DNA of 64,000 nucleotides from NCBI GenBank assembly GCA_947497145.1, contig CANMFQ010000003.1, forward strand, positions 1-64,000. The letters are read 5' to 3'. The notes under the pieces are model-generated. The model was not told the origin of the DNA. It ran no database searches and was given only the letters and a program-made list of their open reading frames with translations. The position numbers and the translations under genes were made by a program. How positions within the stretch are numbered: position 1 is the stretch's first letter; each line of letters opens with the position of its first letter. Origin of the DNA: an uncultured Flavobacteriaceae bacterium (GTDB lineage Bacteria; Bacteroidota; Bacteroidia; Flavobacteriales; Flavobacteriaceae). Below, one piece after another: positions 1 to 64,000 of this stretch.

Positions 1-1251
1 GTCTTGATCATCGGTACTTCCTGTTGCCAATTCTGCCAAAGCGTCTTCTACAGTTGTTGCTGTGAAATTACCTGCTGTATCCGTTACAGATACTTCTGCG
101 GCTGTTTGATCATCTGTTCCTGAATTATTTAAATACGATAAATCTACCGTCTGACTTGCACCATCTTCGATACCTACCGTCAGCACATTTGTTGCTGCAT
201 TTATCCCTAAATTCTTGATGTCTTGATCATCGGTTCCTGAATTATTTAAATACGATAAATCTACTGTCTGACTTGCGCCATCTTCGATTCCTACTGTCAA
301 CACATTTGTTGTTGCATTTATCCCTAAATCATTGATGTCTTGATCATCGGTTCCCAAAGAAGTCAATGGCACGGATAAGGTTCCGCCTGCATCTGTAATC
401 TTTAAGTTATTTGCTTCTACTTCAAAAGCCGTGTTTAACTCATTATTAGGATCAATATCCAAATCTGGAGTAGAATTTCCACCTACTGTTTCCCATGTAG
501 TCCCATTATAAATATATAATTGACCCGTAGTTTGATTAACATAGGTTGTACCAGCATTATCTGGAGTAGATGTTGGCGCACCCGTACCTATCAAAGAAAG
601 TTCATTGGTAGCATCTTCATCAGAGTCTGTAGAGTTTACAGTATAATTACCATTACCATCATCAACAACAGTTACCGCTCCTGTGCCTGCCACTACAGTT
701 TCACTTAAAGAAGAAAGATCAACTGTTTTTGAATTTCCACGCTCAATTTCAATCGTTAACTCATTATCACCGTTTAAAGTCGCCTCGGTTAATTCTTGAT
801 TATCGCTACTACTATTCGCGAGTTCTGTCAATGCTGATTCAACAGTATCTCCAGTAAAATTGTTATCTGTGTCTGTAATGGTTACTTCTGAAGCTGTTTG
901 ATCATCAGTTCCTGAATTATTTAAACTAGATAGATTTACAGTAACTGTATTACCATCTTCAATATTCAAACTCAAAAAATTAGTAGCAGGATCAAATGTA
1001 AAATTTTGAAGCTGCTGATCATCAGAAGATGTCAACTCCCAAGAATTTCCATTCCAGTAATATATAATTCCTGTATCGGTATTGACATATATATCTCCCG
1101 TATCGGCTCCTGCGGGAGTTATCATTCCAGGAGTAGTTACTTCAATACCGCTCAACACTTCACAATTACATTGATCTTCTAATGTAACAGTTGTTTGAGA
1201 GAAGGCAATTCCTGAGACAAGAAATAGTAGTAGGACACTTAATTTTTTCAT
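1..1251 (-). CDS. Repetitive secreted surface protein (C-terminus outside window)
   Basis: An open frame of 417 codons runs from an ATG at 1249-1251 to the left window edge without a stop, so the C-terminus is missing. The first about 19 residues (MKKLSVLLLFLVSGIAFSQ) form a type I signal peptide. The rest is Asp/Asn/Thr/Ser-rich and almost free of Lys and Arg, built from short beta-type repeats. One recurring module carries an aromatic motif (IYVNTDTG...YYWNGNSWE, then TYVNQTTG...YIYNGTTWE). Another has the frame LTVGIEDGASQTVDLSYLN followed by NSGTDDQ. Such repeats are common in large flavobacterial surface proteins and fibre-like proteins, but I cannot assign a family. A T9SS sorting domain at the missing end is plausible but unseen. 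It lies downstream of, and in the same direction as, the T9SS/PorP/OmpA operon, separated by a terminator and about 670 bases. Confidence 0.8.
   Translation of the reverse strand, partial: MKKLSVLLLFLVSGIAFSQTTVTLEDQCNCEVLSGIEVTTPGMITPAGADTGDIYVNTDTGIIYYWNGNSWELTSSDDQQLQNFTFDPATNFLSLNIEDGNTVTVNLSSLNNSGTDDQTASEVTITDTDNNFTGDTVESALTELANSSSDNQELTEATLNGDNELTIEIERGNSKTVDLSSLSETVVAGTGAVTVVDDGNGNYTVNSTDSDEDATNELSLIGTGAPTSTPDNAGTTYVNQTTGQLYIYNGTTWETVGGNSTPDLDIDPNNELNTAFEVEANNLKITDAGGTLSVPLTSLGTDDQDINDLGINATTNVLTVGIEDGASQTVDLSYLNNSGTDDQDIKNLGINAATNVLTVGIEDGASQTVDLSYLNNSGTDDQTAAEVSVTDTAGNFTATTVEDALAELATGSTDDQD
116..349 (-). repeat. Two tandem 117-bp repeats (39-residue units) in the surface protein
   Basis: Units at 116-232 and 233-349 are nearly identical at the DNA level, differing at only a handful of bases. 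Each encodes one 39-residue unit containing LTVGIEDGASQTVDLSYLN and a closing TDDQD. A related, more diverged version lies further upstream in the gene (around 900-1000). The high identity implies recent duplication or gene conversion. Confidence 0.85.
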
Positions 1252-1923
1252 AATATTATTTTACTTCAGCTACTTCAAATGACATTACATCATTCAAAAA
1301 AAATTCTTCGAAATATTAAATTTTTGTAAAGCAGAATAATTAACAGGAAACCTGGTTATCGATGGGACAATACATTAAGAATAATGTTTCTGAATTGCAT
1401 GTTTGTTTTCAAACGAAAACTTCGGTTAAATTAGGTTAAGTAATTCATACTTTTGGGCTATGATGAAAGTACGTTTTGGTTATACGGTTCAATATCACAG
1501 ACACAAAATTAACCTTAAGCTATCCAATTGAAAATAATTGTTGTGTAAACAAAGAAATGCAATGTAAACGCCTTCAATATTGAGGTTTTAAAAAGTAGAA
1601 TGTACTAGTATTGCACAAATTACGCATGTAAAAAAGCTGATAACAAAGGTAATAGGCACAAAAAAACACCTTCGCAAAAGCAATATTAAAACGATCATAT
1701 AAGATTATATTTATCGCCTATGCTGCTTCAAATAACACCTACCCATTACAATCAAAAACGAGTACAACAAAACTCGCTCCATGTATCATTGGGGTAAACC
1801 ACCTTATTTAACAAATAACATCTGGTACATAAAAAAGGGTAAGACTTCAAATCAAGCCCTACCCTTTTTCATGTATACCCTACAACTCATTAGCTAGCGT
1901 AGTGGTACTTAAACTAGTTCAAT
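1252..1923. other. Intergenic region, 672 bases
   Basis: No convincing gene is present. It holds the terminator of the OmpA operon at its right end (1832-1869) and presumably the promoter of the repetitive surface protein at its left end, but I could not find a clean TAnnTTTG box there. No tRNA-like or repeat structure was recognised in between. Confidence 0.5.
1832..1869 (-). terminator. Intrinsic terminator after the OmpA-family gene
   Basis: AAAAAGGGTA (1832-1841) pairs with TACCCTTTTT (1860-1869), giving a 10-bp stem and an 18-nt loop. On the minus strand the stem ends in a run of six T. It lies about 55 bases after the stop codon of the OmpA-family gene. Confidence 0.75.
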
Positions 1924-3927
1924 TTATTCCAAAATAATAAACTCTGACCTTCTGTTTAACTCATGTTGAACATCAGAACACGCAACACCATTTGAACATT
2001 TATTAATTAGTTTTGTTTCACCAAAGCCTTCTCCTTTTAGGCGATCTTTAGAAATTCCTTTTGATATCATATAATTGACAGTGGCTTCAGCACGTTTCTG
2101 AGAGAGCATAAGGTTGTATGAATCCTTACCCCTACTGTCGGTATGTGAATTCACTTTAATTTTCAAACTTGGATATTTCTCCATGACCGCAATCACCTTT
2201 TCAACCTCTATCTTCGAATCTTCTCGAATATTATACTTATCAAAATCGAAATATATCGTACTGAGCTGTAATAATTTTGCCAAATCATCACCAAATTTTG
2301 CCGTTAATTCATCTCGCTCTAAATAGAAGTCGATAACTTTTGGTTCTCCTTCAGAAATTTCTAAATACTCTTCAAATGGCACATAACCATGTGTTAAAGC
2401 TCTAACAAAGTTGCCTTGATCACAATTAATTATTAGTTCATAATTACCCTCTGCATCAGTAATTGTTGATTTTATTTCTTTATTACTTTCATCAATTACT
2501 TTAACTGTTGCACCTACTAAAACTTCATTTGTCACCTTATCACGTACTGTGCCTGAAACTTTTTGTTCACATTCTAACTTCAAAGGAATTTTTTCAATTG
2601 CCTTATAAATATCATCAGCACCCATATTATCAGCTCTATTTGATGCGAAATATGTCATCTTGGTTTCTGCATCAAAAATGAAGGTAAAATCATCCTTCTT
2701 ACTATTCACAGGCTCTCCAACATTAACCAAATCTTTGACCACCTTTCCATCTACTAGTTTTGTTGCAAAAACATCTAATCCACCAAGACCTGGATGACCA
2801 TCAGTAGACACGTATAAGATTTCTTCGCTCGACACAAAAGGAAATGTTTCTCTTGCTTCTGTATTTATCTTAGGTCCTAAATTCTGCGGCTCACCAAAGC
2901 TACCATCATCATTAATTGCTACACTATAAATATCAGATTCACCATAAGTTCCTGGCATATCTGAAGCAAAATACAATGTCTTTTCATCTGGGCTCAATGC
3001 TGGATGCGCAACAGAATAAGTATCACTGTTAAAAGGAAGTTCCTCAATATCCGTCCATACCCCATCTAAAAGAACAGCCCTAAAAATTTTAAGTCGAATT
3101 ACACCATTTTCATCTTTTACGTACTTGCCATCTTTAAAATTATTTCTAGTGAAATATAGTACACTCCCATCTTTTGTTGCATATGATGTTGATTCATGTA
3201 ACCTAGTATTGATTCTCTGCTTGTTCTTTTTCTCTTCATTTGCAATAGCAATGGCCTCCAGTTCTTTAGTGTAAGCATCAATTTTCACTACCTTATTCAT
3301 CGAGAAAGAATCAACATTTACTCTATAGATATCGAGAAAATCTTTAGCGTTCCATGTATGTCTATATTTAGCAAAATTACCTGTATCTCTGTCAGACGAA
3401 AAAATCAATCCTTCTTTATAAAATGATGGAGCAAACTCGGAGTACGGCGTATTATACTCAAAAGACTTCATCTCGTATCGATTAGAATTTTTCTTTATAT
3501 CTTCTAAATAATCTTCTTCACTCTTATACGCCATGGCTCTAGAATCATCAGTGGTAGCAGCTGTAAATTGATTCATAACATTATTGGCATTCTCATAATC
3601 ACCTAATGATTTCAGCGTTTGTGCATATCTAAAGAAATATTCAGGCTGTACTTCTGTAGGATACTCATCGACAAACCTTTTATAAATTTTTGCCGCATTC
3701 TCATAGTCTGCATTATAATAGTAGGAATTTCCTAATTTTTGCAAAATATCAGCTGAAACATAACCTTTGTCCAAGATTCTCTTGTAAATATCTATGGCAG
3801 GACTGAAAGAATAACTCTCATACTGTTGATTTGCTTTTGTTACTAATCGGCCATCTTTTTGAGCAAAACCAATAGCACAGAAAAAAAATAAAATAATAAC
3901 TAGATGTACGTGTGTATTTTTCATCAT
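1924..3927 (-). CDS. OmpA-family protein with TPR, PD40 and carboxypeptidase-regulatory domains (PorE-like)
   Basis: A 667-residue exported protein with a signal peptide at 1-22 ending FAQ and no lipobox. Domains in order: TPR-like helices (about 25-130); WD40-like PD40 beta-propeller repeats (about 165-445) with motifs such as HPALSPDEKTLYFAS; a carboxypeptidase-regulatory-like beta domain (about 455-540); and a C-terminal OmpA domain (about 553-667). The OmpA domain keeps the peptidoglycan-binding residues in HTDSRG and NRRSEF. TPR-WD40-CRD-OmpA is the architecture of the T9SS protein PorE of Porphyromonas, a lipoprotein; this one lacks the lipid anchor, so it is probably a paralogue dedicated to its own operon. 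It follows the PorP/SprF gene by 12 bases. I infer that it ties the outer membrane complex to the cell wall. Confidence 0.88.
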   Translation of the reverse strand: MMKNTHVHLVIILFFFCAIGFAQKDGRLVTKANQQYESYSFSPAIDIYKRILDKGYVSADILQKLGNSYYYNADYENAAKIYKRFVDEYPTEVQPEYFFRYAQTLKSLGDYENANNVMNQFTAATTDDSRAMAYKSEEDYLEDIKKNSNRYEMKSFEYNTPYSEFAPSFYKEGLIFSSDRDTGNFAKYRHTWNAKDFLDIYRVNVDSFSMNKVVKIDAYTKELEAIAIANEEKKNKQRINTRLHESTSYATKDGSVLYFTRNNFKDGKYVKDENGVIRLKIFRAVLLDGVWTDIEELPFNSDTYSVAHPALSPDEKTLYFASDMPGTYGESDIYSVAINDDGSFGEPQNLGPKINTEARETFPFVSSEEILYVSTDGHPGLGGLDVFATKLVDGKVVKDLVNVGEPVNSKKDDFTFIFDAETKMTYFASNRADNMGADDIYKAIEKIPLKLECEQKVSGTVRDKVTNEVLVGATVKVIDESNKEIKSTITDAEGNYELIINCDQGNFVRALTHGYVPFEEYLEISEGEPKVIDFYLERDELTAKFGDDLAKLLQLSTIYFDFDKYNIREDSKIEVEKVIAVMEKYPSLKIKVNSHTDSRGKDSYNLMLSQKRAEATVNYMISKGISKDRLKGEGFGETKLINKCSNGVACSDVQHELNRRSEFIILE

Positions 3928-3939
3928 TGTAATCGGTTT

Positions 3940-4896
3940 TTAGAAGAAACGAGGTGATACTAATTTCTTGAAGGACTTCACCAATTCGTATCGTAAAAAT
4001 ATCTCATAAGATCCTTGGTTAAATTGTACAGCTCCTAATTCTGTGACTTCTTTATCATAAGCCATTCCTATAGTAAATTGATCTGATATTTGAAAGCCTA
4101 CAAGTGCACTTACTGCTGCATTCCATCTGTAGGCAGCTCCAAATGAAAATTTATCATTGTATAAAAAATTTGCCGACATGTCTAATTGCAAAGGAGCACC
4201 GCTAACCACTTTGGTAAGAATAGCTGGTTTAAATTTAAAATTGTTATTCAAATCAAAAACATAACCCGTTATCAAATAAAAATTTATTCTATCTTTTGAC
4301 AAAAATTGCGCTGAATTTGCATCAGTTTGCGAACTGTCAAAATGCTCGGTTTGCAATAAATTTGGTGCAGAAAGTCCTGCATAAAACTTACTGGTATGAT
4401 AATAAATTCCTAAACCAAAATTAGGAGAAAATCTATTTTCTATATTATCTGAATTAACACTTTCTAAATCAAAATTTCGCAATTTCGTAAAATCAAGATT
4501 TAAAAGATTTCCACCTGCTTTTAAACCAAAAGACAACTTACCATCTAAAGAAACGTCTATTGTATAAGAAAAAAGCGCATCAAAATAAGTTTCAGAAACG
4601 GCTCCATTTCCAATATTATCTCTCACAATAGAAACTCCATAACCTAAATTACTATTTCTAATTGGCGAGTGAAGATTAAGTGTTAGCGTCTCTGGAGCGC
4701 CATCCACGCCCAACCATTGCGAACGATACAATAATGCAGCACTCAACTGCCCTCTAGAACCTGCATAGGCAGGATTAACAGTCATCGTATTATACATATA
4801 CTGCGTATACTGTGCGTCTTGTTGCGCATGCACACTTTGCCACGCTGTAAACAACAGCAAGAACAAGAGCCATGAAAATCGTTTTTTTAAGATCAT
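3940..4896 (-). CDS. PorP/SprF family type IX secretion system membrane protein
   Basis: A 318-residue outer membrane beta-barrel protein with a signal peptide (about 1-24, cleaved near VHAQQ). The mature start DAQYTQYMYNTMTVNPAYAG is diagnostic of the PorP/SprF family. The rest is alternating amphipathic strands, with GFQISDQFTIGMAYD near the end. SprF is needed in Flavobacterium johnsoniae to put the adhesin SprB on the surface. Paralogues next to genes for proteins with type B sorting domains are thought to attach or export that partner. The gene starts 11 bases after the type B sorting-domain gene and is followed 12 bases later by the OmpA gene, so the three form one transcript. A role for the neighbour specifically is inferred from position. 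Confidence 0.92.
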   Translation of the reverse strand: MILKKRFSWLLFLLLFTAWQSVHAQQDAQYTQYMYNTMTVNPAYAGSRGQLSAALLYRSQWLGVDGAPETLTLNLHSPIRNSNLGYGVSIVRDNIGNGAVSETYFDALFSYTIDVSLDGKLSFGLKAGGNLLNLDFTKLRNFDLESVNSDNIENRFSPNFGLGIYYHTSKFYAGLSAPNLLQTEHFDSSQTDANSAQFLSKDRINFYLITGYVFDLNNNFKFKPAILTKVVSGAPLQLDMSANFLYNDKFSFGAAYRWNAAVSALVGFQISDQFTIGMAYDKEVTELGAVQFNQGSYEIFLRYELVKSFKKLVSPRFF

Positions 4897-4907
4897 GTGT
4901 AATTTAA

Positions 4908-7900
4908 TTATTTACTAATATAAAGATATTCTCGGTCTGTTTTATTTTCTCCACTTATCGTTGTATAATTAAAGATATAGTAATAAATACCAGCAGGCAA
5001 ATAACTATCAGCAGAAAAGGTTGATCTTCCCTTAGAACGACCATCAAATACATTGTTTTGATTATTGTAATTTTCACCTTCATAGACCGAAACTCCCCAT
5101 CTATTGAAAATACGCAACGTACTACTTCTTACCCCTGCTAAGCCCCTTATAAAAAGAAAGTCATTTTTACCATCGCCATTAGGAGTAACCATTTGATTTA
5201 CTTCTATTTCATTTGGATCTAAATAATCTGGTATACCATTATTATTGGCATCGTCATTAGTTGGATCACCATCATTATTAGTATCCTCATCTGCCGTATT
5301 AATACCATCGCCATCATCATCTATATCCCTATAATTTACATCATCCATATTATCCGTGTCAGGCAAATCATTAGCTGGGTCATCAATTTCGTCATTAACA
5401 TCATAGCCATCATCAATATCACTACCTTCATAACCATCATCTAAGCCATCGCCATCTGTATCGACTCCTTCAAAAGTATTGTCTGGAAGTCCATCCATAT
5501 TAAAATCATTACCCTCATTATTGTCTGGCACACTATCGTTATCACTATCTAAATCGATATAATCTGGCGTTGAATCATTGTCTGTATCAACTACAGCTAT
5601 ACCATTAGGATAGGCACTATTTAATCCGTTATTTTCTTCATAGTCCTCCTCACTATCATTATTGGGCGGTATATAGCCTGCTGTAGTTTGTGCCTCCACA
5701 TTATCAGGAATACCGTCATTATCTGCATCAATATCTAAGTGATTTGGAATACCATCATTATCGGTATCATCAGGGTTTGTTAATGGATTATTATCGCCAT
5801 CTGAATTAGAATCTTCAACAGTATCCAAAATACCATCATTGTCATCATCCAAATCAACTGAATCTAAAACGCCATCACCATCGGTATCTCTAGTGCTATC
5901 ATCGTCACCGCCGCCGTTGCCACCATCACCTCCTCCTCCATCGGAATCAGGATCTAAATAATCTGGCGTACCATCACCATCGGTATCATCATTGGTAGGA
6001 TCGCCGTCACCATCAGCATCTTCATCAATTGTATTGGTACCATCACCATCATCATCTATATCTCTATAGTTAACATCTTCGGTACCATCAGTATTTGGCA
6101 AATCATTACTAGGATCATCAATTTCATCATTAACATCAAAACCGTCGTTGATATCATCACCTTCGTAACCATCATCTAAACCATCACCATCTGTATCTGT
6201 ACCGAGGAACGTTTGATCTGGAACACCATCAAAATTAAAGTCATTACCTTCATTATTGTCTGACACACGATCATTATCACTATCTAAATCAAGATAATCA
6301 GGCGCATCAGTTCCATCTGTATTAACTGGTGTAATACCTGAAGGATAGGCTGTATTTAAACCATTGTTGGCAATATAAGTTGCTGAATCATCCATATTTG
6401 GTGCAATATAACCCGAAGTGGTTTGCGCCTCCACATTATCAGGAATACCATCATTATCAGCATCAATATCTAAATGATTTGGAATACCATCATTATCAGT
6501 ATCATCGGGATTTGTTAGTGGATCATTATCACCATCGGTATTAGAATCTTCAACACTGTCTAAGATACCATCATTGTCATCATCTAAATCGACGGAGTCA
6601 GCAACACCATCGCCATCAGTATCAAGCCCATTGGTGGGGTCGAGATAGTCTGGTGTACCATCACCATCGGTATCATCATTGGTAGGGTCACCGTCACCAT
6701 CAGCATCTTCATCAATGGTATTAATACCATCACCATCATCATCTATATCTCTGTAGTTAACATCTTCAGTACCATCAGTATTTGGTAAGTCATTACTAGG
6801 ATCATCAATTTCATCATTAACATCAAAACCATCGTTGATATTACTGCCTTCATAACCGTCATCTAAACCATCGCCATCCGCATCTGTACCGAGAAACGTT
6901 TGATCTGGCATACCGTCAAAATTAAAGTCATTGCCTTCATTATTATCTGGCACACTATCATTATCACTATCCAAATCAATATAATCTGGAGTATCAGCTT
7001 CATCTGTATTAACGGGTGTAACACCTGAAGGATAGGCCGTGTTTAAACCATTATTAGCAATATAAGTTGCTGAATCATCCATATTTGGAGCAACATAACC
7101 CGAAGTAGTTTGCGCCTCTACATTATCAGGAATGCCATCATTATCAGCGTCAATATCTAAATGATTTGGAATACCATCATTATCAGTATCATCAGGATTT
7201 GTCAAAGGGTTATTATCGCCATCTGGATTAGAATCTTCAACAGTATCCAAAATACCATCATTATCATCATCTAAATCAATAGTATCAGGAACACCATCAT
7301 CATCCGTATCTGGTCCATTACTCGGATCTAAGTAGTCAGGTGTACCATCTCCATTCGTATCATCGTTGGTAGGATCTCCGTCGCCATCAGCATCCTCTTC
7401 AATTGTAGTTAAGCCATCACCGTCATCATCTATATCTCTGTAGTTAACATCTTCGGTACCATCGGTATCGGGAAGATCATCTTCAGGATCGTCAATTTCG
7501 TCATTAGCATCAAAACCATCATTGACATCATTCCCTTCATAACCATCATCTAAACCATCGCCATCAGTATCGACTCCTTGATACATTTGATCAGGAATAC
7601 CATCAAAATTAAAGTCATTGCCTTCATTATTATCTGGCACACTATCATTATCACTATCTAAATCAAGATAATCAGGATTATCAGTATTATCAGTATTTAC
7701 AGGTGTAATACCAGCATTACCATCTCCTTCATAAGCATTATCTAACCCATCCTTATCTTCATCTGCACCCAAAGGCGCAACATAACCATCGGTTGATTGT
7801 GCTTCTACATTATCAGTAATACCATCATTATCTGAATCAAGATCAACCCGATCAGGATAACCATCACCATCAGAATCTACATCAGTATTAAAAGTAATTG

Positions 7901-9029
7901 TTTGCGGATTTACAAAATTATCTAAACAAGAGAATTGAATACCTGACTGTCGGGGAACTGGAGTTGTAAAATTTTCATTCCCAGAAGCTTTAATTCCAAA
8001 TCTAAAGATAAAACTAGAAATATTAACAAACTGTACGGCAATATTAACTTGCGGGTTTTCATTGGAGATATCACTGTATTCCACCTGGCCACCTCTAATA
8101 AACAAACCTCCCCCTGTGTTTTCTATCCCAATTTCTTTAGGATCATCAAAAGTATAGTTTGCAGGCGTATCAAACCTATTAAATTCTTGGTATTGCGGAT
8201 TACCGTCTACATCTATAAAATTGGCAACTAGCTCATCAAGAACAACAGGTGAGTTTGTTCCTGTATTTACCAACGATATCCGTAAATCCACATAAGGACT
8301 TCTAATGTCGGTGGTAGTGGTAAATTCAATTTCAGGTTTAAAGAAAGCCGCATCATTTGTATTTTGATCTAGCGTACTAATTCGTGCACTTACAACTTTA
8401 TCAATTGACACTAAGGCATCAAGGCCATCAAAAATATTAGAAAATCTATAGACGGCTCCTTCATCATATCCAGTACCAGATTCTAAAACAGGTTCCTGAT
8501 CGAAAACCAAATTAGGTATAGTTTCGCAATCATAATCTGTACTAAGTTCACTAGATTCCACATTATCTAAAATACCATCGCCATCTGAATCTAAATCAAT
8601 ATAATCAGGTACTGTATCACCATCAGAATCAATGGGTATTAAACCTTGCGTACTATCGTAAATGTCATCTAAACCATTAGCATTTTCATCTCTATTAGAT
8701 GGCGCCACATAAGCTATAGCAGATTGCGCTTCTACATTATCGAGAATACCATCATTGTCCGAATCTAAATCTAGATAATTAGGAATACCATCATTATCAC
8801 TATCCAAGGTTGTTCCTTCAACAGCATCTGATATACCATCACCATCGTCATCAAAATCTTGATCATCAGGAATACCATCTTCATCGGTATCAACAAAAAC
8901 GATCGTTACTATCTCCTTAGTAAAAACATTGGAAAAAGCAAAACTTAAAGTGAAAAATAAAAAAAGTAAAATTATGTTACGACCAATATTTCCCTTCTTT
9001 TCAAATTTAAAAAAAGTAAAATTTTTCAT
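4908..9029 (-). CDS. Giant thrombospondin type-3 repeat protein with T9SS type B sorting domain
   Basis: A 1373-residue secreted acidic protein. After a long n-region and hydrophobic core (about 1-36) it has TSP3-type calcium motifs of the form DxDxDGxxD (about 46-160). A separate domain without Asp repeats follows (about 165-368), predicted beta-rich, which I do not recognise. Then come about 900 residues of TSP3 repeats arranged as four longer units, and a C-terminal type B sorting domain (CHU_C type, about 1279-1373) beginning [12 protein letters not shown] and ending YLYISK. Type B domains direct export through the T9SS and retention with a PorP/SprF partner, which is encoded 11 bases downstream. 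TSP3 arrays bind many calcium ions and form stiff rods, so a surface stalk is the likely product. A promoter lies at 9133-9163. Confidence 0.93.
5200..7850 (-). repeat. Long tandem repeat of TSP3 units, period 687 bp (229 residues)
   Basis: The same marker (gaatcttcaaca) occurs at 7231, 6544 and 5809. The first interval is 687 bp. The second is 735 bp, because of a 48-bp insert encoding a Gly/Asp-rich linker ([14 protein letters not shown]). A first, more diverged unit lies upstream in the gene, giving about four units. Within units long stretches are almost identical at the protein level. Confidence 0.85.
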
Positions 9030-9132
9030 AGGATGTCAGTTTTCTGTTAAACTAATCATCATAGCATCAATAAATTATAGTAGGTCGCTAAGCTCAGATA
9101 TTTGGGATATCTTTAATACAACTATAGATAAA

Positions 9133-9163
9133 CGAAGGTATATCTATTATTTTAATCTTCAAA
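9133..9163 (-). promoter_or_regulatory. Promoter of the TSP3/PorP/OmpA operon
   Basis: On the minus strand TTTG (9160-9163) is followed by 19 bases and TACCTTCG (9133-9140). This matches the Bacteroidota -33 TTTG and -7 TAnnTTTG pattern with one difference. It predicts a 5' leader of about 100 nt before the ATG at 9029. Confidence 0.6.
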
Positions 9164-9668
9164 TTGTTTAGAAAACATAAATTACTTAAAATCTTTAAAA
9201 GACATGATTACTCGATAAAGGGTTAAATTTAAAATATTTTAACATTAAAGCCATTAACTTAATGGTACAATTTTAAAAATATATTGAGCCTTACACCGAC
9301 TACTTTTCTATCAATATCGACATACCATGTAGGGGAGTTACACTAAAAAAATCATAAAATCCACATAAAAACACAAATTTTGAAACTACTGAAAATAAAT
9401 ATCTTACCTACTAAATCATCTATTTTAAAGCACAAAAATTCATTTAAAATTTAGCTATTTTGAATTCATATTAATATTGAAAAATTGGTCCATTTACACC
9501 GCTTAAACCAAAGAAATATTTTTTAATTAGCATGTACTTTCGCAAAGCAAGAAAGAATTATACTACAAATAAATTTAATATAGCCCTATTTTCACTACAG
9601 ATTACATTTCCGACACAAGCTATTATACAGTAAGACCTATTTGATGTTGATTAAATAGCTTAATTACC

Positions 9669-9676
9669 TATTTTTG
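9669..9676 (+). promoter_or_regulatory. Putative -7 box of prfC
   Basis: TATTTTTG matches TAnnTTTG. It ends 14 bases before the ATG, giving a very short leader. A TTTG lies upstream at 9650-9653, but the 15-base spacing is shorter than usual, so the -33 element is uncertain. Confidence 0.5.
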
Positions 9677-9690
9677 CACAAATTTTTCAA

Positions 9691-11280
9691 ATGAGTTTTC
9701 AACAAGAAATACTTCGTCGCAGAACTTTTGGTATTATATCACACCCTGATGCTGGGAAAACAACATTAACAGAAAAGTTATTGTTATTTGGTGGTGCCAT
9801 ACAAGAAGCGGGAGCTGTAAAAAACAACAAAATAAAAAAATCTGCCACTAGTGATTTTATGGAGATTGAAAGACAGCGTGGAATATCTGTAGCCACTTCT
9901 GTACTTGCATTTTTATATAAAGACAAGAAAATAAACATATTAGACACCCCAGGGCATAAAGATTTTGCAGAAGACACTTTTAGAACCCTAACTGCGGTAG
10001 ATAGTGTTATTGTGGTAATTGATGTTGCAAAAGGTGTTGAAGAGCAAACAGAAAAATTGGTTGAAGTATGTCGCATGCGCAACATACCACTAATTGTTTT
10101 CATCAATAAACTAGACAGAGAAGGTAAAGATGCTTTCGACTTATTGGATGAAGTAGAACAAAAATTAGGCCTGTCCGTATCTCCTTTAAGCTTTCCCATA
10201 GGTATGGGCTATGATTTTAAAGGTATTTATAACATTTACGAAAAAAACATCAACCTGTTTAGCGGAGACAATAAAAAAAATATTGAAGAAACTATTGCCT
10301 TTGACAATATCGACAATCCAGACTTAGAAGATATCATTGGCACACAGGCTGCGGAAGAATTAAGAGATAACCTTGAGTTAGTAAATGGTGTTTATCCGCC
10401 CTTTGACAAAGATGCCTATCTTAAAGGTATGCAGCACCCCGTGTTTTTTGGCTCTGCTTTGAATAATTTTGGTGTTCGCGAATTATTAGATTGTTTTGTT
10501 GATATTGCACCTTCTCCTAGAGCTAAAATGTCAGAACAACGTTTGGTAAAAGCTGATGAAGAACAAATGAGTGGATTTGTTTTTAAAATTCACGCTAATA
10601 TGGACCCTAAACACCGTGATCGATTGGCCTTCATTAAAATTGTATCGGGTACTTTTGAGCGTAATAAGCCCTATTTACACGTTCGCCAAAACAAAAAGCT
10701 TAAGTTTTCAAGTCCGAATGCTTTTTTTGCAGAAAAAAAAGAAATTGTAGACATCTCTTACCCTGGTGACATTGTTGGCTTACATGACACTGGCCATTTT
10801 AAAATAGGAGACACGTTAACCGAAGGAGAGCATTTACAATACAAAGGAATACCTAGTTTCTCACCCGAGCACTTTCGTTATATTAACAATGCAGACCCCA
10901 TGAAGTCTAAACAACTATACAAAGGCATTGATCAATTGATGGATGAAGGAGTTGCACAACTTTTTACGCTAGAAATGAATGGTAGAAAAATTGTTGGCAC
11001 TGTTGGCGCCTTGCAATTTGAAGTGATACAGTACCGTTTAGAGCATGAATACGGAGCGAAATGCTCTTATGAGAACTTTCCCGTTTTTAAAGCTTGCTGG
11101 GTAGCTGCTGAAGACCCTAAGAATGACGAATTCAAAGAATTTCAACGTGTAAAGCAAAAATTCTTAGCGAAAGATAAAAGAGGGCAATTGGTGTTTTTAG
11201 CAGACTCTCAATTCTCATTACAAATGACCCAATCAAAATACCCCTCTGTGAAACTACATTTTGTTTCAGAATTTGATTAA
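9691..11280 (+). CDS. prfC: Peptide chain release factor 3
   Basis: A 529-residue translational GTPase that recycles RF1/RF2 from the ribosome after termination. The G motifs are clear: P-loop SHPDAGKTTLTEKLL near residue 18, the switch region around ERQRGISVATSV, DTPGHKDF near residue 88, and NKLDREGKDAFDL near residue 142. Length and the C-terminal domains fit RF3 (usually about 525-530 residues), and the start MSFQQEILRRRTFGIISHPD is typical. It is a single-gene unit: its own promoter box lies just upstream and a strong terminator directly downstream. Confidence 0.97.
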   Translation: MSFQQEILRRRTFGIISHPDAGKTTLTEKLLLFGGAIQEAGAVKNNKIKKSATSDFMEIERQRGISVATSVLAFLYKDKKINILDTPGHKDFAEDTFRTLTAVDSVIVVIDVAKGVEEQTEKLVEVCRMRNIPLIVFINKLDREGKDAFDLLDEVEQKLGLSVSPLSFPIGMGYDFKGIYNIYEKNINLFSGDNKKNIEETIAFDNIDNPDLEDIIGTQAAEELRDNLELVNGVYPPFDKDAYLKGMQHPVFFGSALNNFGVRELLDCFVDIAPSPRAKMSEQRLVKADEEQMSGFVFKIHANMDPKHRDRLAFIKIVSGTFERNKPYLHVRQNKKLKFSSPNAFFAEKKEIVDISYPGDIVGLHDTGHFKIGDTLTEGEHLQYKGIPSFSPEHFRYINNADPMKSKQLYKGIDQLMDEGVAQLFTLEMNGRKIVGTVGALQFEVIQYRLEHEYGAKCSYENFPVFKACWVAAEDPKNDEFKEFQRVKQKFLAKDKRGQLVFLADSQFSLQMTQSKYPSVKLHFVSEFD

Positions 11281-11304
11281 TCTCAATCTCATTTATAAAA
11301 TAGA

Positions 11305-11336
11305 AAAGCCGCTTGTAAAAACAAACGGCTTTCTTA
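11305..11336 (+). terminator. Bidirectional intrinsic terminator between prfC and the DUF3467 gene
   Basis: AAAGCCGCTTGT and ACAAACGGCTTT form a stem with a short A-rich loop and one internal mismatch. It is followed by T-rich sequence on the plus strand and preceded by A-rich sequence. It can end prfC transcripts and, read from the other side, the rpoBC-DUF3467 transcript. Confidence 0.8.
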
Positions 11337-11338
11337 TT

Positions 11339-11644
11339 TTATGCCTCTCCTGTAGGTCCAAAATTTAATGGAATAGGAGGCTGCTCATAATCTTTAATAG
11401 TACCATGCGCTTTTTCAAAGCGATGAACATTCTCATTCAAGGCTTTCAAAAATTTCTTGGCATGTTGTGGTGTAAGTACAATTCTACTTTTAACCTTAGC
11501 CTTAGGTGCCCCGGGCATCATACTTATAAAATCAACGACAAATTCAGAAACTGAATGATTAATAATTGCCAAATTGGAATAAATTCCTTCAGCCATCTTT
11601 TCATCCAACTCTATGTTGATTTGCTTTTGTTCTTTTTCTGCCAT
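11339..11644 (-). CDS. DUF3467 domain protein
   Basis: A 101-residue soluble acidic protein of the DUF3467 family, recognised by the central VSEFVVDFISMMPGAPKAKV segment and the following RIVLTPQHAKKFL. The family is small, of unknown biochemical function, and in Bacteroidota typically sits directly downstream of rpoC, as here (53 bases after the rpoC stop, same strand). A hairpin between the two genes may lower its expression relative to rpoC. A link to transcription is suggested only by this conserved position. Confidence 0.9.
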   Translation of the reverse strand: MAEKEQKQINIELDEKMAEGIYSNLAIINHSVSEFVVDFISMMPGAPKAKVKSRIVLTPQHAKKFLKALNENVHRFEKAHGTIKDYEQPPIPLNFGPTGEA

Positions 11645-11659
11645 ATTACTTATAAAAAT

Positions 11660-11688
11660 AAACCCCGATAATAAAATTATCAGGGTTT
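11660..11688 (-). terminator. Terminator or attenuator between rpoC and the DUF3467 gene
   Basis: AAACCC/GGGTTT and GATAAT/ATTATC form a 12-bp stem with one C-A mismatch (plus strand) and a 3-nt loop. On the minus strand the mismatch is a G-U pair, and the hairpin is followed by TTTATTTTTA. It would end most rpoBC transcripts, with some read-through into the DUF3467 gene. Confidence 0.65.
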
Positions 11689-11697
11689 GAAGTTAAT

Positions 11698-14600
11698 TTA
11701 GAATTTTAAAGCCTCTTTACGAGCCATAATCTCATCGTACTCTTCTTTAGACCCTACTATGATGTTATCATAATCACGCATTCCTGTACCAGCAGGTATT
11801 TTATGACCAACAATAACATTCTCTTTAAGACCTTCTAATGTATCAACCTTACCGCTTACAGCAGCTTCGTTTAACACCTTAGTTGTTTCTTGGAAAGAAG
11901 CCGCAGAGATGAATGATTTTGTCTGTAACGATGCTCTTGTAATACCTTGAAGTATTGGTGTAGCCGTAGCAGCAACCGCATCTTTAGCAGTAACTACATT
12001 TTTATCATTACGGATCAAAATTGAATTTTCATCACGAAGTTCACGTGCTGTGATAATCTGCCCCGGTTTAAGGGTGTCAGAGTCACCTGCATCTACAACC
12101 ACTTTCTTACCATAGATTTCATCATTTTCCGTAATAAAATCGTCTTTATGAACCAATTGATTCTCTAAGAAAATTGTATCTCCTGGATCTTGAATACGAA
12201 CCTTACGCATCATTTGTCTTACAACAACTTCAAAGTGCTTATCATTAATTTTCACACCTTGCAAACGATATACTTCTTGCACCTCATTTACCAAGTATTG
12301 CTGTACCGCAGATGGGCCTTTAATAGCAAGAATATCTTCTGGCGTAATAGAACCATCCGATAATGGCATACCTGCACGTACATAATCATTCTCTTGTACT
12401 AAGATTTGATTTGAAAGTTTTACCAAGTATTTCTTCACCTCGCCCAACTTAGATTCAATGATGATTTCACGGTTACCTCTTTTAATTTTACCAAAAGACA
12501 CCACACCGTCAATCTCTGAAACAACCGCTGGGTTTGAAGGGTTACGTGCTTCAAACAACTCCGTAACTCGTGGTAAACCACCTGTAATATCACCTGCTTT
12601 AGCAGATTTACGTGGTATTTTTACCAAAATCTTACCTTCTTTAATATCTTCACCATCATCTACCATGATGTGTGAACCTACAGGAAGGTTGTATGAACGT
12701 AATACCTCATCCTTATTATTCATAATCAATAAGGTTGGTATCAATTTCTTGTTTCTAGATTCAGAAATAACCTTTTCTTGGAAACCAGTTTGCTCATCTA
12801 TTTCAACCTGATAGGTAACCCCTTGGTCAATATTTTCATAAGCAATTTTTCCAGGGAATTCTGAAACAATAACACCGTTGTATGGATCCCAAGAACATAT
12901 CACATCATCCTTAGCCAATTTATCGCCATTTTTAATGAACAATTGTGACCCATAAGGAATGTTATTTGTACTCAAAGTAATGCCTGTTTTAGCATCTACA
13001 ACTTTAAGTTCTGATGTTCTTGAAATAACGATTTCAGACTTTTTACCATCACCATCTTCACCAGTAACCGTTCTAAGATCTTCAATCTCGGCAATACCGT
13101 TAAATTTCGATATCAATTTGTTATCCTCTGAAATGTTACCTGCAATACCTCCAACATGGAAAGTACGTAGTGTTAACTGTGTACCTGGCTCACCAATTGA
13201 TTGAGCAGCAACTACACCAACAGCTTCACCTCTTTGAACCATTTTATTAGTTGAAAGGTTTCTACCGTAACATTTTGCACAAATACCTTTTGGCGCTTCA
13301 CAAGTAAGAGCAGAACGCACTTCTATTCTATCAATAGGTGATGCTTCAACACGCTTCACATCAGCTTCCATTATTTCTTGACCTGCAGCAAGGATAAGCT
13401 CTTCATTTAACGGATTATAAACGTCATGTAACGATACACGACCTAAAATACGTTCTCCTAACGACTCTACAATCTCTTCATTTTTCTTTAATGCCTGAAC
13501 CTCTACACCTCGTAGTGTTTCACAATCTTCAATATTAATAATTACATCTTGTGATACATCAACCAAACGACGTGTTAGGTAACCTGCATCCGCCGTTTTC
13601 AAGGCAGTATCTGCAAGTCCTTTACGAGCACCGTGCGTAGAAATAAAGTATTCCAAAATTGATAAACCTTCTTTAAAGTTTGACAAAATCGGGTTTTCAA
13701 TAATTTCACCACCACCGGCAGTCGATTTTTTAGGCTTAGCCATCAAACCACGCATACCCGTTAACTGGCGAATTTGCTCTTTAGAACCCCTTGCACCAGA
13801 ATCAAGCATCATATACACAGAGTTAAATCCTTGTTGGTCTTCACGAATACGCTTCATAGCCAACTCTGTCAACATAGCATTGGTAGAAGTCCACACGTCA
13901 ATTACCTGATTGTAACGTTCGTTGTTGGTAATAAGCCCCATGTTATAGTTGGCCATAATACCATCAACCTGTCCATTAGCATCAGCAATCATATCATGCT
14001 TTTCCTGTGGAATAATAATATCTCCTAAACTAAAGGAAAGACCGCCTTTAAAAGCGAACTCATAACCCATAGTTTTAATCTTATCTAAGAAATCAGCCGT
14101 AGTAGGAACATCTGTAACGGCTAAAATACCTCCAATAATATCTCGTAAAGATTTCTTATTTAATACATCATTGATATAACCAGCAGCTTCTGGCACCTCC
14201 ATATTAAATAATACTCTACCTACGGTAGTTGGTATAATTTTATTTACCAACTCCCCTTCTTCATTAAAGTCTTTTGCTCTTACTTTAATACCAGCATTCA
14301 AGTTTACCATACCTTCATTGAAGGCAATTTCAACTTCTTCAGCAGAATAGAACGTCAACCCTTCACCTTTAATAGGCACTTCTGGTGTCGATTTTCTTTC
14401 TTTAGTCATATAATACAGTCCTAAAACCATATCCTGAGATGGTACCGTAATAGGAGACCCGTTTGCAGGGTTCAAAATATTATGTGACGCCAACATCAAC
14501 AACTGTGCTTCCAAAATTGCCTCAGGCCCTAATGGAAGGTGAACCGCCATTTGATCACCATCAAAATCTGCGTTAAAGGCAGTACAAACTAATGGGTGTA

Positions 14601-15996
14601 AACGTATCGCTTTTCCTTCAATTAATTTAGGCTGAAATGCTTGAATACCCAAACGGTGCAATGTAGGCGCACGGTTCAATAATACAGGATGTCCTTTCAA
14701 TACATTTTCAAGAATATCCCATACAACCGGCTCTTTCTTATCGATAATTTTCTTTGCAGATTTAACTGTTTTCACAATACCTCTTTCTATCAATTTACGG
14801 ATAACAAAAGGTTTGTATAACTCAGCAGCCATATCTTTAGGAAGACCGCATTCAAACAATCTTAATTCTGGCCCTACAACAATAACTGAACGTGCAGAAT
14901 AATCAACACGTTTACCTAATAAGTTTTGACGGAAACGACCTTGCTTACCTTTCAATGAATCTGAAAGCGATTTCAATGGTCTGTTAGATTCCGTTTTTAC
15001 TGCCGATGCCTTACGTGTATTATCAAACAGAGAATCTACAGCTTCTTGAAGCATACGTTTCTCATTTCTAAGAATTACCTCAGGAGCTTTAATTTCAACC
15101 AATCGCTTAAGACGGTTGTTTCTAATAATTACTCTTCGGTATAAATCATTTAAATCTGATGTCGCAAAACGACCACCATCTAACGGTACTAAAGGACGTA
15201 ATTCTGGTGGAATAACAGGAATAACCTTCATGATCATCCACTCTGGCCTGTTATCTCTGTTTTCCTGAGATTCTCGTAATGCCTCAACTACCTGAAGACG
15301 CTTTAAAGCCTCTGTTTTACGTTGCTTTGATGTTTCAGTATTTGCTTTGTGTCTTAAACTAAAAGACAAATCTTTTAAGTCTATTCTTGCTAACAAATCA
15401 ATCAAGCACTCTGCCCCCATTTTAGCGATAAACTTATTGGGGTCTGTATCATCTAAATATTGATTTTCTTGTGGTAATTCTTCAACAATATTTAAGTATT
15501 CTTCCTCAGTTAAGAAATCCATTTTATTGATTTCTTCCCCTTCAGGACCTCTTGCGATACCCGGTTGAATTACTACATAACGCTCGTAGTAAATAATCAT
15601 ATCCAATTTCTTGGAAGGAAGTCCTAATAAATATCCTATTTTATTTGGTAATGAACGGAAATACCAGATATGAGCAACAGGTACAACCAAATTGATATGC
15701 CCTACCCTATCTCTTCGTACTTTCTTTTCAGTTACCTCTACACCACAACGGTCACATACAATACCGCGGTACCGAATACGCTTGTACTTTCCACAGGCAC
15801 ACTCATAATCCTTTACAGGACCAAAAATACGCTCACAGAAAAGTCCATCGCGCTCAGGCTTATGGGTTCTGTAGTTAATAGTTTCTGGTTTTAAAACTTC
15901 ACCTCTTGACTCTGCCAAAATTGCTTCTGGTGACGCCAATCCTATTGAAATTTTATTAAACCTTTTTTGCGGTGTATTATCGTTAATTCTTGCCAT
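11698..15996 (-). CDS. rpoC: DNA-directed RNA polymerase subunit beta'
   Basis: A 1432-residue catalytic subunit of RNA polymerase. The active-site loop [16 protein letters not shown] carries the three magnesium-binding aspartates (about residue 465). The N-terminal zinc ribbon ([20 protein letters not shown]) and the second zinc site ([16 protein letters not shown]) are intact. Length fits Bacteroidota RpoC. The gene follows rpoB by 58 bases on the same strand and is the last essential gene of the tuf-secE-nusG-rpl-rpoBC unit. No anomaly was seen. Confidence 0.99.
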
Positions 15997-16054
15997 AATT
16001 ATATGGTGATAATTTTAATGTGTGTTATTCTATAGTGTTCAAAACCCGTATTAC

Positions 16055-19000
16055 CTATTCTTCTAGTCTGATATCTAAACCTAAACCTTTAAGTTCATGC
16101 ATCAATACGTTGAAAGATTCTGGTAAACCAGGCTCTGGCATCGTTTCTCCTTTAACAATTGATTCGTAGGTTTTAGCTCTACCAATCACGTCATCAGATT
16201 TTACCGTCAAAATTTCTCTTAGGGTAGCTGACGCACCATATGCTTCAAGTGCCCAAACTTCCATTTCACCAAAACGCTGTCCACCAAATTGAGCTTTACC
16301 ACCCAATGGTTGTTGTGTAATTAATGAATATGGCCCTATAGAACGTGCGTGCATTTTATCATCAACCATGTGTCCTAGTTTCAACATGTAAATCACACCT
16401 ACTGTTGCAGGTTGATCAAAACGTTGTCCCGTACCTCCATCATAAAGGTAGGTATGACCGTATCTTGGTATACCAGCTTCATCAGTAAATTGGTTTATCT
16501 GATCTAACGTTGCACCATCAAAAATTGGCGTACCAAACTTCTTACCTAATTTTAGTCCAGCCCAACCTAATACCGTTTCATAAATCTGACCGATGTTCAT
16601 ACGCGATGGTACACCAAGTGGATTTAAAACAATATCTACAGGAGTTCCATCTTCTAAGAAAGGCATATCCTCTTGACGAACGATTCTTGAAACAATACCT
16701 TTGTTACCGTGACGTCCTGCCATTTTATCACCAACCTTAAGTTTACGTTTTTTAGCAACATAAACCTTAGCCAACTTCATAATACCAGCAGGCAACTCAT
16801 CACCAACAGAAATTGTAAACTTATCTCTTCTTAAGTTTCCTTGAAGATCGTTTAGTTTAATTTTATAGTTGTGTAATAAATCTGCAACTGCGGCATTGGT
16901 TTCTTTATCTGTAGTCCAACTTCCGCCCACTAAGTGCGCAAAATCATCAACAGCATTTAACATCTTCATGGTATATTTCTTACCTTTTGGAAGTACTTCT
17001 TCTCCTAAATCGTTTAATACCCCTTGTGATGTTTTTCCGTTTATTAACGTGAACAATTTCTCAACTAAAATATCTTTTAGTTGTTCAAATTTCACTTCGT
17101 ATTCTAATTCTAAAGCATTAATAGCTTCCTTATCTTCAGAACGCTTACGTTTATCTTTGATAGAGCGAGAGAATAATTTCTTTTCAATAACAACACCTCT
17201 TAGTGATGGAGAAGCTTTTAATGAAGCATCTTTTACATCACCTGCCTTATCACCAAAGATCGCACGAAGTAATTTTTCTTCTGGTGTTGGGTCAGACTCT
17301 CCTTTTGGTGTAATCTTACCAATAAGAATATCGCCTGGTTTTACTTCTGCACCTATACGAATCATTCCATTTTCATCAAGGTCTTTTGTAGCCTCTTCAG
17401 AAACATTAGGGATATCATGCGTTAATTCTTCTGCACCTAACTTTGTATCACGTACCTCTAATGAATACTCATCAACATGTATAGATGTAAAGATATCTTC
17501 ACGAACAACCTTTTCTGAGATTACAATAGCATCCTCAAAGTTGTACCCTTTCCAAGGCATAAAGGCAACCGTAAGGTTTCTACCCAAGGCCAATTCTCCT
17601 TTTTCGGTAGCGTAACCTTCACAAAGCACCTGTCCCTTTTTAACCTTATCACCTTTTCTTACAATAGGTTTTAAGTTAATACTAGTTCCTTGGTTCGTTT
17701 TTCTGAACTTCACCAATTTGTAGCTCTTAGCGTCATCTTCAAAACTTACTAGTTTCTCAGCCTCAGAACGCTCATATTTGACAGTAATTTTTTGAGCATC
17801 TACATACTCAACTGTTCCATCACCTTCTGCATTTATTAATACTCTAGAATCTGATGCAACTTGACGCTCCAAACCAGTACCCACAATAGGAGACTGAGGT
17901 TTTAATAACGGAACGGCTTGACGCATCATGTTTGACCCCATCAAAGCACGGTTTGCATCATCATGCTCTAAGAAAGGAATCAAAGATGCAGAAATTGATG
18001 CTATTTGATTTGGCGCAACATCTGTATAGTTGATTTCAGCTGGATCAACAACTGGGAAATCTCCTTCTTCTCTTGCAATTACTTTTTCTATGTCTATTTC
18101 ACCATCTTCTTTTAAAGGAATATTTGCTTGCGCAATTTTCATTCCTTCTTCCTCTTCTGCACTTAAGTAAACATACTCAGCCGTGTTTACCTTAGCATCA
18201 TCTACCTTACGGTAAGGTGTTTCTAAGAAGCCCATTGGATTTACCTTGGCAAAAACTGCCAAAGAAGAAATCAAACCAATATTTGGTCCTTCAGGTGTTT
18301 CAATAGGACAAAGTCTTCCGTAGTGCGTGTAGTGAACATCACGTACCTCAAAACCAGCTCTTTCTCTTGAAAGACCTCCAGGTCCAAGGGCCGACAATCT
18401 TCTTTTGTGCGTAATCTCGGCTAATGGATTCGTTTGATCCATAAACTGAGAAAGTTGATTGGTACCAAAGAACGAATTAATAACTGAAGACAAGGTCTTA
18501 GCATTAATTAAATCTATAGGAGTAAACACCTCATTATCACGAACATTCATACGCTCACGAATAGTTCTTGCCATACGCGCAAGACCTACGCCAAACTGAG
18601 AAGACAATTGCTCACCTACAGTACGAACACGACGGTTTGAAAGGTGGTCAATATCATCAATTTCAGCTTTAGAGTTGATAAGCTCAATCAAATATTTAAT
18701 AATAGTTATGATATCTTCTTTGGTTAAGACTTGCTTATCCATTCCAATATCTAACTGTAATTTCTTGTTCATTCTATAACGTCCAACTTCACCTAAGTTA
18801 TAACGTTGATCAGAAAAGAATAATTTATCAATAATACCACGTGCCGTTTCCTCATCTGGCGGTTCAGCATTACGTAATTGACGATAAATATGCTCTACAG
18901 CTTCTTTTTCAGAGTTTGTAGGATCCTTTTGTAATGTATTATGAATAATAGCATAATCAGACTGTGCATTATTCTCTTTGTGTAAAAGAATAGATTTCAC

Positions 19001-19864
19001 ATCTGCTTCCATTATTTCAGCGATGTGATCTTTTTCTAAAATAGTATCACGATCTAAAACAATTTCATTTCTTTCAATAGAAACTACTTCGCCGGTATCT
19101 TCATCAACAAAATCTTCATGCCAAGTATTTAAAACTCTAGCCGCTAATTTACGACCCAATACTTTTTTCAAACCAGCATTAGACACTTTAACCTCTTCTG
19201 AAAGGTCAAAAATCTCTAAAATATCTTTATCTCGCTCAAAGCCAATAGCTCTAAACAAGGTAGTAACAGGTAATTTTTTCTTTCTATCAATATACGCATA
19301 CATCACGTTATTGATATCTGTTGCAAATTCTATCCAAGAGCCTTTAAAAGGAATTACTCTCGCTGAATATAATTTAGTTCCATTTGCATGGAAAGATTGA
19401 CCAAAGAAAACACCAGGAGAACGGTGTAACTGAGATACTACGACACGCTCTGCACCATTTATAACAAAAGTACCAGATGGCGTCATATACGGTATTGTAC
19501 CTAAATAAACGTCTTGTACGATAGTTTCAAAATCTTCGTGCTCAACATCAGTACAATACAACTTTAAACGTGCCTTTAAGGGAACACTATAGGTAAGTCC
19601 TCGCTCAATACACTCTTGAATTGAATATCTTGGCGGATCAATAAAATAATCCAAAAACTCTAATACGAACTGGTTTCTGGTATCTGTAATTGGAAAATTT
19701 TCCATGAAGGTATTATAAAGACCTTCATTGCCCCTTTCATCAGATTTCGTTTCAAGCTGAAAAAAGTCTTGAAATGATTTTATCTGAATGTCCAAGAAAT
19801 CCGGATAATTCGGTGTGTTCTTAGCGGATGCAAAATTTATTCTTTCAGTAGTGTTTGTGAACAT
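16055..19864 (-). CDS. rpoB: DNA-directed RNA polymerase subunit beta
   Basis: A 1269-residue RNA polymerase beta subunit. The rifampicin-binding region is readable ([30 protein letters not shown]) and looks like a normal sensitive-type sequence: the Asp, His and Ser most often changed in resistant mutants are all present. The conserved [12 protein letters not shown] and the C-terminal [10 protein letters not shown] segments are present. It lies 152 bases downstream of rplL, with a strong hairpin in the gap, and upstream of rpoC. Confidence 0.99.
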
Positions 19865-19956
19865 CTATGGACAGTATTATATAGTGAATACTAAAATTGC
19901 GTAATTAAAAAAAGGTTGTATATGCCCTCATATACGTTACTTAAGTCTATAAAATA

Positions 19957-19994
19957 GGTTTAGGTCTGACCGCAAAAGCGAAAAGACCTAAACC
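19957..19994 (-). terminator. Strong hairpin between rplL and rpoB (attenuator or processing site)
   Basis: GGTTTAGGTCT (19957-19967) and AGACCTAAACC (19984-19994) form a perfect 11-bp stem. The loop itself contains CGC-AAAA-GCG. On the minus strand the stem is followed by TATTTTATAG, a T-rich but interrupted tail, so partial termination or RNA cleavage is more likely than full termination. It begins 22 bases after the rplL stop. Confidence 0.65.
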
Positions 19995-20016
19995 AAAAGT
20001 GCTATGGTTGCTGCTA

Positions 20017-20394
20017 TTATTTAAGCTCAACTTCTGCTCCTGCTTCTTCCAATGAATTTTTAATTCCTTCAGCTTCGTCTTTAGAAACACCTTCTTTAAT
20101 TGCTTTAGGTGCGCTATCAACGATATCTTTAGCATCTTTCAATCCTAAACCAGTTAATTCTTTAACCAATTTAACAACTGCTAATTTAGAAGAACCAGCT
20201 GCTTTCAAAATAACATCAAATTCAGTTTGCTCTTCAACAGCTTCACCACCACCAGCGCCTCCGCCAGCAGCAACAGCTACTGCAGCAGCAGCAGGCTCAA
20301 TACCGTACTCATCTTTTAATATATCAGCTAATTCATTAACCTCTTTTACGGTTAAGTTCACCAACTGTTCTGCGAAATCTTTTAAATCTGCCAT
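20017..20394 (-). CDS. rplL: 50S ribosomal protein L7/L12
   Basis: A 125-residue stalk protein of the large ribosomal subunit, the binding platform for translation factors. It has an N-terminal dimerisation helix region, an Ala/Gly-rich hinge (about 35-53), and a C-terminal domain with [20 protein letters not shown] and the ending [10 protein letters not shown]. It follows rplJ by 49 bases, the usual arrangement for L10 and the multi-copy L12. Confidence 0.98.
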
Positions 20395-20443
20395 TTTTCT
20401 ATCGTTTAATAAAATTTTAAAATATAATTGTTTTTAGTGCGTA

Positions 20444-20962
20444 CTACTCTTTTTCTGATAATGTCTTTAAGATTCCGGCTAGTTTACCACCACCAGACTT
20501 AAGTCCAGAAATAACATTCTTGGCAGGAGATTGTAACAATCCAATGATATCGCCAATCATTTCTTCTTTAGACTTAATGCTTACTAAAGCATCTAAGTTT
20601 TCATCACCAATATAAACTGTTTCTTCTACGAAAGCACCTTTCAATAAAGGCTTATCAGATTTTTTTCTGAAATTCTTTATTAATTTTGCTGGTACATTTC
20701 CAACTTCAGAAAACATCAATGAAGTATTTCCTTTCAATACTTCAGGAAGTTCTCCAAATTCTCTTTCAGAAGCTTCCATTGCCTTAGCAAGCAATGTATT
20801 TTTGACTACAGCAAGCTTAACATCTGCTTTAAAACAAGCTCTTCTTAAATCGGAAGTAGTTGTTGCATTTAAGCCTGATATATCTGCTAAATAAATTGCA
20901 GAATTATCAGCTAACTGCGCTGTTAAATCTTCTATAACCGCTGCTTTTTCTTCTCTTGTCAT
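20444..20962 (-). CDS. rplJ: 50S ribosomal protein L10
   Basis: A 172-residue base protein of the ribosomal stalk, which anchors L7/L12 dimers through its C-terminal helix. The start MTREEKAAVIEDLTAQL and the segment VKNTLLAKAMEA are typical. It sits 25 bases after rplA and 49 bases before rplL. The short gap to rplA leaves little room for a classical L10 leader. Confidence 0.97.
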   Translation of the reverse strand: MTREEKAAVIEDLTAQLADNSAIYLADISGLNATTTSDLRRACFKADVKLAVVKNTLLAKAMEASEREFGELPEVLKGNTSLMFSEVGNVPAKLIKNFRKKSDKPLLKGAFVEETVYIGDENLDALVSIKSKEEMIGDIIGLLQSPAKNVISGLKSGGGKLAGILKTLSEKE

Positions 20963-20987
20963 AATTAAACTTTTAACTAACGGTTAA

Positions 20988-21677
20988 TTAAACTGTCTTT
21001 GGATCCAATTGAACACTTGGGCTCATGGTACTTGACATGAAAACACTTTTCATATAAACACCTTTAGAAGAAGTTGGTTTTAATTTATTCAATGTATCCA
21101 ACAACTCTTTAGCATTACCTGCTATTTTGTCTGCTGAGAAAGACACCTTACCTATTGCTGCATGAACAATACCCGTCTTATCTACTTTGAAATCAATTTT
21201 ACCAGCTTTTACCTCAGATACTGCCTTAGCAACATCCATAGTAACCGTTCCTGTTTTTGGATTAGGCATTAAACCTCTTGGACCTAGCACCCTACCTAAA
21301 GGTCCTAATTTTCCCATTACGCTTGGCATTGTGATGATAACATCAACATCGGTCCAACCGCTTTTTATTTTATCCAAATATTCTTGTAAACCTACATAAT
21401 CAGCTCCAGCTGCTGTAGCCTCTGCTTCTTTGTCAGGGGTTACCAAAGCCAAAACTTTTACATCTTTACCTGTACCATGAGGAAGTGTAACAACCCCACG
21501 AACCATTTGATTTGCTTTTCTTGGATCTACACCCAAACGAACTGCGAGATCAACAGATGCATCAAAATTTGCATTTGTTATCTCTTTTATCAAAGCTGAA
21601 GCCTCATCTATCGAATAGAGTTTATCTTTCTCTATTTTAGCCTGCGCTTCTTTTTGCTTTTTAGTTAATTTTGCCAT
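20988..21677 (-). CDS. rplA: 50S ribosomal protein L1
   Basis: A 229-residue protein of the L1 stalk. The signature [20 protein letters not shown] followed by MPNPKTGTV is complete. The start [17 protein letters not shown] is typical. In other bacteria L1 represses the L11-L1 operon by binding its own message; I did not identify that site here. It lies 21 bases after rplK. Confidence 0.98.
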
Positions 21678-21698
21678 TTAAATTGTGCTTTTAAGATT

Positions 21699-22136
21699 TT
21701 AAAAAGGTCTCTTACCTGATACCTTAAGACCCATTGATCTAGCCGTACCTGCTATCATGCTCATTGCAGACTCAACTGTAAATGCATTCAAGTCAACCAT
21801 TTTGTCTTCGGCTATGGTCTTAATCTGATCCCAAGAAACGTTACCATTCTTAACTCGGTTAGGTTCGCCAGATCCTTTTTTAATCTTAGCTGCTTCCATC
21901 AATTGAACTGCCGCTGGTGGTGTTTTAACAACAAAGTCAAATGATTTGTCTTTGTAAACGGTGATAACAACTGGCAATACTTTGCCTGGTTTGTCCTGTG
22001 TACGAGCATTAAACTGCTTACAGAACTCCATGATGTTAACGCCGGCAGCACCTAAGGCGGGTCCAACCGGTGGCGATGGATTCGCTGCACCTCCCCTAAC
22101 TTGTAGTTTAACTACTTTACCTATTTCTTTTGCCAT
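21699..22136 (-). CDS. rplK: 50S ribosomal protein L11
   Basis: A 145-residue protein of the GTPase-associated centre. The N-terminal [20 protein letters not shown] and the C-terminal [12 protein letters not shown] are diagnostic. It is co-directional with nusG (67 bases) and rplA (21 bases). No Shine-Dalgarno precedes the ATG (AAACAATG), which is typical for this organism. Confidence 0.98.
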
Positions 22137-22203
22137 TGTTTAAAATTAAATTTAAGCTGCATTAATTTGGAAGCAATACAACTTTATATATGTAACATTC
22201 GTA

Positions 22204-22755
22204 CTATACTTTCTCTACTTGCATATAACTCAACTCCAATGGTGTTTTTCTTCCGAAAATCTTAACCATTACTTCAAGTTTACGCTTCTCTTCGTTAATC
22301 TTTTCAACAGTACCGTTAAACCCATTAAATGGCCCGTCAATAACCTTAACAGTTTCACCATATACAAATGGTATAGATACATTATCTGTATTTACTGCAA
22401 GCTCATCAACCTTACCTAACATTCTGTTTACTTCTGACTTACGAAGCGGCACAGGATCACCACCTTTGGTTTCTCCTAAAAAGCCAATCACATTAGTAAT
22501 GGATCGAATGATGTGAATCATTTCACCACCCAAATTCGCTTTCACCATTATATAACCAGGAAAATAAACACGCTCCTTGTTAATTTTCTTTCCATTTCTA
22601 ATCTGCACTACTTTCTCTGTAGGCACCAAAACGTCTTCTAAATAATCAGAAAAACCAAGACGAGCTACTTCACTTTCAATATACCCCTTGATTTTATTTT
22701 CCTGACCACTAACAGCCCTTACCACGTACCACTTTTTCTCTAATACTTCTGACAT
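22204..22755 (-). CDS. nusG: Transcription termination/antitermination factor NusG
   Basis: A 183-residue factor that binds RNA polymerase and modulates pausing and termination. The NGN domain starts at KKWYVVRAVSGQENKIKGYI; the C-terminal KOW motif is FVYGETVKVIDGPFNGFNG. The length is normal without insertions. The secE-nusG-rplK order is the usual one, and the gap to secE is 10 bases. Confidence 0.98.
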   Translation of the reverse strand: MSEVLEKKWYVVRAVSGQENKIKGYIESEVARLGFSDYLEDVLVPTEKVVQIRNGKKINKERVYFPGYIMVKANLGGEMIHIIRSITNVIGFLGETKGGDPVPLRKSEVNRMLGKVDELAVNTDNVSIPFVYGETVKVIDGPFNGFNGTVEKINEEKRKLEVMVKIFGRKTPLELSYMQVEKV

Positions 22756-22765
22756 AGGGTTATGG

Positions 22766-22954
22766 TTAATTTAGAAGGTTGTTGAAATAAAATTTAATCA
22801 TTTTACTAAAAACAGTATCAACACCCCAAGTAGCAAGAGCAAACACAATAGAGAACACTGCTACAATAACCATAAGGTTTGACGATTCTGCCCTTGTAGG
22901 TAGAGTGACATTATTTGTCAACTCTTCATAGGATTCTTTAATATATTTCAACAT
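22766..22954 (-). CDS. secE: Preprotein translocase subunit SecE
   Basis: A 62-residue single-span subunit of the Sec translocon. The cytoplasmic amphipathic helix (MLKYIKESYEELTNNVTLPT) is followed by the conserved bend and one membrane segment (about 27-48). I start it at the ATG at 22954. A longer in-frame version would read back through the tRNA-Trp gene, which cannot be coding. The length fits the minimal SecE of Bacteroidota. It lies between tRNA-Trp and nusG. Confidence 0.95.
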   Translation of the reverse strand: MLKYIKESYEELTNNVTLPTRAESSNLMVIVAVFSIVFALATWGVDTVFSKMIKFYFNNLLN

Positions 22955-23019
22955 TTCCTTTTGATTTTTGGTATGATTTGAACAAGATGACAACACCCCT
23001 TTCAACATTCCGTAATTTG

Positions 23020-23092
23020 CACGGGAGGAGAGACTCGAACTCCCGACACCTGGTTTTGGAGACCAGTGCTCTACCAACTGAGCTACACCCGT
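23020..23092 (-). tRNA. trnW: tRNA-Trp (CCA)
   Basis: A 73-nt cloverleaf on the minus strand. The D-arm is AGCTCAGTTGGTAGAGC, the anticodon stem CTGGT/ACCAG holds CTCCAAA with anticodon CCA, and the T-arm contains GTTCGAGTC. The acceptor is ACGGGTG against CTCCCGT with a U-U mismatch at the sixth pair. CCA is not encoded. It sits between tuf and secE. Confidence 0.95.
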
Positions 23093-23100
23093 TTATATTT

Positions 23101-23141
23101 ACATTGAAAGGTATCCGCCAATTGACGGACACCCTTAATGT
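23101..23141 (-). other. Hairpin between tuf and tRNA-Trp
   Basis: On the minus-strand RNA, ACAUU-AAGGGUGUCCG pairs with CGGAUACCUUU-C-AAUGU through 16 base pairs including two G-U pairs and one bulged C, with an 8-nt loop. No T-run follows, so it is not a classical terminator. It probably directs RNA processing or protects the tuf 3' end. Confidence 0.55.
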
Positions 23142-23160
23142 AATATTACCTTAATAAATT

Positions 23161-24348
23161 CTAATCTAAAATCTTAGTTACCTGACCAGCACCAACTGTT
23201 CTACCACCTTCACGGATTGCAAAACGAAGTCCTTCGCTCAATGCAATTGGAGATAATAAATCAACAGTAATTGTAAGGTTATCACCAGGCATAACCATTT
23301 CAACTCCACTTGGAAGGTTGATTGTACCCGTTACGTCAGTAGTTCTTACGTAGAACTGTGGACGGTAGTTATTATGAAATGGTGTGTGACGACCACCTTC
23401 TTCTTTTTTAAGGATATAAACCTCAGCTTCAAACTTAGCATGTGGCTTAACAGAACCTGGCTTGCAGATTACCATTCCTCTTTTGATGTCTGATTTTTCA
23501 ATACCTCTTAAAAGGATACCAACGTTATCACCAGCTTCACCTCTATCTAAGATTTTACGGAACATTTCAACACCAGTAATTGTAGAAGACAATTTCTCAG
23601 CACCCATGCCGATAATATCAACAGCATCACCTGTATTAGCAACACCAGTTTCGATACGACCTGTAGCAACAGTTCCACGACCTGTAATTGTAAATACATC
23701 TTCAACAGGCATTAAGAAATCTTTATCAACATCTCTTTTAGGAAGCTCGATCCAATCATCAACAGCAGCCATCAATTCCATTACTGTATCAACCCATTTT
23801 TGCTCACCATTAAGTGCACCTAAAGCAGAACCAGCAACAACAGGACCATTATCTCCATCATACTCGTAGAAAGAAAGCAGTTCTCTGATTTCCATTTCAA
23901 CAAGCTCTAAAAGCTCCTCATCATCAACCATATCAACTTTGTTCATGAAAACAACAATTCTAGGAATACCAACCTGGCGACCTAAAAGGATGTGCTCACG
24001 AGTTTGAGGCATAGGACCATCGGTAGCAGCAACAACAAGAATAGCGCCGTCCATTTGAGCAGCACCAGTAACCATGTTCTTAACGTAATCCGCGTGACCA
24101 GGACAATCAACGTGCGCATAGTGACGATTAGCAGTAGAATACTCTACGTGAGATGTATTAATAGTAATACCTCTCTCTTTCTCTTCAGGAGCGTTATCAA
24201 TTGACTCAAAGCTTCTAAGCTCTGATAAACCTGCATTTGCCAATACCGTAGTAATAGCTGCAGTCAATGTAGTTTTTCCGTGATCGACGTGTCCAATTGT
24301 ACCAATATTTAAGTGCGGTTTGGAACGATCAAAAGTTTCCTTTGCCAT
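23161..24348 (-). CDS. tuf: Elongation factor Tu
   Basis: A 395-residue GTPase that delivers aminoacyl-tRNA to the ribosome. The G motifs are intact: [22 protein letters not shown] and [11 protein letters not shown]. Domain 2 ([13 protein letters not shown]) and domain 3 (RTTDVTGTI) are complete. It is the only tuf in this window and lies downstream of the tRNA cluster in the position of tufB of enterobacteria. Confidence 0.99.
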
Positions 24349-24409
24349 TTTTTAATGAATTTAATCTTATTGTTTATATTAGTGTGTGTACAAATTTATT
24401 CAACTATAG

Positions 24410-24481
24410 AGCCAACGACGAGATTTGAACTCGTGACCTCTTCCTTACCAAGGAAACGCTCTACCCCTGAGCTACGTCGGC
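24410..24481 (-). tRNA. trnT: tRNA-Thr (GGT)
   Basis: A 72-nt cloverleaf on the minus strand. The acceptor GCCGACG pairs with CGTTGGC. The anticodon loop TTGGTAA carries anticodon GGT, and the T-arm is GAGTTCAAATCTC. It is the tRNA closest to tuf (about 60 bases). CCA is not encoded. Confidence 0.96.
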
Positions 24482-24598
24482 CTATCGACAGATTCAAGGC
24501 TCAAAATGCACAGCTCAAGGAGAATCGCTCTGACCATAAACACCTGTCGCTTTTTCTTAAAAAGTAAACCTCAAAAAAGCGGTTTCTTTTATACTTGG

Positions 24599-24671
24599 AG
24601 CGAGAGACCGGGTTCGAACCGGCGACATTCAGCTTGGAAGGCTGACGCTCTACCAACTGAGCTACTCTCGC
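24599..24671 (-). tRNA. trnG: tRNA-Gly (TCC)
   Basis: A 73-nt cloverleaf on the minus strand. The acceptor GCGAGAG pairs with CTCTCGC. The anticodon loop CTTCCAA gives anticodon TCC, and the T-loop is GTTCGAACC. The 117 bases between it and tRNA-Thr(GGT) show no recognised element. Confidence 0.96.
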
Positions 24672-24712
24672 ATTCTTTACTAGCTATTTTTCTAACTAGT
24701 TTGTTTTAAAAG

Positions 24713-24794
<82 letters not shown>

Positions 24795-24949
24795 AATTTT
24801 CTAAAACAATCAATATGTAATGAACTTTTAAAACATAAAAAAAACTAATTCAAAAGCTACAACTCCCTTTAAGAAATCATCACCTTACTATTTAGCTTTC
24901 AACATTTCAACAACAAACAAAATTTATTCAAATTTTCTTTGTTTTTAAG

Positions 24950-25023
24950 AGCCGATGGAGGGACTCGAACCCACGACCTGCTGATTACAAATCAGCTGCT
25001 CTAGCCAGCTGAGCTACATCGGC
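24950..25023 (-). tRNA. trnT: tRNA-Thr (TGT)
   Basis: A 74-nt cloverleaf on the minus strand. The acceptor GCCGATG pairs with CATCGGC. The anticodon stem GCTGA/TCAGC holds TTTGTAA with anticodon TGT, and the T-arm is GGGTTCGAGTCCC. It is the first tRNA of the cluster, about 50 bases after the predicted promoter. Confidence 0.96.
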
Positions 25024-25050
25024 TTTTGTTTACTTTTTTTGACATAAAAA

Positions 25051-25072
25051 AGTCCGCTATTTCTAACGGACT
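25051..25072 (-). terminator. Terminator hairpin between hpf and the tRNA cluster
   Basis: AGTCCG (25051-25056) and CGGACT (25067-25072) form a 6-bp stem with a 10-nt loop. On the minus strand it is followed by six T. It can end transcripts coming from xerC-hpf. It also falls at the very start of transcripts from the promoter at 25074-25103, too early to terminate them. Confidence 0.65.
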
Positions 25073-25073
25073 G

Positions 25074-25103
25074 CAAAGGTATATATTTATTTCTTTTATC
25101 AAA
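25074..25103 (-). promoter_or_regulatory. Promoter of the tRNA-tuf-secE-nusG unit
   Basis: On the minus strand TTTG (25100-25103) is followed by 18 bases and TACCTTTG (25074-25081), a full match to the Bacteroidota TTTG/TAnnTTTG promoter. Transcription would start about 50 bases before tRNA-Thr(TGT). Confidence 0.75.
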
Positions 25104-25125
25104 ACAAATATTGAAAAAAATTTAA

Positions 25126-25428
25126 TCAAGAATGTACTCTCATTTTTTCTTTTCGTTTTATTAACTTCCTTTCCAAGGAACTACATGCTGAATCAATACC
25201 CTCTTCAAAGGACTTACACTGCTTTTTTACCACATAATTATCTTTAGGTATGTTTAATTTAATTTCAACAACCTTATTTTCTTTCGAACTCGTATTCTCC
25301 ACTTTTAAATAAACATCCGAACTAATCACCTTATCATAGAACGTTTCTAGTTTATCTAATCGACCTTGCAAAAATTGAATCAACTTAACATCTGCATTAA
25401 AATTTACTGATTGAGCGTTTACTTTCAT
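25126..25428 (-). CDS. Ribosome hibernation factor HPF/RaiA family (short form)
   Basis: A 100-residue protein of the HPF/YfiA family, which binds the decoding region of idle 30S subunits and inactivates ribosomes. Recognisable parts are the N-terminal strand and helix (VKLIQFLQGRLDKLETFYD), VYLKVENTSSKENKVVEIKL, and the basic end SSLERKLIKRKEK. It is a short form without the dimerisation tail of long HPF. It follows xerC by 36 bases and is probably co-transcribed with it. A link to ribosome number fits its place between rpsU and the tRNA/tuf cluster. Confidence 0.9.
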   Translation of the reverse strand: MKVNAQSVNFNADVKLIQFLQGRLDKLETFYDKVISSDVYLKVENTSSKENKVVEIKLNIPKDNYVVKKQCKSFEEGIDSACSSLERKLIKRKEKMRVHS

Positions 25429-25464
25429 ATAAAATATGTTTTTAAAAGTTAAACAATATAAAAA

Positions 25465-26358
25465 TTACTTTTTGTTTCTTGGATGCGCTTTTAAGTGCAC
25501 CTTTTTTAACTCAGCTATACTATTGTGCGTATACACTTGTGTAGAAGCTAAGCTTGAATGTCCTAATAATTCTTTTACCGAATTTAAATCTGCCCCTTTA
25601 TTGAGCAAATGTGTAGCAAAAGTATGCCGTAAAATATGCGGACTCCTTTTTACTTTTGATGACACCTGACTAAGATACTTATTTATAACTCTGTAAACAA
25701 GTGTTTCGTATATTTTACCTCCCGATTTCAACAAGAAAACATACCTTTCATCTATAATCACCTGCAAGTCATTTCTTTCGCACAAATATTTTTCAAAAAG
25801 GAACTTTACACCTTCTAAAAGCGGCACAACACGCTCTTTATTTCGCTTACCTAGTACCCGTATTGTATTTCGATGAAAATCAACATCACTTACTTTTAAA
25901 TTAATCAACTCAGCCCTACGAATACCGGTTGTATACAACAACTCAATCATTAATTTATCACGAAGGCCTTCAAAATCATCTTCAAAGCAAATTTGACGCA
26001 AGACATTTTGCATCTCTAATTCAGAAAAAGGAACTTCAATTTTTTTTGAAGTCTTCAAGGCCTTATGTTTTGCCAACGGATTTACATCAATCTTCTCTAT
26101 ACGTTGCAAAAAACGATAATACGCTTTTAAAGAAGCAATTTTTCGATTGATAGTTCTATTCGAAATAGCACCATCAACGAGCAGCACTACCCAACTACGT
26201 ATTACACCATAAGAAACCTCATCAATATCAGCTATTTCATAAACATCAACGCAAAACGCGGCAAACTCAGCAATATCTTTTTCATACGCCAAAACTGTAT
26301 GCGCAGAGTAATTTTTCTCTAATGAGAGATACGAAACAAAAGATTCAAGCGAAGACAT
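25465..26358 (-). CDS. xerC: Tyrosine recombinase XerC
   Basis: A 297-residue site-specific recombinase that resolves chromosome dimers at dif together with XerD. It has an N-terminal SAM-like domain (about 1-90) and a catalytic domain with the Arg in TTGIRRAELINL, the HILRHTFATHLL box, the LLGHSSLASTQVYTH box, and the nucleophilic Tyr of VYTH. Length matches XerC/XerD, and its conserved place next to hpf and rpsU points to XerC. A -7 box ends only four bases before the ATG, so the message may be leaderless. Confidence 0.93.
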   Translation of the reverse strand: MSSLESFVSYLSLEKNYSAHTVLAYEKDIAEFAAFCVDVYEIADIDEVSYGVIRSWVVLLVDGAISNRTINRKIASLKAYYRFLQRIEKIDVNPLAKHKALKTSKKIEVPFSELEMQNVLRQICFEDDFEGLRDKLMIELLYTTGIRRAELINLKVSDVDFHRNTIRVLGKRNKERVVPLLEGVKFLFEKYLCERNDLQVIIDERYVFLLKSGGKIYETLVYRVINKYLSQVSSKVKRSPHILRHTFATHLLNKGADLNSVKELLGHSSLASTQVYTHNSIAELKKVHLKAHPRNKK

Positions 26359-26362
26359 ATGC

Positions 26363-26370
26363 CAAAGTTA
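26363..26370 (-). promoter_or_regulatory. -7 box of xerC
   Basis: On the minus strand TAACTTTG matches TAnnTTTG and ends four bases before the xerC ATG at 26358. Transcription would begin at or next to the start codon. Confidence 0.55.
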
Positions 26371-26426
26371 CACCATTTCTACCTTCCATTTACAATTCAG
26401 CCAGCAGCACACTTTTGAGCACAAAA

Positions 26427-26450
26427 AAATCCCGCCAAATGACGGGATTT
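26427..26450 (-). terminator. Terminator of rpsU
   Basis: AAATCCCG and CGGGATTT form an 8-bp stem with an 8-nt loop. On the minus strand it is followed by a T-run (revcomp of the seven A before ATCCC). It lies about 30 bases after the rpsU stop. Confidence 0.8.
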
Positions 26451-26478
26451 ATATATTTTTATAAAAGCTAGAAAAAAA

Positions 26479-26673
26479 TTATATTTCTTCTTGATCTCTT
26501 AAACCTTGAATATACTCGGCTTTTTGTATTTGCGCTCTACGAGCAACTGAAGGCTTTGTGAATGCTTGTCGCTTACGCAATTGACGCATTGTACCTGTTT
26601 TGTCGAACTTTCGCTTGAAGCGCTTTAAAGCTCTATCGATGTTTTCTCCTTCTTTAATTGGTATTATTAACAT
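26479..26673 (-). CDS. rpsU: 30S ribosomal protein S21
   Basis: A 64-residue basic protein of the small subunit, recognised from MLIIPIKEGENIDRALKRFK and the KFDKTGTMRQLRKRQAF segment. In Flavobacterium johnsoniae bS21, with bS18 and bS6, sequesters the 3' end of 16S rRNA, so most genes work without a Shine-Dalgarno; rpsU itself has a strong one, allowing control by ribosomes lacking bS21. This gene fits that model: GGAGG is placed nine bases before its ATG. It has its own promoter (26709-26738) and terminator. Confidence 0.96.
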   Translation of the reverse strand: MLIIPIKEGENIDRALKRFKRKFDKTGTMRQLRKRQAFTKPSVARRAQIQKAEYIQGLRDQEEI

Positions 26674-26680
26674 GGGCTAC

Positions 26681-26690
26681 AACCTCCTTT
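26681..26690 (-). promoter_or_regulatory. Strong Shine-Dalgarno sequence of rpsU
   Basis: On the minus strand AAAGGAGGTT precedes the ATG, with nine bases between GGAGG and ATG. Neighbouring genes (rplK, rpoB, tuf, xerC, hpf) have only A-rich upstream sequence, so this site stands out. Confidence 0.85.
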
Positions 26691-26708
26691 CTTTAATTAT
26701 TAGGGCTG

Positions 26709-26738
26709 CAAATATAGTAACTATATTTACAAACACAA
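26709..26738 (-). promoter_or_regulatory. Promoter of rpsU with overlapping inverted repeat
   Basis: On the minus strand TTG (26736-26738), 19 bases, then TATATTTG (26709-26716) match the Bacteroidota promoter pattern. AAATATAG-TAA-CTATATTT (26710-26728) is a perfect 8-bp inverted repeat covering most of the -7 box and the spacer, and could be an operator. Confidence 0.65.
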
Positions 26739-26798
26739 CCATAATGGGTAAATATTATTAAAATCTATTTTTTAGAGAACAAATATCCGCTACCTACC

Positions 26799-27974
26799 TT
26801 ATTTACTAGCTTTCGTAGAGGTATACTCTTTTTTATCAATGACAATTTTTGCAATTATCTCCCTGAGAATCTCAGAAGTTCCTCCTCCTATAGGTCCAAG
26901 TCGACTATCTCTTAACAATCTTGCCATAGGATAGTCTTCAATATAACCATAGCCTCCTAAAAACTGCAAACAGTCATAAGCAACCTCATCTGCCATTTTA
27001 GTGGACCGCAATTTTGAAATCGTAGCTTCTTTAACTACATATTCTCCTCTATCCATTTTATAGGCTACAGAATAGTTGTACTGTTTACACATTTCCATAT
27101 CGGCATACAAATCAGCAATACGGTGACGCAATGCTTGATATTGATTTATAGGTTTTCCAAATGTTTCGCGTTCAGCCATATATTGTAACGCATATTCTAT
27201 AGCATAATCGGCTCTAGCATGTGCATTAATACCCATCACCAAACGTTCTAAAGCAAAAGCCTCCATAATATATGAAAATCCTTTTCCCTCCTCACCCATT
27301 AAATTAGCCGCGGGCACCACTACATTATCAAAGGCCAACTCAGCTGTATCTGATGCGCGCCAACCCAGTTTATTCAATTTATTAGCAGTAACTCCTTTAC
27401 TATGCCTATCTACCACAAAAATACTTATCCCTTTATTACCTGCCTCAACATTGGTTTTTGCCGCAACAATCATATAGTCGCAATACACCCCATTAGTAAT
27501 AAAGGTCTTTGAACCATTTAATATATAGGTATCTCCTTCTTTTTTCGCCGTAGTTCTCATTCCGGCAACATCACTTCCTCCAAAGGGCTCGCTAACACCC
27601 AAACAACCTATTTTATCTCCCATTACACTGGGCTCTAAATACGTTTTTCTAATAGCACCCTTGGCTCGTTTATTTAAATGCGTCATTGCCAAATAAGCAT
27701 GTGCCCACATGGCAGCAGCAAAACCACCCGAATTAATCCGTTGTAGCTCTTCTAGAAATATTACCGTGTAAAACAAATCCAATCCCAAACCACCATCAGC
27801 CTCAGGAATTGCCAGGCCGAAGAAGCCCATATCTCCAAATTTCTTCCAGATAAAACGCTCTACCGTTCCGGTTTCCTCCCATTTCTCAATATGAGGAACA
27901 ACTTCTTTTTTTAAAAAATCTCTCAGACTTTCTCTGAACAATTGATGCTCTTCAGTGAAGTACATACTTTGCAT
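26799..27974 (-). CDS. Acyl-CoA dehydrogenase family protein
   Basis: A 391-residue flavoprotein of the acyl-CoA dehydrogenase family, expected to catalyse alpha,beta-oxidation of an acyl-CoA with FAD. Family motifs: GCLGVSEPFGGSDVAGM and NGSKTFITNG in the middle domain, and QFLGGYGYIEDYPMARLLRD near the end. At the position of the catalytic Glu of short/medium-chain enzymes (YEGT) it reads IGGGTSEI. This is the pattern of long-chain and isovaleryl-CoA types, where the base sits in another helix; the Glu of FALERLVMG is the likely base. The chain-length specificity is not determined. It is the last gene of a unit with the ComEA-like and symporter genes (4-base gap). Confidence 0.92.
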   Translation of the reverse strand: MQSMYFTEEHQLFRESLRDFLKKEVVPHIEKWEETGTVERFIWKKFGDMGFFGLAIPEADGGLGLDLFYTVIFLEELQRINSGGFAAAMWAHAYLAMTHLNKRAKGAIRKTYLEPSVMGDKIGCLGVSEPFGGSDVAGMRTTAKKEGDTYILNGSKTFITNGVYCDYMIVAAKTNVEAGNKGISIFVVDRHSKGVTANKLNKLGWRASDTAELAFDNVVVPAANLMGEEGKGFSYIMEAFALERLVMGINAHARADYAIEYALQYMAERETFGKPINQYQALRHRIADLYADMEMCKQYNYSVAYKMDRGEYVVKEATISKLRSTKMADEVAYDCLQFLGGYGYIEDYPMARLLRDSRLGPIGGGTSEILREIIAKIVIDKKEYTSTKASK

Positions 27975-27978
27975 AGCG

Positions 27979-28869
27979 TTATTTTTTTAGGGACAAATAT
28001 AACGCAATTCTATCAATTTTTTCAAAAGGAAAATTTTCTATTTTTGACAATTCGTCAAAAGAATCGATACTTCCGTTGAGATTTCTGTAATTTACAATGC
28101 CTATAGCAACCTTTCGTTGAATATATACTAATTCTGTTAACATTTCAACAGTTGCATTATTTATGTTAATTTTTTCAATTGCTGGTATATCAACCACCGT
28201 GAATCGCTGTAACGCCCGCTCTACCACTTCATCTTCTAAACCGTACACATCATACAGCTGCTCTGCTACCAAAAAACCACCCAATCGATCTCTAAACTTA
28301 ATAATCCTTGCCGACAACTTAACCCCTATTCCAGATACTACTCTTAACTCATCAGCAGTTGCGGTATTCAAATCCTTTTTAACAAGGTCTATTTTTGAAC
28401 TAGGAATATGACGGCGCTTTTTTAGATTATTCTTACTATCTCCCTGTTTTGTTGTCCATTCTGGGAATTTAAAATAGGGCACCATAACAGCCAACAACGA
28501 GTCAGATATTTGAGTAACTTCTTGAAACGCTTCAGGCGAATTTACATACTTGTTTCTAGCGCGAAAGGCATGCAACCTATCGATCTCTTCAACCGACATT
28601 CCTAAAACATACCCTTTATAATCAGTTATGAAATTGGGATTAAAAGCATACAGCTTTACCGTATCTTTCTGCTGCGCCTTTGCTTTTAAAGCATCTATTT
28701 GTGCTTGCGTTTCACTATCCTGTAAAAAACCATTTACAGATACGTCATCCATAGAAAAAGCACGATAAGTAACATACGCTACTTGCAGAAGCACTATAAA
28801 AAGGAGTAAAAAGAAAATCCCACTTCGTTCTTGTTTATTGAACTTGAAGTGGGATTTGAAATTTTTCAA
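27979..28869 (-). CDS. ComEA-like helix-hairpin-helix protein, membrane anchored
   Basis: A 296-residue protein with a basic N-terminus, one membrane segment (about 17-36) and two to three helix-hairpin-helix motifs of the ComEA type: one around LNTATADELRVVSGIGVKLS and one around KININNATVEMLTELVYI. Such motifs bind DNA without sequence specificity; the protein should present them outside the inner membrane. A role in DNA uptake is only possible, as no other competence gene is near. It lies 6 bases after the symporter gene and 4 bases before the acyl-CoA dehydrogenase gene, so all three are co-transcribed, a functionally mixed unit. Confidence 0.85.
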   Translation of the reverse strand: MKNFKSHFKFNKQERSGIFFLLLFIVLLQVAYVTYRAFSMDDVSVNGFLQDSETQAQIDALKAKAQQKDTVKLYAFNPNFITDYKGYVLGMSVEEIDRLHAFRARNKYVNSPEAFQEVTQISDSLLAVMVPYFKFPEWTTKQGDSKNNLKKRRHIPSSKIDLVKKDLNTATADELRVVSGIGVKLSARIIKFRDRLGGFLVAEQLYDVYGLEDEVVERALQRFTVVDIPAIEKININNATVEMLTELVYIQRKVAIGIVNYRNLNGSIDSFDELSKIENFPFEKIDRIALYLSLKK

Positions 28870-28875
28870 TTTGTA

Positions 28876-30495
28876 TTATTCAAAATTAGACTTAATATCT
28901 GTTAGATATTTATCTAACTCCTCCTTAACTCTCGGAAACAAAAATAACAAGCCAATCATATTCGGGAACACCAAAGCTAAAATCATAGCATCCGAAAATT
29001 TAATAACTGCATCTAATGTTGCCGCAGCACCAACAACTACAAACAATAAAAATAATATTTTATAAACAGTATCTGCGGTTTTACCTCTTCCAAAAAGGAA
29101 TTTCCATGATTGCAAGCCATAATACGACCACGAAATCATCGTTGAAAAAGCAAACATAATTATTGCTATAGTAAGAACATATCTAAAGCCAGGTATAACA
29201 GAATCATACGCCATAGAAGTCAAATCAACACCTCCAACATAGGTCTGAGAATCTGTCAACAATACAGTACTACCAACAGCATTACCATATTCAAAAGCAC
29301 CTGTATCCATATTAAAGAAAATAATCACTAAGGCAGTCATTGTACAAATAACCACAGTGTCAATAAAAGGCTCCAATAAGGCAACAACACCTTCACTAGC
29401 TGCGTATTTAGTTTTCACCGCTGAATGTGCAATTGCCGCAGAACCAGCTCCCGCTTCATTCGAAAATGCCGCTCTTTGAAAACCAACAATAATTACACCT
29501 AAAACACCACCAATTCCAGCAGCTGGAGTAAATGCGCCAGCGAAAATCATTTCAAAAGCATCACCCACATATTTAATATTTGCGAAAATGATGACCAAAG
29601 AAGCTATTACATAAATACCTGCCATAAAAGGAACAATCTTCTCTGTAACACTTGCTATCTTTTTTATACCTCCAATTATGACAATACCTACCAAAATAGC
29701 CATTACAACTCCAATACCTACACCTACAGCACCACCTTCAAGATTAAACATAGAAGTTAGTTGAACAGCAGCTTGATTAGATTGAAAAGCGTTTCCACCA
29801 CCAAAAGAAGCGCCAACACAAAGCACGGCAAAAAGAATTCCTAAAACTTTACCTAGACCTTTCATACCTCTTTCTTCCAAACCTTTCGAAAGATAATACA
29901 TAGGCCCACCATAAACAGTTCCGTCCGGCCCTACATCTCTAAATTTCACGCCTAATGTACATTCAACAAATTTTGTTGACATACCAATCAATCCACAAAT
30001 AATCATCCAGAAAGTAGCTCCAGGACCACCAAGAGCAATTGCGACAGCAACACCAGCAATATTACCAAGACCAACAGTACCAGAAACCGCAGTAGCTAAT
30101 GCTTGAAAATGACTCACTTCGCCTTCTTCACTTTCATCCCGTATGGTATCTGGTAAATCCCCATCAACAACATTAATGTCCGCCTTTTCAACCCCATGGT
30201 CATCCATTTCATCATACTTTCCACGAACGGTATTTATTGCTAGTCCAAATTTCGTCACCCCAGGTAACTTAAAAAAAATGGTAAAAAACGTAGCACCTAA
30301 AATCAATAATATCAGAACGATAGGAATATCATACCCGCCCAAACTAATAGGTGTAAGAACAATGCTCTCCCACTTAGTTGCTATGGGCATAAAGGCATCA
30401 TTTATTTTTTCATCCAATCCTTTATCAACAGCATCTTGTGCTATTGTTAAAAAAGGCAAAAACAATGTAAAAATGGTAAGAAGTTTATACTTCAT
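28876..30495 (-). CDS. Sodium:alanine symporter family protein (AGCS)
   Basis: A 539-residue inner membrane transporter of the alanine/glycine:cation symporter family, expected to import alanine or glycine with sodium. Recognised from SHFQALATAVSGTVGLGNIAG, GPGATFWMIICGLIGM, the GTVYGGPMYYLSKG region and AAFSNEAGAGSAAIAHSA. About ten to eleven membrane spans are visible. It carries an N-terminal extension of some 60 residues beginning with a signal-peptide-like stretch ending TIAQ, longer than most family members. It is the first gene of the unit with the ComEA-like protein and the acyl-CoA dehydrogenase. Confidence 0.93.
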   Translation of the reverse strand: MKYKLLTIFTLFLPFLTIAQDAVDKGLDEKINDAFMPIATKWESIVLTPISLGGYDIPIVLILLILGATFFTIFFKLPGVTKFGLAINTVRGKYDEMDDHGVEKADINVVDGDLPDTIRDESEEGEVSHFQALATAVSGTVGLGNIAGVAVAIALGGPGATFWMIICGLIGMSTKFVECTLGVKFRDVGPDGTVYGGPMYYLSKGLEERGMKGLGKVLGILFAVLCVGASFGGGNAFQSNQAAVQLTSMFNLEGGAVGVGIGVVMAILVGIVIIGGIKKIASVTEKIVPFMAGIYVIASLVIIFANIKYVGDAFEMIFAGAFTPAAGIGGVLGVIIVGFQRAAFSNEAGAGSAAIAHSAVKTKYAASEGVVALLEPFIDTVVICTMTALVIIFFNMDTGAFEYGNAVGSTVLLTDSQTYVGGVDLTSMAYDSVIPGFRYVLTIAIIMFAFSTMISWSYYGLQSWKFLFGRGKTADTVYKILFLLFVVVGAAATLDAVIKFSDAMILALVFPNMIGLLFLFPRVKEELDKYLTDIKSNFE

Positions 30496-30579
30496 AGTAT
30501 TGAGTTTTGGTTTGTTTTATTAGTTAGTAAGGCGACAATATCTTAAAAATTAAGATTAGAATCAAATAATATGAACAAA

Positions 30580-31602
30580 TTAACTTGTTGGACTTCCGTC
30601 AATATGAAACATTTCATTCAATTTTTTAATTTGTTCCGGACGCCCTAAGACGATTACTTTACTTTTAGGTTGGAGCTGCAAATCGGCTTCTGGATTTATA
30701 ATATACTCTCCATCGGGTGCAATATAACCTATTATAGTACAGCCTGTTTTATTTCTTAGATCTAAATCACGAAGCGAATTGCAATCTACCTGATCAGAAA
30801 AATCTTCAATAGCCACTTCTTCTAAGTTGGTCGTATGCTCACCTTCTACTGATAACTTGTCCATAAAAGTGATTAAATCAGGCATTACAACCAGCGAGGC
30901 CATGTGATCGCCGCCAATTTTATCAGGCATAATTACCTTGTTCGCTCCTGCTAACACCAACTTTTTCTGAGAGGCGGCTAATGACGCTCGACTGATAATA
31001 AATAGATTTTTGTTTAATTGCCTTGCAGAGAGCACAAGAAATAAATTGGCAGCATCATCAGGCATAGCAGCTATTAAAAACTGTGCTTTTTCAATACCGG
31101 CTTCAATCAAAATATCATCTTCATTAGCATCACCTTCTATAAAAAGCACCTCATCTTCATGCTTTTCAATAACTTCTTTATTTCGCTCTATAACCACAAA
31201 TGGCTTTCTATATGCTGTAAGACGATCACCAGCCTGCATGCCATTTCTGCCGTACCCACAAACGACGACATGGTTTGATAAACTTTTTATTTTATGTTTC
31301 ACTTTTTTCTTTTTTAAAAGTTGAAGAGAATTTCTACCCAAAAGATACTCAGTAATGACAGATATTGCAAAACCCAGTATAAAAACGCTTGCTAAAATTA
31401 AAATAACTGTAAAAATTCTAGATGCTTCATCTAAAGGTTGTACTTCTTGAAAACCAACAGTTGACATGGTTATTACAGTCATGTACAGCGCATCAACCCA
31501 AGAATAATCAGAAACAAACCGATAGCCTAGCACGCCAAATATAACCACGGTAAGCATAAGCCACAGCGCAAGATATATCTTAGAACGGGATAATTGTATC
31601 AT
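30580..31602 (-). CDS. Potassium channel protein with RCK (TrkA-N/TrkA-C) domains
   Basis: A 340-residue channel subunit. It has two membrane helices (about 9-26 and 63-88) with a pore loop between, then an RCK domain with nucleotide motif VVVCGYGRNG (about 112-121) and a TrkA-C domain near the end (about 255-335). The selectivity filter reads TVGFQE where the canonical sequence is TVGYGD, a notable change at the two outer positions. Gating by ligand binding to the RCK domains is typical of this family. It is the last gene of a unit with the PspC-domain gene (2-base gap) and the DUF2851 gene. Confidence 0.9.
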   Translation of the reverse strand: MIQLSRSKIYLALWLMLTVVIFGVLGYRFVSDYSWVDALYMTVITMSTVGFQEVQPLDEASRIFTVILILASVFILGFAISVITEYLLGRNSLQLLKKKKVKHKIKSLSNHVVVCGYGRNGMQAGDRLTAYRKPFVVIERNKEVIEKHEDEVLFIEGDANEDDILIEAGIEKAQFLIAAMPDDAANLFLVLSARQLNKNLFIISRASLAASQKKLVLAGANKVIMPDKIGGDHMASLVVMPDLITFMDKLSVEGEHTTNLEEVAIEDFSDQVDCNSLRDLDLRNKTGCTIIGYIAPDGEYIINPEADLQLQPKSKVIVLGRPEQIKKLNEMFHIDGSPTS

Positions 31603-31604
31603 AT

Positions 31605-31838
31605 TTAGAGGTCAAAAACAGAAGTTCTTTTGGTATAAATAAGATCTTTTATTCGCAACCAAAATGCTAAAAAAAGATAAAGTGCAAAACCAAAACCCAC
31701 CGTAACAAACGTAAGATAAATAAACGAGGTGCGCACTACCCTTGCTCGTATACCTAAGCGCTCAGCAATACGCCTGCACACCTCAAAACCACGTTTTTGA
31801 AAATAATACAAGAGTTGGTAGAAAATTTTCATATTCAA
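31605..31838 (-). CDS. PspC domain protein (small membrane protein)
   Basis: A 77-residue protein with the PspC pattern: a short amphipathic part (CRRIAERLGIRARVVRTSF) followed by one or two membrane spans (about 38-64). PspC proteins elsewhere belong to envelope-stress responses; this stand-alone short version has no PspA neighbour here. It lies two bases from each neighbour in the unit with DUF2851 and the potassium channel, implying translational coupling. Confidence 0.8.
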   Translation of the reverse strand: MNMKIFYQLLYYFQKRGFEVCRRIAERLGIRARVVRTSFIYLTFVTVGFGFALYLFLAFWLRIKDLIYTKRTSVFDL

Positions 31839-31840
31839 AA

Positions 31841-33124
31841 TTAATCATTTTCACGTAATAAACTACTTCCTACTTGGCAATCTAAACATCTATTTACGAA
31901 GCAATATTTTTTATACATTTGAAGCATCGCCTGACTATCTTTAGCATTTTTTACTTGCACACCGTGCTTTTTAAAATTTGAAAGAATTGAATTATCCTCG
32001 GCTTTAATAGTTGTACTTATTTGAATAATTTCTTCATTTATCTCTTTACCCAAATGCTTGGCATAACAAAACTTCAAAGGAATAATTGCATTGATAATTA
32101 GTAAGTCGACAAACTTCTTAGTTAGTTTTTTTGTGCTTTTCTTTGAAGTTTTGCCAAAGGTGAAATGATCATTCCAGTACAAACTAGCACTCACATCAAA
32201 CAAGCGGTATAAATCTTCAAGGTTAGTCGTATTTACAATAACATTAAAAAGATGCTGCTTTTTAGTATACACATTAGCTAGTTGCGAAAGGCGAAGTGTA
32301 GGAAAATTTGGCGGACGAAGTTTAAAGAATTGCGGCTGTACCACTTCAGTATCGATAAGGCTGAATTTATGTTTCAAATATCCATACTCCTTTTTCAACT
32401 GAAGGTAATATTGATCTACAATGGTATCATCTTCTAATAAGTGACTCATACCCATAAAAACACTTTCCAATTGAAATACATCTGCCTGTAATTTTCGAAC
32501 CACCGAAAAATCTATAGCATTAGCAAGACTCAAAAACGCACCTCCATTAACATTCAAACCAAAATTCTTCAACAGCAGTGCAAACAAAACCTGCTCCCAG
32601 TTATTATTAGATTTTTCAAGAAGCTCAAAAATAAAAGCTGATTTCTCCTCCAAACGTTCAAAATACAATCGTTCTAACCAGTTTTGAAAAACAAAGTCTT
32701 CTATTTTAGCAATATCATTTTCGCAGTTGATAAAGCGTTTTTGTTTTGTATCAAACAGCTTTTGATAGGCTGACAAAACTTCCTTTGAAATATAATTTTT
32801 AAGTTCTAGCGTAGGAATTTCAGTGCCATCTTTTCTAAACACAGCTACATCATCATGCCAAACTACATGCAAAATCACCGAATCGTAATTAGCATCATCT
32901 TCATGACGATGCGCATACCAATCAGAAGCATTCACATGTATTTCTACATTCCCTGCCCACAATTGACCGCCTATATTAATTTTTGCATTAAAAAAATCAG
33001 GCCCTGCCAAATGATTATGCATTCCCGTATGCAGCACAGCTACCGCCTCATTTTTAGAAGTCGTCAATCTTGCCAACTGAAACTTTTTATACTTCCATAT
33101 AAAATGTAGCAAGTCTTCTTTCAC
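31841..33124 (-). CDS. DUF2851 family protein
   Basis: A 427-residue soluble protein of the DUF2851 family, common and conserved in Bacteroidota and of unknown function. Recognised from the N-terminal HTGMHNHLAGPDFFNAKI and the following VEIHVNASDWYAHRHEDD and VILHVVWHDD segments, rich in conserved His and Asp. The C-terminus carries four Cys (CFVNRCLDCQVGSSLL and the Cys before it), a possible metal site. The start is a GTG at 33124. It is the first gene of the unit with the PspC gene and the potassium channel. Confidence 0.88.
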   Translation of the reverse strand: MKEDLLHFIWKYKKFQLARLTTSKNEAVAVLHTGMHNHLAGPDFFNAKINIGGQLWAGNVEIHVNASDWYAHRHEDDANYDSVILHVVWHDDVAVFRKDGTEIPTLELKNYISKEVLSAYQKLFDTKQKRFINCENDIAKIEDFVFQNWLERLYFERLEEKSAFIFELLEKSNNNWEQVLFALLLKNFGLNVNGGAFLSLANAIDFSVVRKLQADVFQLESVFMGMSHLLEDDTIVDQYYLQLKKEYGYLKHKFSLIDTEVVQPQFFKLRPPNFPTLRLSQLANVYTKKQHLFNVIVNTTNLEDLYRLFDVSASLYWNDHFTFGKTSKKSTKKLTKKFVDLLIINAIIPLKFCYAKHLGKEINEEIIQISTTIKAEDNSILSNFKKHGVQVKNAKDSQAMLQMYKKYCFVNRCLDCQVGSSLLREND

Positions 33125-33215
33125 AACTTAAGATATTGGTATTTGGTTATTAAATCTACTTTAATGAACTAAATATACTACAGTTAAATGGCATTAGCTA
33201 CACTAAACCATAAAA

Positions 33216-33243
33216 AAACAAGCCTCATTTAAGAAGCTTGTTT
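33216..33243 (-). terminator. Terminator after the rhodanese gene
   Basis: AAACAAGC and GCTTGTTT form an 8-bp stem with a 12-nt loop. On the minus strand the stem runs into TTTTTTT. It lies about 115 bases after the rhodanese stop and upstream of the DUF2851 gene. Confidence 0.7.
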
Positions 33244-33358
33244 GTGAAAATTTATACCATTACAAACAAATGATCAAAAACCAAAGGTCGCAGTATCATT
33301 AAAAAACCAAAATAATCAATTAGTATCAGCCCCAATAAAAAAACACTAGCGACACTAT

Positions 33359-33670
33359 TTACTCAGCCACTTCACCTTCCCAATTCATAAAACCACCTTC
33401 TAAATTGAATACATTTTCAAAACCTATGCTATTCATAATAGCACATGCTTGACCACTACGGTTTCCACTTCTACAGTACACATAGTAGTTTTTACTCTTA
33501 TCTAATTCTTGCAACTGATCAATAAACTCTTGACCCAAATAAATATCAATATGCTTCGCATCGGGAATATAACCATCTGCCACTTCATCATCTGTACGCA
33601 CATCTAAGATACATGCGTTATCATCTTTTTCTAACTGTGCTACCCACTCTTCTTGAGATAAATCTGCCAT
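33359..33670 (-). CDS. Single-domain rhodanese-like protein
   Basis: A 103-residue rhodanese domain. The active-site loop reads VYCRSGNRSGQA with the catalytic Cys. The CH2-type motifs CILDVRTDDEVADGYIPDA and the C-terminal FNLEGGFMNWEGEV are complete. Such small proteins carry sulfane sulfur or transfer it to thiols; the substrate is not known. It appears to be a single-gene unit with a terminator downstream. Confidence 0.93.
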   Translation of the reverse strand: MADLSQEEWVAQLEKDDNACILDVRTDDEVADGYIPDAKHIDIYLGQEFIDQLQELDKSKNYYVYCRSGNRSGQACAIMNSIGFENVFNLEGGFMNWEGEVAE

Positions 33671-34047
33671 TTCTATATTTTTTTAAGGTATAAAAATAGT
33701 GCATTATTTATAATATTCCTTACACCACATCTGGTGTTTTTCTCTAGTTTTATGTCGCTTTCTTGATTCAAGCTTTATAAAGCGCAACAAAACGCTACCT
33801 TTTTGAACCTTTCATATGGCAAGCCTACGATAATTATTGAAGAAAGCGAGCTTACCGTTATAATTTTGGAATAGCCTATATTTCCATGCACCTGATTTAT
33901 GCTTATAGGCTGAGAAATCATCACAAAGGAGTTACTTCTTCATAAGTAATCGCATAAACACCCTTCTGTGTTAAAGGTTTATCAAAAATTTATATACATA
34001 TCTATATTTATTGCTAAATTCGCCACATCTGTTAATTTAACTAGTAC
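33671..34047. other. Divergent intergenic region, 377 bases
   Basis: Contains the promoter area of the rhodanese gene (left) and of the DUF2723 gene (right), where TAAATTCG at about 34013 resembles a -7 box. A small hairpin ACACCA-CATC-TGGTGT followed by T lies at 33722-33737. No gene is supported. Confidence 0.5.
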
Positions 34048-37000
34048 ATGTTTTCAAAGAACTTCGAAAAGTGGGACTCCATTCTAGGATGGGTCGTTTT
34101 TTTTATCGCCTTCATTACTTACTTTATCACTGTAGAACCTACCAGTAGTTTTTGGGATGCTGGTGAGTATATTTCTACCTCAGCAAAGTTGCAGGTAGGC
34201 CACCCTCCAGGAGCGCCCCTCATGCAAATGATTGGTGCCTTTTTTGCCATGTTTGCCTTTGGCAATGATTTACTAGTGGCCAGAATGGTGAATTTTGTTT
34301 CGGGAGCGTCAAGTGCTTTCACCATACTGTTTATGTTTTGGACGATCACTAATTTGGTTCGAAAACTCATAAACAAAAATGACAAACTTACTAATGGCAG
34401 CGCCATTGCTATTTTAGGAAGTGGGCTCGTAGGTAGCCTTGCCTTCACCTTCTCTGACAGCTTTTGGTTTAATGCAGTAGAAACCGAAGTATATGCCATG
34501 GCAAGTTTAATCATGTCATTACTCTTGTGGCTAGGTTTGAAATGGATTGACAATATCGACCACCCAAGAGGCAACAAATGGCTCGTTTTAATCTCTTTTG
34601 TAATAGGCTTGACCTTTGGAGTACAATTTATGGGCTTTTTAGCAATACCTTCTATTGGGTTGCTTTACTATTTTAAAAAATACAAAACGGTCACAGTAAA
34701 AAACTTTTTAATTGCCAACATTTCGGTAATTGCAATTTTAATGTTGGTATACAAATTCTCGCTCACCTACGTGCTTAAATTATTTGGTTGGGGAGAAGTG
34801 TTTTTTATTAATAACGTCGGACTCCCCTTCAATTCAGGAACGGCAATTATCTTTATTCTTTTTGTTGCTGCATTCTATTTTGGGTTAAACTATACACGTA
34901 AAAATCAATTCAAAACAGCCAACACCATCGTATTGTGTTTGATGTTTTTGTTTTTGGGTTTTTCTTCGTGGATCATGCTTCCTATTCGTGCAAATGCCCA
35001 TGTTGTAATCAATGAAAATGACCCTTCTGACGCACGTTCGCTATTAGCATATTACAACAGGGAGCAATACCCTGGGGTTGACAGTCCAATATATGGTGCT
35101 TACTATTCAGCTGCTTTTGCTCCTAACGGAGAAAATAAAGACGGCGCACCCAAGTACGAGCGTGACGAAAAGTTAGGCAAATATGTAATTGTAAATCACT
35201 GGAAAAATTCAGTACCAGGAGATAATGAAGACCATGTAGGTTTTTTACCCAGAATGTGGAGCACTCAGCATGCTAAAAACTACATGAAGTACTTTGGTCC
35301 ACTAGACTTTAAAATGAAAAAGTCGAACAAAGAATTACAACAAGCCATTAACCAAGTGAAAGATGGCTACGCCAATGGTGAAATTGATACCGATCAATAT
35401 ATTAGTTTCATCAGACGTTTTGAAGAATACTTAGACGTTCAACCCCCTTCAGTTTGGGAAAACATTCAATACATGTTTGAGTTTCAATTTGGCTATATGT
35501 ATTGGCGTTATTTCATGTGGAATTTCACAGGAAAACAAAACGATGTTCAAGGACGCTATAATGACAACGGAAACTGGATAAGTGGTTTTGATTTCATCGA
35601 CGGTATACGCCCCAATATTGGTAGTCAAGAAAACCTTCCGAGCGACATTAAAAATAACAAAGGCAGAAATACCTATTATTTTTTACCTTTATTCTTAGGT
35701 ATCATTGGTCTGGTATTTCAAATCTCGCGAAATCCAAAGCAATTTTGGGTACTCCTTGTATTCTTTCTCTTTACAGGACTAGCTATTCAATTCTACACCA
35801 ACCCTTATATTTTTCAACCCCGAGAACGGGATTATTCGCTTGTAGGCTCCTTCTACGTTTTTGCACTATGGATTGGCTTAGGTGTATACGCACTTTTTGA
35901 CGAAGCTCGTAAATTTATCACCCCAAAAATAGCAGCCCCTATCATTACGGCCATTTGCCTGTTGGCAGTACCTACGCTTATGGCATACCAAAACTGGGAT
36001 GACCATGACAGATCAAATCGATATACAGCTCAATCTACAGCAAAAGCATACTTAGATTCCTGCCAAAAAGATGCTGGAGCCATGATTTTTACTATCGGAG
36101 ACAACGACACCTTTCCTCTTTGGTATGCGCAAGAAATTGAGGGGTATCGTACCGATGTACGTGTTATTTGCACCAGCCTATTTGAAACAGACTGGTATGT
36201 AGACCAAATGAAACGTAAAGCCTATGAAAGCGATCCTATTCCTTCACAAATTACCCACGAAAAGTATCGCACAGGAAATAGAGATGTACTGTATTTTCAA
36301 GATGCCAATAAACTTTTTAATAAAGAGGTAACAGAAAGCAGGTGGAGCGTTAAGGCCTTTATAGATTGGATTGATGGCGATCGCCCTGAAACAAAGTTTA
36401 AATACTACTTAGAAAAACAAGGTGCTGACACTTACGGATACTCTGATGATGTCTTAAATTTTGTTTACTACCCAACCAAAAAACTGCGCATTCCTGTTAA
36501 CAAAACAAACGTGTTAGAAAGTGGCTTGGTAAAAGCCAAAGATTCGGCGCTTATTGTAGATTATATTGATATTGATTTACCAAATATCATCACCAAAAAA
36601 AGTATGATGATGTTAGATATTATTGCCAATAACGATTGGAAACGCCCTATTTATTTTTCAGGAGGTAGTTTTGATGATGCTGAATTTATATGGATGAAAG
36701 ATTACCTACAGCTTGATGGGCTTGCCTATAAGCTAGTACCCATAAAAACAGAACGCCCCAATGGTTTTGAAATGGGAAGAATTGATACTGATTTGATGTA
36801 TGATATTGTAAAAAAATGGGATTGGGGTAACGCTGGTGACCCTAACATCTATCATGATACGCAAACCCGAATACAGGGTGTTACCTATCGTGGAAATCTT
36901 GCCCGACTCATGGAAGCCCTTATCAAGGAAGGTAAAATAGAAAAGGCAAAAGATGTAATCGACATTTCTTTAACCAATATGCCTTTGGATCAATTTGGCT

Positions 37001-37422
37001 ATTACACCTTAGTAGAGCCCTTCATTGATGGCTATTACAAGGTTGGCGAAACAGGAAAGGCCCGCGAGCTGTATGACCGTTTAAAAAACAAATACATTGA
37101 AAGATTAGACTACTACGGATCAATTCCTTACGATGAAAAAATACGGCACGGTGAAAACATCTTAGATGATATGACCGCTTACCGAAGACTTGTAGACATC
37201 TTAGTTACCAATAAAGATCGTGAAAAAGGAGAATCAGAAACCTTATTATTTAATGAGTATTTTGATAAGTTTTATGCCGATAATTTCGAGGAAGAAGAAG
37301 AAATTTTATCGCCATTAGACCCTGATTTAATAGACAGTAACTCTGTTATAGATAGCACGGCAAATGATACGCTACAAAGCGAACAAAAAACAGACAGTAC
37401 AGCACTACTAGAAAGCAACTAG
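34048..37422 (+). CDS. DUF2723 family membrane protein (TMEM260/glycosyltransferase-like)
   Basis: A 1124-residue protein. The N-terminal DUF2723 domain shows SSFWDAGEYISTSAKLQVGH followed by PPGAPL, the family signature resembling polyprenyl-phosphate-sugar-dependent transferases. About 11 membrane spans lie within residues 15-330 and 540-650. The remainder is a large soluble part facing outside, with TPR-like helices near the end (about 950-1060). The tail (about 1085-1124) is Asp/Ser/Thr-rich. The human relative TMEM260 is a protein O-mannosyltransferase; Bacteroidota O-glycosylate many exported proteins, so a role in envelope protein glycosylation is plausible but inferred. A single-gene unit. 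A strong hairpin spans its stop codon. Confidence 0.9.
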   Translation: MFSKNFEKWDSILGWVVFFIAFITYFITVEPTSSFWDAGEYISTSAKLQVGHPPGAPLMQMIGAFFAMFAFGNDLLVARMVNFVSGASSAFTILFMFWTITNLVRKLINKNDKLTNGSAIAILGSGLVGSLAFTFSDSFWFNAVETEVYAMASLIMSLLLWLGLKWIDNIDHPRGNKWLVLISFVIGLTFGVQFMGFLAIPSIGLLYYFKKYKTVTVKNFLIANISVIAILMLVYKFSLTYVLKLFGWGEVFFINNVGLPFNSGTAIIFILFVAAFYFGLNYTRKNQFKTANTIVLCLMFLFLGFSSWIMLPIRANAHVVINENDPSDARSLLAYYNREQYPGVDSPIYGAYYSAAFAPNGENKDGAPKYERDEKLGKYVIVNHWKNSVPGDNEDHVGFLPRMWSTQHAKNYMKYFGPLDFKMKKSNKELQQAINQVKDGYANGEIDTDQYISFIRRFEEYLDVQPPSVWENIQYMFEFQFGYMYWRYFMWNFTGKQNDVQGRYNDNGNWISGFDFIDGIRPNIGSQENLPSDIKNNKGRNTYYFLPLFLGIIGLVFQISRNPKQFWVLLVFFLFTGLAIQFYTNPYIFQPRERDYSLVGSFYVFALWIGLGVYALFDEARKFITPKIAAPIITAICLLAVPTLMAYQNWDDHDRSNRYTAQSTAKAYLDSCQKDAGAMIFTIGDNDTFPLWYAQEIEGYRTDVRVICTSLFETDWYVDQMKRKAYESDPIPSQITHEKYRTGNRDVLYFQDANKLFNKEVTESRWSVKAFIDWIDGDRPETKFKYYLEKQGADTYGYSDDVLNFVYYPTKKLRIPVNKTNVLESGLVKAKDSALIVDYIDIDLPNIITKKSMMMLDIIANNDWKRPIYFSGGSFDDAEFIWMKDYLQLDGLAYKLVPIKTERPNGFEMGRIDTDLMYDIVKKWDWGNAGDPNIYHDTQTRIQGVTYRGNLARLMEALIKEGKIEKAKDVIDISLTNMPLDQFGYYTLVEPFIDGYYKVGETGKARELYDRLKNKYIERLDYYGSIPYDEKIRHGENILDDMTAYRRLVDILVTNKDREKGESETLLFNEYFDKFYADNFEEEEEILSPLDPDLIDSNSVIDSTANDTLQSEQKTDSTALLESN

Positions 37423-37433
37423 TAGCGCTGTAC
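37397..37433. other. Long hairpin spanning the stop codon of the DUF2723 gene
   Basis: GTACAGC-A-CTACTAG (37397-37411) and CTAGTAG-C-GCTGTAC (37419-37433) form 14 base pairs around one mismatch with a 7-nt loop. The TAG stop at 37420-37422 lies in the right arm. No T-run follows on the plus strand. It may act as an mRNA 3'-end stabiliser. Confidence 0.55.
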
Positions 37434-37777
37434 GTTATGTTATAACTATTCGAATTATATTGCAGCTGCCTACTAAACAAATAGGCTTTCATATAATACT
37501 ACTTTCATAAAAAGCACATGCTAAAATTTAGCAATGTCTTTCTCTGTGATATACGTATTAAAATACCTGTTAGCAAAAAAAATATTGCTCTCTTCTTTTA
37601 TATATCTCTTATAGAAAAGCACATAAACCACTTTATTATAGTTGTACTTCGAATTACCATTAACACCAATTTTAGCTACTACCTATCAACTCACACCAAC
37701 AAAACGACAGTTGAGTAATCATAAATAGGCATAGTGTCCTTATTACGTGAATTTTGAGTCACTTAAAACAACGTAAA
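37423..37777. other. Intergenic region, 355 bases
   Basis: Between the DUF2723 gene and a small membrane protein gene. Apart from the hairpin at its left edge I see no supported gene, RNA or clear promoter box. Short open frames here lack any family resemblance. Confidence 0.4.
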
Positions 37778-38410
37778 ATGGAAAAAACAATACAATTATT
37801 TATTTACATTCATGCATCCTTTGGAGGCGTTGCCTTAATCGCAGGACTAATAGCTATGCTGGCAAAAAAAGGAAAAACAGCGCATAAAAAATCTGGACTA
37901 GTTTTTTTCTATTCCATGATATCATCTGGCCTTATTGCTATGACAGTTGCTATTTTGCCAAATCATGAAAGTCCATTTTTGTTTGCGGTCGGTATTTTTA
38001 GTTTGTATTTCGTTTTAACAGGAAACAACGCCTTAAAATACAAGAAAGCCAATGTAGATTTAAAATTCGATAAACTGATAGCCATGATTATGATTATCGC
38101 AGGATTTTTAATGATTACACTCCCTATTATACTAACTCAAAGCTTTAATATCATTCTTCTAGTTTTTGCACTAGTAGGTATCACATTTTCTGTGAGAGAT
38201 TTGATGCTATTCAAAAAACCAGAGCAACTAAAAAAAGTATGGTTAAAATTACATTTAGGCAAAATGATTGGAGGCTATATTTCAGCCACCACAGCATTTG
38301 TAGTAACAAATAGTTTTTTTCCTGGTATTTATGGTTGGTTCATTCCAGGAATTATCGGAGGATTTGTAATTTTCTATTGGATAAAAAAAGTACAAAAGAA
38401 AGCGCTATGA
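37778..38410 (+). CDS. Six- to seven-span membrane protein, unknown function (DUF2306-like)
   Basis: A 210-residue very hydrophobic protein. I start it at the ATG at 37778; a TTG 24 bases upstream gives an extra MSHLKQRK and is less likely. Membrane spans are visible at about 8-28, 40-58, 65-85, 98-118, 123-143 and 170-205. The opening YIHASFGGVALIAGLIAM and the loop KKGKTAHKKSGLVFFYSM, with conserved His residues, resemble DUF2306-type membrane proteins, some of which may bind haem; I treat this as a weak resemblance. It seems to be a single-gene unit. Confidence 0.7.
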   Translation: MEKTIQLFIYIHASFGGVALIAGLIAMLAKKGKTAHKKSGLVFFYSMISSGLIAMTVAILPNHESPFLFAVGIFSLYFVLTGNNALKYKKANVDLKFDKLIAMIMIIAGFLMITLPIILTQSFNIILLVFALVGITFSVRDLMLFKKPEQLKKVWLKLHLGKMIGGYISATTAFVVTNSFFPGIYGWFIPGIIGGFVIFYWIKKVQKKAL

Positions 38411-38565
38411 TCAACTCTCATCAAAGAGGTCTATTTAGGTTTCACAAAACATGAGGATTCTTTTGATACCACGCTAAAAAAAGCACTTATTTGGCAATCT
38501 TAAAAAGCCATAACTGCTAGGCCATCAAAACAACCTTAGCTCAAAAGCACAATCAAGACAACCCT

Positions 38566-38868
38566 TTACACGTACTCTTTAAGAATACCAATAAGGGTGT
38601 TTGCATCTTGTTCACCACTTTGACGCCAAACCATTTCGCCTTTTTTATATATCATCAATGTAGGCAAGCCTTTCACACGTAATGCCTGTGAAAGCTCTTT
38701 ATTTTTATCTACATCTATTTTAATAACCTTGCCCTTATCACCAAGTGCTGCAGCTACATCGCGAAGTACTGCATGCATTGCAGTGGACTGATCATTCCAT
38801 TCTGCATAAAAATCTAACAGAACAGGGATATGTAAATCTATAAGTTCACCAAATTTCGACATACTCAA
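38566..38868 (-). CDS. Thioredoxin-fold protein lacking the active-site cysteines
   Basis: A 100-residue protein with the full thioredoxin layout: PVLLDFYAEW strand, helix, KVIKIDVDKNKELSQAL, and the cis-proline loop VKGLPTLMIYKKGE. Where thioredoxins have WCGPC this one reads WNDQST, and the protein contains no Cys at all, so it cannot do dithiol chemistry. It may be a protein-protein interaction or chaperone module, or an adaptor. It is not a pseudogene by appearance: the frame is intact and the length is normal. Confidence 0.88.
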   Translation of the reverse strand: MSMSKFGELIDLHIPVLLDFYAEWNDQSTAMHAVLRDVAAALGDKGKVIKIDVDKNKELSQALRVKGLPTLMIYKKGEMVWRQSGEQDANTLIGILKEYV

Positions 38869-39043
38869 ATTGTTGTTTTACAAATTCTGACTAAGGTTAA
38901 TTTTTAAATTTCTAGCACTCAAAAATTTGCACCTTCCCACCAAAAAATCAGTTGAGTTCATAAATGCGGGCAATCAAATGTAATAAAAATTGTTAAATTG
39001 CGATATATTCAACCAAATTTGTGCACTTTACCGCTAGTTAAAA

Positions 39044-40282
39044 TCATGTTAACGACTTCTTTTTTAAGGTAATCACCGTAATTTCTGGCCATATACCAAA
39101 CCTACCAGGATACCCTAAAAACCCAAAACCTCTGTTTACATTAATATACTGCCCCATTTGCTCATAGATACCAGCCCATTGCTTGTAACGCCATTTGATA
39201 GGACTCCATTTAATCCACCCAGGGATTTCAATACCAAACTGCATACCATGAGTATGACCACTTAAGGTAAGGTGATACTTATAATCATCAGGCAAAATCT
39301 CTGCTTCCCAGTGTGACGGGTCATGACTCATTACAATTTTAAAATCGTCTGTTGCTACAGCAGCTTTTGCTTTTTGAAGGTCACCAGCCTTTTTAAAACC
39401 ACCTTTACCCCAATTTTCCACTCCAATAAGAGCAATTCTATCCGCATCCTTTTTCAAAAATCGACTTTCATTTAACAATAAATCGAAACCCATCTCGCGC
39501 TGTAGCGTTTTCAAGTCTTCTAAATTCTGCTTTTTTAGTACGTCATTTTGCTCCTTATCTTCATGCCATTGTTTATAATCCCCATAATCATGGTTTCCAA
39601 GTACCGAAAACTTCCCATCTTTAGCCTCCAATTTTGTGAAAAGATTTTTCCATGGCAGCATTTCAGTAGCCTCATTGTTTACCAAATCGCCAGTAAATAA
39701 AATAACATCACTTTGTTGCTTATTCACCAAATCTATTGCATAAGCCACTTTCTCATGGTTATCAAAACTACCACTATGTACATCTGATATTTGGGTAATC
39801 TTGTACCCATCAAAAGCATCAGGCAAGTCATCATACTCCATGGTATATTTTAACACCTTAAAATTGTATTTCCCCTTTACCATACCATACAATAAAGCTC
39901 CAAAAGGCAAAGCGGCAATTCCAAGGGCTATGCTACTAATAAATTTACGCCGAGAAGGCAATTGGGCTACCCCATCACTTATTTTAAAATACCCAAAAAC
40001 ACTCACTCTAAAAAAGTCTTCGAGCAGCATAAATACACTGAGTAAAAACCCTAAAATCATAAAAGAAAAAAAGACCCCCCCAGCGATAGCGGTAGTATGT
40101 TGCATTGCCGAACCTGGTGCATAACTAGCGAGTTTGTACATAAAAAATAACCAAACTACTGCAAACAACCCCACATAAACCCATGTCATTAAAGGGTTTT
40201 TAAATAAGGTTTTGAAGGCCTGAAAGCCGTAAGCAGAAAAAACAATATAAAATACAGAAAGAATTACAGCAAAACGCAGCAT
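39044..40282 (-). CDS. Membrane-anchored metallophosphoesterase (YkuE/YaeI-like)
   Basis: A 412-residue protein. Three membrane spans (about 3-20, 33-52, 66-90) precede an internal stretch PSRRKFISSIALGIAALPFG that resembles a twin-arginine segment and would be a fourth span. The calcineurin-like phosphoesterase domain follows (about 155-405) with all metal-binding blocks: ISDVHSG, GDLVNNE, GNHDYG, MSHDPSH and SGHTHG. The domain is probably outside the inner membrane. Relatives act on phospholipids or UDP-sugars, but the substrate cannot be told here. A -7 box lies 10 bases before the ATG. Confidence 0.92.
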   Translation of the reverse strand: MLRFAVILSVFYIVFSAYGFQAFKTLFKNPLMTWVYVGLFAVVWLFFMYKLASYAPGSAMQHTTAIAGGVFFSFMILGFLLSVFMLLEDFFRVSVFGYFKISDGVAQLPSRRKFISSIALGIAALPFGALLYGMVKGKYNFKVLKYTMEYDDLPDAFDGYKITQISDVHSGSFDNHEKVAYAIDLVNKQQSDVILFTGDLVNNEATEMLPWKNLFTKLEAKDGKFSVLGNHDYGDYKQWHEDKEQNDVLKKQNLEDLKTLQREMGFDLLLNESRFLKKDADRIALIGVENWGKGGFKKAGDLQKAKAAVATDDFKIVMSHDPSHWEAEILPDDYKYHLTLSGHTHGMQFGIEIPGWIKWSPIKWRYKQWAGIYEQMGQYINVNRGFGFLGYPGRFGIWPEITVITLKKKSLT

Positions 40283-40292
40283 AGTTTTTTTA

Positions 40293-40300
40293 CAAAGTTA
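40293..40300 (-). promoter_or_regulatory. -7 box of the metallophosphoesterase gene
   Basis: TAACTTTG on the minus strand matches TAnnTTTG and ends 10 bases before the ATG at 40282, implying a leader of only a few bases. Confidence 0.5.
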
Positions 40301-40377
40301 TTTTATTCTGATGAACCTAGTGGTTTTATTTAAAAATATCGAGAATAACAACAAAGCCTATTCCAATTACAAAAATG

Positions 40378-41100
40378 CTATTTCACAGCATCCACAACGG
40401 CGCTAACCCGTTCAACATCAGAAACAGCCACAGCCTCATCACTCAAAAACGAAGGTGAATTCATAGAAACCAACGGTGGTTCACCTAAAGTTTTACGCCA
40501 AGCAACACCCGATAAATGTACGGCTCGAAACTTAGCATCTTTAAAAACTTGAACATTATTAGCATTTACCCCACTACCGGGCATAATGGTAATAGATGAA
40601 GTTTCCTCTTGCAATTTCACCAGCAAATCAGCTCCTAAAACAGCTTTGTTTTGTTGACCAGAAGTCAAAATAGTATCTACTCCTAACCCTTCTAATTCTT
40701 TCAGGGTTTTCTTGGGCTCTTTAACCCAATCAAAAGCACGATGAAAAGTAAAGTTTAAATCACCAGCTGCCTTTATTAATACCGCTGTACGTTCTACATC
40801 CAACGAAAAATCATCATGTAGCACTCCTGTAACGATACCGTTAAAACCTAAATCTACACAAAGGGCTATATTTTGTAGCATGATTTGAAACTCCAAATCT
40901 GAATAAGTGAAATCACCTCCTCGTGGACGAATTAATACATTTACAGGAATTGAAATATGCTTTTTAACACTTTTCAACAGCCCGTAAGAAGGCGTAACAC
41001 CCCCTACTGCCAATTCTGAACACAATTCAATTCTGTCAGCTCCTGCTTTTTCTGCATTCATAGCAGATTCTAAAGAATTTGAACAAACTTCTACTAACAT
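40378..41100 (-). CDS. cutC: CutC family protein
   Basis: A 240-residue TIM-barrel protein of the CutC family, historically called copper homeostasis protein although the biochemical role is unsettled. I start it at the ATG giving MLVEVCSNSLESAMNAEKAG, the usual family start; an in-frame ATG nine codons upstream is less likely. Other signatures are RIELCSELAVGGVTPSYGLL, VLIRPRGGDFTYSD and TFHRAFDW. It lies downstream of a 44-base imperfect palindrome. Confidence 0.93.
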   Translation of the reverse strand: MLVEVCSNSLESAMNAEKAGADRIELCSELAVGGVTPSYGLLKSVKKHISIPVNVLIRPRGGDFTYSDLEFQIMLQNIALCVDLGFNGIVTGVLHDDFSLDVERTAVLIKAAGDLNFTFHRAFDWVKEPKKTLKELEGLGVDTILTSGQQNKAVLGADLLVKLQEETSSITIMPGSGVNANNVQVFKDAKFRAVHLSGVAWRKTLGEPPLVSMNSPSFLSDEAVAVSDVERVSAVVDAVK

Positions 41101-41139
41101 TTTACCTATATTTAATGAGTGATTCAAAAAGGATAGTAC

Positions 41140-41183
41140 ACTTCTTCCGCTTTAAAATTCGAGAATTTTAAAATGGCAGAAGT
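41140..41183. repeat. 44-base imperfect palindrome between cutC and the asparaginase gene
   Basis: Arms 41140-41160 and 41163-41183 match at 18 of 21 positions around a 2-base centre. The inner TTTAAAATTC/GAATTTTAAA is perfect. It is located 39 bases before the cutC ATG and about 157 bases before the divergent asparaginase gene. Confidence 0.7.
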
Positions 41184-41340
41184 ATATATTTTTATTTTCC
41201 CAACAAATATCGCATTTTGCATCCAAAATTATTTTTTTTCAAACTTGAGCTAACAAGCAGGTATTTTAAAATTTGATAATCTAGATTACGAACACCGACA
41301 TTTTTGGTCAAAACTAAACGAATTCTAAATATAACAATCA

Positions 41341-42336
41341 ATGCAAAGAAGAAACTTCCTAAAAAATTCGAGTGCCGCTGCAGCGGGATTACTATCTACA
41401 TCGCTAATTGCTTCTTGCAAAGAAGAAACCAACGCAGCAACCACTGAAGCGCAAGCTGTAAAAACTATCAGACCCATTGCCATTTGCACATGGGATTTTA
41501 AAAACGCTACTGCAAAAGCATGGGAAGTTTTAGCTGCTGGAGGTAGTTCCTTAGACGCTGTACATCAAGGCGCTATGATTGAAGAAGCCGATGTCACCAA
41601 CCAAACCGTAGGCGTAGGCGGAAGACCAGACAGAGATGGTAATGTAACATTAGACGCTTGTATTATGGACAAAGATGGCAATTGTGGTGCAGTGCTTTGT
41701 ATGCAAAATATTGCCAGCCCCGTTTCTGTAGCCCGCAAGGTTATGGAAGACACACCCCATGTTATGCTTGCTGGAAAAGGTGCTGAAAAATTCGCTTATG
41801 AAAAAGGATTTAAAAAAGTAAAACTACTGACAGAACAGTCTAAACAAGAATGGTTAGAATGGAAAAAAACATCAAAATACAAACCCATTATCAATATTGA
41901 AAACCATGATACCATTGGCATTTTAGCTATTGATAAAAACGGAGATATTTCTGGCGCTTGTACAACGAGCGGTATGGGTTATAAATATGCGGGTCGTGTA
42001 GGTGATTCGCCCATAATTGGCGCAGGACTATTTGTAGATAATGAAATTGGTGCCGCCACAGCAACAGGTGTTGGTGAAGAAGTGGTACGTACTGTAGGTA
42101 GTTTTCTTATTGTTGAACTTATGCGTCAAGGAAAATCACCACAGGAAGCCTGCGAAGAAGGTGTAAAGCGTATCATGGCAAAAAACAAAGGACGTAATGA
42201 TTTTCAAATTGGCTTTATTGCAATTAACAAAAATGGAGAAACTGGTGGATATTGCATTCATCCTGGCTTCACCTACCGCACCTACACCGAAGAAGGCCAT
42301 ATAAACAACCCTTCAGAGAGCTTTTTGAAAGGGTAA
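41341..42336 (+). CDS. N(4)-(beta-N-acetylglucosaminyl)-L-asparaginase (glycosylasparaginase), Tat lipoprotein
   Basis: A 331-residue Ntn-hydrolase. The N-terminus MQRRNFLKNSSAAAAGLLST has a twin-arginine motif, and IASC is a lipobox with Cys at about 26, predicting a folded lipoprotein exported by Tat. The autocleavage site is readable in NHDTIGILAI, with Thr as the future nucleophile, followed by GACTTSGMGYKYAGRVGDSP, as in the well-studied flavobacterial enzyme. It cleaves the GlcNAc-Asn bond of glycopeptides. Likely substrates are environmental N-glycopeptides. It is divergent from cutC and has no partner gene. Confidence 0.93.
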   Translation: MQRRNFLKNSSAAAAGLLSTSLIASCKEETNAATTEAQAVKTIRPIAICTWDFKNATAKAWEVLAAGGSSLDAVHQGAMIEEADVTNQTVGVGGRPDRDGNVTLDACIMDKDGNCGAVLCMQNIASPVSVARKVMEDTPHVMLAGKGAEKFAYEKGFKKVKLLTEQSKQEWLEWKKTSKYKPIINIENHDTIGILAIDKNGDISGACTTSGMGYKYAGRVGDSPIIGAGLFVDNEIGAATATGVGEEVVRTVGSFLIVELMRQGKSPQEACEEGVKRIMAKNKGRNDFQIGFIAINKNGETGGYCIHPGFTYRTYTEEGHINNPSESFLKG

Positions 42337-42430
42337 AAGACCAGAATTTATAAAGACTAAAAAAAAAGCATTCCCTAAAAAACGTGAAATCATCACTCAA
42401 CATAATAAAGCTGCCTTTATTCTTTTTGTC

Positions 42431-42438
42431 TACTTTTG
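42431..42438 (+). promoter_or_regulatory. -7 box of polA
   Basis: TACTTTTG matches TAnnTTTG and lies 33 bases before the ATG. A clear -33 TTTG at proper distance was not found. Confidence 0.5.
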
Positions 42439-42471
42439 AAAATTAATTAATCGTCACATTTATCAATATAT

Positions 42472-45309
42472 ATGTCTAATCAAAAACGACTCTTTCTTCT
42501 TGACGCTTATGCGTTAATATTTCGTGGATACTACGCTTTAATAAAAAACCCAAGAATCAATTCAAAAGGCATGGATACTTCTGCCATTATGGGTTTTATG
42601 AATTCACTTTTTGATGTTATTAAACGTGAAAAACCTGACCACCTAGCGGTTTGTTTTGATAAGGGAGGAAGTGCAGAGCGAACGGAGATTTTTCCGGAAT
42701 ACAAGGCCAACAGAAGTGAAACACCTGATGCCATAAAAATTGCCGTACCCTATATTCAAGATATTCTAAAAGCCATGCACATTCCAGTGGTGGTAAAAGA
42801 AGGTTGGGAAGCCGATGACATTATTGGTACGCTAGCTAAACAAGCAGAAAAGGAAGATTACAAGGTTTTTATGGTAACCCCTGATAAAGATTTTGGACAG
42901 CTTGTGTCTGAAAATATTTTCATGTATCGCCCTGCAAGAATGGGTAATGGCATTGAAATTTGGGGCATACCCGAAATTCAAAAACGCTTTGGTGTTGAAC
43001 GCCCAGAGCAGGTGATTGATTATTTGGGCATGATGGGTGATGCCAGTGACAACATACCCGGCCTACCTGGTGTTGGTGATAAAACAGCTAAAAAATTCTT
43101 AGAAGAATTTGGCAGCATGGAGAATCTTTTAGCAAATACCGACAAGCTAAAAGGTAAGATGAAAGAAAAGGTTGAAGCCAATGGAGAACTAGGAATGCTA
43201 TCAAAAAAGCTAGCAACCATTAGCCTTGATGTAGATGTTACCTTTGATGCCAAGGATTATGAAATGTCTGACCCAGACAATGAAAAAGTGCAAATTATAT
43301 TTGAAGAACTTGAGTTTAGAAGACTTAAAGACCAGTTCATCAAACTATTTTCGGGTGAGGTTGTAGCTTCTAAAACAGACACAGCAAATTCGCCTGCCAA
43401 AAAAACAAAAACGCAAGAAGCTGGAGGCGGGCAATTTTCATTATTTGGAGGAGAACCTTCAGAAGCTTCAGGAACACTAGAAGACCTAAATAGCCGAAAG
43501 ACCATTGCAGATGTACCTCATGCTTATCAAAGTGTAGCCTCAGGAATGGCAATGAAGCTATTTTTGCAAAACCTCATGAAACAAACCGCTGTTTGTTTTG
43601 ATACTGAGACTACAGGTTTAAACCCGTTAACGGCAGAACTGGTAGGTATCGCATTTTCTTGGGAAGCAACGAAAGGGTTTTATATTCCTTTCCCTGAAAA
43701 CCAAAATGAAGCGCAAGAACTTATTGAACAATTGCGCCCTTTCTTTGAATCAGAAGACATTGAAAAAATAGGTCAAAATTTAAAATACGACATCAAAGTA
43801 TTGCATAAATATCAAATAAAGGTAAAAGGAAAACTTTTTGATACGATGCTCGCTCATTATCTGATTAACCCCGATATGAGACACAATATGGATGTACTTG
43901 CTGAAACATACCTAAACTATACCCCTGTCTCCATCACTGAATTGATTGGAAAAAAAGGTAAAAACCAACTCAGCATGCGTGATGTTCCTCTAGAAAAGCA
44001 AACGGAATATGCGGTTGAAGATGCCGATATCACTTTCCAGCTAGCACAGCATTTTAGACCCGAATTAGCAGAAGCTAAAACTGAAGATTTATTTAATGAC
44101 ATTGAAATTCCGTTACTGCAAGTATTGGCTGACATGGAATTGGAAGGTATTAATTTGGATATCGCTTTTTTAAACTCCCTATCAGAAGACTTAAATAACG
44201 ACATTGCCACATTAGAGAAAAACATTTACGAAGCTGCGGGTCAAGAATTCAATATAGGTTCTCCAAAACAATTAGGAGAAATTCTTTTTGATAAAATGAA
44301 ACTGGTAGACAAGCCAAAAAAAACCAAAACAGGACAATATTCTACTGCCGAAGATGTACTTTCTTATTTAGCTAAAGACCATGAAATTGTTCGCAATGTA
44401 TTAGAATACAGAGGTCTTGCTAAATTAAAAAGCACCTATATAGATGCCTTACCTTTGCAAGTAGAAGCATCTACTGGCCGAGTACATACCGATTATATGC
44501 AAACGGTAGCCGCAACAGGAAGATTGAGTAGCAATAACCCCAATTTGCAAAACATTCCTATACGAACAGAACGAGGACGACAGGTTAGAAAGGCATTTAT
44601 TCCAAGGGATGAAAATCATACCTTATTAGCCGCAGATTATTCACAAATAGAATTAAGAATTATTGCAGCCTTAAGCAATGAGACTACGATGATTGAGGCT
44701 TTTAAAAACGGAGAAGACATTCACGCCTCTACCGCTTCAAAAGTTTTTAACGTACCGCTAGAAGAGGTGACACGTGAGCAACGTAGCAATGCAAAAACAG
44801 TGAATTTCGGTATAATCTACGGTGTTTCAGCTTTTGGCCTAAGCAACCAAACCGACCTTTCTCGCTCTGAAGCCAAAGAACTCATTGACACCTATTACAA
44901 AACCTATCCAAAACTGCGAAATTACATCAGCGAGCAGGTTAATTTTGCTCGTGATAATGGTTATGTGCAAACCGTTTTAGGTCGCCGTCGTTACTTAAAA
45001 GCGATTAATGGTAGTAATGCCATTGTAAGAGGCGCTGCAGAACGCAATGCTGTAAACGCTCCTATTCAAGGTAGTGCCGCTGATATTATTAAAATTGCGA
45101 TGATTAATATACACAAAAAGCTATCGCAAGAAAATTACACCTCCAAAATACTGCTTCAAGTGCATGATGAATTGGTATTTGACGTGCATAATGCTGAGAT
45201 GGATAAATTAAAAGCTATGGTACAGTCTGAAATGGAAAATGCGTACAAACTCTCTGTGCCGTTAGACGTAGAATTAGGCGTAGGTGATAATTGGCTAGAG
45301 GCGCATTAA
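42472..45309 (+). CDS. polA: DNA polymerase I
   Basis: A 945-residue repair and Okazaki-fragment polymerase. The N-terminal 5'-3' exonuclease domain (1 to about 290) has KPDHLAVCFDKGG, EADDIIGTLA and GDASDNIPGLPGVGDKTA. The 3'-5' proofreading domain (about 350-540) keeps its metal ligands in CFDTETTGLNP, NLKYDIKVL and YAVEDADITFQL, so proofreading should be active, unlike in Taq. The polymerase domain has AADYSQIELRIIAALS, RSNAKTVNFGIIYG and LLQVHDELVFDV. It is a single gene with a short leader and no terminator that I could identify. Confidence 0.98.
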   Translation: MSNQKRLFLLDAYALIFRGYYALIKNPRINSKGMDTSAIMGFMNSLFDVIKREKPDHLAVCFDKGGSAERTEIFPEYKANRSETPDAIKIAVPYIQDILKAMHIPVVVKEGWEADDIIGTLAKQAEKEDYKVFMVTPDKDFGQLVSENIFMYRPARMGNGIEIWGIPEIQKRFGVERPEQVIDYLGMMGDASDNIPGLPGVGDKTAKKFLEEFGSMENLLANTDKLKGKMKEKVEANGELGMLSKKLATISLDVDVTFDAKDYEMSDPDNEKVQIIFEELEFRRLKDQFIKLFSGEVVASKTDTANSPAKKTKTQEAGGGQFSLFGGEPSEASGTLEDLNSRKTIADVPHAYQSVASGMAMKLFLQNLMKQTAVCFDTETTGLNPLTAELVGIAFSWEATKGFYIPFPENQNEAQELIEQLRPFFESEDIEKIGQNLKYDIKVLHKYQIKVKGKLFDTMLAHYLINPDMRHNMDVLAETYLNYTPVSITELIGKKGKNQLSMRDVPLEKQTEYAVEDADITFQLAQHFRPELAEAKTEDLFNDIEIPLLQVLADMELEGINLDIAFLNSLSEDLNNDIATLEKNIYEAAGQEFNIGSPKQLGEILFDKMKLVDKPKKTKTGQYSTAEDVLSYLAKDHEIVRNVLEYRGLAKLKSTYIDALPLQVEASTGRVHTDYMQTVAATGRLSSNNPNLQNIPIRTERGRQVRKAFIPRDENHTLLAADYSQIELRIIAALSNETTMIEAFKNGEDIHASTASKVFNVPLEEVTREQRSNAKTVNFGIIYGVSAFGLSNQTDLSRSEAKELIDTYYKTYPKLRNYISEQVNFARDNGYVQTVLGRRRYLKAINGSNAIVRGAAERNAVNAPIQGSAADIIKIAMINIHKKLSQENYTSKILLQVHDELVFDVHNAEMDKLKAMVQSEMENAYKLSVPLDVELGVGDNWLEAH

Positions 45310-45585
45310 ATGGAGTAATTCTAAAGAAACTGAAACTGTTCTTTTTTAAACTTAGTTACAGTAACAACCTAAAATCAATCGAACACAAAATTATAGGTGA
45401 TGGATATCAGTGGGCTATTCATCACCGAAAGTTCGTAATTACTTTTACTACAAATTTAAACTATTACTACTCTAAGGTCACAGCTATTCTTTCTATTCAA
45501 AATAAACCCAACATATAACATTTCTTTATGATTTATTAGGTAATAAGCTGTTTTTCTATGCGTTATAAAAAAACACATTACCTAC

Positions 45586-45933
45586 ATGAAAACTCACAGT
45601 CTCATACTTATTTTTGTATTGTTTTCACTTTACGCTACAGCGCAAACTAATATCGCACAAGAAACACCTGCAACCAAACAAGCAACGCTACCAAATAAAA
45701 TCAAGGTTTTTCCAAACCCAGCAACTAGCATTGTTAACATATTAGGGCTGAAAAACACACCCCAAGCACACATTGTAATACGTAAACTATCTGGCACAAT
45801 TGTTCAAGAGCATTTTTGGGCTATTCGCAACAAGGCCGTAAATATTCCTGTACCCAAATTAAAAGCTGGTATGTATGTGGTAAGTATAAAATCAAAAGAA
45901 CAAAAAGTACAATGCAAATTTTATAAGAAATAA
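45586..45933 (+). CDS. Miniature T9SS type A sorting-domain protein
   Basis: A 115-residue protein made of a signal peptide (1-20, ending YATAQ), a short Thr/Ala-rich linker (about 21-37) and a complete type A T9SS C-terminal domain (about 38-115). The domain has KIKVFPNPATSIVNI, KLKAGMYVVSI and a basic end (FYKK). Normally this domain is the tail of a large secreted enzyme or adhesin; here no cargo exists. It could be a functional small exported protein or a relic of a larger gene. No in-frame coding remains upstream in the 276 bases after polA. Confidence 0.85.
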   Translation: MKTHSLILIFVLFSLYATAQTNIAQETPATKQATLPNKIKVFPNPATSIVNILGLKNTPQAHIVIRKLSGTIVQEHFWAIRNKAVNIPVPKLKAGMYVVSIKSKEQKVQCKFYKK

Positions 45934-46339
45934 AAAATGTTATTTTATTCACTTCCCTAGGCAGCATACCATTTCTAGTACCAAACAACGCTTCGGCATA
46001 CGCAACCCGTCTTTTTACAACAACCATATTATCACCTAAAATCATCAAAAAAAATCGACCTTTTGTAACGAAATAATGAAAATAACACCAACTTTTACAT
46101 GAGAATATTGGACTTTAGCTGGAGGTATTAAGAAAAAAAACATAGCATTAATCACCCTAATAAGCCGTAAAAACAATGAACGATAACCCTTAAAATCACT
46201 AGCTTAGAAAACAAAAAAAGTAATCTCCAAAAAAAATCTATAAATATTATCAAACAACCATTTGCATATCAACTTAATAGTTGTACATTTGCACCCCGTT
46301 TATAGGGATTGAAGTGTTTAATAGTTAAATATAGTAGTA
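45934..46339. other. Intergenic region upstream of rplM, 406 bases
   Basis: Apart from the rplM promoter at its right end I see no gene or RNA. A GGAGGT occurs at about 46121 but no start codon follows at a suitable distance. Confidence 0.45.
46261..46291 (+). promoter_or_regulatory. Promoter of rplM-rpsI
   Basis: TTTG (46261-46264), a 19-base spacer and TACATTTG (46284-46291) match the Bacteroidota consensus without a mismatch. It predicts a leader of about 40 nt before the GTG start. Confidence 0.8.
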
Positions 46340-46795
46340 GTGGATACATTAAGTTACAAAACTATTTCAGCCAACAGAAAAACCGTTGACAAGCAATGGT
46401 TACTAGTTGATGCCGAAGGACAAACACTAGGTCGTCTTGCTTCTAAGGTAGCAAAATTACTTAGAGGAAAGCATAAGCCTAATTACACCCCACACGTAGA
46501 TTGTGGAGATAATATCGTTATTATTAATGCTGAAAAGATAACTCTTTCTGGCAATAAGTGGAATGATAAAACTTACTCACGATACACAGGTTATCCAGGT
46601 GGACAACGCTTTACATCAGCTAAAGAGTTGCTAGAGAAAAACCCAGGTCGTATTGTTGAGAAAGCAGTAAAAGGTATGCTTCCTAAAAATAGATTAGGTG
46701 CTGATCTTTTCAGAAACCTAAAAGTTTATGTAGGTGCTAACCACGATCAAGAAGCACAAAAACCAACTGTAATCAACTTAAACGATCTTAAGTAA
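46340..46795 (+). CDS. rplM: 50S ribosomal protein L13
   Basis: A 151-residue early-assembly protein of the large subunit. Typical segments are [37 protein letters not shown] and [16 protein letters not shown]. The start codon is GTG, chosen because the family N-terminus begins exactly there. Its stop overlaps the rpsI start by one base (TAATG), coupling the two. It has a consensus promoter 49 bases upstream. Confidence 0.97.
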
Positions 46796-47181
46796 TGGAT
46801 ACGATTCATAAAATAGGCCGAAGAAAAACGGCTGTTGCACGTGTATACCTTTCAGAAGGAAAAGGAAATATCACTATCAATTCAAGAGATTTAAAAGAAT
46901 ATTTCCCTACTGCAACACTTCAATACAAAGTAAAACAACCTTTTACATTAACAAATACTGAAGACACATATGATGTTAAAGTAAATGTTTATGGTGGTGG
47001 TATCACAGGACAAGCAGAAGCAATTCGCTTAGCTTTATCCAGAGCAATGTGCGAGATTGATGCAGAAAATAGATTAGCTCTTAAACCAGAAGGTTTATTA
47101 ACAAGAGACCCAAGAATGGTTGAACGTAAGAAGTTTGGTCAGAAGAAAGCGCGTAAGAAATTCCAATTCTCAAAGCGTTAA
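46795..47181 (+). CDS. rpsI: 30S ribosomal protein S9
   Basis: A 128-residue protein of the small subunit whose C-terminal Lys/Arg reaches the P-site tRNA. Typical segments are IHKIGRRKTAVARVYLSEGK and GLLTRDPRMVERKKFGQKKA; the ending FQFSKR is canonical. It forms the conserved L13-S9 pair. A strong terminator follows directly. Confidence 0.98.
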   Translation: MDTIHKIGRRKTAVARVYLSEGKGNITINSRDLKEYFPTATLQYKVKQPFTLTNTEDTYDVKVNVYGGGITGQAEAIRLALSRAMCEIDAENRLALKPEGLLTRDPRMVERKKFGQKKARKKFQFSKR

Positions 47182-47194
47182 TATTAGAATTATC

Positions 47195-47230
47195 AGGTGC
47201 TCTTTTTCAAGAGCACCTTTATTATATTTT
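47195..47230 (+). terminator. Terminator of rplM-rpsI
   Basis: AGGTGCTCTT (47195-47204) pairs with AAGAGCACCT (47209-47218) around a short T/C loop. A T-rich tail (TTATTATATTTTTT) follows. Confidence 0.85.
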
Positions 47231-47401
47231 TTAACTAGTTCATTGAAAGTCTCTACAGAGACAATTAAAAATCCTATTCACCCTCTTTCTTTTAAGTGGT
47301 GGTAGGTAAATTAGTTTAGCATCTAAATGGCTGAGGCTTCCGTTAGTTATCGGATACCACTCTGCTATTGCTAATTCAAAAGAACGTAAACTAAATTTAA
47401 A
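47231..47401 (+). promoter_or_regulatory. Leader region of rpsB with possible RNA structure
   Basis: 171 bases between the rpsI terminator and rpsB. It contains GTCTC-TACA-GAGAC (about 47248-47262), GTGGTA (about 47297) matching TACCAC about 50 bases later, and TTTAG-CAT-CTAAA inside. Ribosomal S2 genes are often autoregulated through their leaders. I saw no clean TAnnTTTG box, so the promoter position is unclear. Confidence 0.4.
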
Positions 47402-48445
47402 ATGGCGAAAGTCGAAGTAAAACAATTATTAGAAGCAGGTGTGCATTTTGGCCACCTAACCAGAAAGTGGAATCCAAACATGGCGCCCTACATCTACATG
47501 GAGCGTAATGGAATACACGTAATCAACCTTTACAAAACAGTAGCAAAATTAGACGAAGCTAATGAAGCGCTAGCTAAAATTGCAGCCTCAGGAAGAAAAA
47601 TACTTTTTGTAGCTACCAAAAAACAAGCTAAAGATATCGTTGCTGAAAAAGCGGCAAACGTAAACATGCCTTACATTACAGAAAGATGGCCAGGCGGAAT
47701 GCTTACCAACTTTGTAACTATTCGTAAAGCGGTTAAGAAAATGGCCTCTATTGATAGAATGAAAAAAGATGGTACATTTCTTACACTTTCTAAAAAAGAG
47801 CGTTTACAAGTAGATCGTTTGCGTCAAAAATTAGAGAAAAACTTAGGTTCAATTTCTGACATGACTCGTTTACCTGGTGCTTTATTTGTAGTAGATACCA
47901 TGCGTGAGCACATTGCTGTAAAAGAAGCTCAAAAATTAAACATCCCTATTTTTGCAATGGTAGACACCAATTCAGACCCTAGAGATGTTGATTATTTGAT
48001 TCCTTCTAACGACGATGCTTCTAAATCTATTGACATCATCATGACGCAAGTAACTGACGCGATTGCCGAAGGTTTAAAAGAGCGTAAAAACGAAAAACAA
48101 TCTAATAAAGAAGGTAAAGACACTGCAAAAGCTCCTGAAGCAAAAGCAGAAACTAAAAAGGCTGCTGTTGCTGAAGAAGCAAAGACAAGCGAAGCTGACG
48201 ATTTAACTAAAATAGAAGGCGCTGGTCCTAAAGCTGCTGAAGCCCTTGTAAATGCTGGTATTGACACTTTTGCTAAAGTTGCAAAAGCTGATCCTGAAAA
48301 AATGAAAGAAATTTTGACGGAAGCTAGCTCAAGAATGGCTCATTTAGACCCTACTTCATGGCCTAAACAAGCACAAATGGCTGCTGACGGCAAATGGGAC
48401 GAACTTAAAGAATGGCAAGACAACGTTAAAGGAGGCGTTGAGTAA
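47402..48445 (+). CDS. rpsB: 30S ribosomal protein S2 with C-terminal helix-hairpin-helix extension
   Basis: A 347-residue protein. Residues 1 to about 228 are ordinary S2: MAKVEVKQLLEAGVHFGHLT, KTVAKLDEANEALA, GRKILFVATKKQAKDIV and FAMVDTNSDPRDVDYLIPSN. A Lys/Ala/Glu-rich linker (about 229-265) follows, then an added domain of about 82 residues with a helix-hairpin-helix motif (DLTKIEGAGPKAAEALVNAG). S2 is normally about 225-260 residues. Similar IEGAGPKAAEAL domains are fused to other Bacteroidota ribosomal proteins such as L21, as far as I recall. The function of the domain is unknown; it could contact rRNA. The gene is followed by tsf, with a strong hairpin between. Confidence 0.97.
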   Translation: MAKVEVKQLLEAGVHFGHLTRKWNPNMAPYIYMERNGIHVINLYKTVAKLDEANEALAKIAASGRKILFVATKKQAKDIVAEKAANVNMPYITERWPGGMLTNFVTIRKAVKKMASIDRMKKDGTFLTLSKKERLQVDRLRQKLEKNLGSISDMTRLPGALFVVDTMREHIAVKEAQKLNIPIFAMVDTNSDPRDVDYLIPSNDDASKSIDIIMTQVTDAIAEGLKERKNEKQSNKEGKDTAKAPEAKAETKKAAVAEEAKTSEADDLTKIEGAGPKAAEALVNAGIDTFAKVAKADPEKMKEILTEASSRMAHLDPTSWPKQAQMAADGKWDELKEWQDNVKGGVE

Positions 48446-48481
48446 ATTCATTTTTTAAAAAATAAAAATAGTAACATAACT

Positions 48482-48527
48482 TTTACTTGGGTTGAAATAA
48501 CACATAAGCTATTTCAACCCGAGTAAA
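48482..48527 (+). other. 18-bp hairpin between rpsB and tsf
   Basis: TTTACTTGGGTTGAAATA (48482-48499) pairs with TATTTCAACCCGAGTAAA (48510-48527) over 18 positions with one T-G wobble and a 10-nt loop. No T-run follows on the plus strand. It starts 36 bases after the rpsB stop and ends 19 bases before the tsf ATG. Confidence 0.8.
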
Positions 48528-48546
48528 CCGTAAAAAATAGAATACA

Positions 48547-49512
48547 ATGGTAAAAATTACCGCTGCAGAAGTAAACAAATTAAGAAAAGCCACTGGCGCT
48601 GGAATGATGGACTGCAAAAAAGCTTTGGTAGAAGCCGAAGGCGATTTTGACAAAGCTATTGAAGTACTTCGTAAAAAAGGACAGAAAGTAGCTGCAAAAA
48701 GAGCTGACAGAGATTCTTCTGAAGGTGCTGCAATTGCAAAAATAAACGCAGACAACACCGCTGGCGTTGCTATCGTTTTGGGTTGTGAAACTGATTTCGT
48801 AGGTAAAAACGAAAACTTCGTCGCTCTTGCCAACGAGCTAGCTGAACTTGCTTTAAACTACGACACAAAAGAAGCTTTTTTAGCTGCTGATTTTGGCGGA
48901 ATGACCGTAGCAGACAAACTAATAGAGCAAACAGGTGTTATTGGCGAAAAACTTGACATCACTGCTTTTGAAAAACTAGAAGCTCCTTATGTTGGTAGTT
49001 ACGTACACATCAACAAAATCGCTGCTTTAGTAGGTTTTTCATCAAAAGTAGCTACAGCTGAAGTTTTAGCTAAAGATGTGGCTATGCAAGTAGCTTCAAT
49101 GGGTGCAACCACTTTATCATACAAAGATTTTGACCCAGCTTTTGTAGCTGCTGAAACAGAAGCTAGAATTGCTGTTATTGAAAAAGACAATGAAGAACTT
49201 GCTCGTTTAGGTAAAACCCTAAAAAATGTACCTCAGTACATTTCAATGGCGCAATTAACTGACGAGGTTCTTGCTAAGGCTGAAGAAGATGCCAAAGCAC
49301 AATTACAAGCTGAAGGGAAACCAGAAAAAATTTGGGACAAAATTCTTCCAGGCAAAATGGAGCGTTTTATTTCTGATAATACAACGCTTGATCAAGAGCA
49401 ATGCTTGTTAGATCAAAACTTCATTAAAGACGAAAAAATCAATGTTGCTACATATGTTGCTTCTCATGGAGATGTAACAGTAACTGGTTTTAAACGTGCT
49501 ACTGTAGGATAA
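48547..49512 (+). CDS. tsf: Elongation factor Ts
   Basis: A 321-residue guanine-nucleotide exchange factor of EF-Tu. The N-terminal UBA-like part has KLRKATGAGMMDCKKALVEA (the family signature), followed by VAIVLGCETDFVGKNENF. Dimerisation-domain repeats follow, with the C-terminal LLDQNFIKDEKINVATYV segment. It is longer than E. coli Ts by some 38 residues but in the Bacteroidota range. It forms the conserved rpsB-tsf pair and ends in a strong terminator. Confidence 0.97.
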   Translation: MVKITAAEVNKLRKATGAGMMDCKKALVEAEGDFDKAIEVLRKKGQKVAAKRADRDSSEGAAIAKINADNTAGVAIVLGCETDFVGKNENFVALANELAELALNYDTKEAFLAADFGGMTVADKLIEQTGVIGEKLDITAFEKLEAPYVGSYVHINKIAALVGFSSKVATAEVLAKDVAMQVASMGATTLSYKDFDPAFVAAETEARIAVIEKDNEELARLGKTLKNVPQYISMAQLTDEVLAKAEEDAKAQLQAEGKPEKIWDKILPGKMERFISDNTTLDQEQCLLDQNFIKDEKINVATYVASHGDVTVTGFKRATVG

Positions 49513-49530
49513 TTTCACAGTACTACTATT

Positions 49531-49568
49531 AAAAAATCCGCTATACGCATGTATGGCGGATTTTTTTT
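49531..49568 (+). terminator. Terminator of rpsB-tsf
   Basis: AAAAAATCCGC and GCGGATTTTTT form a long stem with an inner ATAC/GTAT pairing around GCAT. Eight T follow. It is positioned about 19 bases after the tsf stop. Confidence 0.88.
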
Positions 49569-49803
49569 GCACCAAATCTGTTGTTTTACACGAATTGCAG
49601 CATGAAACTTTACGCCCAACGCGACTACCACTTCATCCATCATTACAATAACGTACAACCCGATTAAAACAAGTTGAAAATTTTAACACAACTTCTATCA
49701 AAAAGCAAACAACATAAAAATAACATCAACTTGTGAATTTGACGTGATGATTTTGTGATAACATACTAATAGTTTTACACTTATAACTTTTAAAACCACA
49801 ATT

Positions 49804-50538
49804 ATGAAAAAAATTATGATTATTCTAGTATCGGGTTTGTTTGCTGTTTCATGCTCAAAAAATGATACCCATGAAACAGAAAATGATTTGTCTGTAGTTG
49901 CTGCAAAATCAAAAAACGCCCATGTAACCTTTAAGGTTAGTATTGAGAACATTACAGGGGACAATGACTTAATGTCACCTTTTGCTCCCGGATTTTGGGC
50001 TGTACAGAAAAAAAATAGTGCACCTATTTTTTACCCTGGTCAACCAGATTACGGAAACGGACTAGAAGCACTAGCAGAAGATGGCAACCCTTCAATAATT
50101 GCTGGTTCCTTGGAGAATCATCCAAAAATCAGAACTTTTGGTGTTTTCAACACTCCAGTAGATGCGGCAGCTCCTGGACCTATTTTCCCAGGAGAAACGT
50201 ATGAGTTTACATTTACAGCAAAGCACAATGATTATTTAAATTTTGCAACCATGTTTGTACAATCAAACGATCTTTTTGTTGGCCCTAACTCACAAGGCAT
50301 AGCATTATTCAAAAACAAAAATACCCCAATAAATGGTGACATTACAGGCTACCTAAGCCTTTGGGATGCAGGAACCGAGGTAAACCAAGAGCCAGGAACA
50401 GGAGACAACCAAGCACCAAGACAAATGGGTCCAAATCAAGGTCCTGACGAAAATGGAGTTGTGCAACTAGTTGACGACCAATATACTTATGCAGATGTGA
50501 CAGATATGATACGCGTAACCATTACTCCAATAAACTAA
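49804..50538 (+). CDS. Spondin domain lipoprotein
   Basis: A 244-residue lipoprotein with a type II signal peptide (MKKIMIILVSGLFAVSC, lipid Cys at 17). The mature part is a spondin N-terminal-like beta sandwich: VTFKVSIENITGDNDLMSPF, FAPGFWAVQ, LAEDGNPSIIA, the central PGETYEFTFTAKHNDYLNFA, and MFVQSNDLFVGPNSQGIALF, which is very typical. Spondin domains in animals are extracellular matrix modules with a calcium site. The bacterial role is unknown, probably surface attachment or binding. It is a single-gene unit sharing a bidirectional terminator with the M61 peptidase gene. Confidence 0.9.
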   Translation: MKKIMIILVSGLFAVSCSKNDTHETENDLSVVAAKSKNAHVTFKVSIENITGDNDLMSPFAPGFWAVQKKNSAPIFYPGQPDYGNGLEALAEDGNPSIIAGSLENHPKIRTFGVFNTPVDAAAPGPIFPGETYEFTFTAKHNDYLNFATMFVQSNDLFVGPNSQGIALFKNKNTPINGDITGYLSLWDAGTEVNQEPGTGDNQAPRQMGPNQGPDENGVVQLVDDQYTYADVTDMIRVTITPIN

Positions 50539-50601
50539 TACATTTAACCCGCATTATGATTACAAAATCTACGTGATGACTTTCTAATACATACGGGTTT
50601 A

Positions 50602-50638
50602 AAAAAAGCCGCACTCCAAATTGGAATGCGGCTTTTTT
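50602..50638 (+). terminator. Bidirectional terminator between the spondin gene and the M61 gene
   Basis: AAAAAAGCCGCA/TGCGGCTTTTTT and TCCAA/TTGGA form an almost continuous stem with one mismatch. T-runs exist on both strands, ending the convergent genes. Confidence 0.88.
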
Positions 50639-50655
50639 CTTTACAATCATCCTCA

Positions 50656-52548
50656 TCAAATCCCTTTTAACCAAGCTTGACGTAATTTATTTTGAGCATC
50701 CGAAGCATCCTTTTTTACAGCTATCGCTTGCATCCGCACAACAGGATTACCTGCAACTCCTTTTAATTCAATTTCTGCTCCATCACGCAAAACAACCATA
50801 GTAATCTCCTTTTCTGAAGACCATATAAAGCTTTCACGTATAACAGACCCAATACGCTCCAATGTAATATCCGTTCCATTCACCTGCTTAATAATATCAC
50901 CTGGTTTAACACCCATATCAATTAAGAAACTACTTAGCGCAATATGCTCACGTACATACACTGCGTTATCATTAGACTCATCAACATCAATAAAAGGCAC
51001 TTGCTCATCTAAGAAAAAACGCCCACAAGGTTTGTCTATCATCCCTAATTCTAGCCCAACTTTTGCTAAATGTGCATTATAATCTATTGGTGTATCTCCT
51101 ATCACATGCGTATCAAAAAAGTTGCGTAATTCGGGGTAGGTCATTGCAATGATCTCATCAAATAGCTTTTCATCATCAAAAGGGGTATTATTACCATATT
51201 TTTTAGAAAGCTCCTTCATCAACCATAACACTCCTTTTTCTCCCTTACTCCATTCTCGTAACTGCAGGTCTAAAACCATATTAATTAATGTGCCTTTTTC
51301 ATACACATTAGCATAGTTGGCCTTATAGGGTTCCACCAAAATATTCTTACTCATTGTAGTAAAAGACATACTATCATCATAATGCTTAGCATTAGAAATT
51401 TTTTCTCTTATACGCTCATAAAATTCATCTTCATTTATTAGTCCCTGTTGAATCTGAAATAAATTGGCAAAATACTCCGTAGTACCTTCATACATCCATA
51501 AGTGCTGTGACATTTTAGGATCATTAAAATCAAAATACTGTACTTCTTTAGAATGCACATTCAAAGGCGTTACAATATGAAAAAACTCATGCGAAACCAC
51601 ATCAACCATGGTTTGTTCCAAATAGTCCTTTGTCATTGTTTCAGGCAAAACCACTACGGTTGAAGTATGATGCTCAAGTGCACCAAAACCACCAGCATCT
51701 TCTTTATTTATATCAGAAAGGTAGAGCAATATAGAATACTGCTTAGTACCGTCCATTTCTCCCAAAAAAGCTTTTTGTGCAGCCATCATCGTTTTCATAC
51801 GATCTTTTAAACTAGCAGCCGTATACACGCCATTAGGAGAATATACACTTAAGGTTACAGAAATATCATTAATCTGAAAAGTTTCTGTATTGGGCTTTGC
51901 ATAAAAAATAGGATTATCAACCACCTGAAAATAACGAGAAGCCGTAAAAACATCTTTTGTTGCTACTGATTCTTTCATTGTTTGCAAAGGCAAAGACGTA
52001 GTTGCCGTAAGTGTAGCTGGTTTATCTACTTCCAAAATATAAGGCACTTCCTTTAGATTATTAAAATAACCAACAAACCCGTGCAAATTCAACACAAAAT
52101 TCTCACCTTCCAAAATATTAGTTCCTGCTGGTGAAAAAACCGGCTCCTCTTCCTCCTGCTCTGAATCATACGTATCGTTTACCCAATACTTAATTTTGTC
52201 CAAACTTTTTCCATCAGTAATGACCCATGTATTAAGATCACCTTTAGCAACCGACAACTCATTTCCTTTGTAATCATAGGCTTTAAATCCTTCAATATAT
52301 TTTCCATAATTATCGACACTATAGGTCCCAGGAACAGTTTTGGGGATATAAAAAGAAACAGCATCTGTAGTAAAGGCACCAGGATTAATCTCAACCACTA
52401 CCTTATCATCGGCTACATTTATCAAATCAATACTAACCTTAACAGGTGACTTATCAGCTGTCAAAAGCACTTTACTAGCCCCACAACCATACAAAGCGGC
52501 TACTAAAACTAAAACAATACTTATTTTTTTCATTTTTATAATTTTCAT
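50656..52548 (-). CDS. M61 family metallopeptidase lipoprotein with PDZ domain
   Basis: A 630-residue glycyl-aminopeptidase-type protease of family M61. It has a lipoprotein signal (AALYGC, lipid Cys about 22), an N-terminal beta domain (about 25-230), and a zinc catalytic domain with VVSHEFFHIVTPLNVHS (HExxH) and the third ligand in MYEGTTEYFANL. A PDZ domain lies near the end (about 525-605) with SFLIDMGVKPGDIIKQVNG. I use the ATG at 52548 rather than the one five codons later because GGAGG lies nine bases in front of it. The enzyme should work in the periplasm or at the outer membrane. Confidence 0.93.
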   Translation of the reverse strand: MKIIKMKKISIVLVLVAALYGCGASKVLLTADKSPVKVSIDLINVADDKVVVEINPGAFTTDAVSFYIPKTVPGTYSVDNYGKYIEGFKAYDYKGNELSVAKGDLNTWVITDGKSLDKIKYWVNDTYDSEQEEEEPVFSPAGTNILEGENFVLNLHGFVGYFNNLKEVPYILEVDKPATLTATTSLPLQTMKESVATKDVFTASRYFQVVDNPIFYAKPNTETFQINDISVTLSVYSPNGVYTAASLKDRMKTMMAAQKAFLGEMDGTKQYSILLYLSDINKEDAGGFGALEHHTSTVVVLPETMTKDYLEQTMVDVVSHEFFHIVTPLNVHSKEVQYFDFNDPKMSQHLWMYEGTTEYFANLFQIQQGLINEDEFYERIREKISNAKHYDDSMSFTTMSKNILVEPYKANYANVYEKGTLINMVLDLQLREWSKGEKGVLWLMKELSKKYGNNTPFDDEKLFDEIIAMTYPELRNFFDTHVIGDTPIDYNAHLAKVGLELGMIDKPCGRFFLDEQVPFIDVDESNDNAVYVREHIALSSFLIDMGVKPGDIIKQVNGTDITLERIGSVIRESFIWSSEKEITMVVLRDGAEIELKGVAGNPVVRMQAIAVKKDASDAQNKLRQAWLKGI

Positions 52549-52555
52549 AAGAAGT

Positions 52556-52564
52556 TACCTCCAT
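52556..52564 (-). promoter_or_regulatory. Strong Shine-Dalgarno sequence of the M61 peptidase gene
   Basis: On the minus strand ATGGAGGTAACTTCTTATG contains GGAGG (52558-52562) nine bases before the ATG, the same spacing as at rpsU. It decides the start codon and is unusual in this window. Confidence 0.8.
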
Positions 52565-52864
52565 TTATACTTTAAAATGCATAATTATAAAAAAGAATGG
52601 TCTTATACCCACATATTTAGAAATTATTAATAGGACAGACACGTATCTTTCAAAAAAACTAGACGCAACGTATTCATCTATTGAATAATCAACTACAACC
52701 AAAACATCAAGCAAGTTTAATCTACTTTACGCAACAAAACGTCATGAGGCGACTTGAAAACACTTTATTTTGATGTGATTTTAAGATGTAATAGATTTTC
52801 TATTATAGAACGCCGGTTTAACATTTATGCATACTGCCATCGAGGTATGATAACTTTTTTTGAC

Positions 52865-52872
52865 TATTTTTG
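52865..52872 (+). promoter_or_regulatory. -7 box of pyrH
   Basis: TATTTTTG matches TAnnTTTG and ends 20 bases before the ATG at 52893. It also argues against the upstream TTG at 52860 as a start. Confidence 0.55.
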
Positions 52873-52892
52873 CTGGAAACAATTCAAAAAAA

Positions 52893-53600
52893 ATGCAGTA
52901 CAAAAGAATTCTCTTAAAATTAAGTGGCGAAGCATTAATGGGTGACAAACAGTATGGAATTGATCCTGTTCGCATTGCTGAATATGCCGACGAAATCAAA
53001 CAAGTTGTTGAAAAGGGAATTGAACTAGCCATAGTTATAGGCGGTGGTAATATTTTTAGAGGTCTTTCTGGCGCAGCAACTGGTATGGATCGTGTACAGG
53101 GCGACCACATGGGTATGCTTGCCACTGTAATTAATGGTCTTGCTTTACAAAATGCGTTAGAAATTAAAGGCGTACAAACCCGACTTCAATCTGCCATACA
53201 AATCAACGAAGTTGCAGAACCGTTTATTAGAAGACGAGCTATGCGTCATTTAGAAAAAGGTCGTGTAGTAATTTTTGGTGGAGGAACAGGAAACCCGTAT
53301 TTCACAACTGATTCTGCAGCGGTACTAAGAGCCATCGAAATAGAAGCCGATGTTATTTTAAAAGGAACTCGTGTAGACGGCATCTATACCTCAGACCCTG
53401 AGAAAGATAAAACAGCGACTAAATTTGACACCATTTCTTTTGCAGATGTATTGTTAAAAGGACTTAAAGTAATGGACACAACGGCCTTTACATTAAGTCA
53501 AGAAAACGAACTTCCTATAGTTGTCTTTGATATGAATACGCAAGGGAATTTATTAAAAATAGTTGCAGGTGAAAATATAGGAACAGTAGTAAATGTTTAA
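52893..53600 (+). CDS. pyrH: UMP kinase
   Basis: A 235-residue kinase converting UMP to UDP in pyrimidine synthesis, of the amino acid kinase fold. Typical segments are [16 protein letters not shown] at the start, [31 protein letters not shown] and [18 protein letters not shown] begin at the ATG at 52893, since the upstream in-frame TTG sits in front of the -7 box. It is followed by frr after 120 bases, the usual pyrH-frr pair near rpsB-tsf. Confidence 0.97.
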
Positions 53601-53720
53601 TTTTGGCATGATTACTGTAATCCGAATTTTAGAATTGCATTTTAAATATGTATTTTTCCAATTTTATAAAGAGAAGAAAAAGAACCCTATAATTAATTCT
53701 AAATCTTTTATATTTAGAAC

Positions 53721-54278
53721 ATGAACGAAGAAATCAATTTTATACTAGACGCAGCAAAAGAAAGCATGGATGGCGCCATTACACACCTTCAAAAAGAATT
53801 TGTAAAAATTCGTGCTGGTAAAGCCAGTCCTGCCATGCTATCAAATGTTAAAGTAGACTACTACGGATCTCAAACACCCCTATCTCAAGTAGCCAATGTA
53901 AATACCCCTGATGCGCGTACCCTATCGGTACAGCCATGGGAAAAAAACATGCTTCATGAAATAGAAAAAGCTATCATGAATGCTAATTTGGGTTTCAACC
54001 CGATGAACAATGGCGATGTAATTATCATCAACGTACCACCGTTGACTGAAGAAAGAAGACGCGATTTGGTAAAGCAGGCAAAAGCTGAAGCCGAAGATGC
54101 TAAAATAAGTGTTCGTACAGCTAGGCAAGACGCCAACAAAGAAATAAGAAGCCTTGATGACGCATCAGAAGATTTAAAGAAAAATGCTGAAGCCGACGTG
54201 CAGGAACTTACCAATACATACACTAAAAAAATAGATGACTTTTTAGACAAAAAAGAAGTAGAAATTATGAAAGTATAA
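53721..54278 (+). CDS. frr: Ribosome recycling factor
   Basis: A 185-residue factor that splits post-termination ribosomes with EF-G. Typical segments are FVKIRAGKASPAML near residue 27, VNTPDARTLSVQPWEKNML, NGDVIIINVPPLTEERRRDL and the C-terminal helix with LTNTYTKKIDDFLDKKEVEI. The length is exactly that of the family. Its terminator lies at 54364-54390. Confidence 0.98.
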   Translation: MNEEINFILDAAKESMDGAITHLQKEFVKIRAGKASPAMLSNVKVDYYGSQTPLSQVANVNTPDARTLSVQPWEKNMLHEIEKAIMNANLGFNPMNNGDVIIINVPPLTEERRRDLVKQAKAEAEDAKISVRTARQDANKEIRSLDDASEDLKKNAEADVQELTNTYTKKIDDFLDKKEVEIMKV

Positions 54279-54363
54279 ACTTTCAAATACGCCCACTACT
54301 ACTAACATGCTTTTTATGTGCTAATCATATAAAATCGCATTGAAAAAAGTGACTTATAATACA

Positions 54364-54390
54364 AAAACGACCTAATAAGGGTCGTTTTTT
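54364..54390 (+). terminator. Terminator of frr
   Basis: AAAACGACC and GGTCGTTTT form a 9-bp stem with a short A/T-rich loop. A run of six T follows. It is positioned about 85 bases after the frr stop. Confidence 0.82.
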
Positions 54391-54579
54391 ATTACGTAGT
54401 AAAACACACTCCATTCATTTTAAAACGCGTCTTTTTCGCCCTCTTTTAACCGTAAAGAAATAGCTTCAAATAAACAATGATTAATAAAATAACCTTACTG
54501 ATTACGCTCAAAAAAGAATACATTTCAACATCAGCAAAATAGTGTTGACATGACACTAGGAACACACCGCAGCATTTTT

Positions 54580-54587
54580 TACCTTTG
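54580..54587 (+). promoter_or_regulatory. -7 box of the MMPL transporter gene
   Basis: TACCTTTG is an exact TAnnTTTG match. It overlaps the in-frame TTG at 54585, making the ATG at 54600 (or 54606) the real start, with a leader of only a few bases. Confidence 0.6.
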
Positions 54588-54599
54588 CCGCCGACAAAA

Positions 54600-57008
54600 A
54601 TGATTATGGGAAAAAAATTTACAAAAGGATTTTGGGCAAAAACGGCACGAATTATTCTTAGAAATAGAATTTTAATCTTATTTCTTGTCGCAGGCTTTAC
54701 TGTTTTTCTAGGTTTGCAATGGAAAAACATGCGTTTCTCTAATTCTCAAGCAAACCTACTGCCTGATGACCACCCCGTAAACATTGAATATCGATCCTTT
54801 TTAAAACAGTTTGGCGAAGAAGGCAATGCCGTAGTTTTTGCCATTAAAGACACCGCCCTATTCACACCAGAAAATTTCAACCGCTGGAATAAATTAAGTA
54901 AACAGTTGGCAGCTTTTCCTGAAGTTGAATTTGTGCTCTCTACTGACAATTTACAAGAGCTTGTTAAAAACGACACTAAAAAGGAGTTTGAATTAAAGCC
55001 GCTGATAAAAAAACAATTTACCAAACAAGCAGAATTAGACAGTGTAACTACACACCTTTTCAATGACTTACCTTTTTACGAAGGACTGCTTTTTAATAAA
55101 AAAACCCATACCATTCGTACCGTAATGTATTTAGATAAAGACATTGTGAACACCACCGTTCGCAAAGACTTTATACTAGGCGACATGACAAATCTTATCG
55201 AGTCTTTTGAAAAAGATACTGGATTAGATGTACGCATTTCAGGCATGCCGTATATCCGTACCATGAATTCTCAAAACATCATAGACGAGATTGGCAAATT
55301 TATATTGGCAGCATTGGGCGTTACCTCTTTATTATTTTTCTTTTTCTTTCGTAGTGTAAGAGCTACCCTAATTTCTATGGGAGTAGTAATTATTGGTGTA
55401 ATGTGGGCCTTTGGTATTTTAGGACTACTACAATATGAAATCACCGTATTAACGGCACTTATCCCACCACTTATTATTGTTATTGGTATACCCAACTGTA
55501 TTTTCTTAATTAATAAATACCAACAAGAAATAAAAAAGCACGGTAATCAAGCACTTTCTTTACAACGTGTTATTTCAAAAATTGGCAATGCAACTTTGAT
55601 GACCAATGTTACCACAGCGTCAGGTTTTGCCACCTTTATTGTTACTGACAGTAAGCTGTTAAAGGAATTTGGTATTGTGGCTTCAATAAATATTATTGGA
55701 ATTTTTGTGTTATCGCTCTTAATAATTCCCATTGTATATAGCTTTTTACATCCACCAAAAACAAAACACCTAAAGCACTTAAACAAAAAATGGATTGATG
55801 CTTTTGTAAATTGGACCGTTCGCGTTGTTCGCGAGCAACGTATTGCCATTTACATTACATCATTGGTTCTTTTGGTATTAAGTATCATAGGCATCTATCA
55901 AATTGATATTTCAGGAAGCCCCATTGAAGACATGCCTAAAAAAGAGCAATTCTTTAAAGATATTCGGTTCTTTGAAGCAGAATTTGATGGCATCATGCCT
56001 GTTGAAATTGTGGTTGACACCAAAAAACCCAAGGGTGTTTTAAAGCCAGCGACTTTAAAAAGAATCAACCAGCTAAACGAAGTTATTGAAGAAATTCCTG
56101 AACTGTCCAAACCGGTTTCGGTAGTCAATTTGGTAAAATACTCAAAACAGGCTTTTTACAATGGCATTCCTAAGTATTATCAACTACCTACATCACAAGA
56201 GAATACGTTCATTATGGATTTCGCCCGAAAATCTTCTGACAATGGAAATTTACTAAAAAGTTTTGTTGATAGCACTGGGCAAACTGCGCGGATAACCACC
56301 TTTATGAAAGATGTCTCTACAAGTCGTATGGAAGACATTGAAGCTCGTCTGCAAGAAAATATAGCCAAATTTTTTCCCTCAGAACGTTTTAGCGTTTACA
56401 TGACAGGGAGCGCTTTACTATTTTTAAAAGGCACTAAATATTTAGTAAAGAACCTAGTTCTTTCACTAGCCTTAGCCATAGCCTTAATTGCTCTTTTTAT
56501 GGCCTATTTATTTCGTTCTTTTCGTATGATCATTATTTCGCTCATACCCAACCTGCTTCCATTAGTAGTTACTGCAGGTGTCATGGGTTTTGTTGGCGTG
56601 CCTATAAAACCGTCTACAATATTAGTTTTTAGCATTGCTTTTGGCATTTCAGTAGATGACACCATTCACTTTTTAGCCAAATATCGCCAAGAACTGATGG
56701 TCAATAATTGGCGTATAAAAACTTCAGTATACGCTGCTTTGAGAGAAACAGGCGTAAGTATGTTTTACACCTCTATTGTACTATTTTTTGGCTTTTCTGT
56801 TTTTGTCATATCCAACTTTGGTGGTACGGTAGCACTAGGCGCTTTGGTTTCTGCAACCCTTCTTTTTGCCATGTTAGCAAATTTGGTATTGCTGCCTTCG
56901 TTACTTTTATCGTTAGAAAAAAGTATTGCCAATAAAGAAACACTCAAGAAGCCACAAATCAATATTCTTCCTAAGGATGAAATTGATACTGAAAAAAACG
57001 AAGAATAA
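54600..57008 (+). CDS. MMPL/RND superfamily transporter
   Basis: An 802-residue inner membrane protein of the RND superfamily, MMPL/patched-like group (predicted lipid or hydrophobic-compound exporter). There are two homologous halves, each with one N-terminal span, a large periplasmic loop and five clustered spans (about 20-40 and 215-385; about 415-440 and 640-775). The second-half motif [16 protein letters not shown] carries the Asp pair expected for proton coupling. The first half has [20 protein letters not shown] where an Asp is usual but Asn appears. The substrate is unknown. It is a single gene between frr and asnS. Confidence 0.9.
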
Positions 57009-57056
57009 AACAAACTTTAATACGATTTCGAGATCAGTTCTTTTTTAGCAAAAGGC

Positions 57057-57064
57057 TATCTTTG
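57057..57064 (+). promoter_or_regulatory. -7 box of asnS
   Basis: TATCTTTG matches TAnnTTTG and ends 18 bases before the ATG at 57083. It overlaps the upstream TTG at 57062, which is thereby excluded as a start. Confidence 0.55.
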
Positions 57065-57082
57065 ACCTTTAATATTTTTAAT

Positions 57083-58516
57083 ATGACATCACTTTCTATA
57101 CAAGAATTACTTGTTGCTGAACCAAAATCACAAGAAGTTGTAGTAAACGGATGGGTAAAAACCTTTAGAAGCAATCGTTTTATAGCCCTTAATGATGGCT
57201 CTACCATCAATAATATACAATGTGTTATTGATTTTGAGCATTTTGAAGAACAATTGCTCAAAAAAATAAGTACAGGTGCTGCTTTACAAATAACGGGAAA
57301 ACTTGTAGAGAGCCAAGGAAGAGGACAGTGTGTAGAAATACAAGTCAGCGATGTCTTTGTTCATGGTACGGCAGATTCAGAAACCTACCCTATTCAGCCA
57401 AAAAAACACTCTATGGAGTTTTTGCGTGAGCAAGCGCATTTAAGGGTGCGTACCAATACTTTTTCGGCTATTATGCGTGTGCGATCGGCATTATCTTTTG
57501 CCATTCACCAGTATTTTAGAGAAAATGGATTTTACTATTTTCATGCACCAATAATTACGGGGTCTGATGCTGAAGGAGCTGGCGAAATGTTTAGAGTTAC
57601 CACCTTAGATGCAAAAAAGCCGCCGCTCACTGATGAAGGAGAAGTAAACTATAAAGAAGATTTTTTCGGAAAAGAAACCAATCTAACAGTTTCAGGACAG
57701 CTAGAAGCTGAAGCCTATGCCATGGCATTAGGCAAAGTGTATACCTTTGGCCCCACTTTTAGAGCCGAAAACTCAAATACCTCAAGACATTTAGCAGAGT
57801 TCTGGATGATAGAACCCGAAGTTGCTTTTAATGACTTGAATGACAACATGGATTTGGCTGAAGATTTCATTAAAAGTGTTATCAACTACGTTTTAGAACA
57901 CTGTAATGATGATTTACAGTTTTTAGAAAAACGTTTGCTTGACGAAGAAAAAACAAAACCTCAAATTGAGCGCAGTGAAATGCCATTGATTGAAAAATTA
58001 AAATTCGTTGCTGAAAACACTTTTAAAAGAGTTTCTTATACCGAAGCAATCGATATACTTAAAAACAGCAAGCCTAATAAGAAGAAAAAATTTCAATACC
58101 CAATTAATGAATGGGGCGCTGATTTGCAAAGTGAGCATGAACGATTTTTAGTAGAAAAGCATTTTAAATGCCCTGTAATTCTTTTTGATTATCCTGCTAA
58201 AATTAAAGCGTTTTATATGCGTTTGAATGAAGACGGAAAAACAGTTCGCGCAATGGACATTCTTTTTCCAGGCATTGGAGAAATTGTTGGAGGTTCAGAG
58301 CGAGAAGAACGTTTAGATGTTTTAAAAGAAAAAATGGAAGCGCTAAACATACCCGAAGAAGAACTCTGGTGGTATTTAGATTTACGTAAATTTGGTACAG
58401 CTAAACATAGTGGTTTTGGTCTTGGTTTTGAACGCTTAGTACTTTTTGCTACAGGAATGGGCAACATTCGTGATGTAATTCCGTTCCCAAGAACACCACA
58501 AAATGCAGAATTTTAA
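57083..58516 (+). CDS. asnS: Asparagine--tRNA ligase
   Basis: A 477-residue class IIb aminoacyl-tRNA synthetase. The N-terminal OB-fold anticodon-binding domain (about 1-110) has [20 protein letters not shown]. The catalytic domain has motif 1 around [16 protein letters not shown], motif 2 [20 protein letters not shown], and motif 3 [28 protein letters not shown] and the long insertion before motif 2 are characteristic of AsnRS rather than AspRS. The start is set by the family and by the -7 box upstream. Confidence 0.97.
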
Positions 58517-58593
58517 AAGCACTTATTCACTGCCCAATATAATAAAAGACCATTTTTTTCTTTAACTTTATATACGACCTTGAAATAACTTGA

Positions 58594-60051
58594 ATGCTTA
58601 AACAATATTTACAGTTTAAATTATCGCAAAAGCTATCTCCGCAGCAAATACAGCTGATGAAGTTGATACAATTGCCTACACAAGCATTTGAACAACGTTT
58701 GAAGCAAGAGCTAGAAGAAAATCCTGCATTGGAAAGCGGTAAAGACGAACCTGAAACCATTAATGATGAATTTGACGATGTTTATGATGCCGATACTGAT
58801 GCTGAAAACATCAACACAGACGATATAAATATTGACGATTACCTCAGTGATGACGAAGTACCCGATTATCGCACAAAAGCAAACAACTACAGTGCAGATG
58901 ATGAGGACAAAAATGTGCCCTATGCTGCTGGCATTTCTTTTTATCAATATTTGATTAGTCAACTAAATACTTCTTATTTAAGTGATGAAGAATGGAGTAT
59001 TGCTGAATTTCTCATTGGTAGTGTAGATGAAAGTGGCTATATAAGAAGATCGCTTGCCGATATTACTGACGATCTTGCATTTACTCAAAATATCTACACA
59101 GACGAAAAAACGGTTGAAAAAATTCTAGCACTTGTTCAAGAATTAGATCCACCAGGGGTAGCAGCACGTTCCTTAGAAGAATGCTTACTTATTCAACTAA
59201 GACGAAAAGAAGTTACCCCAAGTATTGAACTAGCTACAGCCATCTTAGAAAAATCTTTTGAGCAGTTCACCAAAAAGCATTACAAAAAGCTCATTCAAAA
59301 ACACAACATAACAGAAGAGGAACTTAAAGAAGCTATTACTGAAATAGAACGTCTCAATCCAAAACCAGGAGGCTCTTATGCTGGTAACAACCGCATGATT
59401 GAACATGTTGTACCTGATTTTTCTATCCGTATTGTCGAAGGCGAATTAGAGCTCACTTTAAATGGAAGAAATGCGCCAGAGCTTCATGTATCAAAAGAGT
59501 ATAGCAATATGCTGAAAGGCTATAAAGACGCTAAGGAAAAATCGAAATCTCAGAAAGATACTGTACTATTCATTAAACAAAAATTAGATGCTGCAAAATG
59601 GTTTATTGATGCCATTAGACAACGGCAACAAACCTTGTTTATCACCATGAATGCAATTATGCAATATCAAAAAGAATATTTTCTCACGGGTGACGAAAGA
59701 AACCTGCGTCCTATGATTTTAAAAGATATTGCCGATCAAATTGACATGGATGTTTCTACGGTCTCTCGTGTAGCAAATAGTAAGTATGTAGATACTCCAT
59801 ATGGTACTAAATTAATTAAAGAATTCTTTTCTGAATCCATGAAAAATGACCAAGGAGAAGATGTATCTACCAAAGAAATTAAAAAAATACTGGAGACTGT
59901 AATTCGTGAAGAATCAAAGAAAAAACCCCTAACTGATGACAAATTAGCTGCTATACTAAAAGAAAAAGGTTATCCCATTGCTCGCAGAACGGTAGCCAAG
60001 TATCGCGAACAATTAGATATTCCGGTAGCACGACTGAGAAAACAGATATAA
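58594..60051 (+). CDS. rpoN: RNA polymerase sigma-54 factor
   Basis: A 485-residue alternative sigma factor. Region I at the start (LKLSQKLSPQQIQLMKLIQL) binds activators; region II (about 50-110) is strongly acidic. The core-binding domain, the helix-turn-helix (DIADQIDMDVSTVSRVANSK) and the RpoN box ARRTVAKYREQL near the end are all present. It needs AAA+ activators, none of which is in this window. It follows asnS by 77 bases and overlaps the next gene by one base (TAATG). Confidence 0.96.
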   Translation: MLKQYLQFKLSQKLSPQQIQLMKLIQLPTQAFEQRLKQELEENPALESGKDEPETINDEFDDVYDADTDAENINTDDINIDDYLSDDEVPDYRTKANNYSADDEDKNVPYAAGISFYQYLISQLNTSYLSDEEWSIAEFLIGSVDESGYIRRSLADITDDLAFTQNIYTDEKTVEKILALVQELDPPGVAARSLEECLLIQLRRKEVTPSIELATAILEKSFEQFTKKHYKKLIQKHNITEEELKEAITEIERLNPKPGGSYAGNNRMIEHVVPDFSIRIVEGELELTLNGRNAPELHVSKEYSNMLKGYKDAKEKSKSQKDTVLFIKQKLDAAKWFIDAIRQRQQTLFITMNAIMQYQKEYFLTGDERNLRPMILKDIADQIDMDVSTVSRVANSKYVDTPYGTKLIKEFFSESMKNDQGEDVSTKEIKKILETVIREESKKKPLTDDKLAAILKEKGYPIARRTVAKYREQLDIPVARLRKQI

Positions 60052-60656
60052 TGAGGTTTTTTCTCAATTGCATATCTTATATATTTCACCCTATTTTTAT
60101 CCCCCTAGCGGGTACAATGGCGTATTTTGTACTCACACCAAAATACAGCCCTCCAGTAGTTCAAGCTGGCAATATTTTGCCTGTTTTTATCCTTACTGTT
60201 ATAATACCTATTATAACATTTATTATTCTAAAAAATATAGGCGTGGTTCACACTATTGCCATGAGTTCGGCCAAAGAGCGTAAATACCCATTCTATATTT
60301 CAATTATATTACTCTTACTCATTGTGTACAAAGTAATACCAAACAATTATGTTGCTGAACTACACTATTTTTTTGCGGGCTTAGTAGCAGGTACATTTTC
60401 GGCCTTATTATTACTCTTTGTTAATTTTAAAACAAGCATTCATCTTGTTGGAATGGGAAGCTTGTTAATGTACTTAATCAACCTTAGTGTTCACTTTGAA
60501 ATAAACATCACCATAGCATTGAGCGTTTTAATAATAGCAACAGGCTTGGTAGCAAGTTCACGCCTGTACCTAAAAGCACATAAAAAAGCCGAGGTTATTA
60601 TCGGCTTTTTCATAGGGGTATGTTCTCAACTACTCACTATTAAGTTTTGGCTATAA
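60051..60656 (+). CDS. Six-span membrane protein, unknown function
   Basis: A 201-residue hydrophobic protein with membrane segments at about 5-27, 40-60, 80-97, 105-125, 130-160 and 180-200. The pattern of spans and the HYFFAGLVAGTFSALLLLF stretch are reminiscent of PAP2-type membrane phosphatases, but the catalytic Arg/His motifs are not clear, so I leave it unnamed. Its ATG overlaps the rpoN stop by one base, so it is translationally coupled to rpoN. An intrinsic terminator lies within its last 25 codons. Confidence 0.75.
   Translation: MRFFLNCISYIFHPIFIPLAGTMAYFVLTPKYSPPVVQAGNILPVFILTVIIPIITFIILKNIGVVHTIAMSSAKERKYPFYISIILLLLIVYKVIPNNYVAELHYFFAGLVAGTFSALLLLFVNFKTSIHLVGMGSLLMYLINLSVHFEINITIALSVLIIATGLVASSRLYLKAHKKAEVIIGFFIGVCSQLLTIKFWL
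60583..60610 (-). terminator. Bidirectional terminator inside the 3' end of the membrane protein gene
   Basis: AAAAAGCCGA and TCGGCTTTTT form a perfect 10-bp stem with an 8-nt loop and T-runs on both strands. It lies inside the coding sequence, 46 bases before the stop. It probably serves the convergent exbD transcript arriving on the minus strand, and may also act on untranslated plus-strand message. Confidence 0.75.
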
Positions 60657-60704
60657 CCTACCACTCTTTTGCTGCAATACAAATCGTAGCACTACAGTAA
60701 ACCT

Positions 60705-61193
60705 CTATTTTGCATTCATATTCAAAAAAGCATCCCCTTCATAAGTTGTATAATTAATTTTCAACGCATGGATCTTACGAAGTTCTTGCTTAACATCAGA
60801 AATTAACCCCATAGATGCCGTTTTATCCACCTTTAATGAAACCGTCACAAACGGGCGAATATGCTCGGGTTTTTCATTCATTTTGGCTAGTATTGTAGCA
60901 CCAAAATTTGACATCGCAATAAACTTATCATCAATTTGGATTCTGGGTTCTGTGCCTAAGGTTTTATCAAAAGGAGATTCTGGTTTACCAATATACACCG
61001 TAATAACTCGATCCTTTTTTTCTAACTTTCTTAACTCAGTTGCATTAGGCAATTCATTTGCCACTTTCAGTGCGCTATCCTTCATAACAGTAACCGTCAT
61101 AAAAAAGAATAACAACATAAAAACAATATCTGGTAAAGATGCTGTAGATACTTCTGGTGTATGTGTAGATTTTTTTAATTTGAATTTTGACAT
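60705..61193 (-). CDS. ExbD/TolR family biopolymer transport protein (second of left pair)
   Basis: A 162-residue inner membrane protein that would use proton flow with an ExbB/MotA-like partner to energise the outer membrane. It has one span (about 21-42); the key Asp is in TASLPDIVFMLLFFFMTVTV. The periplasmic domain contains RVITVYIGKP and ends with the KINYTTYEGDAFLN segment. It lies 15 bases after the longer ExbD gene and is a paralogue of the gene at 62931-63413, sharing the same start and end motifs. No TonB is nearby in the window. Confidence 0.93.
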   Translation of the reverse strand: MSKFKLKKSTHTPEVSTASLPDIVFMLLFFFMTVTVMKDSALKVANELPNATELRKLEKKDRVITVYIGKPESPFDKTLGTEPRIQIDDKFIAMSNFGATILAKMNEKPEHIRPFVTVSLKVDKTASMGLISDVKQELRKIHALKINYTTYEGDAFLNMNAK

Positions 61194-61208
61194 GATACAA
61201 TATTTTTT

Positions 61209-61844
61209 TTAGTTACGTTCTGCTTCTGATAATTTCATAGGATACAATTCTTGAATTTTACGTATCTTCTTTTTAAGTTCCTTTTTTACAGCTTCAGGAG
61301 TTTCATTAGCAAAATACTGCCGCTCCATCTCGGTGAAATCCATTCTAAAAAGTCTTTGTGCCTCTCTATTTCGTAAGGTATTGTATGCTGCTACCAATTC
61401 ATTTTGAACCGTCACATACGCTCCATAGCTTGTTTCACGGTTACTCAACAAGGAAACAATAGCTTTTTCAGGATTATCAGATGATTCCGTATCACGAGGT
61501 CCTTTACAATAATCACAATAATTTTCTGATCCTTCTGGCGCACCTCCGTTATCTAAAAAGGCTATAGTTAACGCTCTCAAATCCTTTAAATCTGTAATAT
61601 CTCCATCTACCATTAAATCATCCTCCCCATTTATTAAAATAGGCAGTATATTTCGTTGCGGAATGGGAACCGATATATCTGATTCCCCTGGTAACTTACG
61701 ATCTAAACCTGCATCAGTTTCAATACTCGTAGTTACTAAAAAAAAGATGAGTAATAAAAATGCAATATCAGCCATTGAGCCTGCATTTACTTTTGGTGCT
61801 TCTTCTCTACTTGCCATACGATAAATTTTAAAGTTATTAAACAA
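61209..61844 (-). CDS. ExbD/TolR family protein with extended periplasmic domain (first of left pair)
   Basis: A 211-residue ExbD-like protein. It has one span with the coupling Asp in NAGSMADIAFLLLIFFLVTT. The periplasmic part is about 70 residues longer than a standard ExbD and contains a Cys pair (YCDYCKGPRD) and a C-terminal helical region (ELKKKIRKIQELYPMKLSEA). The Cys pair may form a disulfide. The paralogue at the right window edge has the same additions (CSYCKGKKD). The pairing of a long and a short ExbD suggests a hetero-oligomer with one ExbB, which is not in the window. Confidence 0.92.
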   Translation of the reverse strand: MFNNFKIYRMASREEAPKVNAGSMADIAFLLLIFFLVTTSIETDAGLDRKLPGESDISVPIPQRNILPILINGEDDLMVDGDITDLKDLRALTIAFLDNGGAPEGSENYCDYCKGPRDTESSDNPEKAIVSLLSNRETSYGAYVTVQNELVAAYNTLRNREAQRLFRMDFTEMERQYFANETPEAVKKELKKKIRKIQELYPMKLSEAERN

Positions 61845-62165
61845 CAGTACGCCTCAGCAAAAAATAGGTGCAGTATGAATTGGGAAAGCTGTATATGAGC
61901 AAATTAGCTCATCAGCTTTCATAAGCATCACCAAGAAGCATGCCAGTATTTAACAAACTTTTAACCATCTAATAGGTTGCACCTTCAAAACCAACCTAAA
62001 AAAAAGCATAAACTATGCCTGTTATCTACATTCTTCTGCACTATTGCTTGCAGTAAAAAACTACTGTATAATTAAGTGATACTAAGCTGTAATATAATTG
62101 TGGCTGTAATAAGAAGATGATCATTAAACAGCAGATAAATAAATGAAGGACATAAAAAACGTAAA
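61845..62165. other. Intergenic region with a large hairpin, 321 bases
   Basis: Lies between the beta-barrel gene and the left ExbD pair. The hairpin GAAAGCTG-(tat)-ATGAGC / GCTCAT-CAGCTTTC at 61884-61920 has 14 pairs with a 3-base bulge and a 6-nt loop. It sits 40 bases in front of the ExbD start on the minus strand and has no T-tail, so it could be a structured leader element. No gene is supported. Confidence 0.5.
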
Positions 62166-62855
62166 CTAAAGCATGTAAAATATCAACCCAACTTGTAACG
62201 GAATTAATTGTAACTTCTGTGAATCAAATAAAACATCATCTTTAAATAAACCCGTTAGTGAATAATAAAAATGGATATTAAAATTATGATATCCGACATT
62301 CAACGCAAGTCCATATTGCAAAGAATTAATATCACTATTAGAGAAAGAGGTATCAAAGTCATCTTCTATGACATCAGACACAAAAATAGACCGTTTAGCA
62401 AATGCATATCCAAATTTTACTCCGGCATATATTCTCCAAAAACTATACTCCTTTGGGGTAGAATTTCGCCATCGAAATTGTAATGGCATTTCAACTAAAT
62501 AAGTCTCTAATAAACTTCTATTAAACTCGATATCAGGAATAGTGTACGTAATACCGTTATCTCCCTTCTTAGCTCTAATATTAGAATAATACGAATTATA
62601 GGCTAAACCCAAACCAATACCCATACCTATATTTCTACCGCTATTAAAAGGTAAATCTTTAATAAACCCCAATTGCAAGCCATAAGACAACTTGCGTTGA
62701 CTGGCACCCTCGGGCATATTCAAAACAAAATTATACGTAATACCTGCATAAAATTGATCTTCTAAATAATATTTATCTAACGGTACATCAGCATCCGTTT
62801 CCTCTTGAGCAAACAAAAACAATGGCAAACAACATAAAAAGATACCCAATCGCAT
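62166..62855 (-). CDS. Outer membrane beta-barrel protein (PorT-like)
   Basis: A 229-residue protein with a signal peptide (MRLGIFLCCLPLFLFAQ) followed by alternating amphipathic strands: YAGITYNFVLN, YGLQLGFIKDLPFN, MGIGLGLAYNSYY, MPLQFRWRNS, RIYAGVKFGYAFA, YGLALNVGYHNFNIHFYYS. This is typical of eight-strand barrels of the PorT/outer-membrane-beta-barrel family of Bacteroidota. I start at the ATG at 62855: the longer in-frame version would begin within the terminator hairpin of the preceding gene, and a -7 box lies between them. It is flanked by the two ExbD pairs. Confidence 0.85.
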   Translation of the reverse strand: MRLGIFLCCLPLFLFAQEETDADVPLDKYYLEDQFYAGITYNFVLNMPEGASQRKLSYGLQLGFIKDLPFNSGRNIGMGIGLGLAYNSYYSNIRAKKGDNGITYTIPDIEFNRSLLETYLVEMPLQFRWRNSTPKEYSFWRIYAGVKFGYAFAKRSIFVSDVIEDDFDTSFSNSDINSLQYGLALNVGYHNFNIHFYYSLTGLFKDDVLFDSQKLQLIPLQVGLIFYML

Positions 62856-62860
62856 AAGAA

Positions 62861-62868
62861 CAAAGTTA
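62861..62868 (-). promoter_or_regulatory. -7 box of the beta-barrel gene
   Basis: TAACTTTG on the minus strand matches TAnnTTTG and lies five bases before the ATG at 62855, the same box and nearly the same spacing as at xerC. Confidence 0.55.
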
Positions 62869-62875
62869 AATAAAA

Positions 62876-62904
62876 AACGCTTCAAACTATTCGTTTGAAG
62901 CGTT
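62876..62904 (-). terminator. Terminator of the right ExbD pair
   Basis: AACGCTTCAAAC and GTTTGAAGCGTT form a perfect 12-bp stem with a 5-nt loop. On the minus strand TTTTTTATTT follows. It lies 26 bases after the stop of the ExbD gene at 62931. Confidence 0.88.
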
Positions 62905-62930
62905 CTTACTAGTTCGAAAACTATATTGTA

Positions 62931-63413
62931 CTACTTTATATTAGAAAAAGCGTCGCCTTTTCCGGTGGTATAATTTACCTTAAGTGCATTCACCTTACGC
63001 AGCTCTAATTTAATATCAGAAATTAAGCCCATATTGGCGTCCTTATCAATTTTAAGGGAAGTAGTAAGTACATTTTGTAGATCTTGCGATTTTTTCGCAC
63101 GCTCCATCAAAATATAATCCCCAACTTCTGAAGGACTAGCAAACTTATCATTCAATTGAATCTTAGGTTCAGTACCATAAGTTTTTTCGAATTCACGGTT
63201 TGGCTTCCCAACAAATATGGTAATTACACGCTCCTTTTTTTCTAGTTTTTTGATTTCACTAGCTACTGGCAACTCATTCTTTACCTTTAGCGAGCTATCT
63301 TTCATAACGGTTACCGTCATAAAGAAAAACAAAAGCATAAATACAATATCAGGTAGCGATGCGGTTGATACCGCAGGTAACTCACCACTTTTCTTTTTTG
63401 CAAACTTTGACAT
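62931..63413 (-). CDS. ExbD/TolR family biopolymer transport protein (second of right pair)
   Basis: A 160-residue ExbD-like protein, closely similar to the product of 60705-61193: the same VSTASLPDIVFMLLFFFMTV span with the key Asp, the same RVITIFVGKP strand and the same KVNYTTGKGDAFSN end. It lies 23 bases after the longer ExbD gene. A strong terminator closes the unit. Confidence 0.93.
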   Translation of the reverse strand: MSKFAKKKSGELPAVSTASLPDIVFMLLFFFMTVTVMKDSSLKVKNELPVASEIKKLEKKERVITIFVGKPNREFEKTYGTEPKIQLNDKFASPSEVGDYILMERAKKSQDLQNVLTTSLKIDKDANMGLISDIKLELRKVNALKVNYTTGKGDAFSNIK

Positions 63414-63436
63414 ATTATTTATTTTTAAGCTTTTAG

Positions 63437-64000
63437 TTAATTCGATGACGTCTCTGCCTCAGATAACTTCTGAGGAAACAAATCTTGTATTCTTTTCACT
63501 TTTTCCTTCAACTCTTCCTTCAATTCAGGTGATGTTTCTGGATTAAGATATTCCGCTTCAAGATCAGTAAATTTCCGATTAAAAAGACGCATAGACTCTC
63601 TGTTACGCAACTCGTTATAGGCTGCTACTAACTCATTTTGAACCGTGATGTACGTACTGTACTTTGTTTCCCTATCATTTTTTAGAGAAATAATAGCTTT
63701 AGTAGGGTTATCTGAAGACTTTGGGTCTTTTTTTCCCTTACAGTACGAACATGATCCATCTCCGTTATTTTCAAGAAAAGCAATTGCTTTTGCTCTTAAC
63801 GCTTTCAAATCAGTCAATTCATCATCAGCTAAAAGCTGACCATTCTTGTTAATACTAACTTGAAAGATGTTTTTCTCTTTAATAATAACATCGGTTTCTG
63901 GCGGCTCAATTGGCGGTAACATACGGTCTAATCCTGCATCTGTTTCAATGGTAGTCGTTACCAAGAAAAAGATGAGCAATAAGAACGCAATGTCAGCCAT
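63437..64000 (-). CDS. ExbD/TolR family protein with extended periplasmic domain (N-terminus outside window)
   Basis: 187 residues are visible. The frame runs off the right edge: the first visible residues MADIAFLLLIFFLVTT correspond to the membrane span of the paralogue at 61209-61844, which has about 23 residues before it, so the true start lies beyond 64000. The Cys pair CSYCKG, the SSDNPTKAIISL segment and the C-terminal RIQDLFPQKLSEAE match the left paralogue. Partner ExbB/MotA genes would be expected further to the right. Confidence 0.92.
   Translation of the reverse strand: MADIAFLLLIFFLVTTTIETDAGLDRMLPPIEPPETDVIIKEKNIFQVSINKNGQLLADDELTDLKALRAKAIAFLENNGDGSCSYCKGKKDPKSSDNPTKAIISLKNDRETKYSTYITVQNELVAAYNELRNRESMRLFNRKFTDLEAEYLNPETSPELKEELKEKVKRIQDLFPQKLSEAETSSN

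Follow-up and report, generated by a model that had tools for sequence, protein, structure and literature searches.

A probable Ton motor with one long and one short ExbD in Flavobacteriaceae: an ExbB operon without tonB beside a duplicated ExbD pair

The window analysed here is a stretch of 64,000 nucleotides that forms the beginning of contig C3 of an uncultured Flavobacteriaceae bacterium. Its right end carries four exbD genes on the minus strand, arranged as two pairs of a long and a short member with the gene for an outer-membrane beta-barrel between them (Table 1). The first-pass annotation had placed these pairs at 61844-60705 and >64000-62931 and regarded them as paralogues; the positions are right, and the two long proteins are 60% identical and the two short ones 64%. 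All four products exceed the Pfam cut-off for PF02472 of 25.4 bits, with scores of 40.6-66.8. The open reading frame of exbD-long2 spans 61209-61844, with an alternative start at the TTG at 61844 and an ATG at 61817; that of the barrel gene spans 62166-62885, with a TTG at 62885 and a probable ATG start at 62855, and its product shows a signal peptide-like N-terminus. The start of exbD-long1 is found at contig position 64042, 42 bases past the window edge, and is followed upstream by a gene for a four-helix membrane protein and by exbB. The product of the latter passes the threshold for PF01618 (22.9 bits), so that the MotA/TolQ/ExbB channel family is present where the first-pass annotation had advised looking for it; since the Cys pair of the long proteins is also conserved within the order, neither of the two findings that it had named as speaking against its reading, a right-hand neighbourhood without an ExbB/MotA gene and a Cys pair that is not conserved, was made. 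An operon that combines a single exbB with two different exbD genes is a feature of two-ExbD Ton systems; tonB itself is absent from the operon, including the part beyond the window.

Table 1. Features of the exb cluster. Positions refer to the window unless contig C3 is named.
Feature	Position	Strand	Remarks
exbD-short2	60705..61193	-	162 aa, second pair; PF02472 52.6 bits
exbD-long2	61209..61817	-	202 aa from ATG, second pair; PF02472 53.5 bits
CXXC (CDYC) of long2	61506..61517	-	sequence
outer-membrane beta-barrel gene	62166..62855	-	PF13568 87.8 bits
intrinsic-terminator-like hairpin	62873..62907	-	15-pair stem followed by a T run; separates exbD-short1 from barrel gene
exbD-short1	62931..63413	-	160 aa, core pair; PF02472 40.6 bits
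exbD-long1	63437..64000 in window	-	201 aa, core pair; PF02472 66.8 bits
CXXC (CSYC) of long1	63740..63751	-	sequence
four-helix membrane protein gene	contig C3 64054-64500, beyond window	-	148 aa
exbB	contig C3 64526-65326, beyond window	-	PF01618 101.8 bits

The order exbB, membrane protein, long exbD and short exbD was found in 79 of 81 loci, which comprise the window's own and 80 named related ones. Therefore, a single long/short pair is the normal state of this operon and the oddity is the second pair, and the suggestion that the motor is specialised because four ExbDs are clustered does not stand. Every locus scanned that has exbB and a long exbD also has a short exbD (140/140), and the four-helix membrane protein is present in all 80 named loci. 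A structural model of a relative of this protein (from locus L040) reached a mean pLDDT of 86, and its fold search against the PDB gave no match at E below 0.001. In a tree of 43 chosen ExbB proteins, in which long branches were flagged and the classical group had a support of only 94, the ExbB of this operon sits within a group of its own.

The long gene of the second pair occurs in 10 of the 14 genomes of the genus, and one of the four genomes without it keeps only a short remnant of 106 amino acids (L194). When 21 genomes were compared two by two, both genes of the second pair also proved less conserved than their counterparts in the first pair every time (210 of 210 comparisons, which are not independent of each other). 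The second pair is an old, fast-evolving and frequently lost duplicate, and the losses together with the lower conservation rule out that the system works through it. Long genes are also found without a short partner, as orphans in six genomes and as long-only tandem copies in another family. The tree of long ExbDs comprises 88 proteins from 61 chosen loci, with 29 of 85 inner branches weakly supported; fragments under 150 amino acids were dropped from it, so that the broken long gene of locus L193 is not included.

The long and the short ExbD are unlike each other, and significant alignment between long1 and short1 is confined to the surroundings of the membrane helix. Each type has a characteristic aspartate motif in this helix, SMAD[IV][AS]F in 175 of 182 long proteins and S[LM]PD in 148 of 161 short ones. 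Searching the PDB by sequence, the profile of the long proteins retrieved one ExbD (E 0.0093) and that of the short proteins gave no match; a Foldseek search with the long2 model returned nothing below E 0.001, its best match being again an ExbD at 0.0039. When the long2 model was superposed, 73 residues of the region 55-200 fitted the 74-residue periplasmic domain of E. coli ExbD, as seen in its complex with TonB, with a Z-score of 8.2 and an rmsd of 2.0 A; TolR was matched with a Z-score of 8.1. The surplus residues of the model include a loop at about 89-119, which carries the CXXC motif and is inserted after helix 1 of the ExbD domain, before the strand that follows, as well as extra helices at 161-169 and 175-191. 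According to this model, the CXXC loop is an insertion into an ordinary ExbD fold; the roughly 70 extra periplasmic residues described in the first-pass annotation are real, but they form two inserts.

The Cys pair common to both long members, which reads CSYCKG in long1 and CDYCKG in long2, was confirmed as a CXXC motif conserved within Flavobacteriales. Both cysteines are invariant in the 64-row alignment A7, and the motif is kept in all 31 second copies. On the other hand, the motif is missing from 25 of the 182 long proteins: 20 of them come from loci viewed outside the order, where none of the 20 loci has it, and 5 from other families of Flavobacteriales. These exceptions rule out that the Cys pair is essential to the motor. 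A bridge between the long and the short ExbD was likewise discarded, because 157 of 161 short proteins are free of cysteine.

With regard to the barrel gene, a PF13568 barrel lies beside the motor genes in 76 of the 81 loci, and in the families viewed outside Flavobacteriaceae it was found by the motor in one only. The first-pass annotation called this product PorT-like, which holds for the broad family only, since the protein matches PF13568 and no NCBIfam model up to E 1; a sequence search of the PDB also gave nothing up to E 1. The hairpin that separates the barrel gene from the first pair (3907-3873 in the numbering of locus L006) has by far the longest stem among six terminator-like sites in the stretch, for which shuffled sequences gave a mean of 2.9. 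With this hairpin in between, and with the barrel mostly absent beside the motor in other families, a place for the barrel as a core member of the motor is unsupported and remains doubtful.

Three stand-alone TonBs (PF03544) are encoded in this genome, on contig C2; its TonB_C matches lie on this contig and at C3:164807-165424. The N-terminus of these orphan TonBs (A6) was used as a query from this genome, and the counts that follow are raw and uncorrected for phylogeny. It was found in 95 of 98 Flavobacteriales genomes that have the motor and in none of 57 that have only an operon of the type exbB-exbD-exbD-tonB. The same contrast appears within a single genus (g27), where two genomes have both the window motor and this type of TonB and 20 have the other motor and neither of them, and it is repeated in family f5 (1 genome versus 37). 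The two kinds of motor are seldom found together, in 3 of 198 and 5 of 196 genomes. Across a sample of the phylum, the motor is present in 23 of 24 genomes with the orphan TonB N-terminus; conversely, 62 of 85 genomes with the motor, mostly outside the order, are without this N-terminus, which could reflect either divergence or the use of another TonB. Individual exceptions are the motor genomes G248, G251 and G294, in which the N-terminus was not detected at the threshold, and G254, which has the N-terminus and no motor match. A histidine like that of the SHLS motif of TonB and TolA was found in none of the three orphan TonB N-termini, and among the loci listed the TonB of the other motor (L204) likewise has no such residue there. 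By co-occurrence, the motor and the orphan TonBs are associated, which points to TonB-dependent uptake.

From the gene content, the protein families, the fold of the long ExbD, the conservation and the co-occurrence, it is proposed, with a probability of roughly 70%, that the cluster encodes a Ton motor whose ExbD axle is heteromeric and which drives the orphan TonBs, and not a motor for gliding or secretion. The energy-transducing motor with heteromeric ExbD of the first-pass annotation is thereby retained as the best reading, without the specialisation that it had drawn from the four ExbDs. In this motor, ExbB would form the channel through which protons cross the inner membrane, and the axle would consist of one long and one short ExbD, each contributing its proton-carrying aspartate in the membrane helix; the four-helix protein, whose gene lies between exbB and the long exbD, may be a dedicated accessory. 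The motor, having no tonB of its own, would drive the orphan TonB family, and these TonBs would pull on TonB-dependent transporters of the outer membrane. PMC10907165 describes the D-box strand of TonB as held by two ExbD chains at once, running parallel to the one and antiparallel to the other. If a single strand of TonB has to be held by two ExbD domains that each grip it differently, the two ExbDs would not be redundant, because the two grips would here be separate proteins. The CXXC motif in the loop of the long subunit would most likely form a local disulfide or a redox-sensitive staple, and the second pair may take the place of the first on the same ExbB when conditions differ. A stronger version, in which the heterodimer is obligate, the core ExbB and its four-helix partner take up interchangeable long/short pairs or orphan long proteins that are each tuned to different TonBs or conditions, and the CXXC responds to the redox state and thereby gates the grip on TonB, is speculative and on balance unlikely.

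The cluster therefore probably powers nutrient uptake through TonBs encoded elsewhere. In PMC11345257, the proteome of Maribacter forsetii grown on laminarin contains ExbB P177_RS03305, ExbD RS03315 and RS03320, and SusC/D; the spacing of the locus tags suggests an operon of the window type, and the changes of ExbB and ExbD are not marked as significant in the table. Likewise, F. psychrophilum with an inactivated exbD2 shows impaired growth when iron is restricted (PMC9331221).

The closest competitor shares this function and differs only on the axle: long-long and short-short dimers would coexist, or the four ExbDs would mix freely, with the duplicates providing dosage. It draws on the long genes that occur without a short partner and on E. 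coli, where the ExbD domain bound to the D-box of TonB is a homodimer (PMC10907165). However, the short exbD accompanies exbB and the long exbD in all 140 loci that have both, and separate roles are indicated because the short proteins are Cys-free while the long ones keep CXXC within most of the order; moreover, in F. psychrophilum a phenotype appears when one of its two exbD genes is lost. Free or like-with-like pairing is thus a tentative possibility, clearly behind the heteromeric axle. A motor of the Tol kind, serving constriction and stability of the outer membrane, was also considered, with the genuine Ton motor being an exbB-exbD cluster on contig C21. The operon has no tonB, and its ExbB scores higher with the NCBIfam model of TolQ (64.8 bits) than with those of ExbB (46.3 and 40.1), all far under the cut-off. 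Nevertheless, the C21 cluster, which holds the only other PF01618 match of the genome, next to genes for a small ExbD and for a protein resembling TolA or TonB, also scores best with TolQ and TolR, and its transducer gives weak matches to GltJ and TolA and none to TonB_C; it is therefore the better Tol candidate, even if a relative in genome G121 has a sub-threshold TonB_C match of 19.2 bits. No TolA, TolB or Pal family was detected among those neighbours of the motor genes that were scanned in the 20-kb stretch (asparaginase, TatD, aspartyl protease-like, cytochrome c peroxidase, 2-oxoacid dehydrogenase acyltransferase, the barrel, PAP2-like, sigma-54, class II tRNA synthetase, MMPL transporter and one without a match), and the TonB N-terminus tracks the window motor, so that a Tol-like function seems improbable.

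In these same bacteria, gliding and type IX secretion are driven by GldLM, an ion-driven inner-membrane motor. A service of the window motor to either process through the PorT-like barrel, as the first-pass annotation had entertained, would agree with the frequent vicinity of the barrel and the exbD genes, but the barrel follows a terminator-like hairpin and, in most of the families outside Flavobacteriaceae that were viewed, was not found next to the motor. Furthermore, the genome has a separate GldL at C3:284911, of a different family from the window ExbB, and no GldL model appeared among the NCBIfam matches of this ExbB up to E 1. Because GldL accompanies either type of motor (96 of 98 genomes with the window motor and 57 of 57 with only the other), this role is not favoured and we judge it very improbable.

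Two-ExbD Ton operons have already been published. The exbB2-exbD21-exbD22-tonB2 operon of Riemerella anatipestifer, in which loss of tonB2 lowers hemin uptake, and the exbD1/exbD2 system of F. psychrophilum resemble the Ton motor proposed here in having one ExbB, two different ExbDs and a TonB-type function; the R. anatipestifer operon ends in tonB, in contrast with that of the window. The exbB-exbD-exbD-tonB form of g27 and f5 was matched with the published operons solely on gene order and size; it differs from the window type in that its ExbB belongs to another group of the tree and, among the loci listed, no gene lies between exbB and the first exbD. With the classical ExbB-ExbD-TonB and TolQ-TolR-TolA systems, the window motor shares the PF01618 channel, the PF02472 axle with its membrane aspartate and the ExbD/TolR periplasmic fold; it departs from them in its two unlike ExbDs, the long one with a CXXC loop and extra helices, and in an operon without TonB or TolA and with an extra four-helix protein. 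Another system, from other phyla, also has an unlike TolR/ExbD gene pair behind one TolQ/ExbB gene, but no vWA family was seen among the scanned neighbours of the window operon. What sets this cluster apart is the TonB-less form, the CXXC loop, the extra membrane protein and the duplicated pairs. In the titles and opening lines of abstracts covered, with few subscription papers, no TonB-less two-ExbD form with CXXC was found, and words starting with Bacteroid, heterodimer, disulfide, cysteine or GldM are absent from a review of Ton and Tol motors published in 2026.

A motor whose two grips are separate proteins would make the asymmetry of the grip accessible to genetics, since one grip could be mutated at a time, and the four-helix protein is a candidate motor subunit. 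If the proposal is correct, a motor would be assigned to the orphan TonBs of marine Flavobacteriaceae that feed on polysaccharides via SusCD transporters.

The window comprises the first 64,000 of the 313,776 bases of contig C3, within a genome of 5.1 Mb. The first-pass annotation had placed both long/short ExbD pairs correctly and had rightly taken them for paralogues, and the exbB gene that it proposed to look for further to the right is present just beyond the window edge. Its observation is confirmed, and its interpretation, a specialised motor possibly with heteromeric ExbD, is supported in part.

Genes of the ExbD cluster on contig C3 of genome G000, in their order from right to left
Feature	Size	Position	Strand	Remark
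asparaginase			-	rightmost of the genes described
tRNA-Ser (GGA)		65401-65489 (L006 6401-6489)	-	between asparaginase and exbB
exbB	266 aa	64526-65326	-	nearest end 526 bases past the window edge
four-helix membrane protein	148 aa	64054-64500	-	between exbB and exbD-long1
exbD-long1	201 aa		-
exbD-short1	160 aa		-
terminator-like hairpin			-	between exbD-short1 and the barrel gene
PF13568 outer-membrane barrel			-	between the hairpin and the second pair; 348-base gap before exbD-long2
exbD-long2	202 aa		-
exbD-short2	162 aa		-

The closest named relatives of long1 are from Ulvibacterium (86%), an uncultured Flavobacteriaceae (85%) and Maribacter (84%). When the window locus was compared with 80 named loci, exbB, the membrane protein, the long and the short exbD followed one another in this order in 79 of the 81. 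The plain arrangement that ends with the barrel is found in 58, a second pair lies ahead of the barrel in 11 and behind it in four, the window included, and eight deviate by one gene not found or by a contig end. The four-helix protein occurs in all 80 named loci, and no Pfam or NCBIfam model matched it over the cut-off. A second copy is present in 16 of the 80, including L069, which ends at a contig end, and L039, with a second long gene only. Outside the Flavobacteriales, exbB, long and short occur together in 17 of 20 loci viewed (five of these 17 stretches also carry TatD or asparaginase), and the long gene stands alone in three.

All 210 genome pairs show weaker conservation of the second copy than of the first, with a median identity of 53% versus 79% for the long and 52% versus 84% for the short protein. 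A midpoint-rooted tree of 88 long ExbDs, in which long branches occur and many forks are weak, puts the second copies outside the first ones for either gene order (support 85), and orphan long genes and the tandem long-only copies found in another family form separate groups (support 96 and 97); from these sequences, at least three separate expansions of the long ExbD are likely, but not firm. Orphan long genes encoding the Cys pair (CXXC) of the long ExbDs are located in L188 (5112-5672), L189 (5111-5662), L190 (4826-5368), L191 (4580-5188), L192 (5205-5759) and L241 (4165-4824), and neither exbB nor a short exbD was found on the same stretches. A neighbour that looks helicase-like by eye is shared by L188, L189, L190 and L192, and one resembling a dipeptidase (PF01244 match for L188) by L188, L189 and L192; these common neighbours suggest a conserved second locus. 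In genome G012, a 106-aa frame weakly similar to short ExbD (53 bits; L194 4358-4678) occupies the site of the relatives' second pair, and is probably a product of its decay.

An AlphaFold2 model of long2, based on 64 sequences, reached a mean pLDDT of 83. Its periplasmic part superposes on TonB-bound E. coli ExbD over 73 residues (2.0 A, Z 8.2) and gives Z 8.1 with TolR; Foldseek alone ranked ExbD at the top (E 0.0039). In the model, the extra residues include a loop of about 30 residues bearing CXXC, from the first periplasmic helix to the next strand, and a helix pair preceding the last strand. Both cysteines are invariant across the 64-row alignment, and across all loci scanned CXXC is present in 157 of 182 long proteins: in the named loci, in first copies (79/79), second copies (15/15) and both long proteins of a locus ending at a contig end; in the remaining genomes, in 39/61 first copies, 16/16 second copies and 6/9 orphans. 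CXXC is missing from 25: every one of the 20 long proteins in the loci viewed outside the order, plus five from other Flavobacteriales families. Since CXXC is absent from all those outside the order and kept in most within, it seems to have been added to an older protein at the level of the order. Nearly all short ExbDs lack cysteine (157/161), which speaks against a long-short disulfide; the likeliest use of CXXC in the oxidising periplasm is a putative local disulfide or redox staple. Solitary ExbD-like genes of genus g27 (L218 3433-3963 and 3977-4498; L220 4027-4590), with no exbB beside them among the stretches listed, differ from the window type in that their cysteines lie between the membrane helix and the first strand.

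PF01618 has two matches in the genome, the exbB of the cluster and a gene on contig C21, which is adjoined by a small ExbD and by a protein with weak TolA-like matches in which no TonB_C was found. Three PF03544 TonB proteins stand on contig C2, hence the question of which motor accompanies them. A 99-aa open frame with only the N-terminus of these TonBs (L225, G000:C2:134967-135116) adjoins two tonB genes and is possibly a truncated fourth tonB; on C3, a 936-aa protein (L226 2802-5612) combines a BlaR1 peptidase M56 domain with two TonB_C domains.

Among 196 Flavobacteriales genomes, the window-type long ExbD (E up to 1e-20) was found in 98 and the first ExbD of an alternative exbB-exbD-exbD-tonB operon in 62, with both motors in five and neither in 41. 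A profile built from the 50 N-terminal residues of the three TonBs detected this type in 96 genomes: in raw counts that ignore kinship, in 95 of the 98 that have the window motor versus none of the 57 with the other motor only. It was present in all five with both motors and in one of the 41 with neither. The contrast recurs within genus g27 (two genomes with window motor and TonB type versus 20 with the other motor and without this TonB) and family f5 (1 versus 37). In 198 genomes of the phylum, where the other motor was counted at E up to 1e-15 and its weak matches in other classes were taken on E value, the raw counts, again ignoring kinship, were 85 for the window type, 103 for the other, three for both and 13 for neither; the TonB type occurred in 24, of which 23 have the window motor and one (G082) neither, and was not detected in 62 of the 85 window-motor genomes.

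In the alternative loci listed (g27, f5 and others), exbB (270-289 aa), two ExbDs of about 200 and 185 aa, and tonB lie in a row, which is the layout (exbB, two exbD, tonB) described for the TonB2 operon of Riemerella anatipestifer (PMC4446302); the same source reports two exbD genes in the tonB operon of F. psychrophilum. The ExbB tree separates the alternative type (support 100) from the window (99) and classical (94) types, each in a group of its own. Since the two ExbB types are separate, the window and alternative motors are not simply one operon minus its tonB.

Regarding function, three of the five annotated ExbDs of Maribacter forsetii were expressed on laminarin; the proteins detected comprise two ExbBs and three ExbDs, one set bearing the tags RS03305, RS03315 and RS03320 (PMC11345257). 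The spacing of these tags fits exbB, membrane protein, long and short, and we infer that the two undetected ExbDs correspond to the second pair. In F. psychrophilum, inactivation of exbD2 was reported to impair growth under iron restriction (PMC9331221, citing Alvarez 2008).

In E. coli, two ExbD domains are described as together binding a single D-box strand of TonB, which lies parallel on the first of them and antiparallel on the second (PMC10907165). By analogy, a long/short heterodimer would give each of these grips to a separate protein, and both subunits appear to retain the proton-carrying aspartate. It is the long subunit that also occurs as orphans and extra single copies, as expected if it were the exchangeable part of the motor, a role that it may have. 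The cluster offers a way to test the question of heterodimers in Ton motors, and ties orphan TonBs to a motor.
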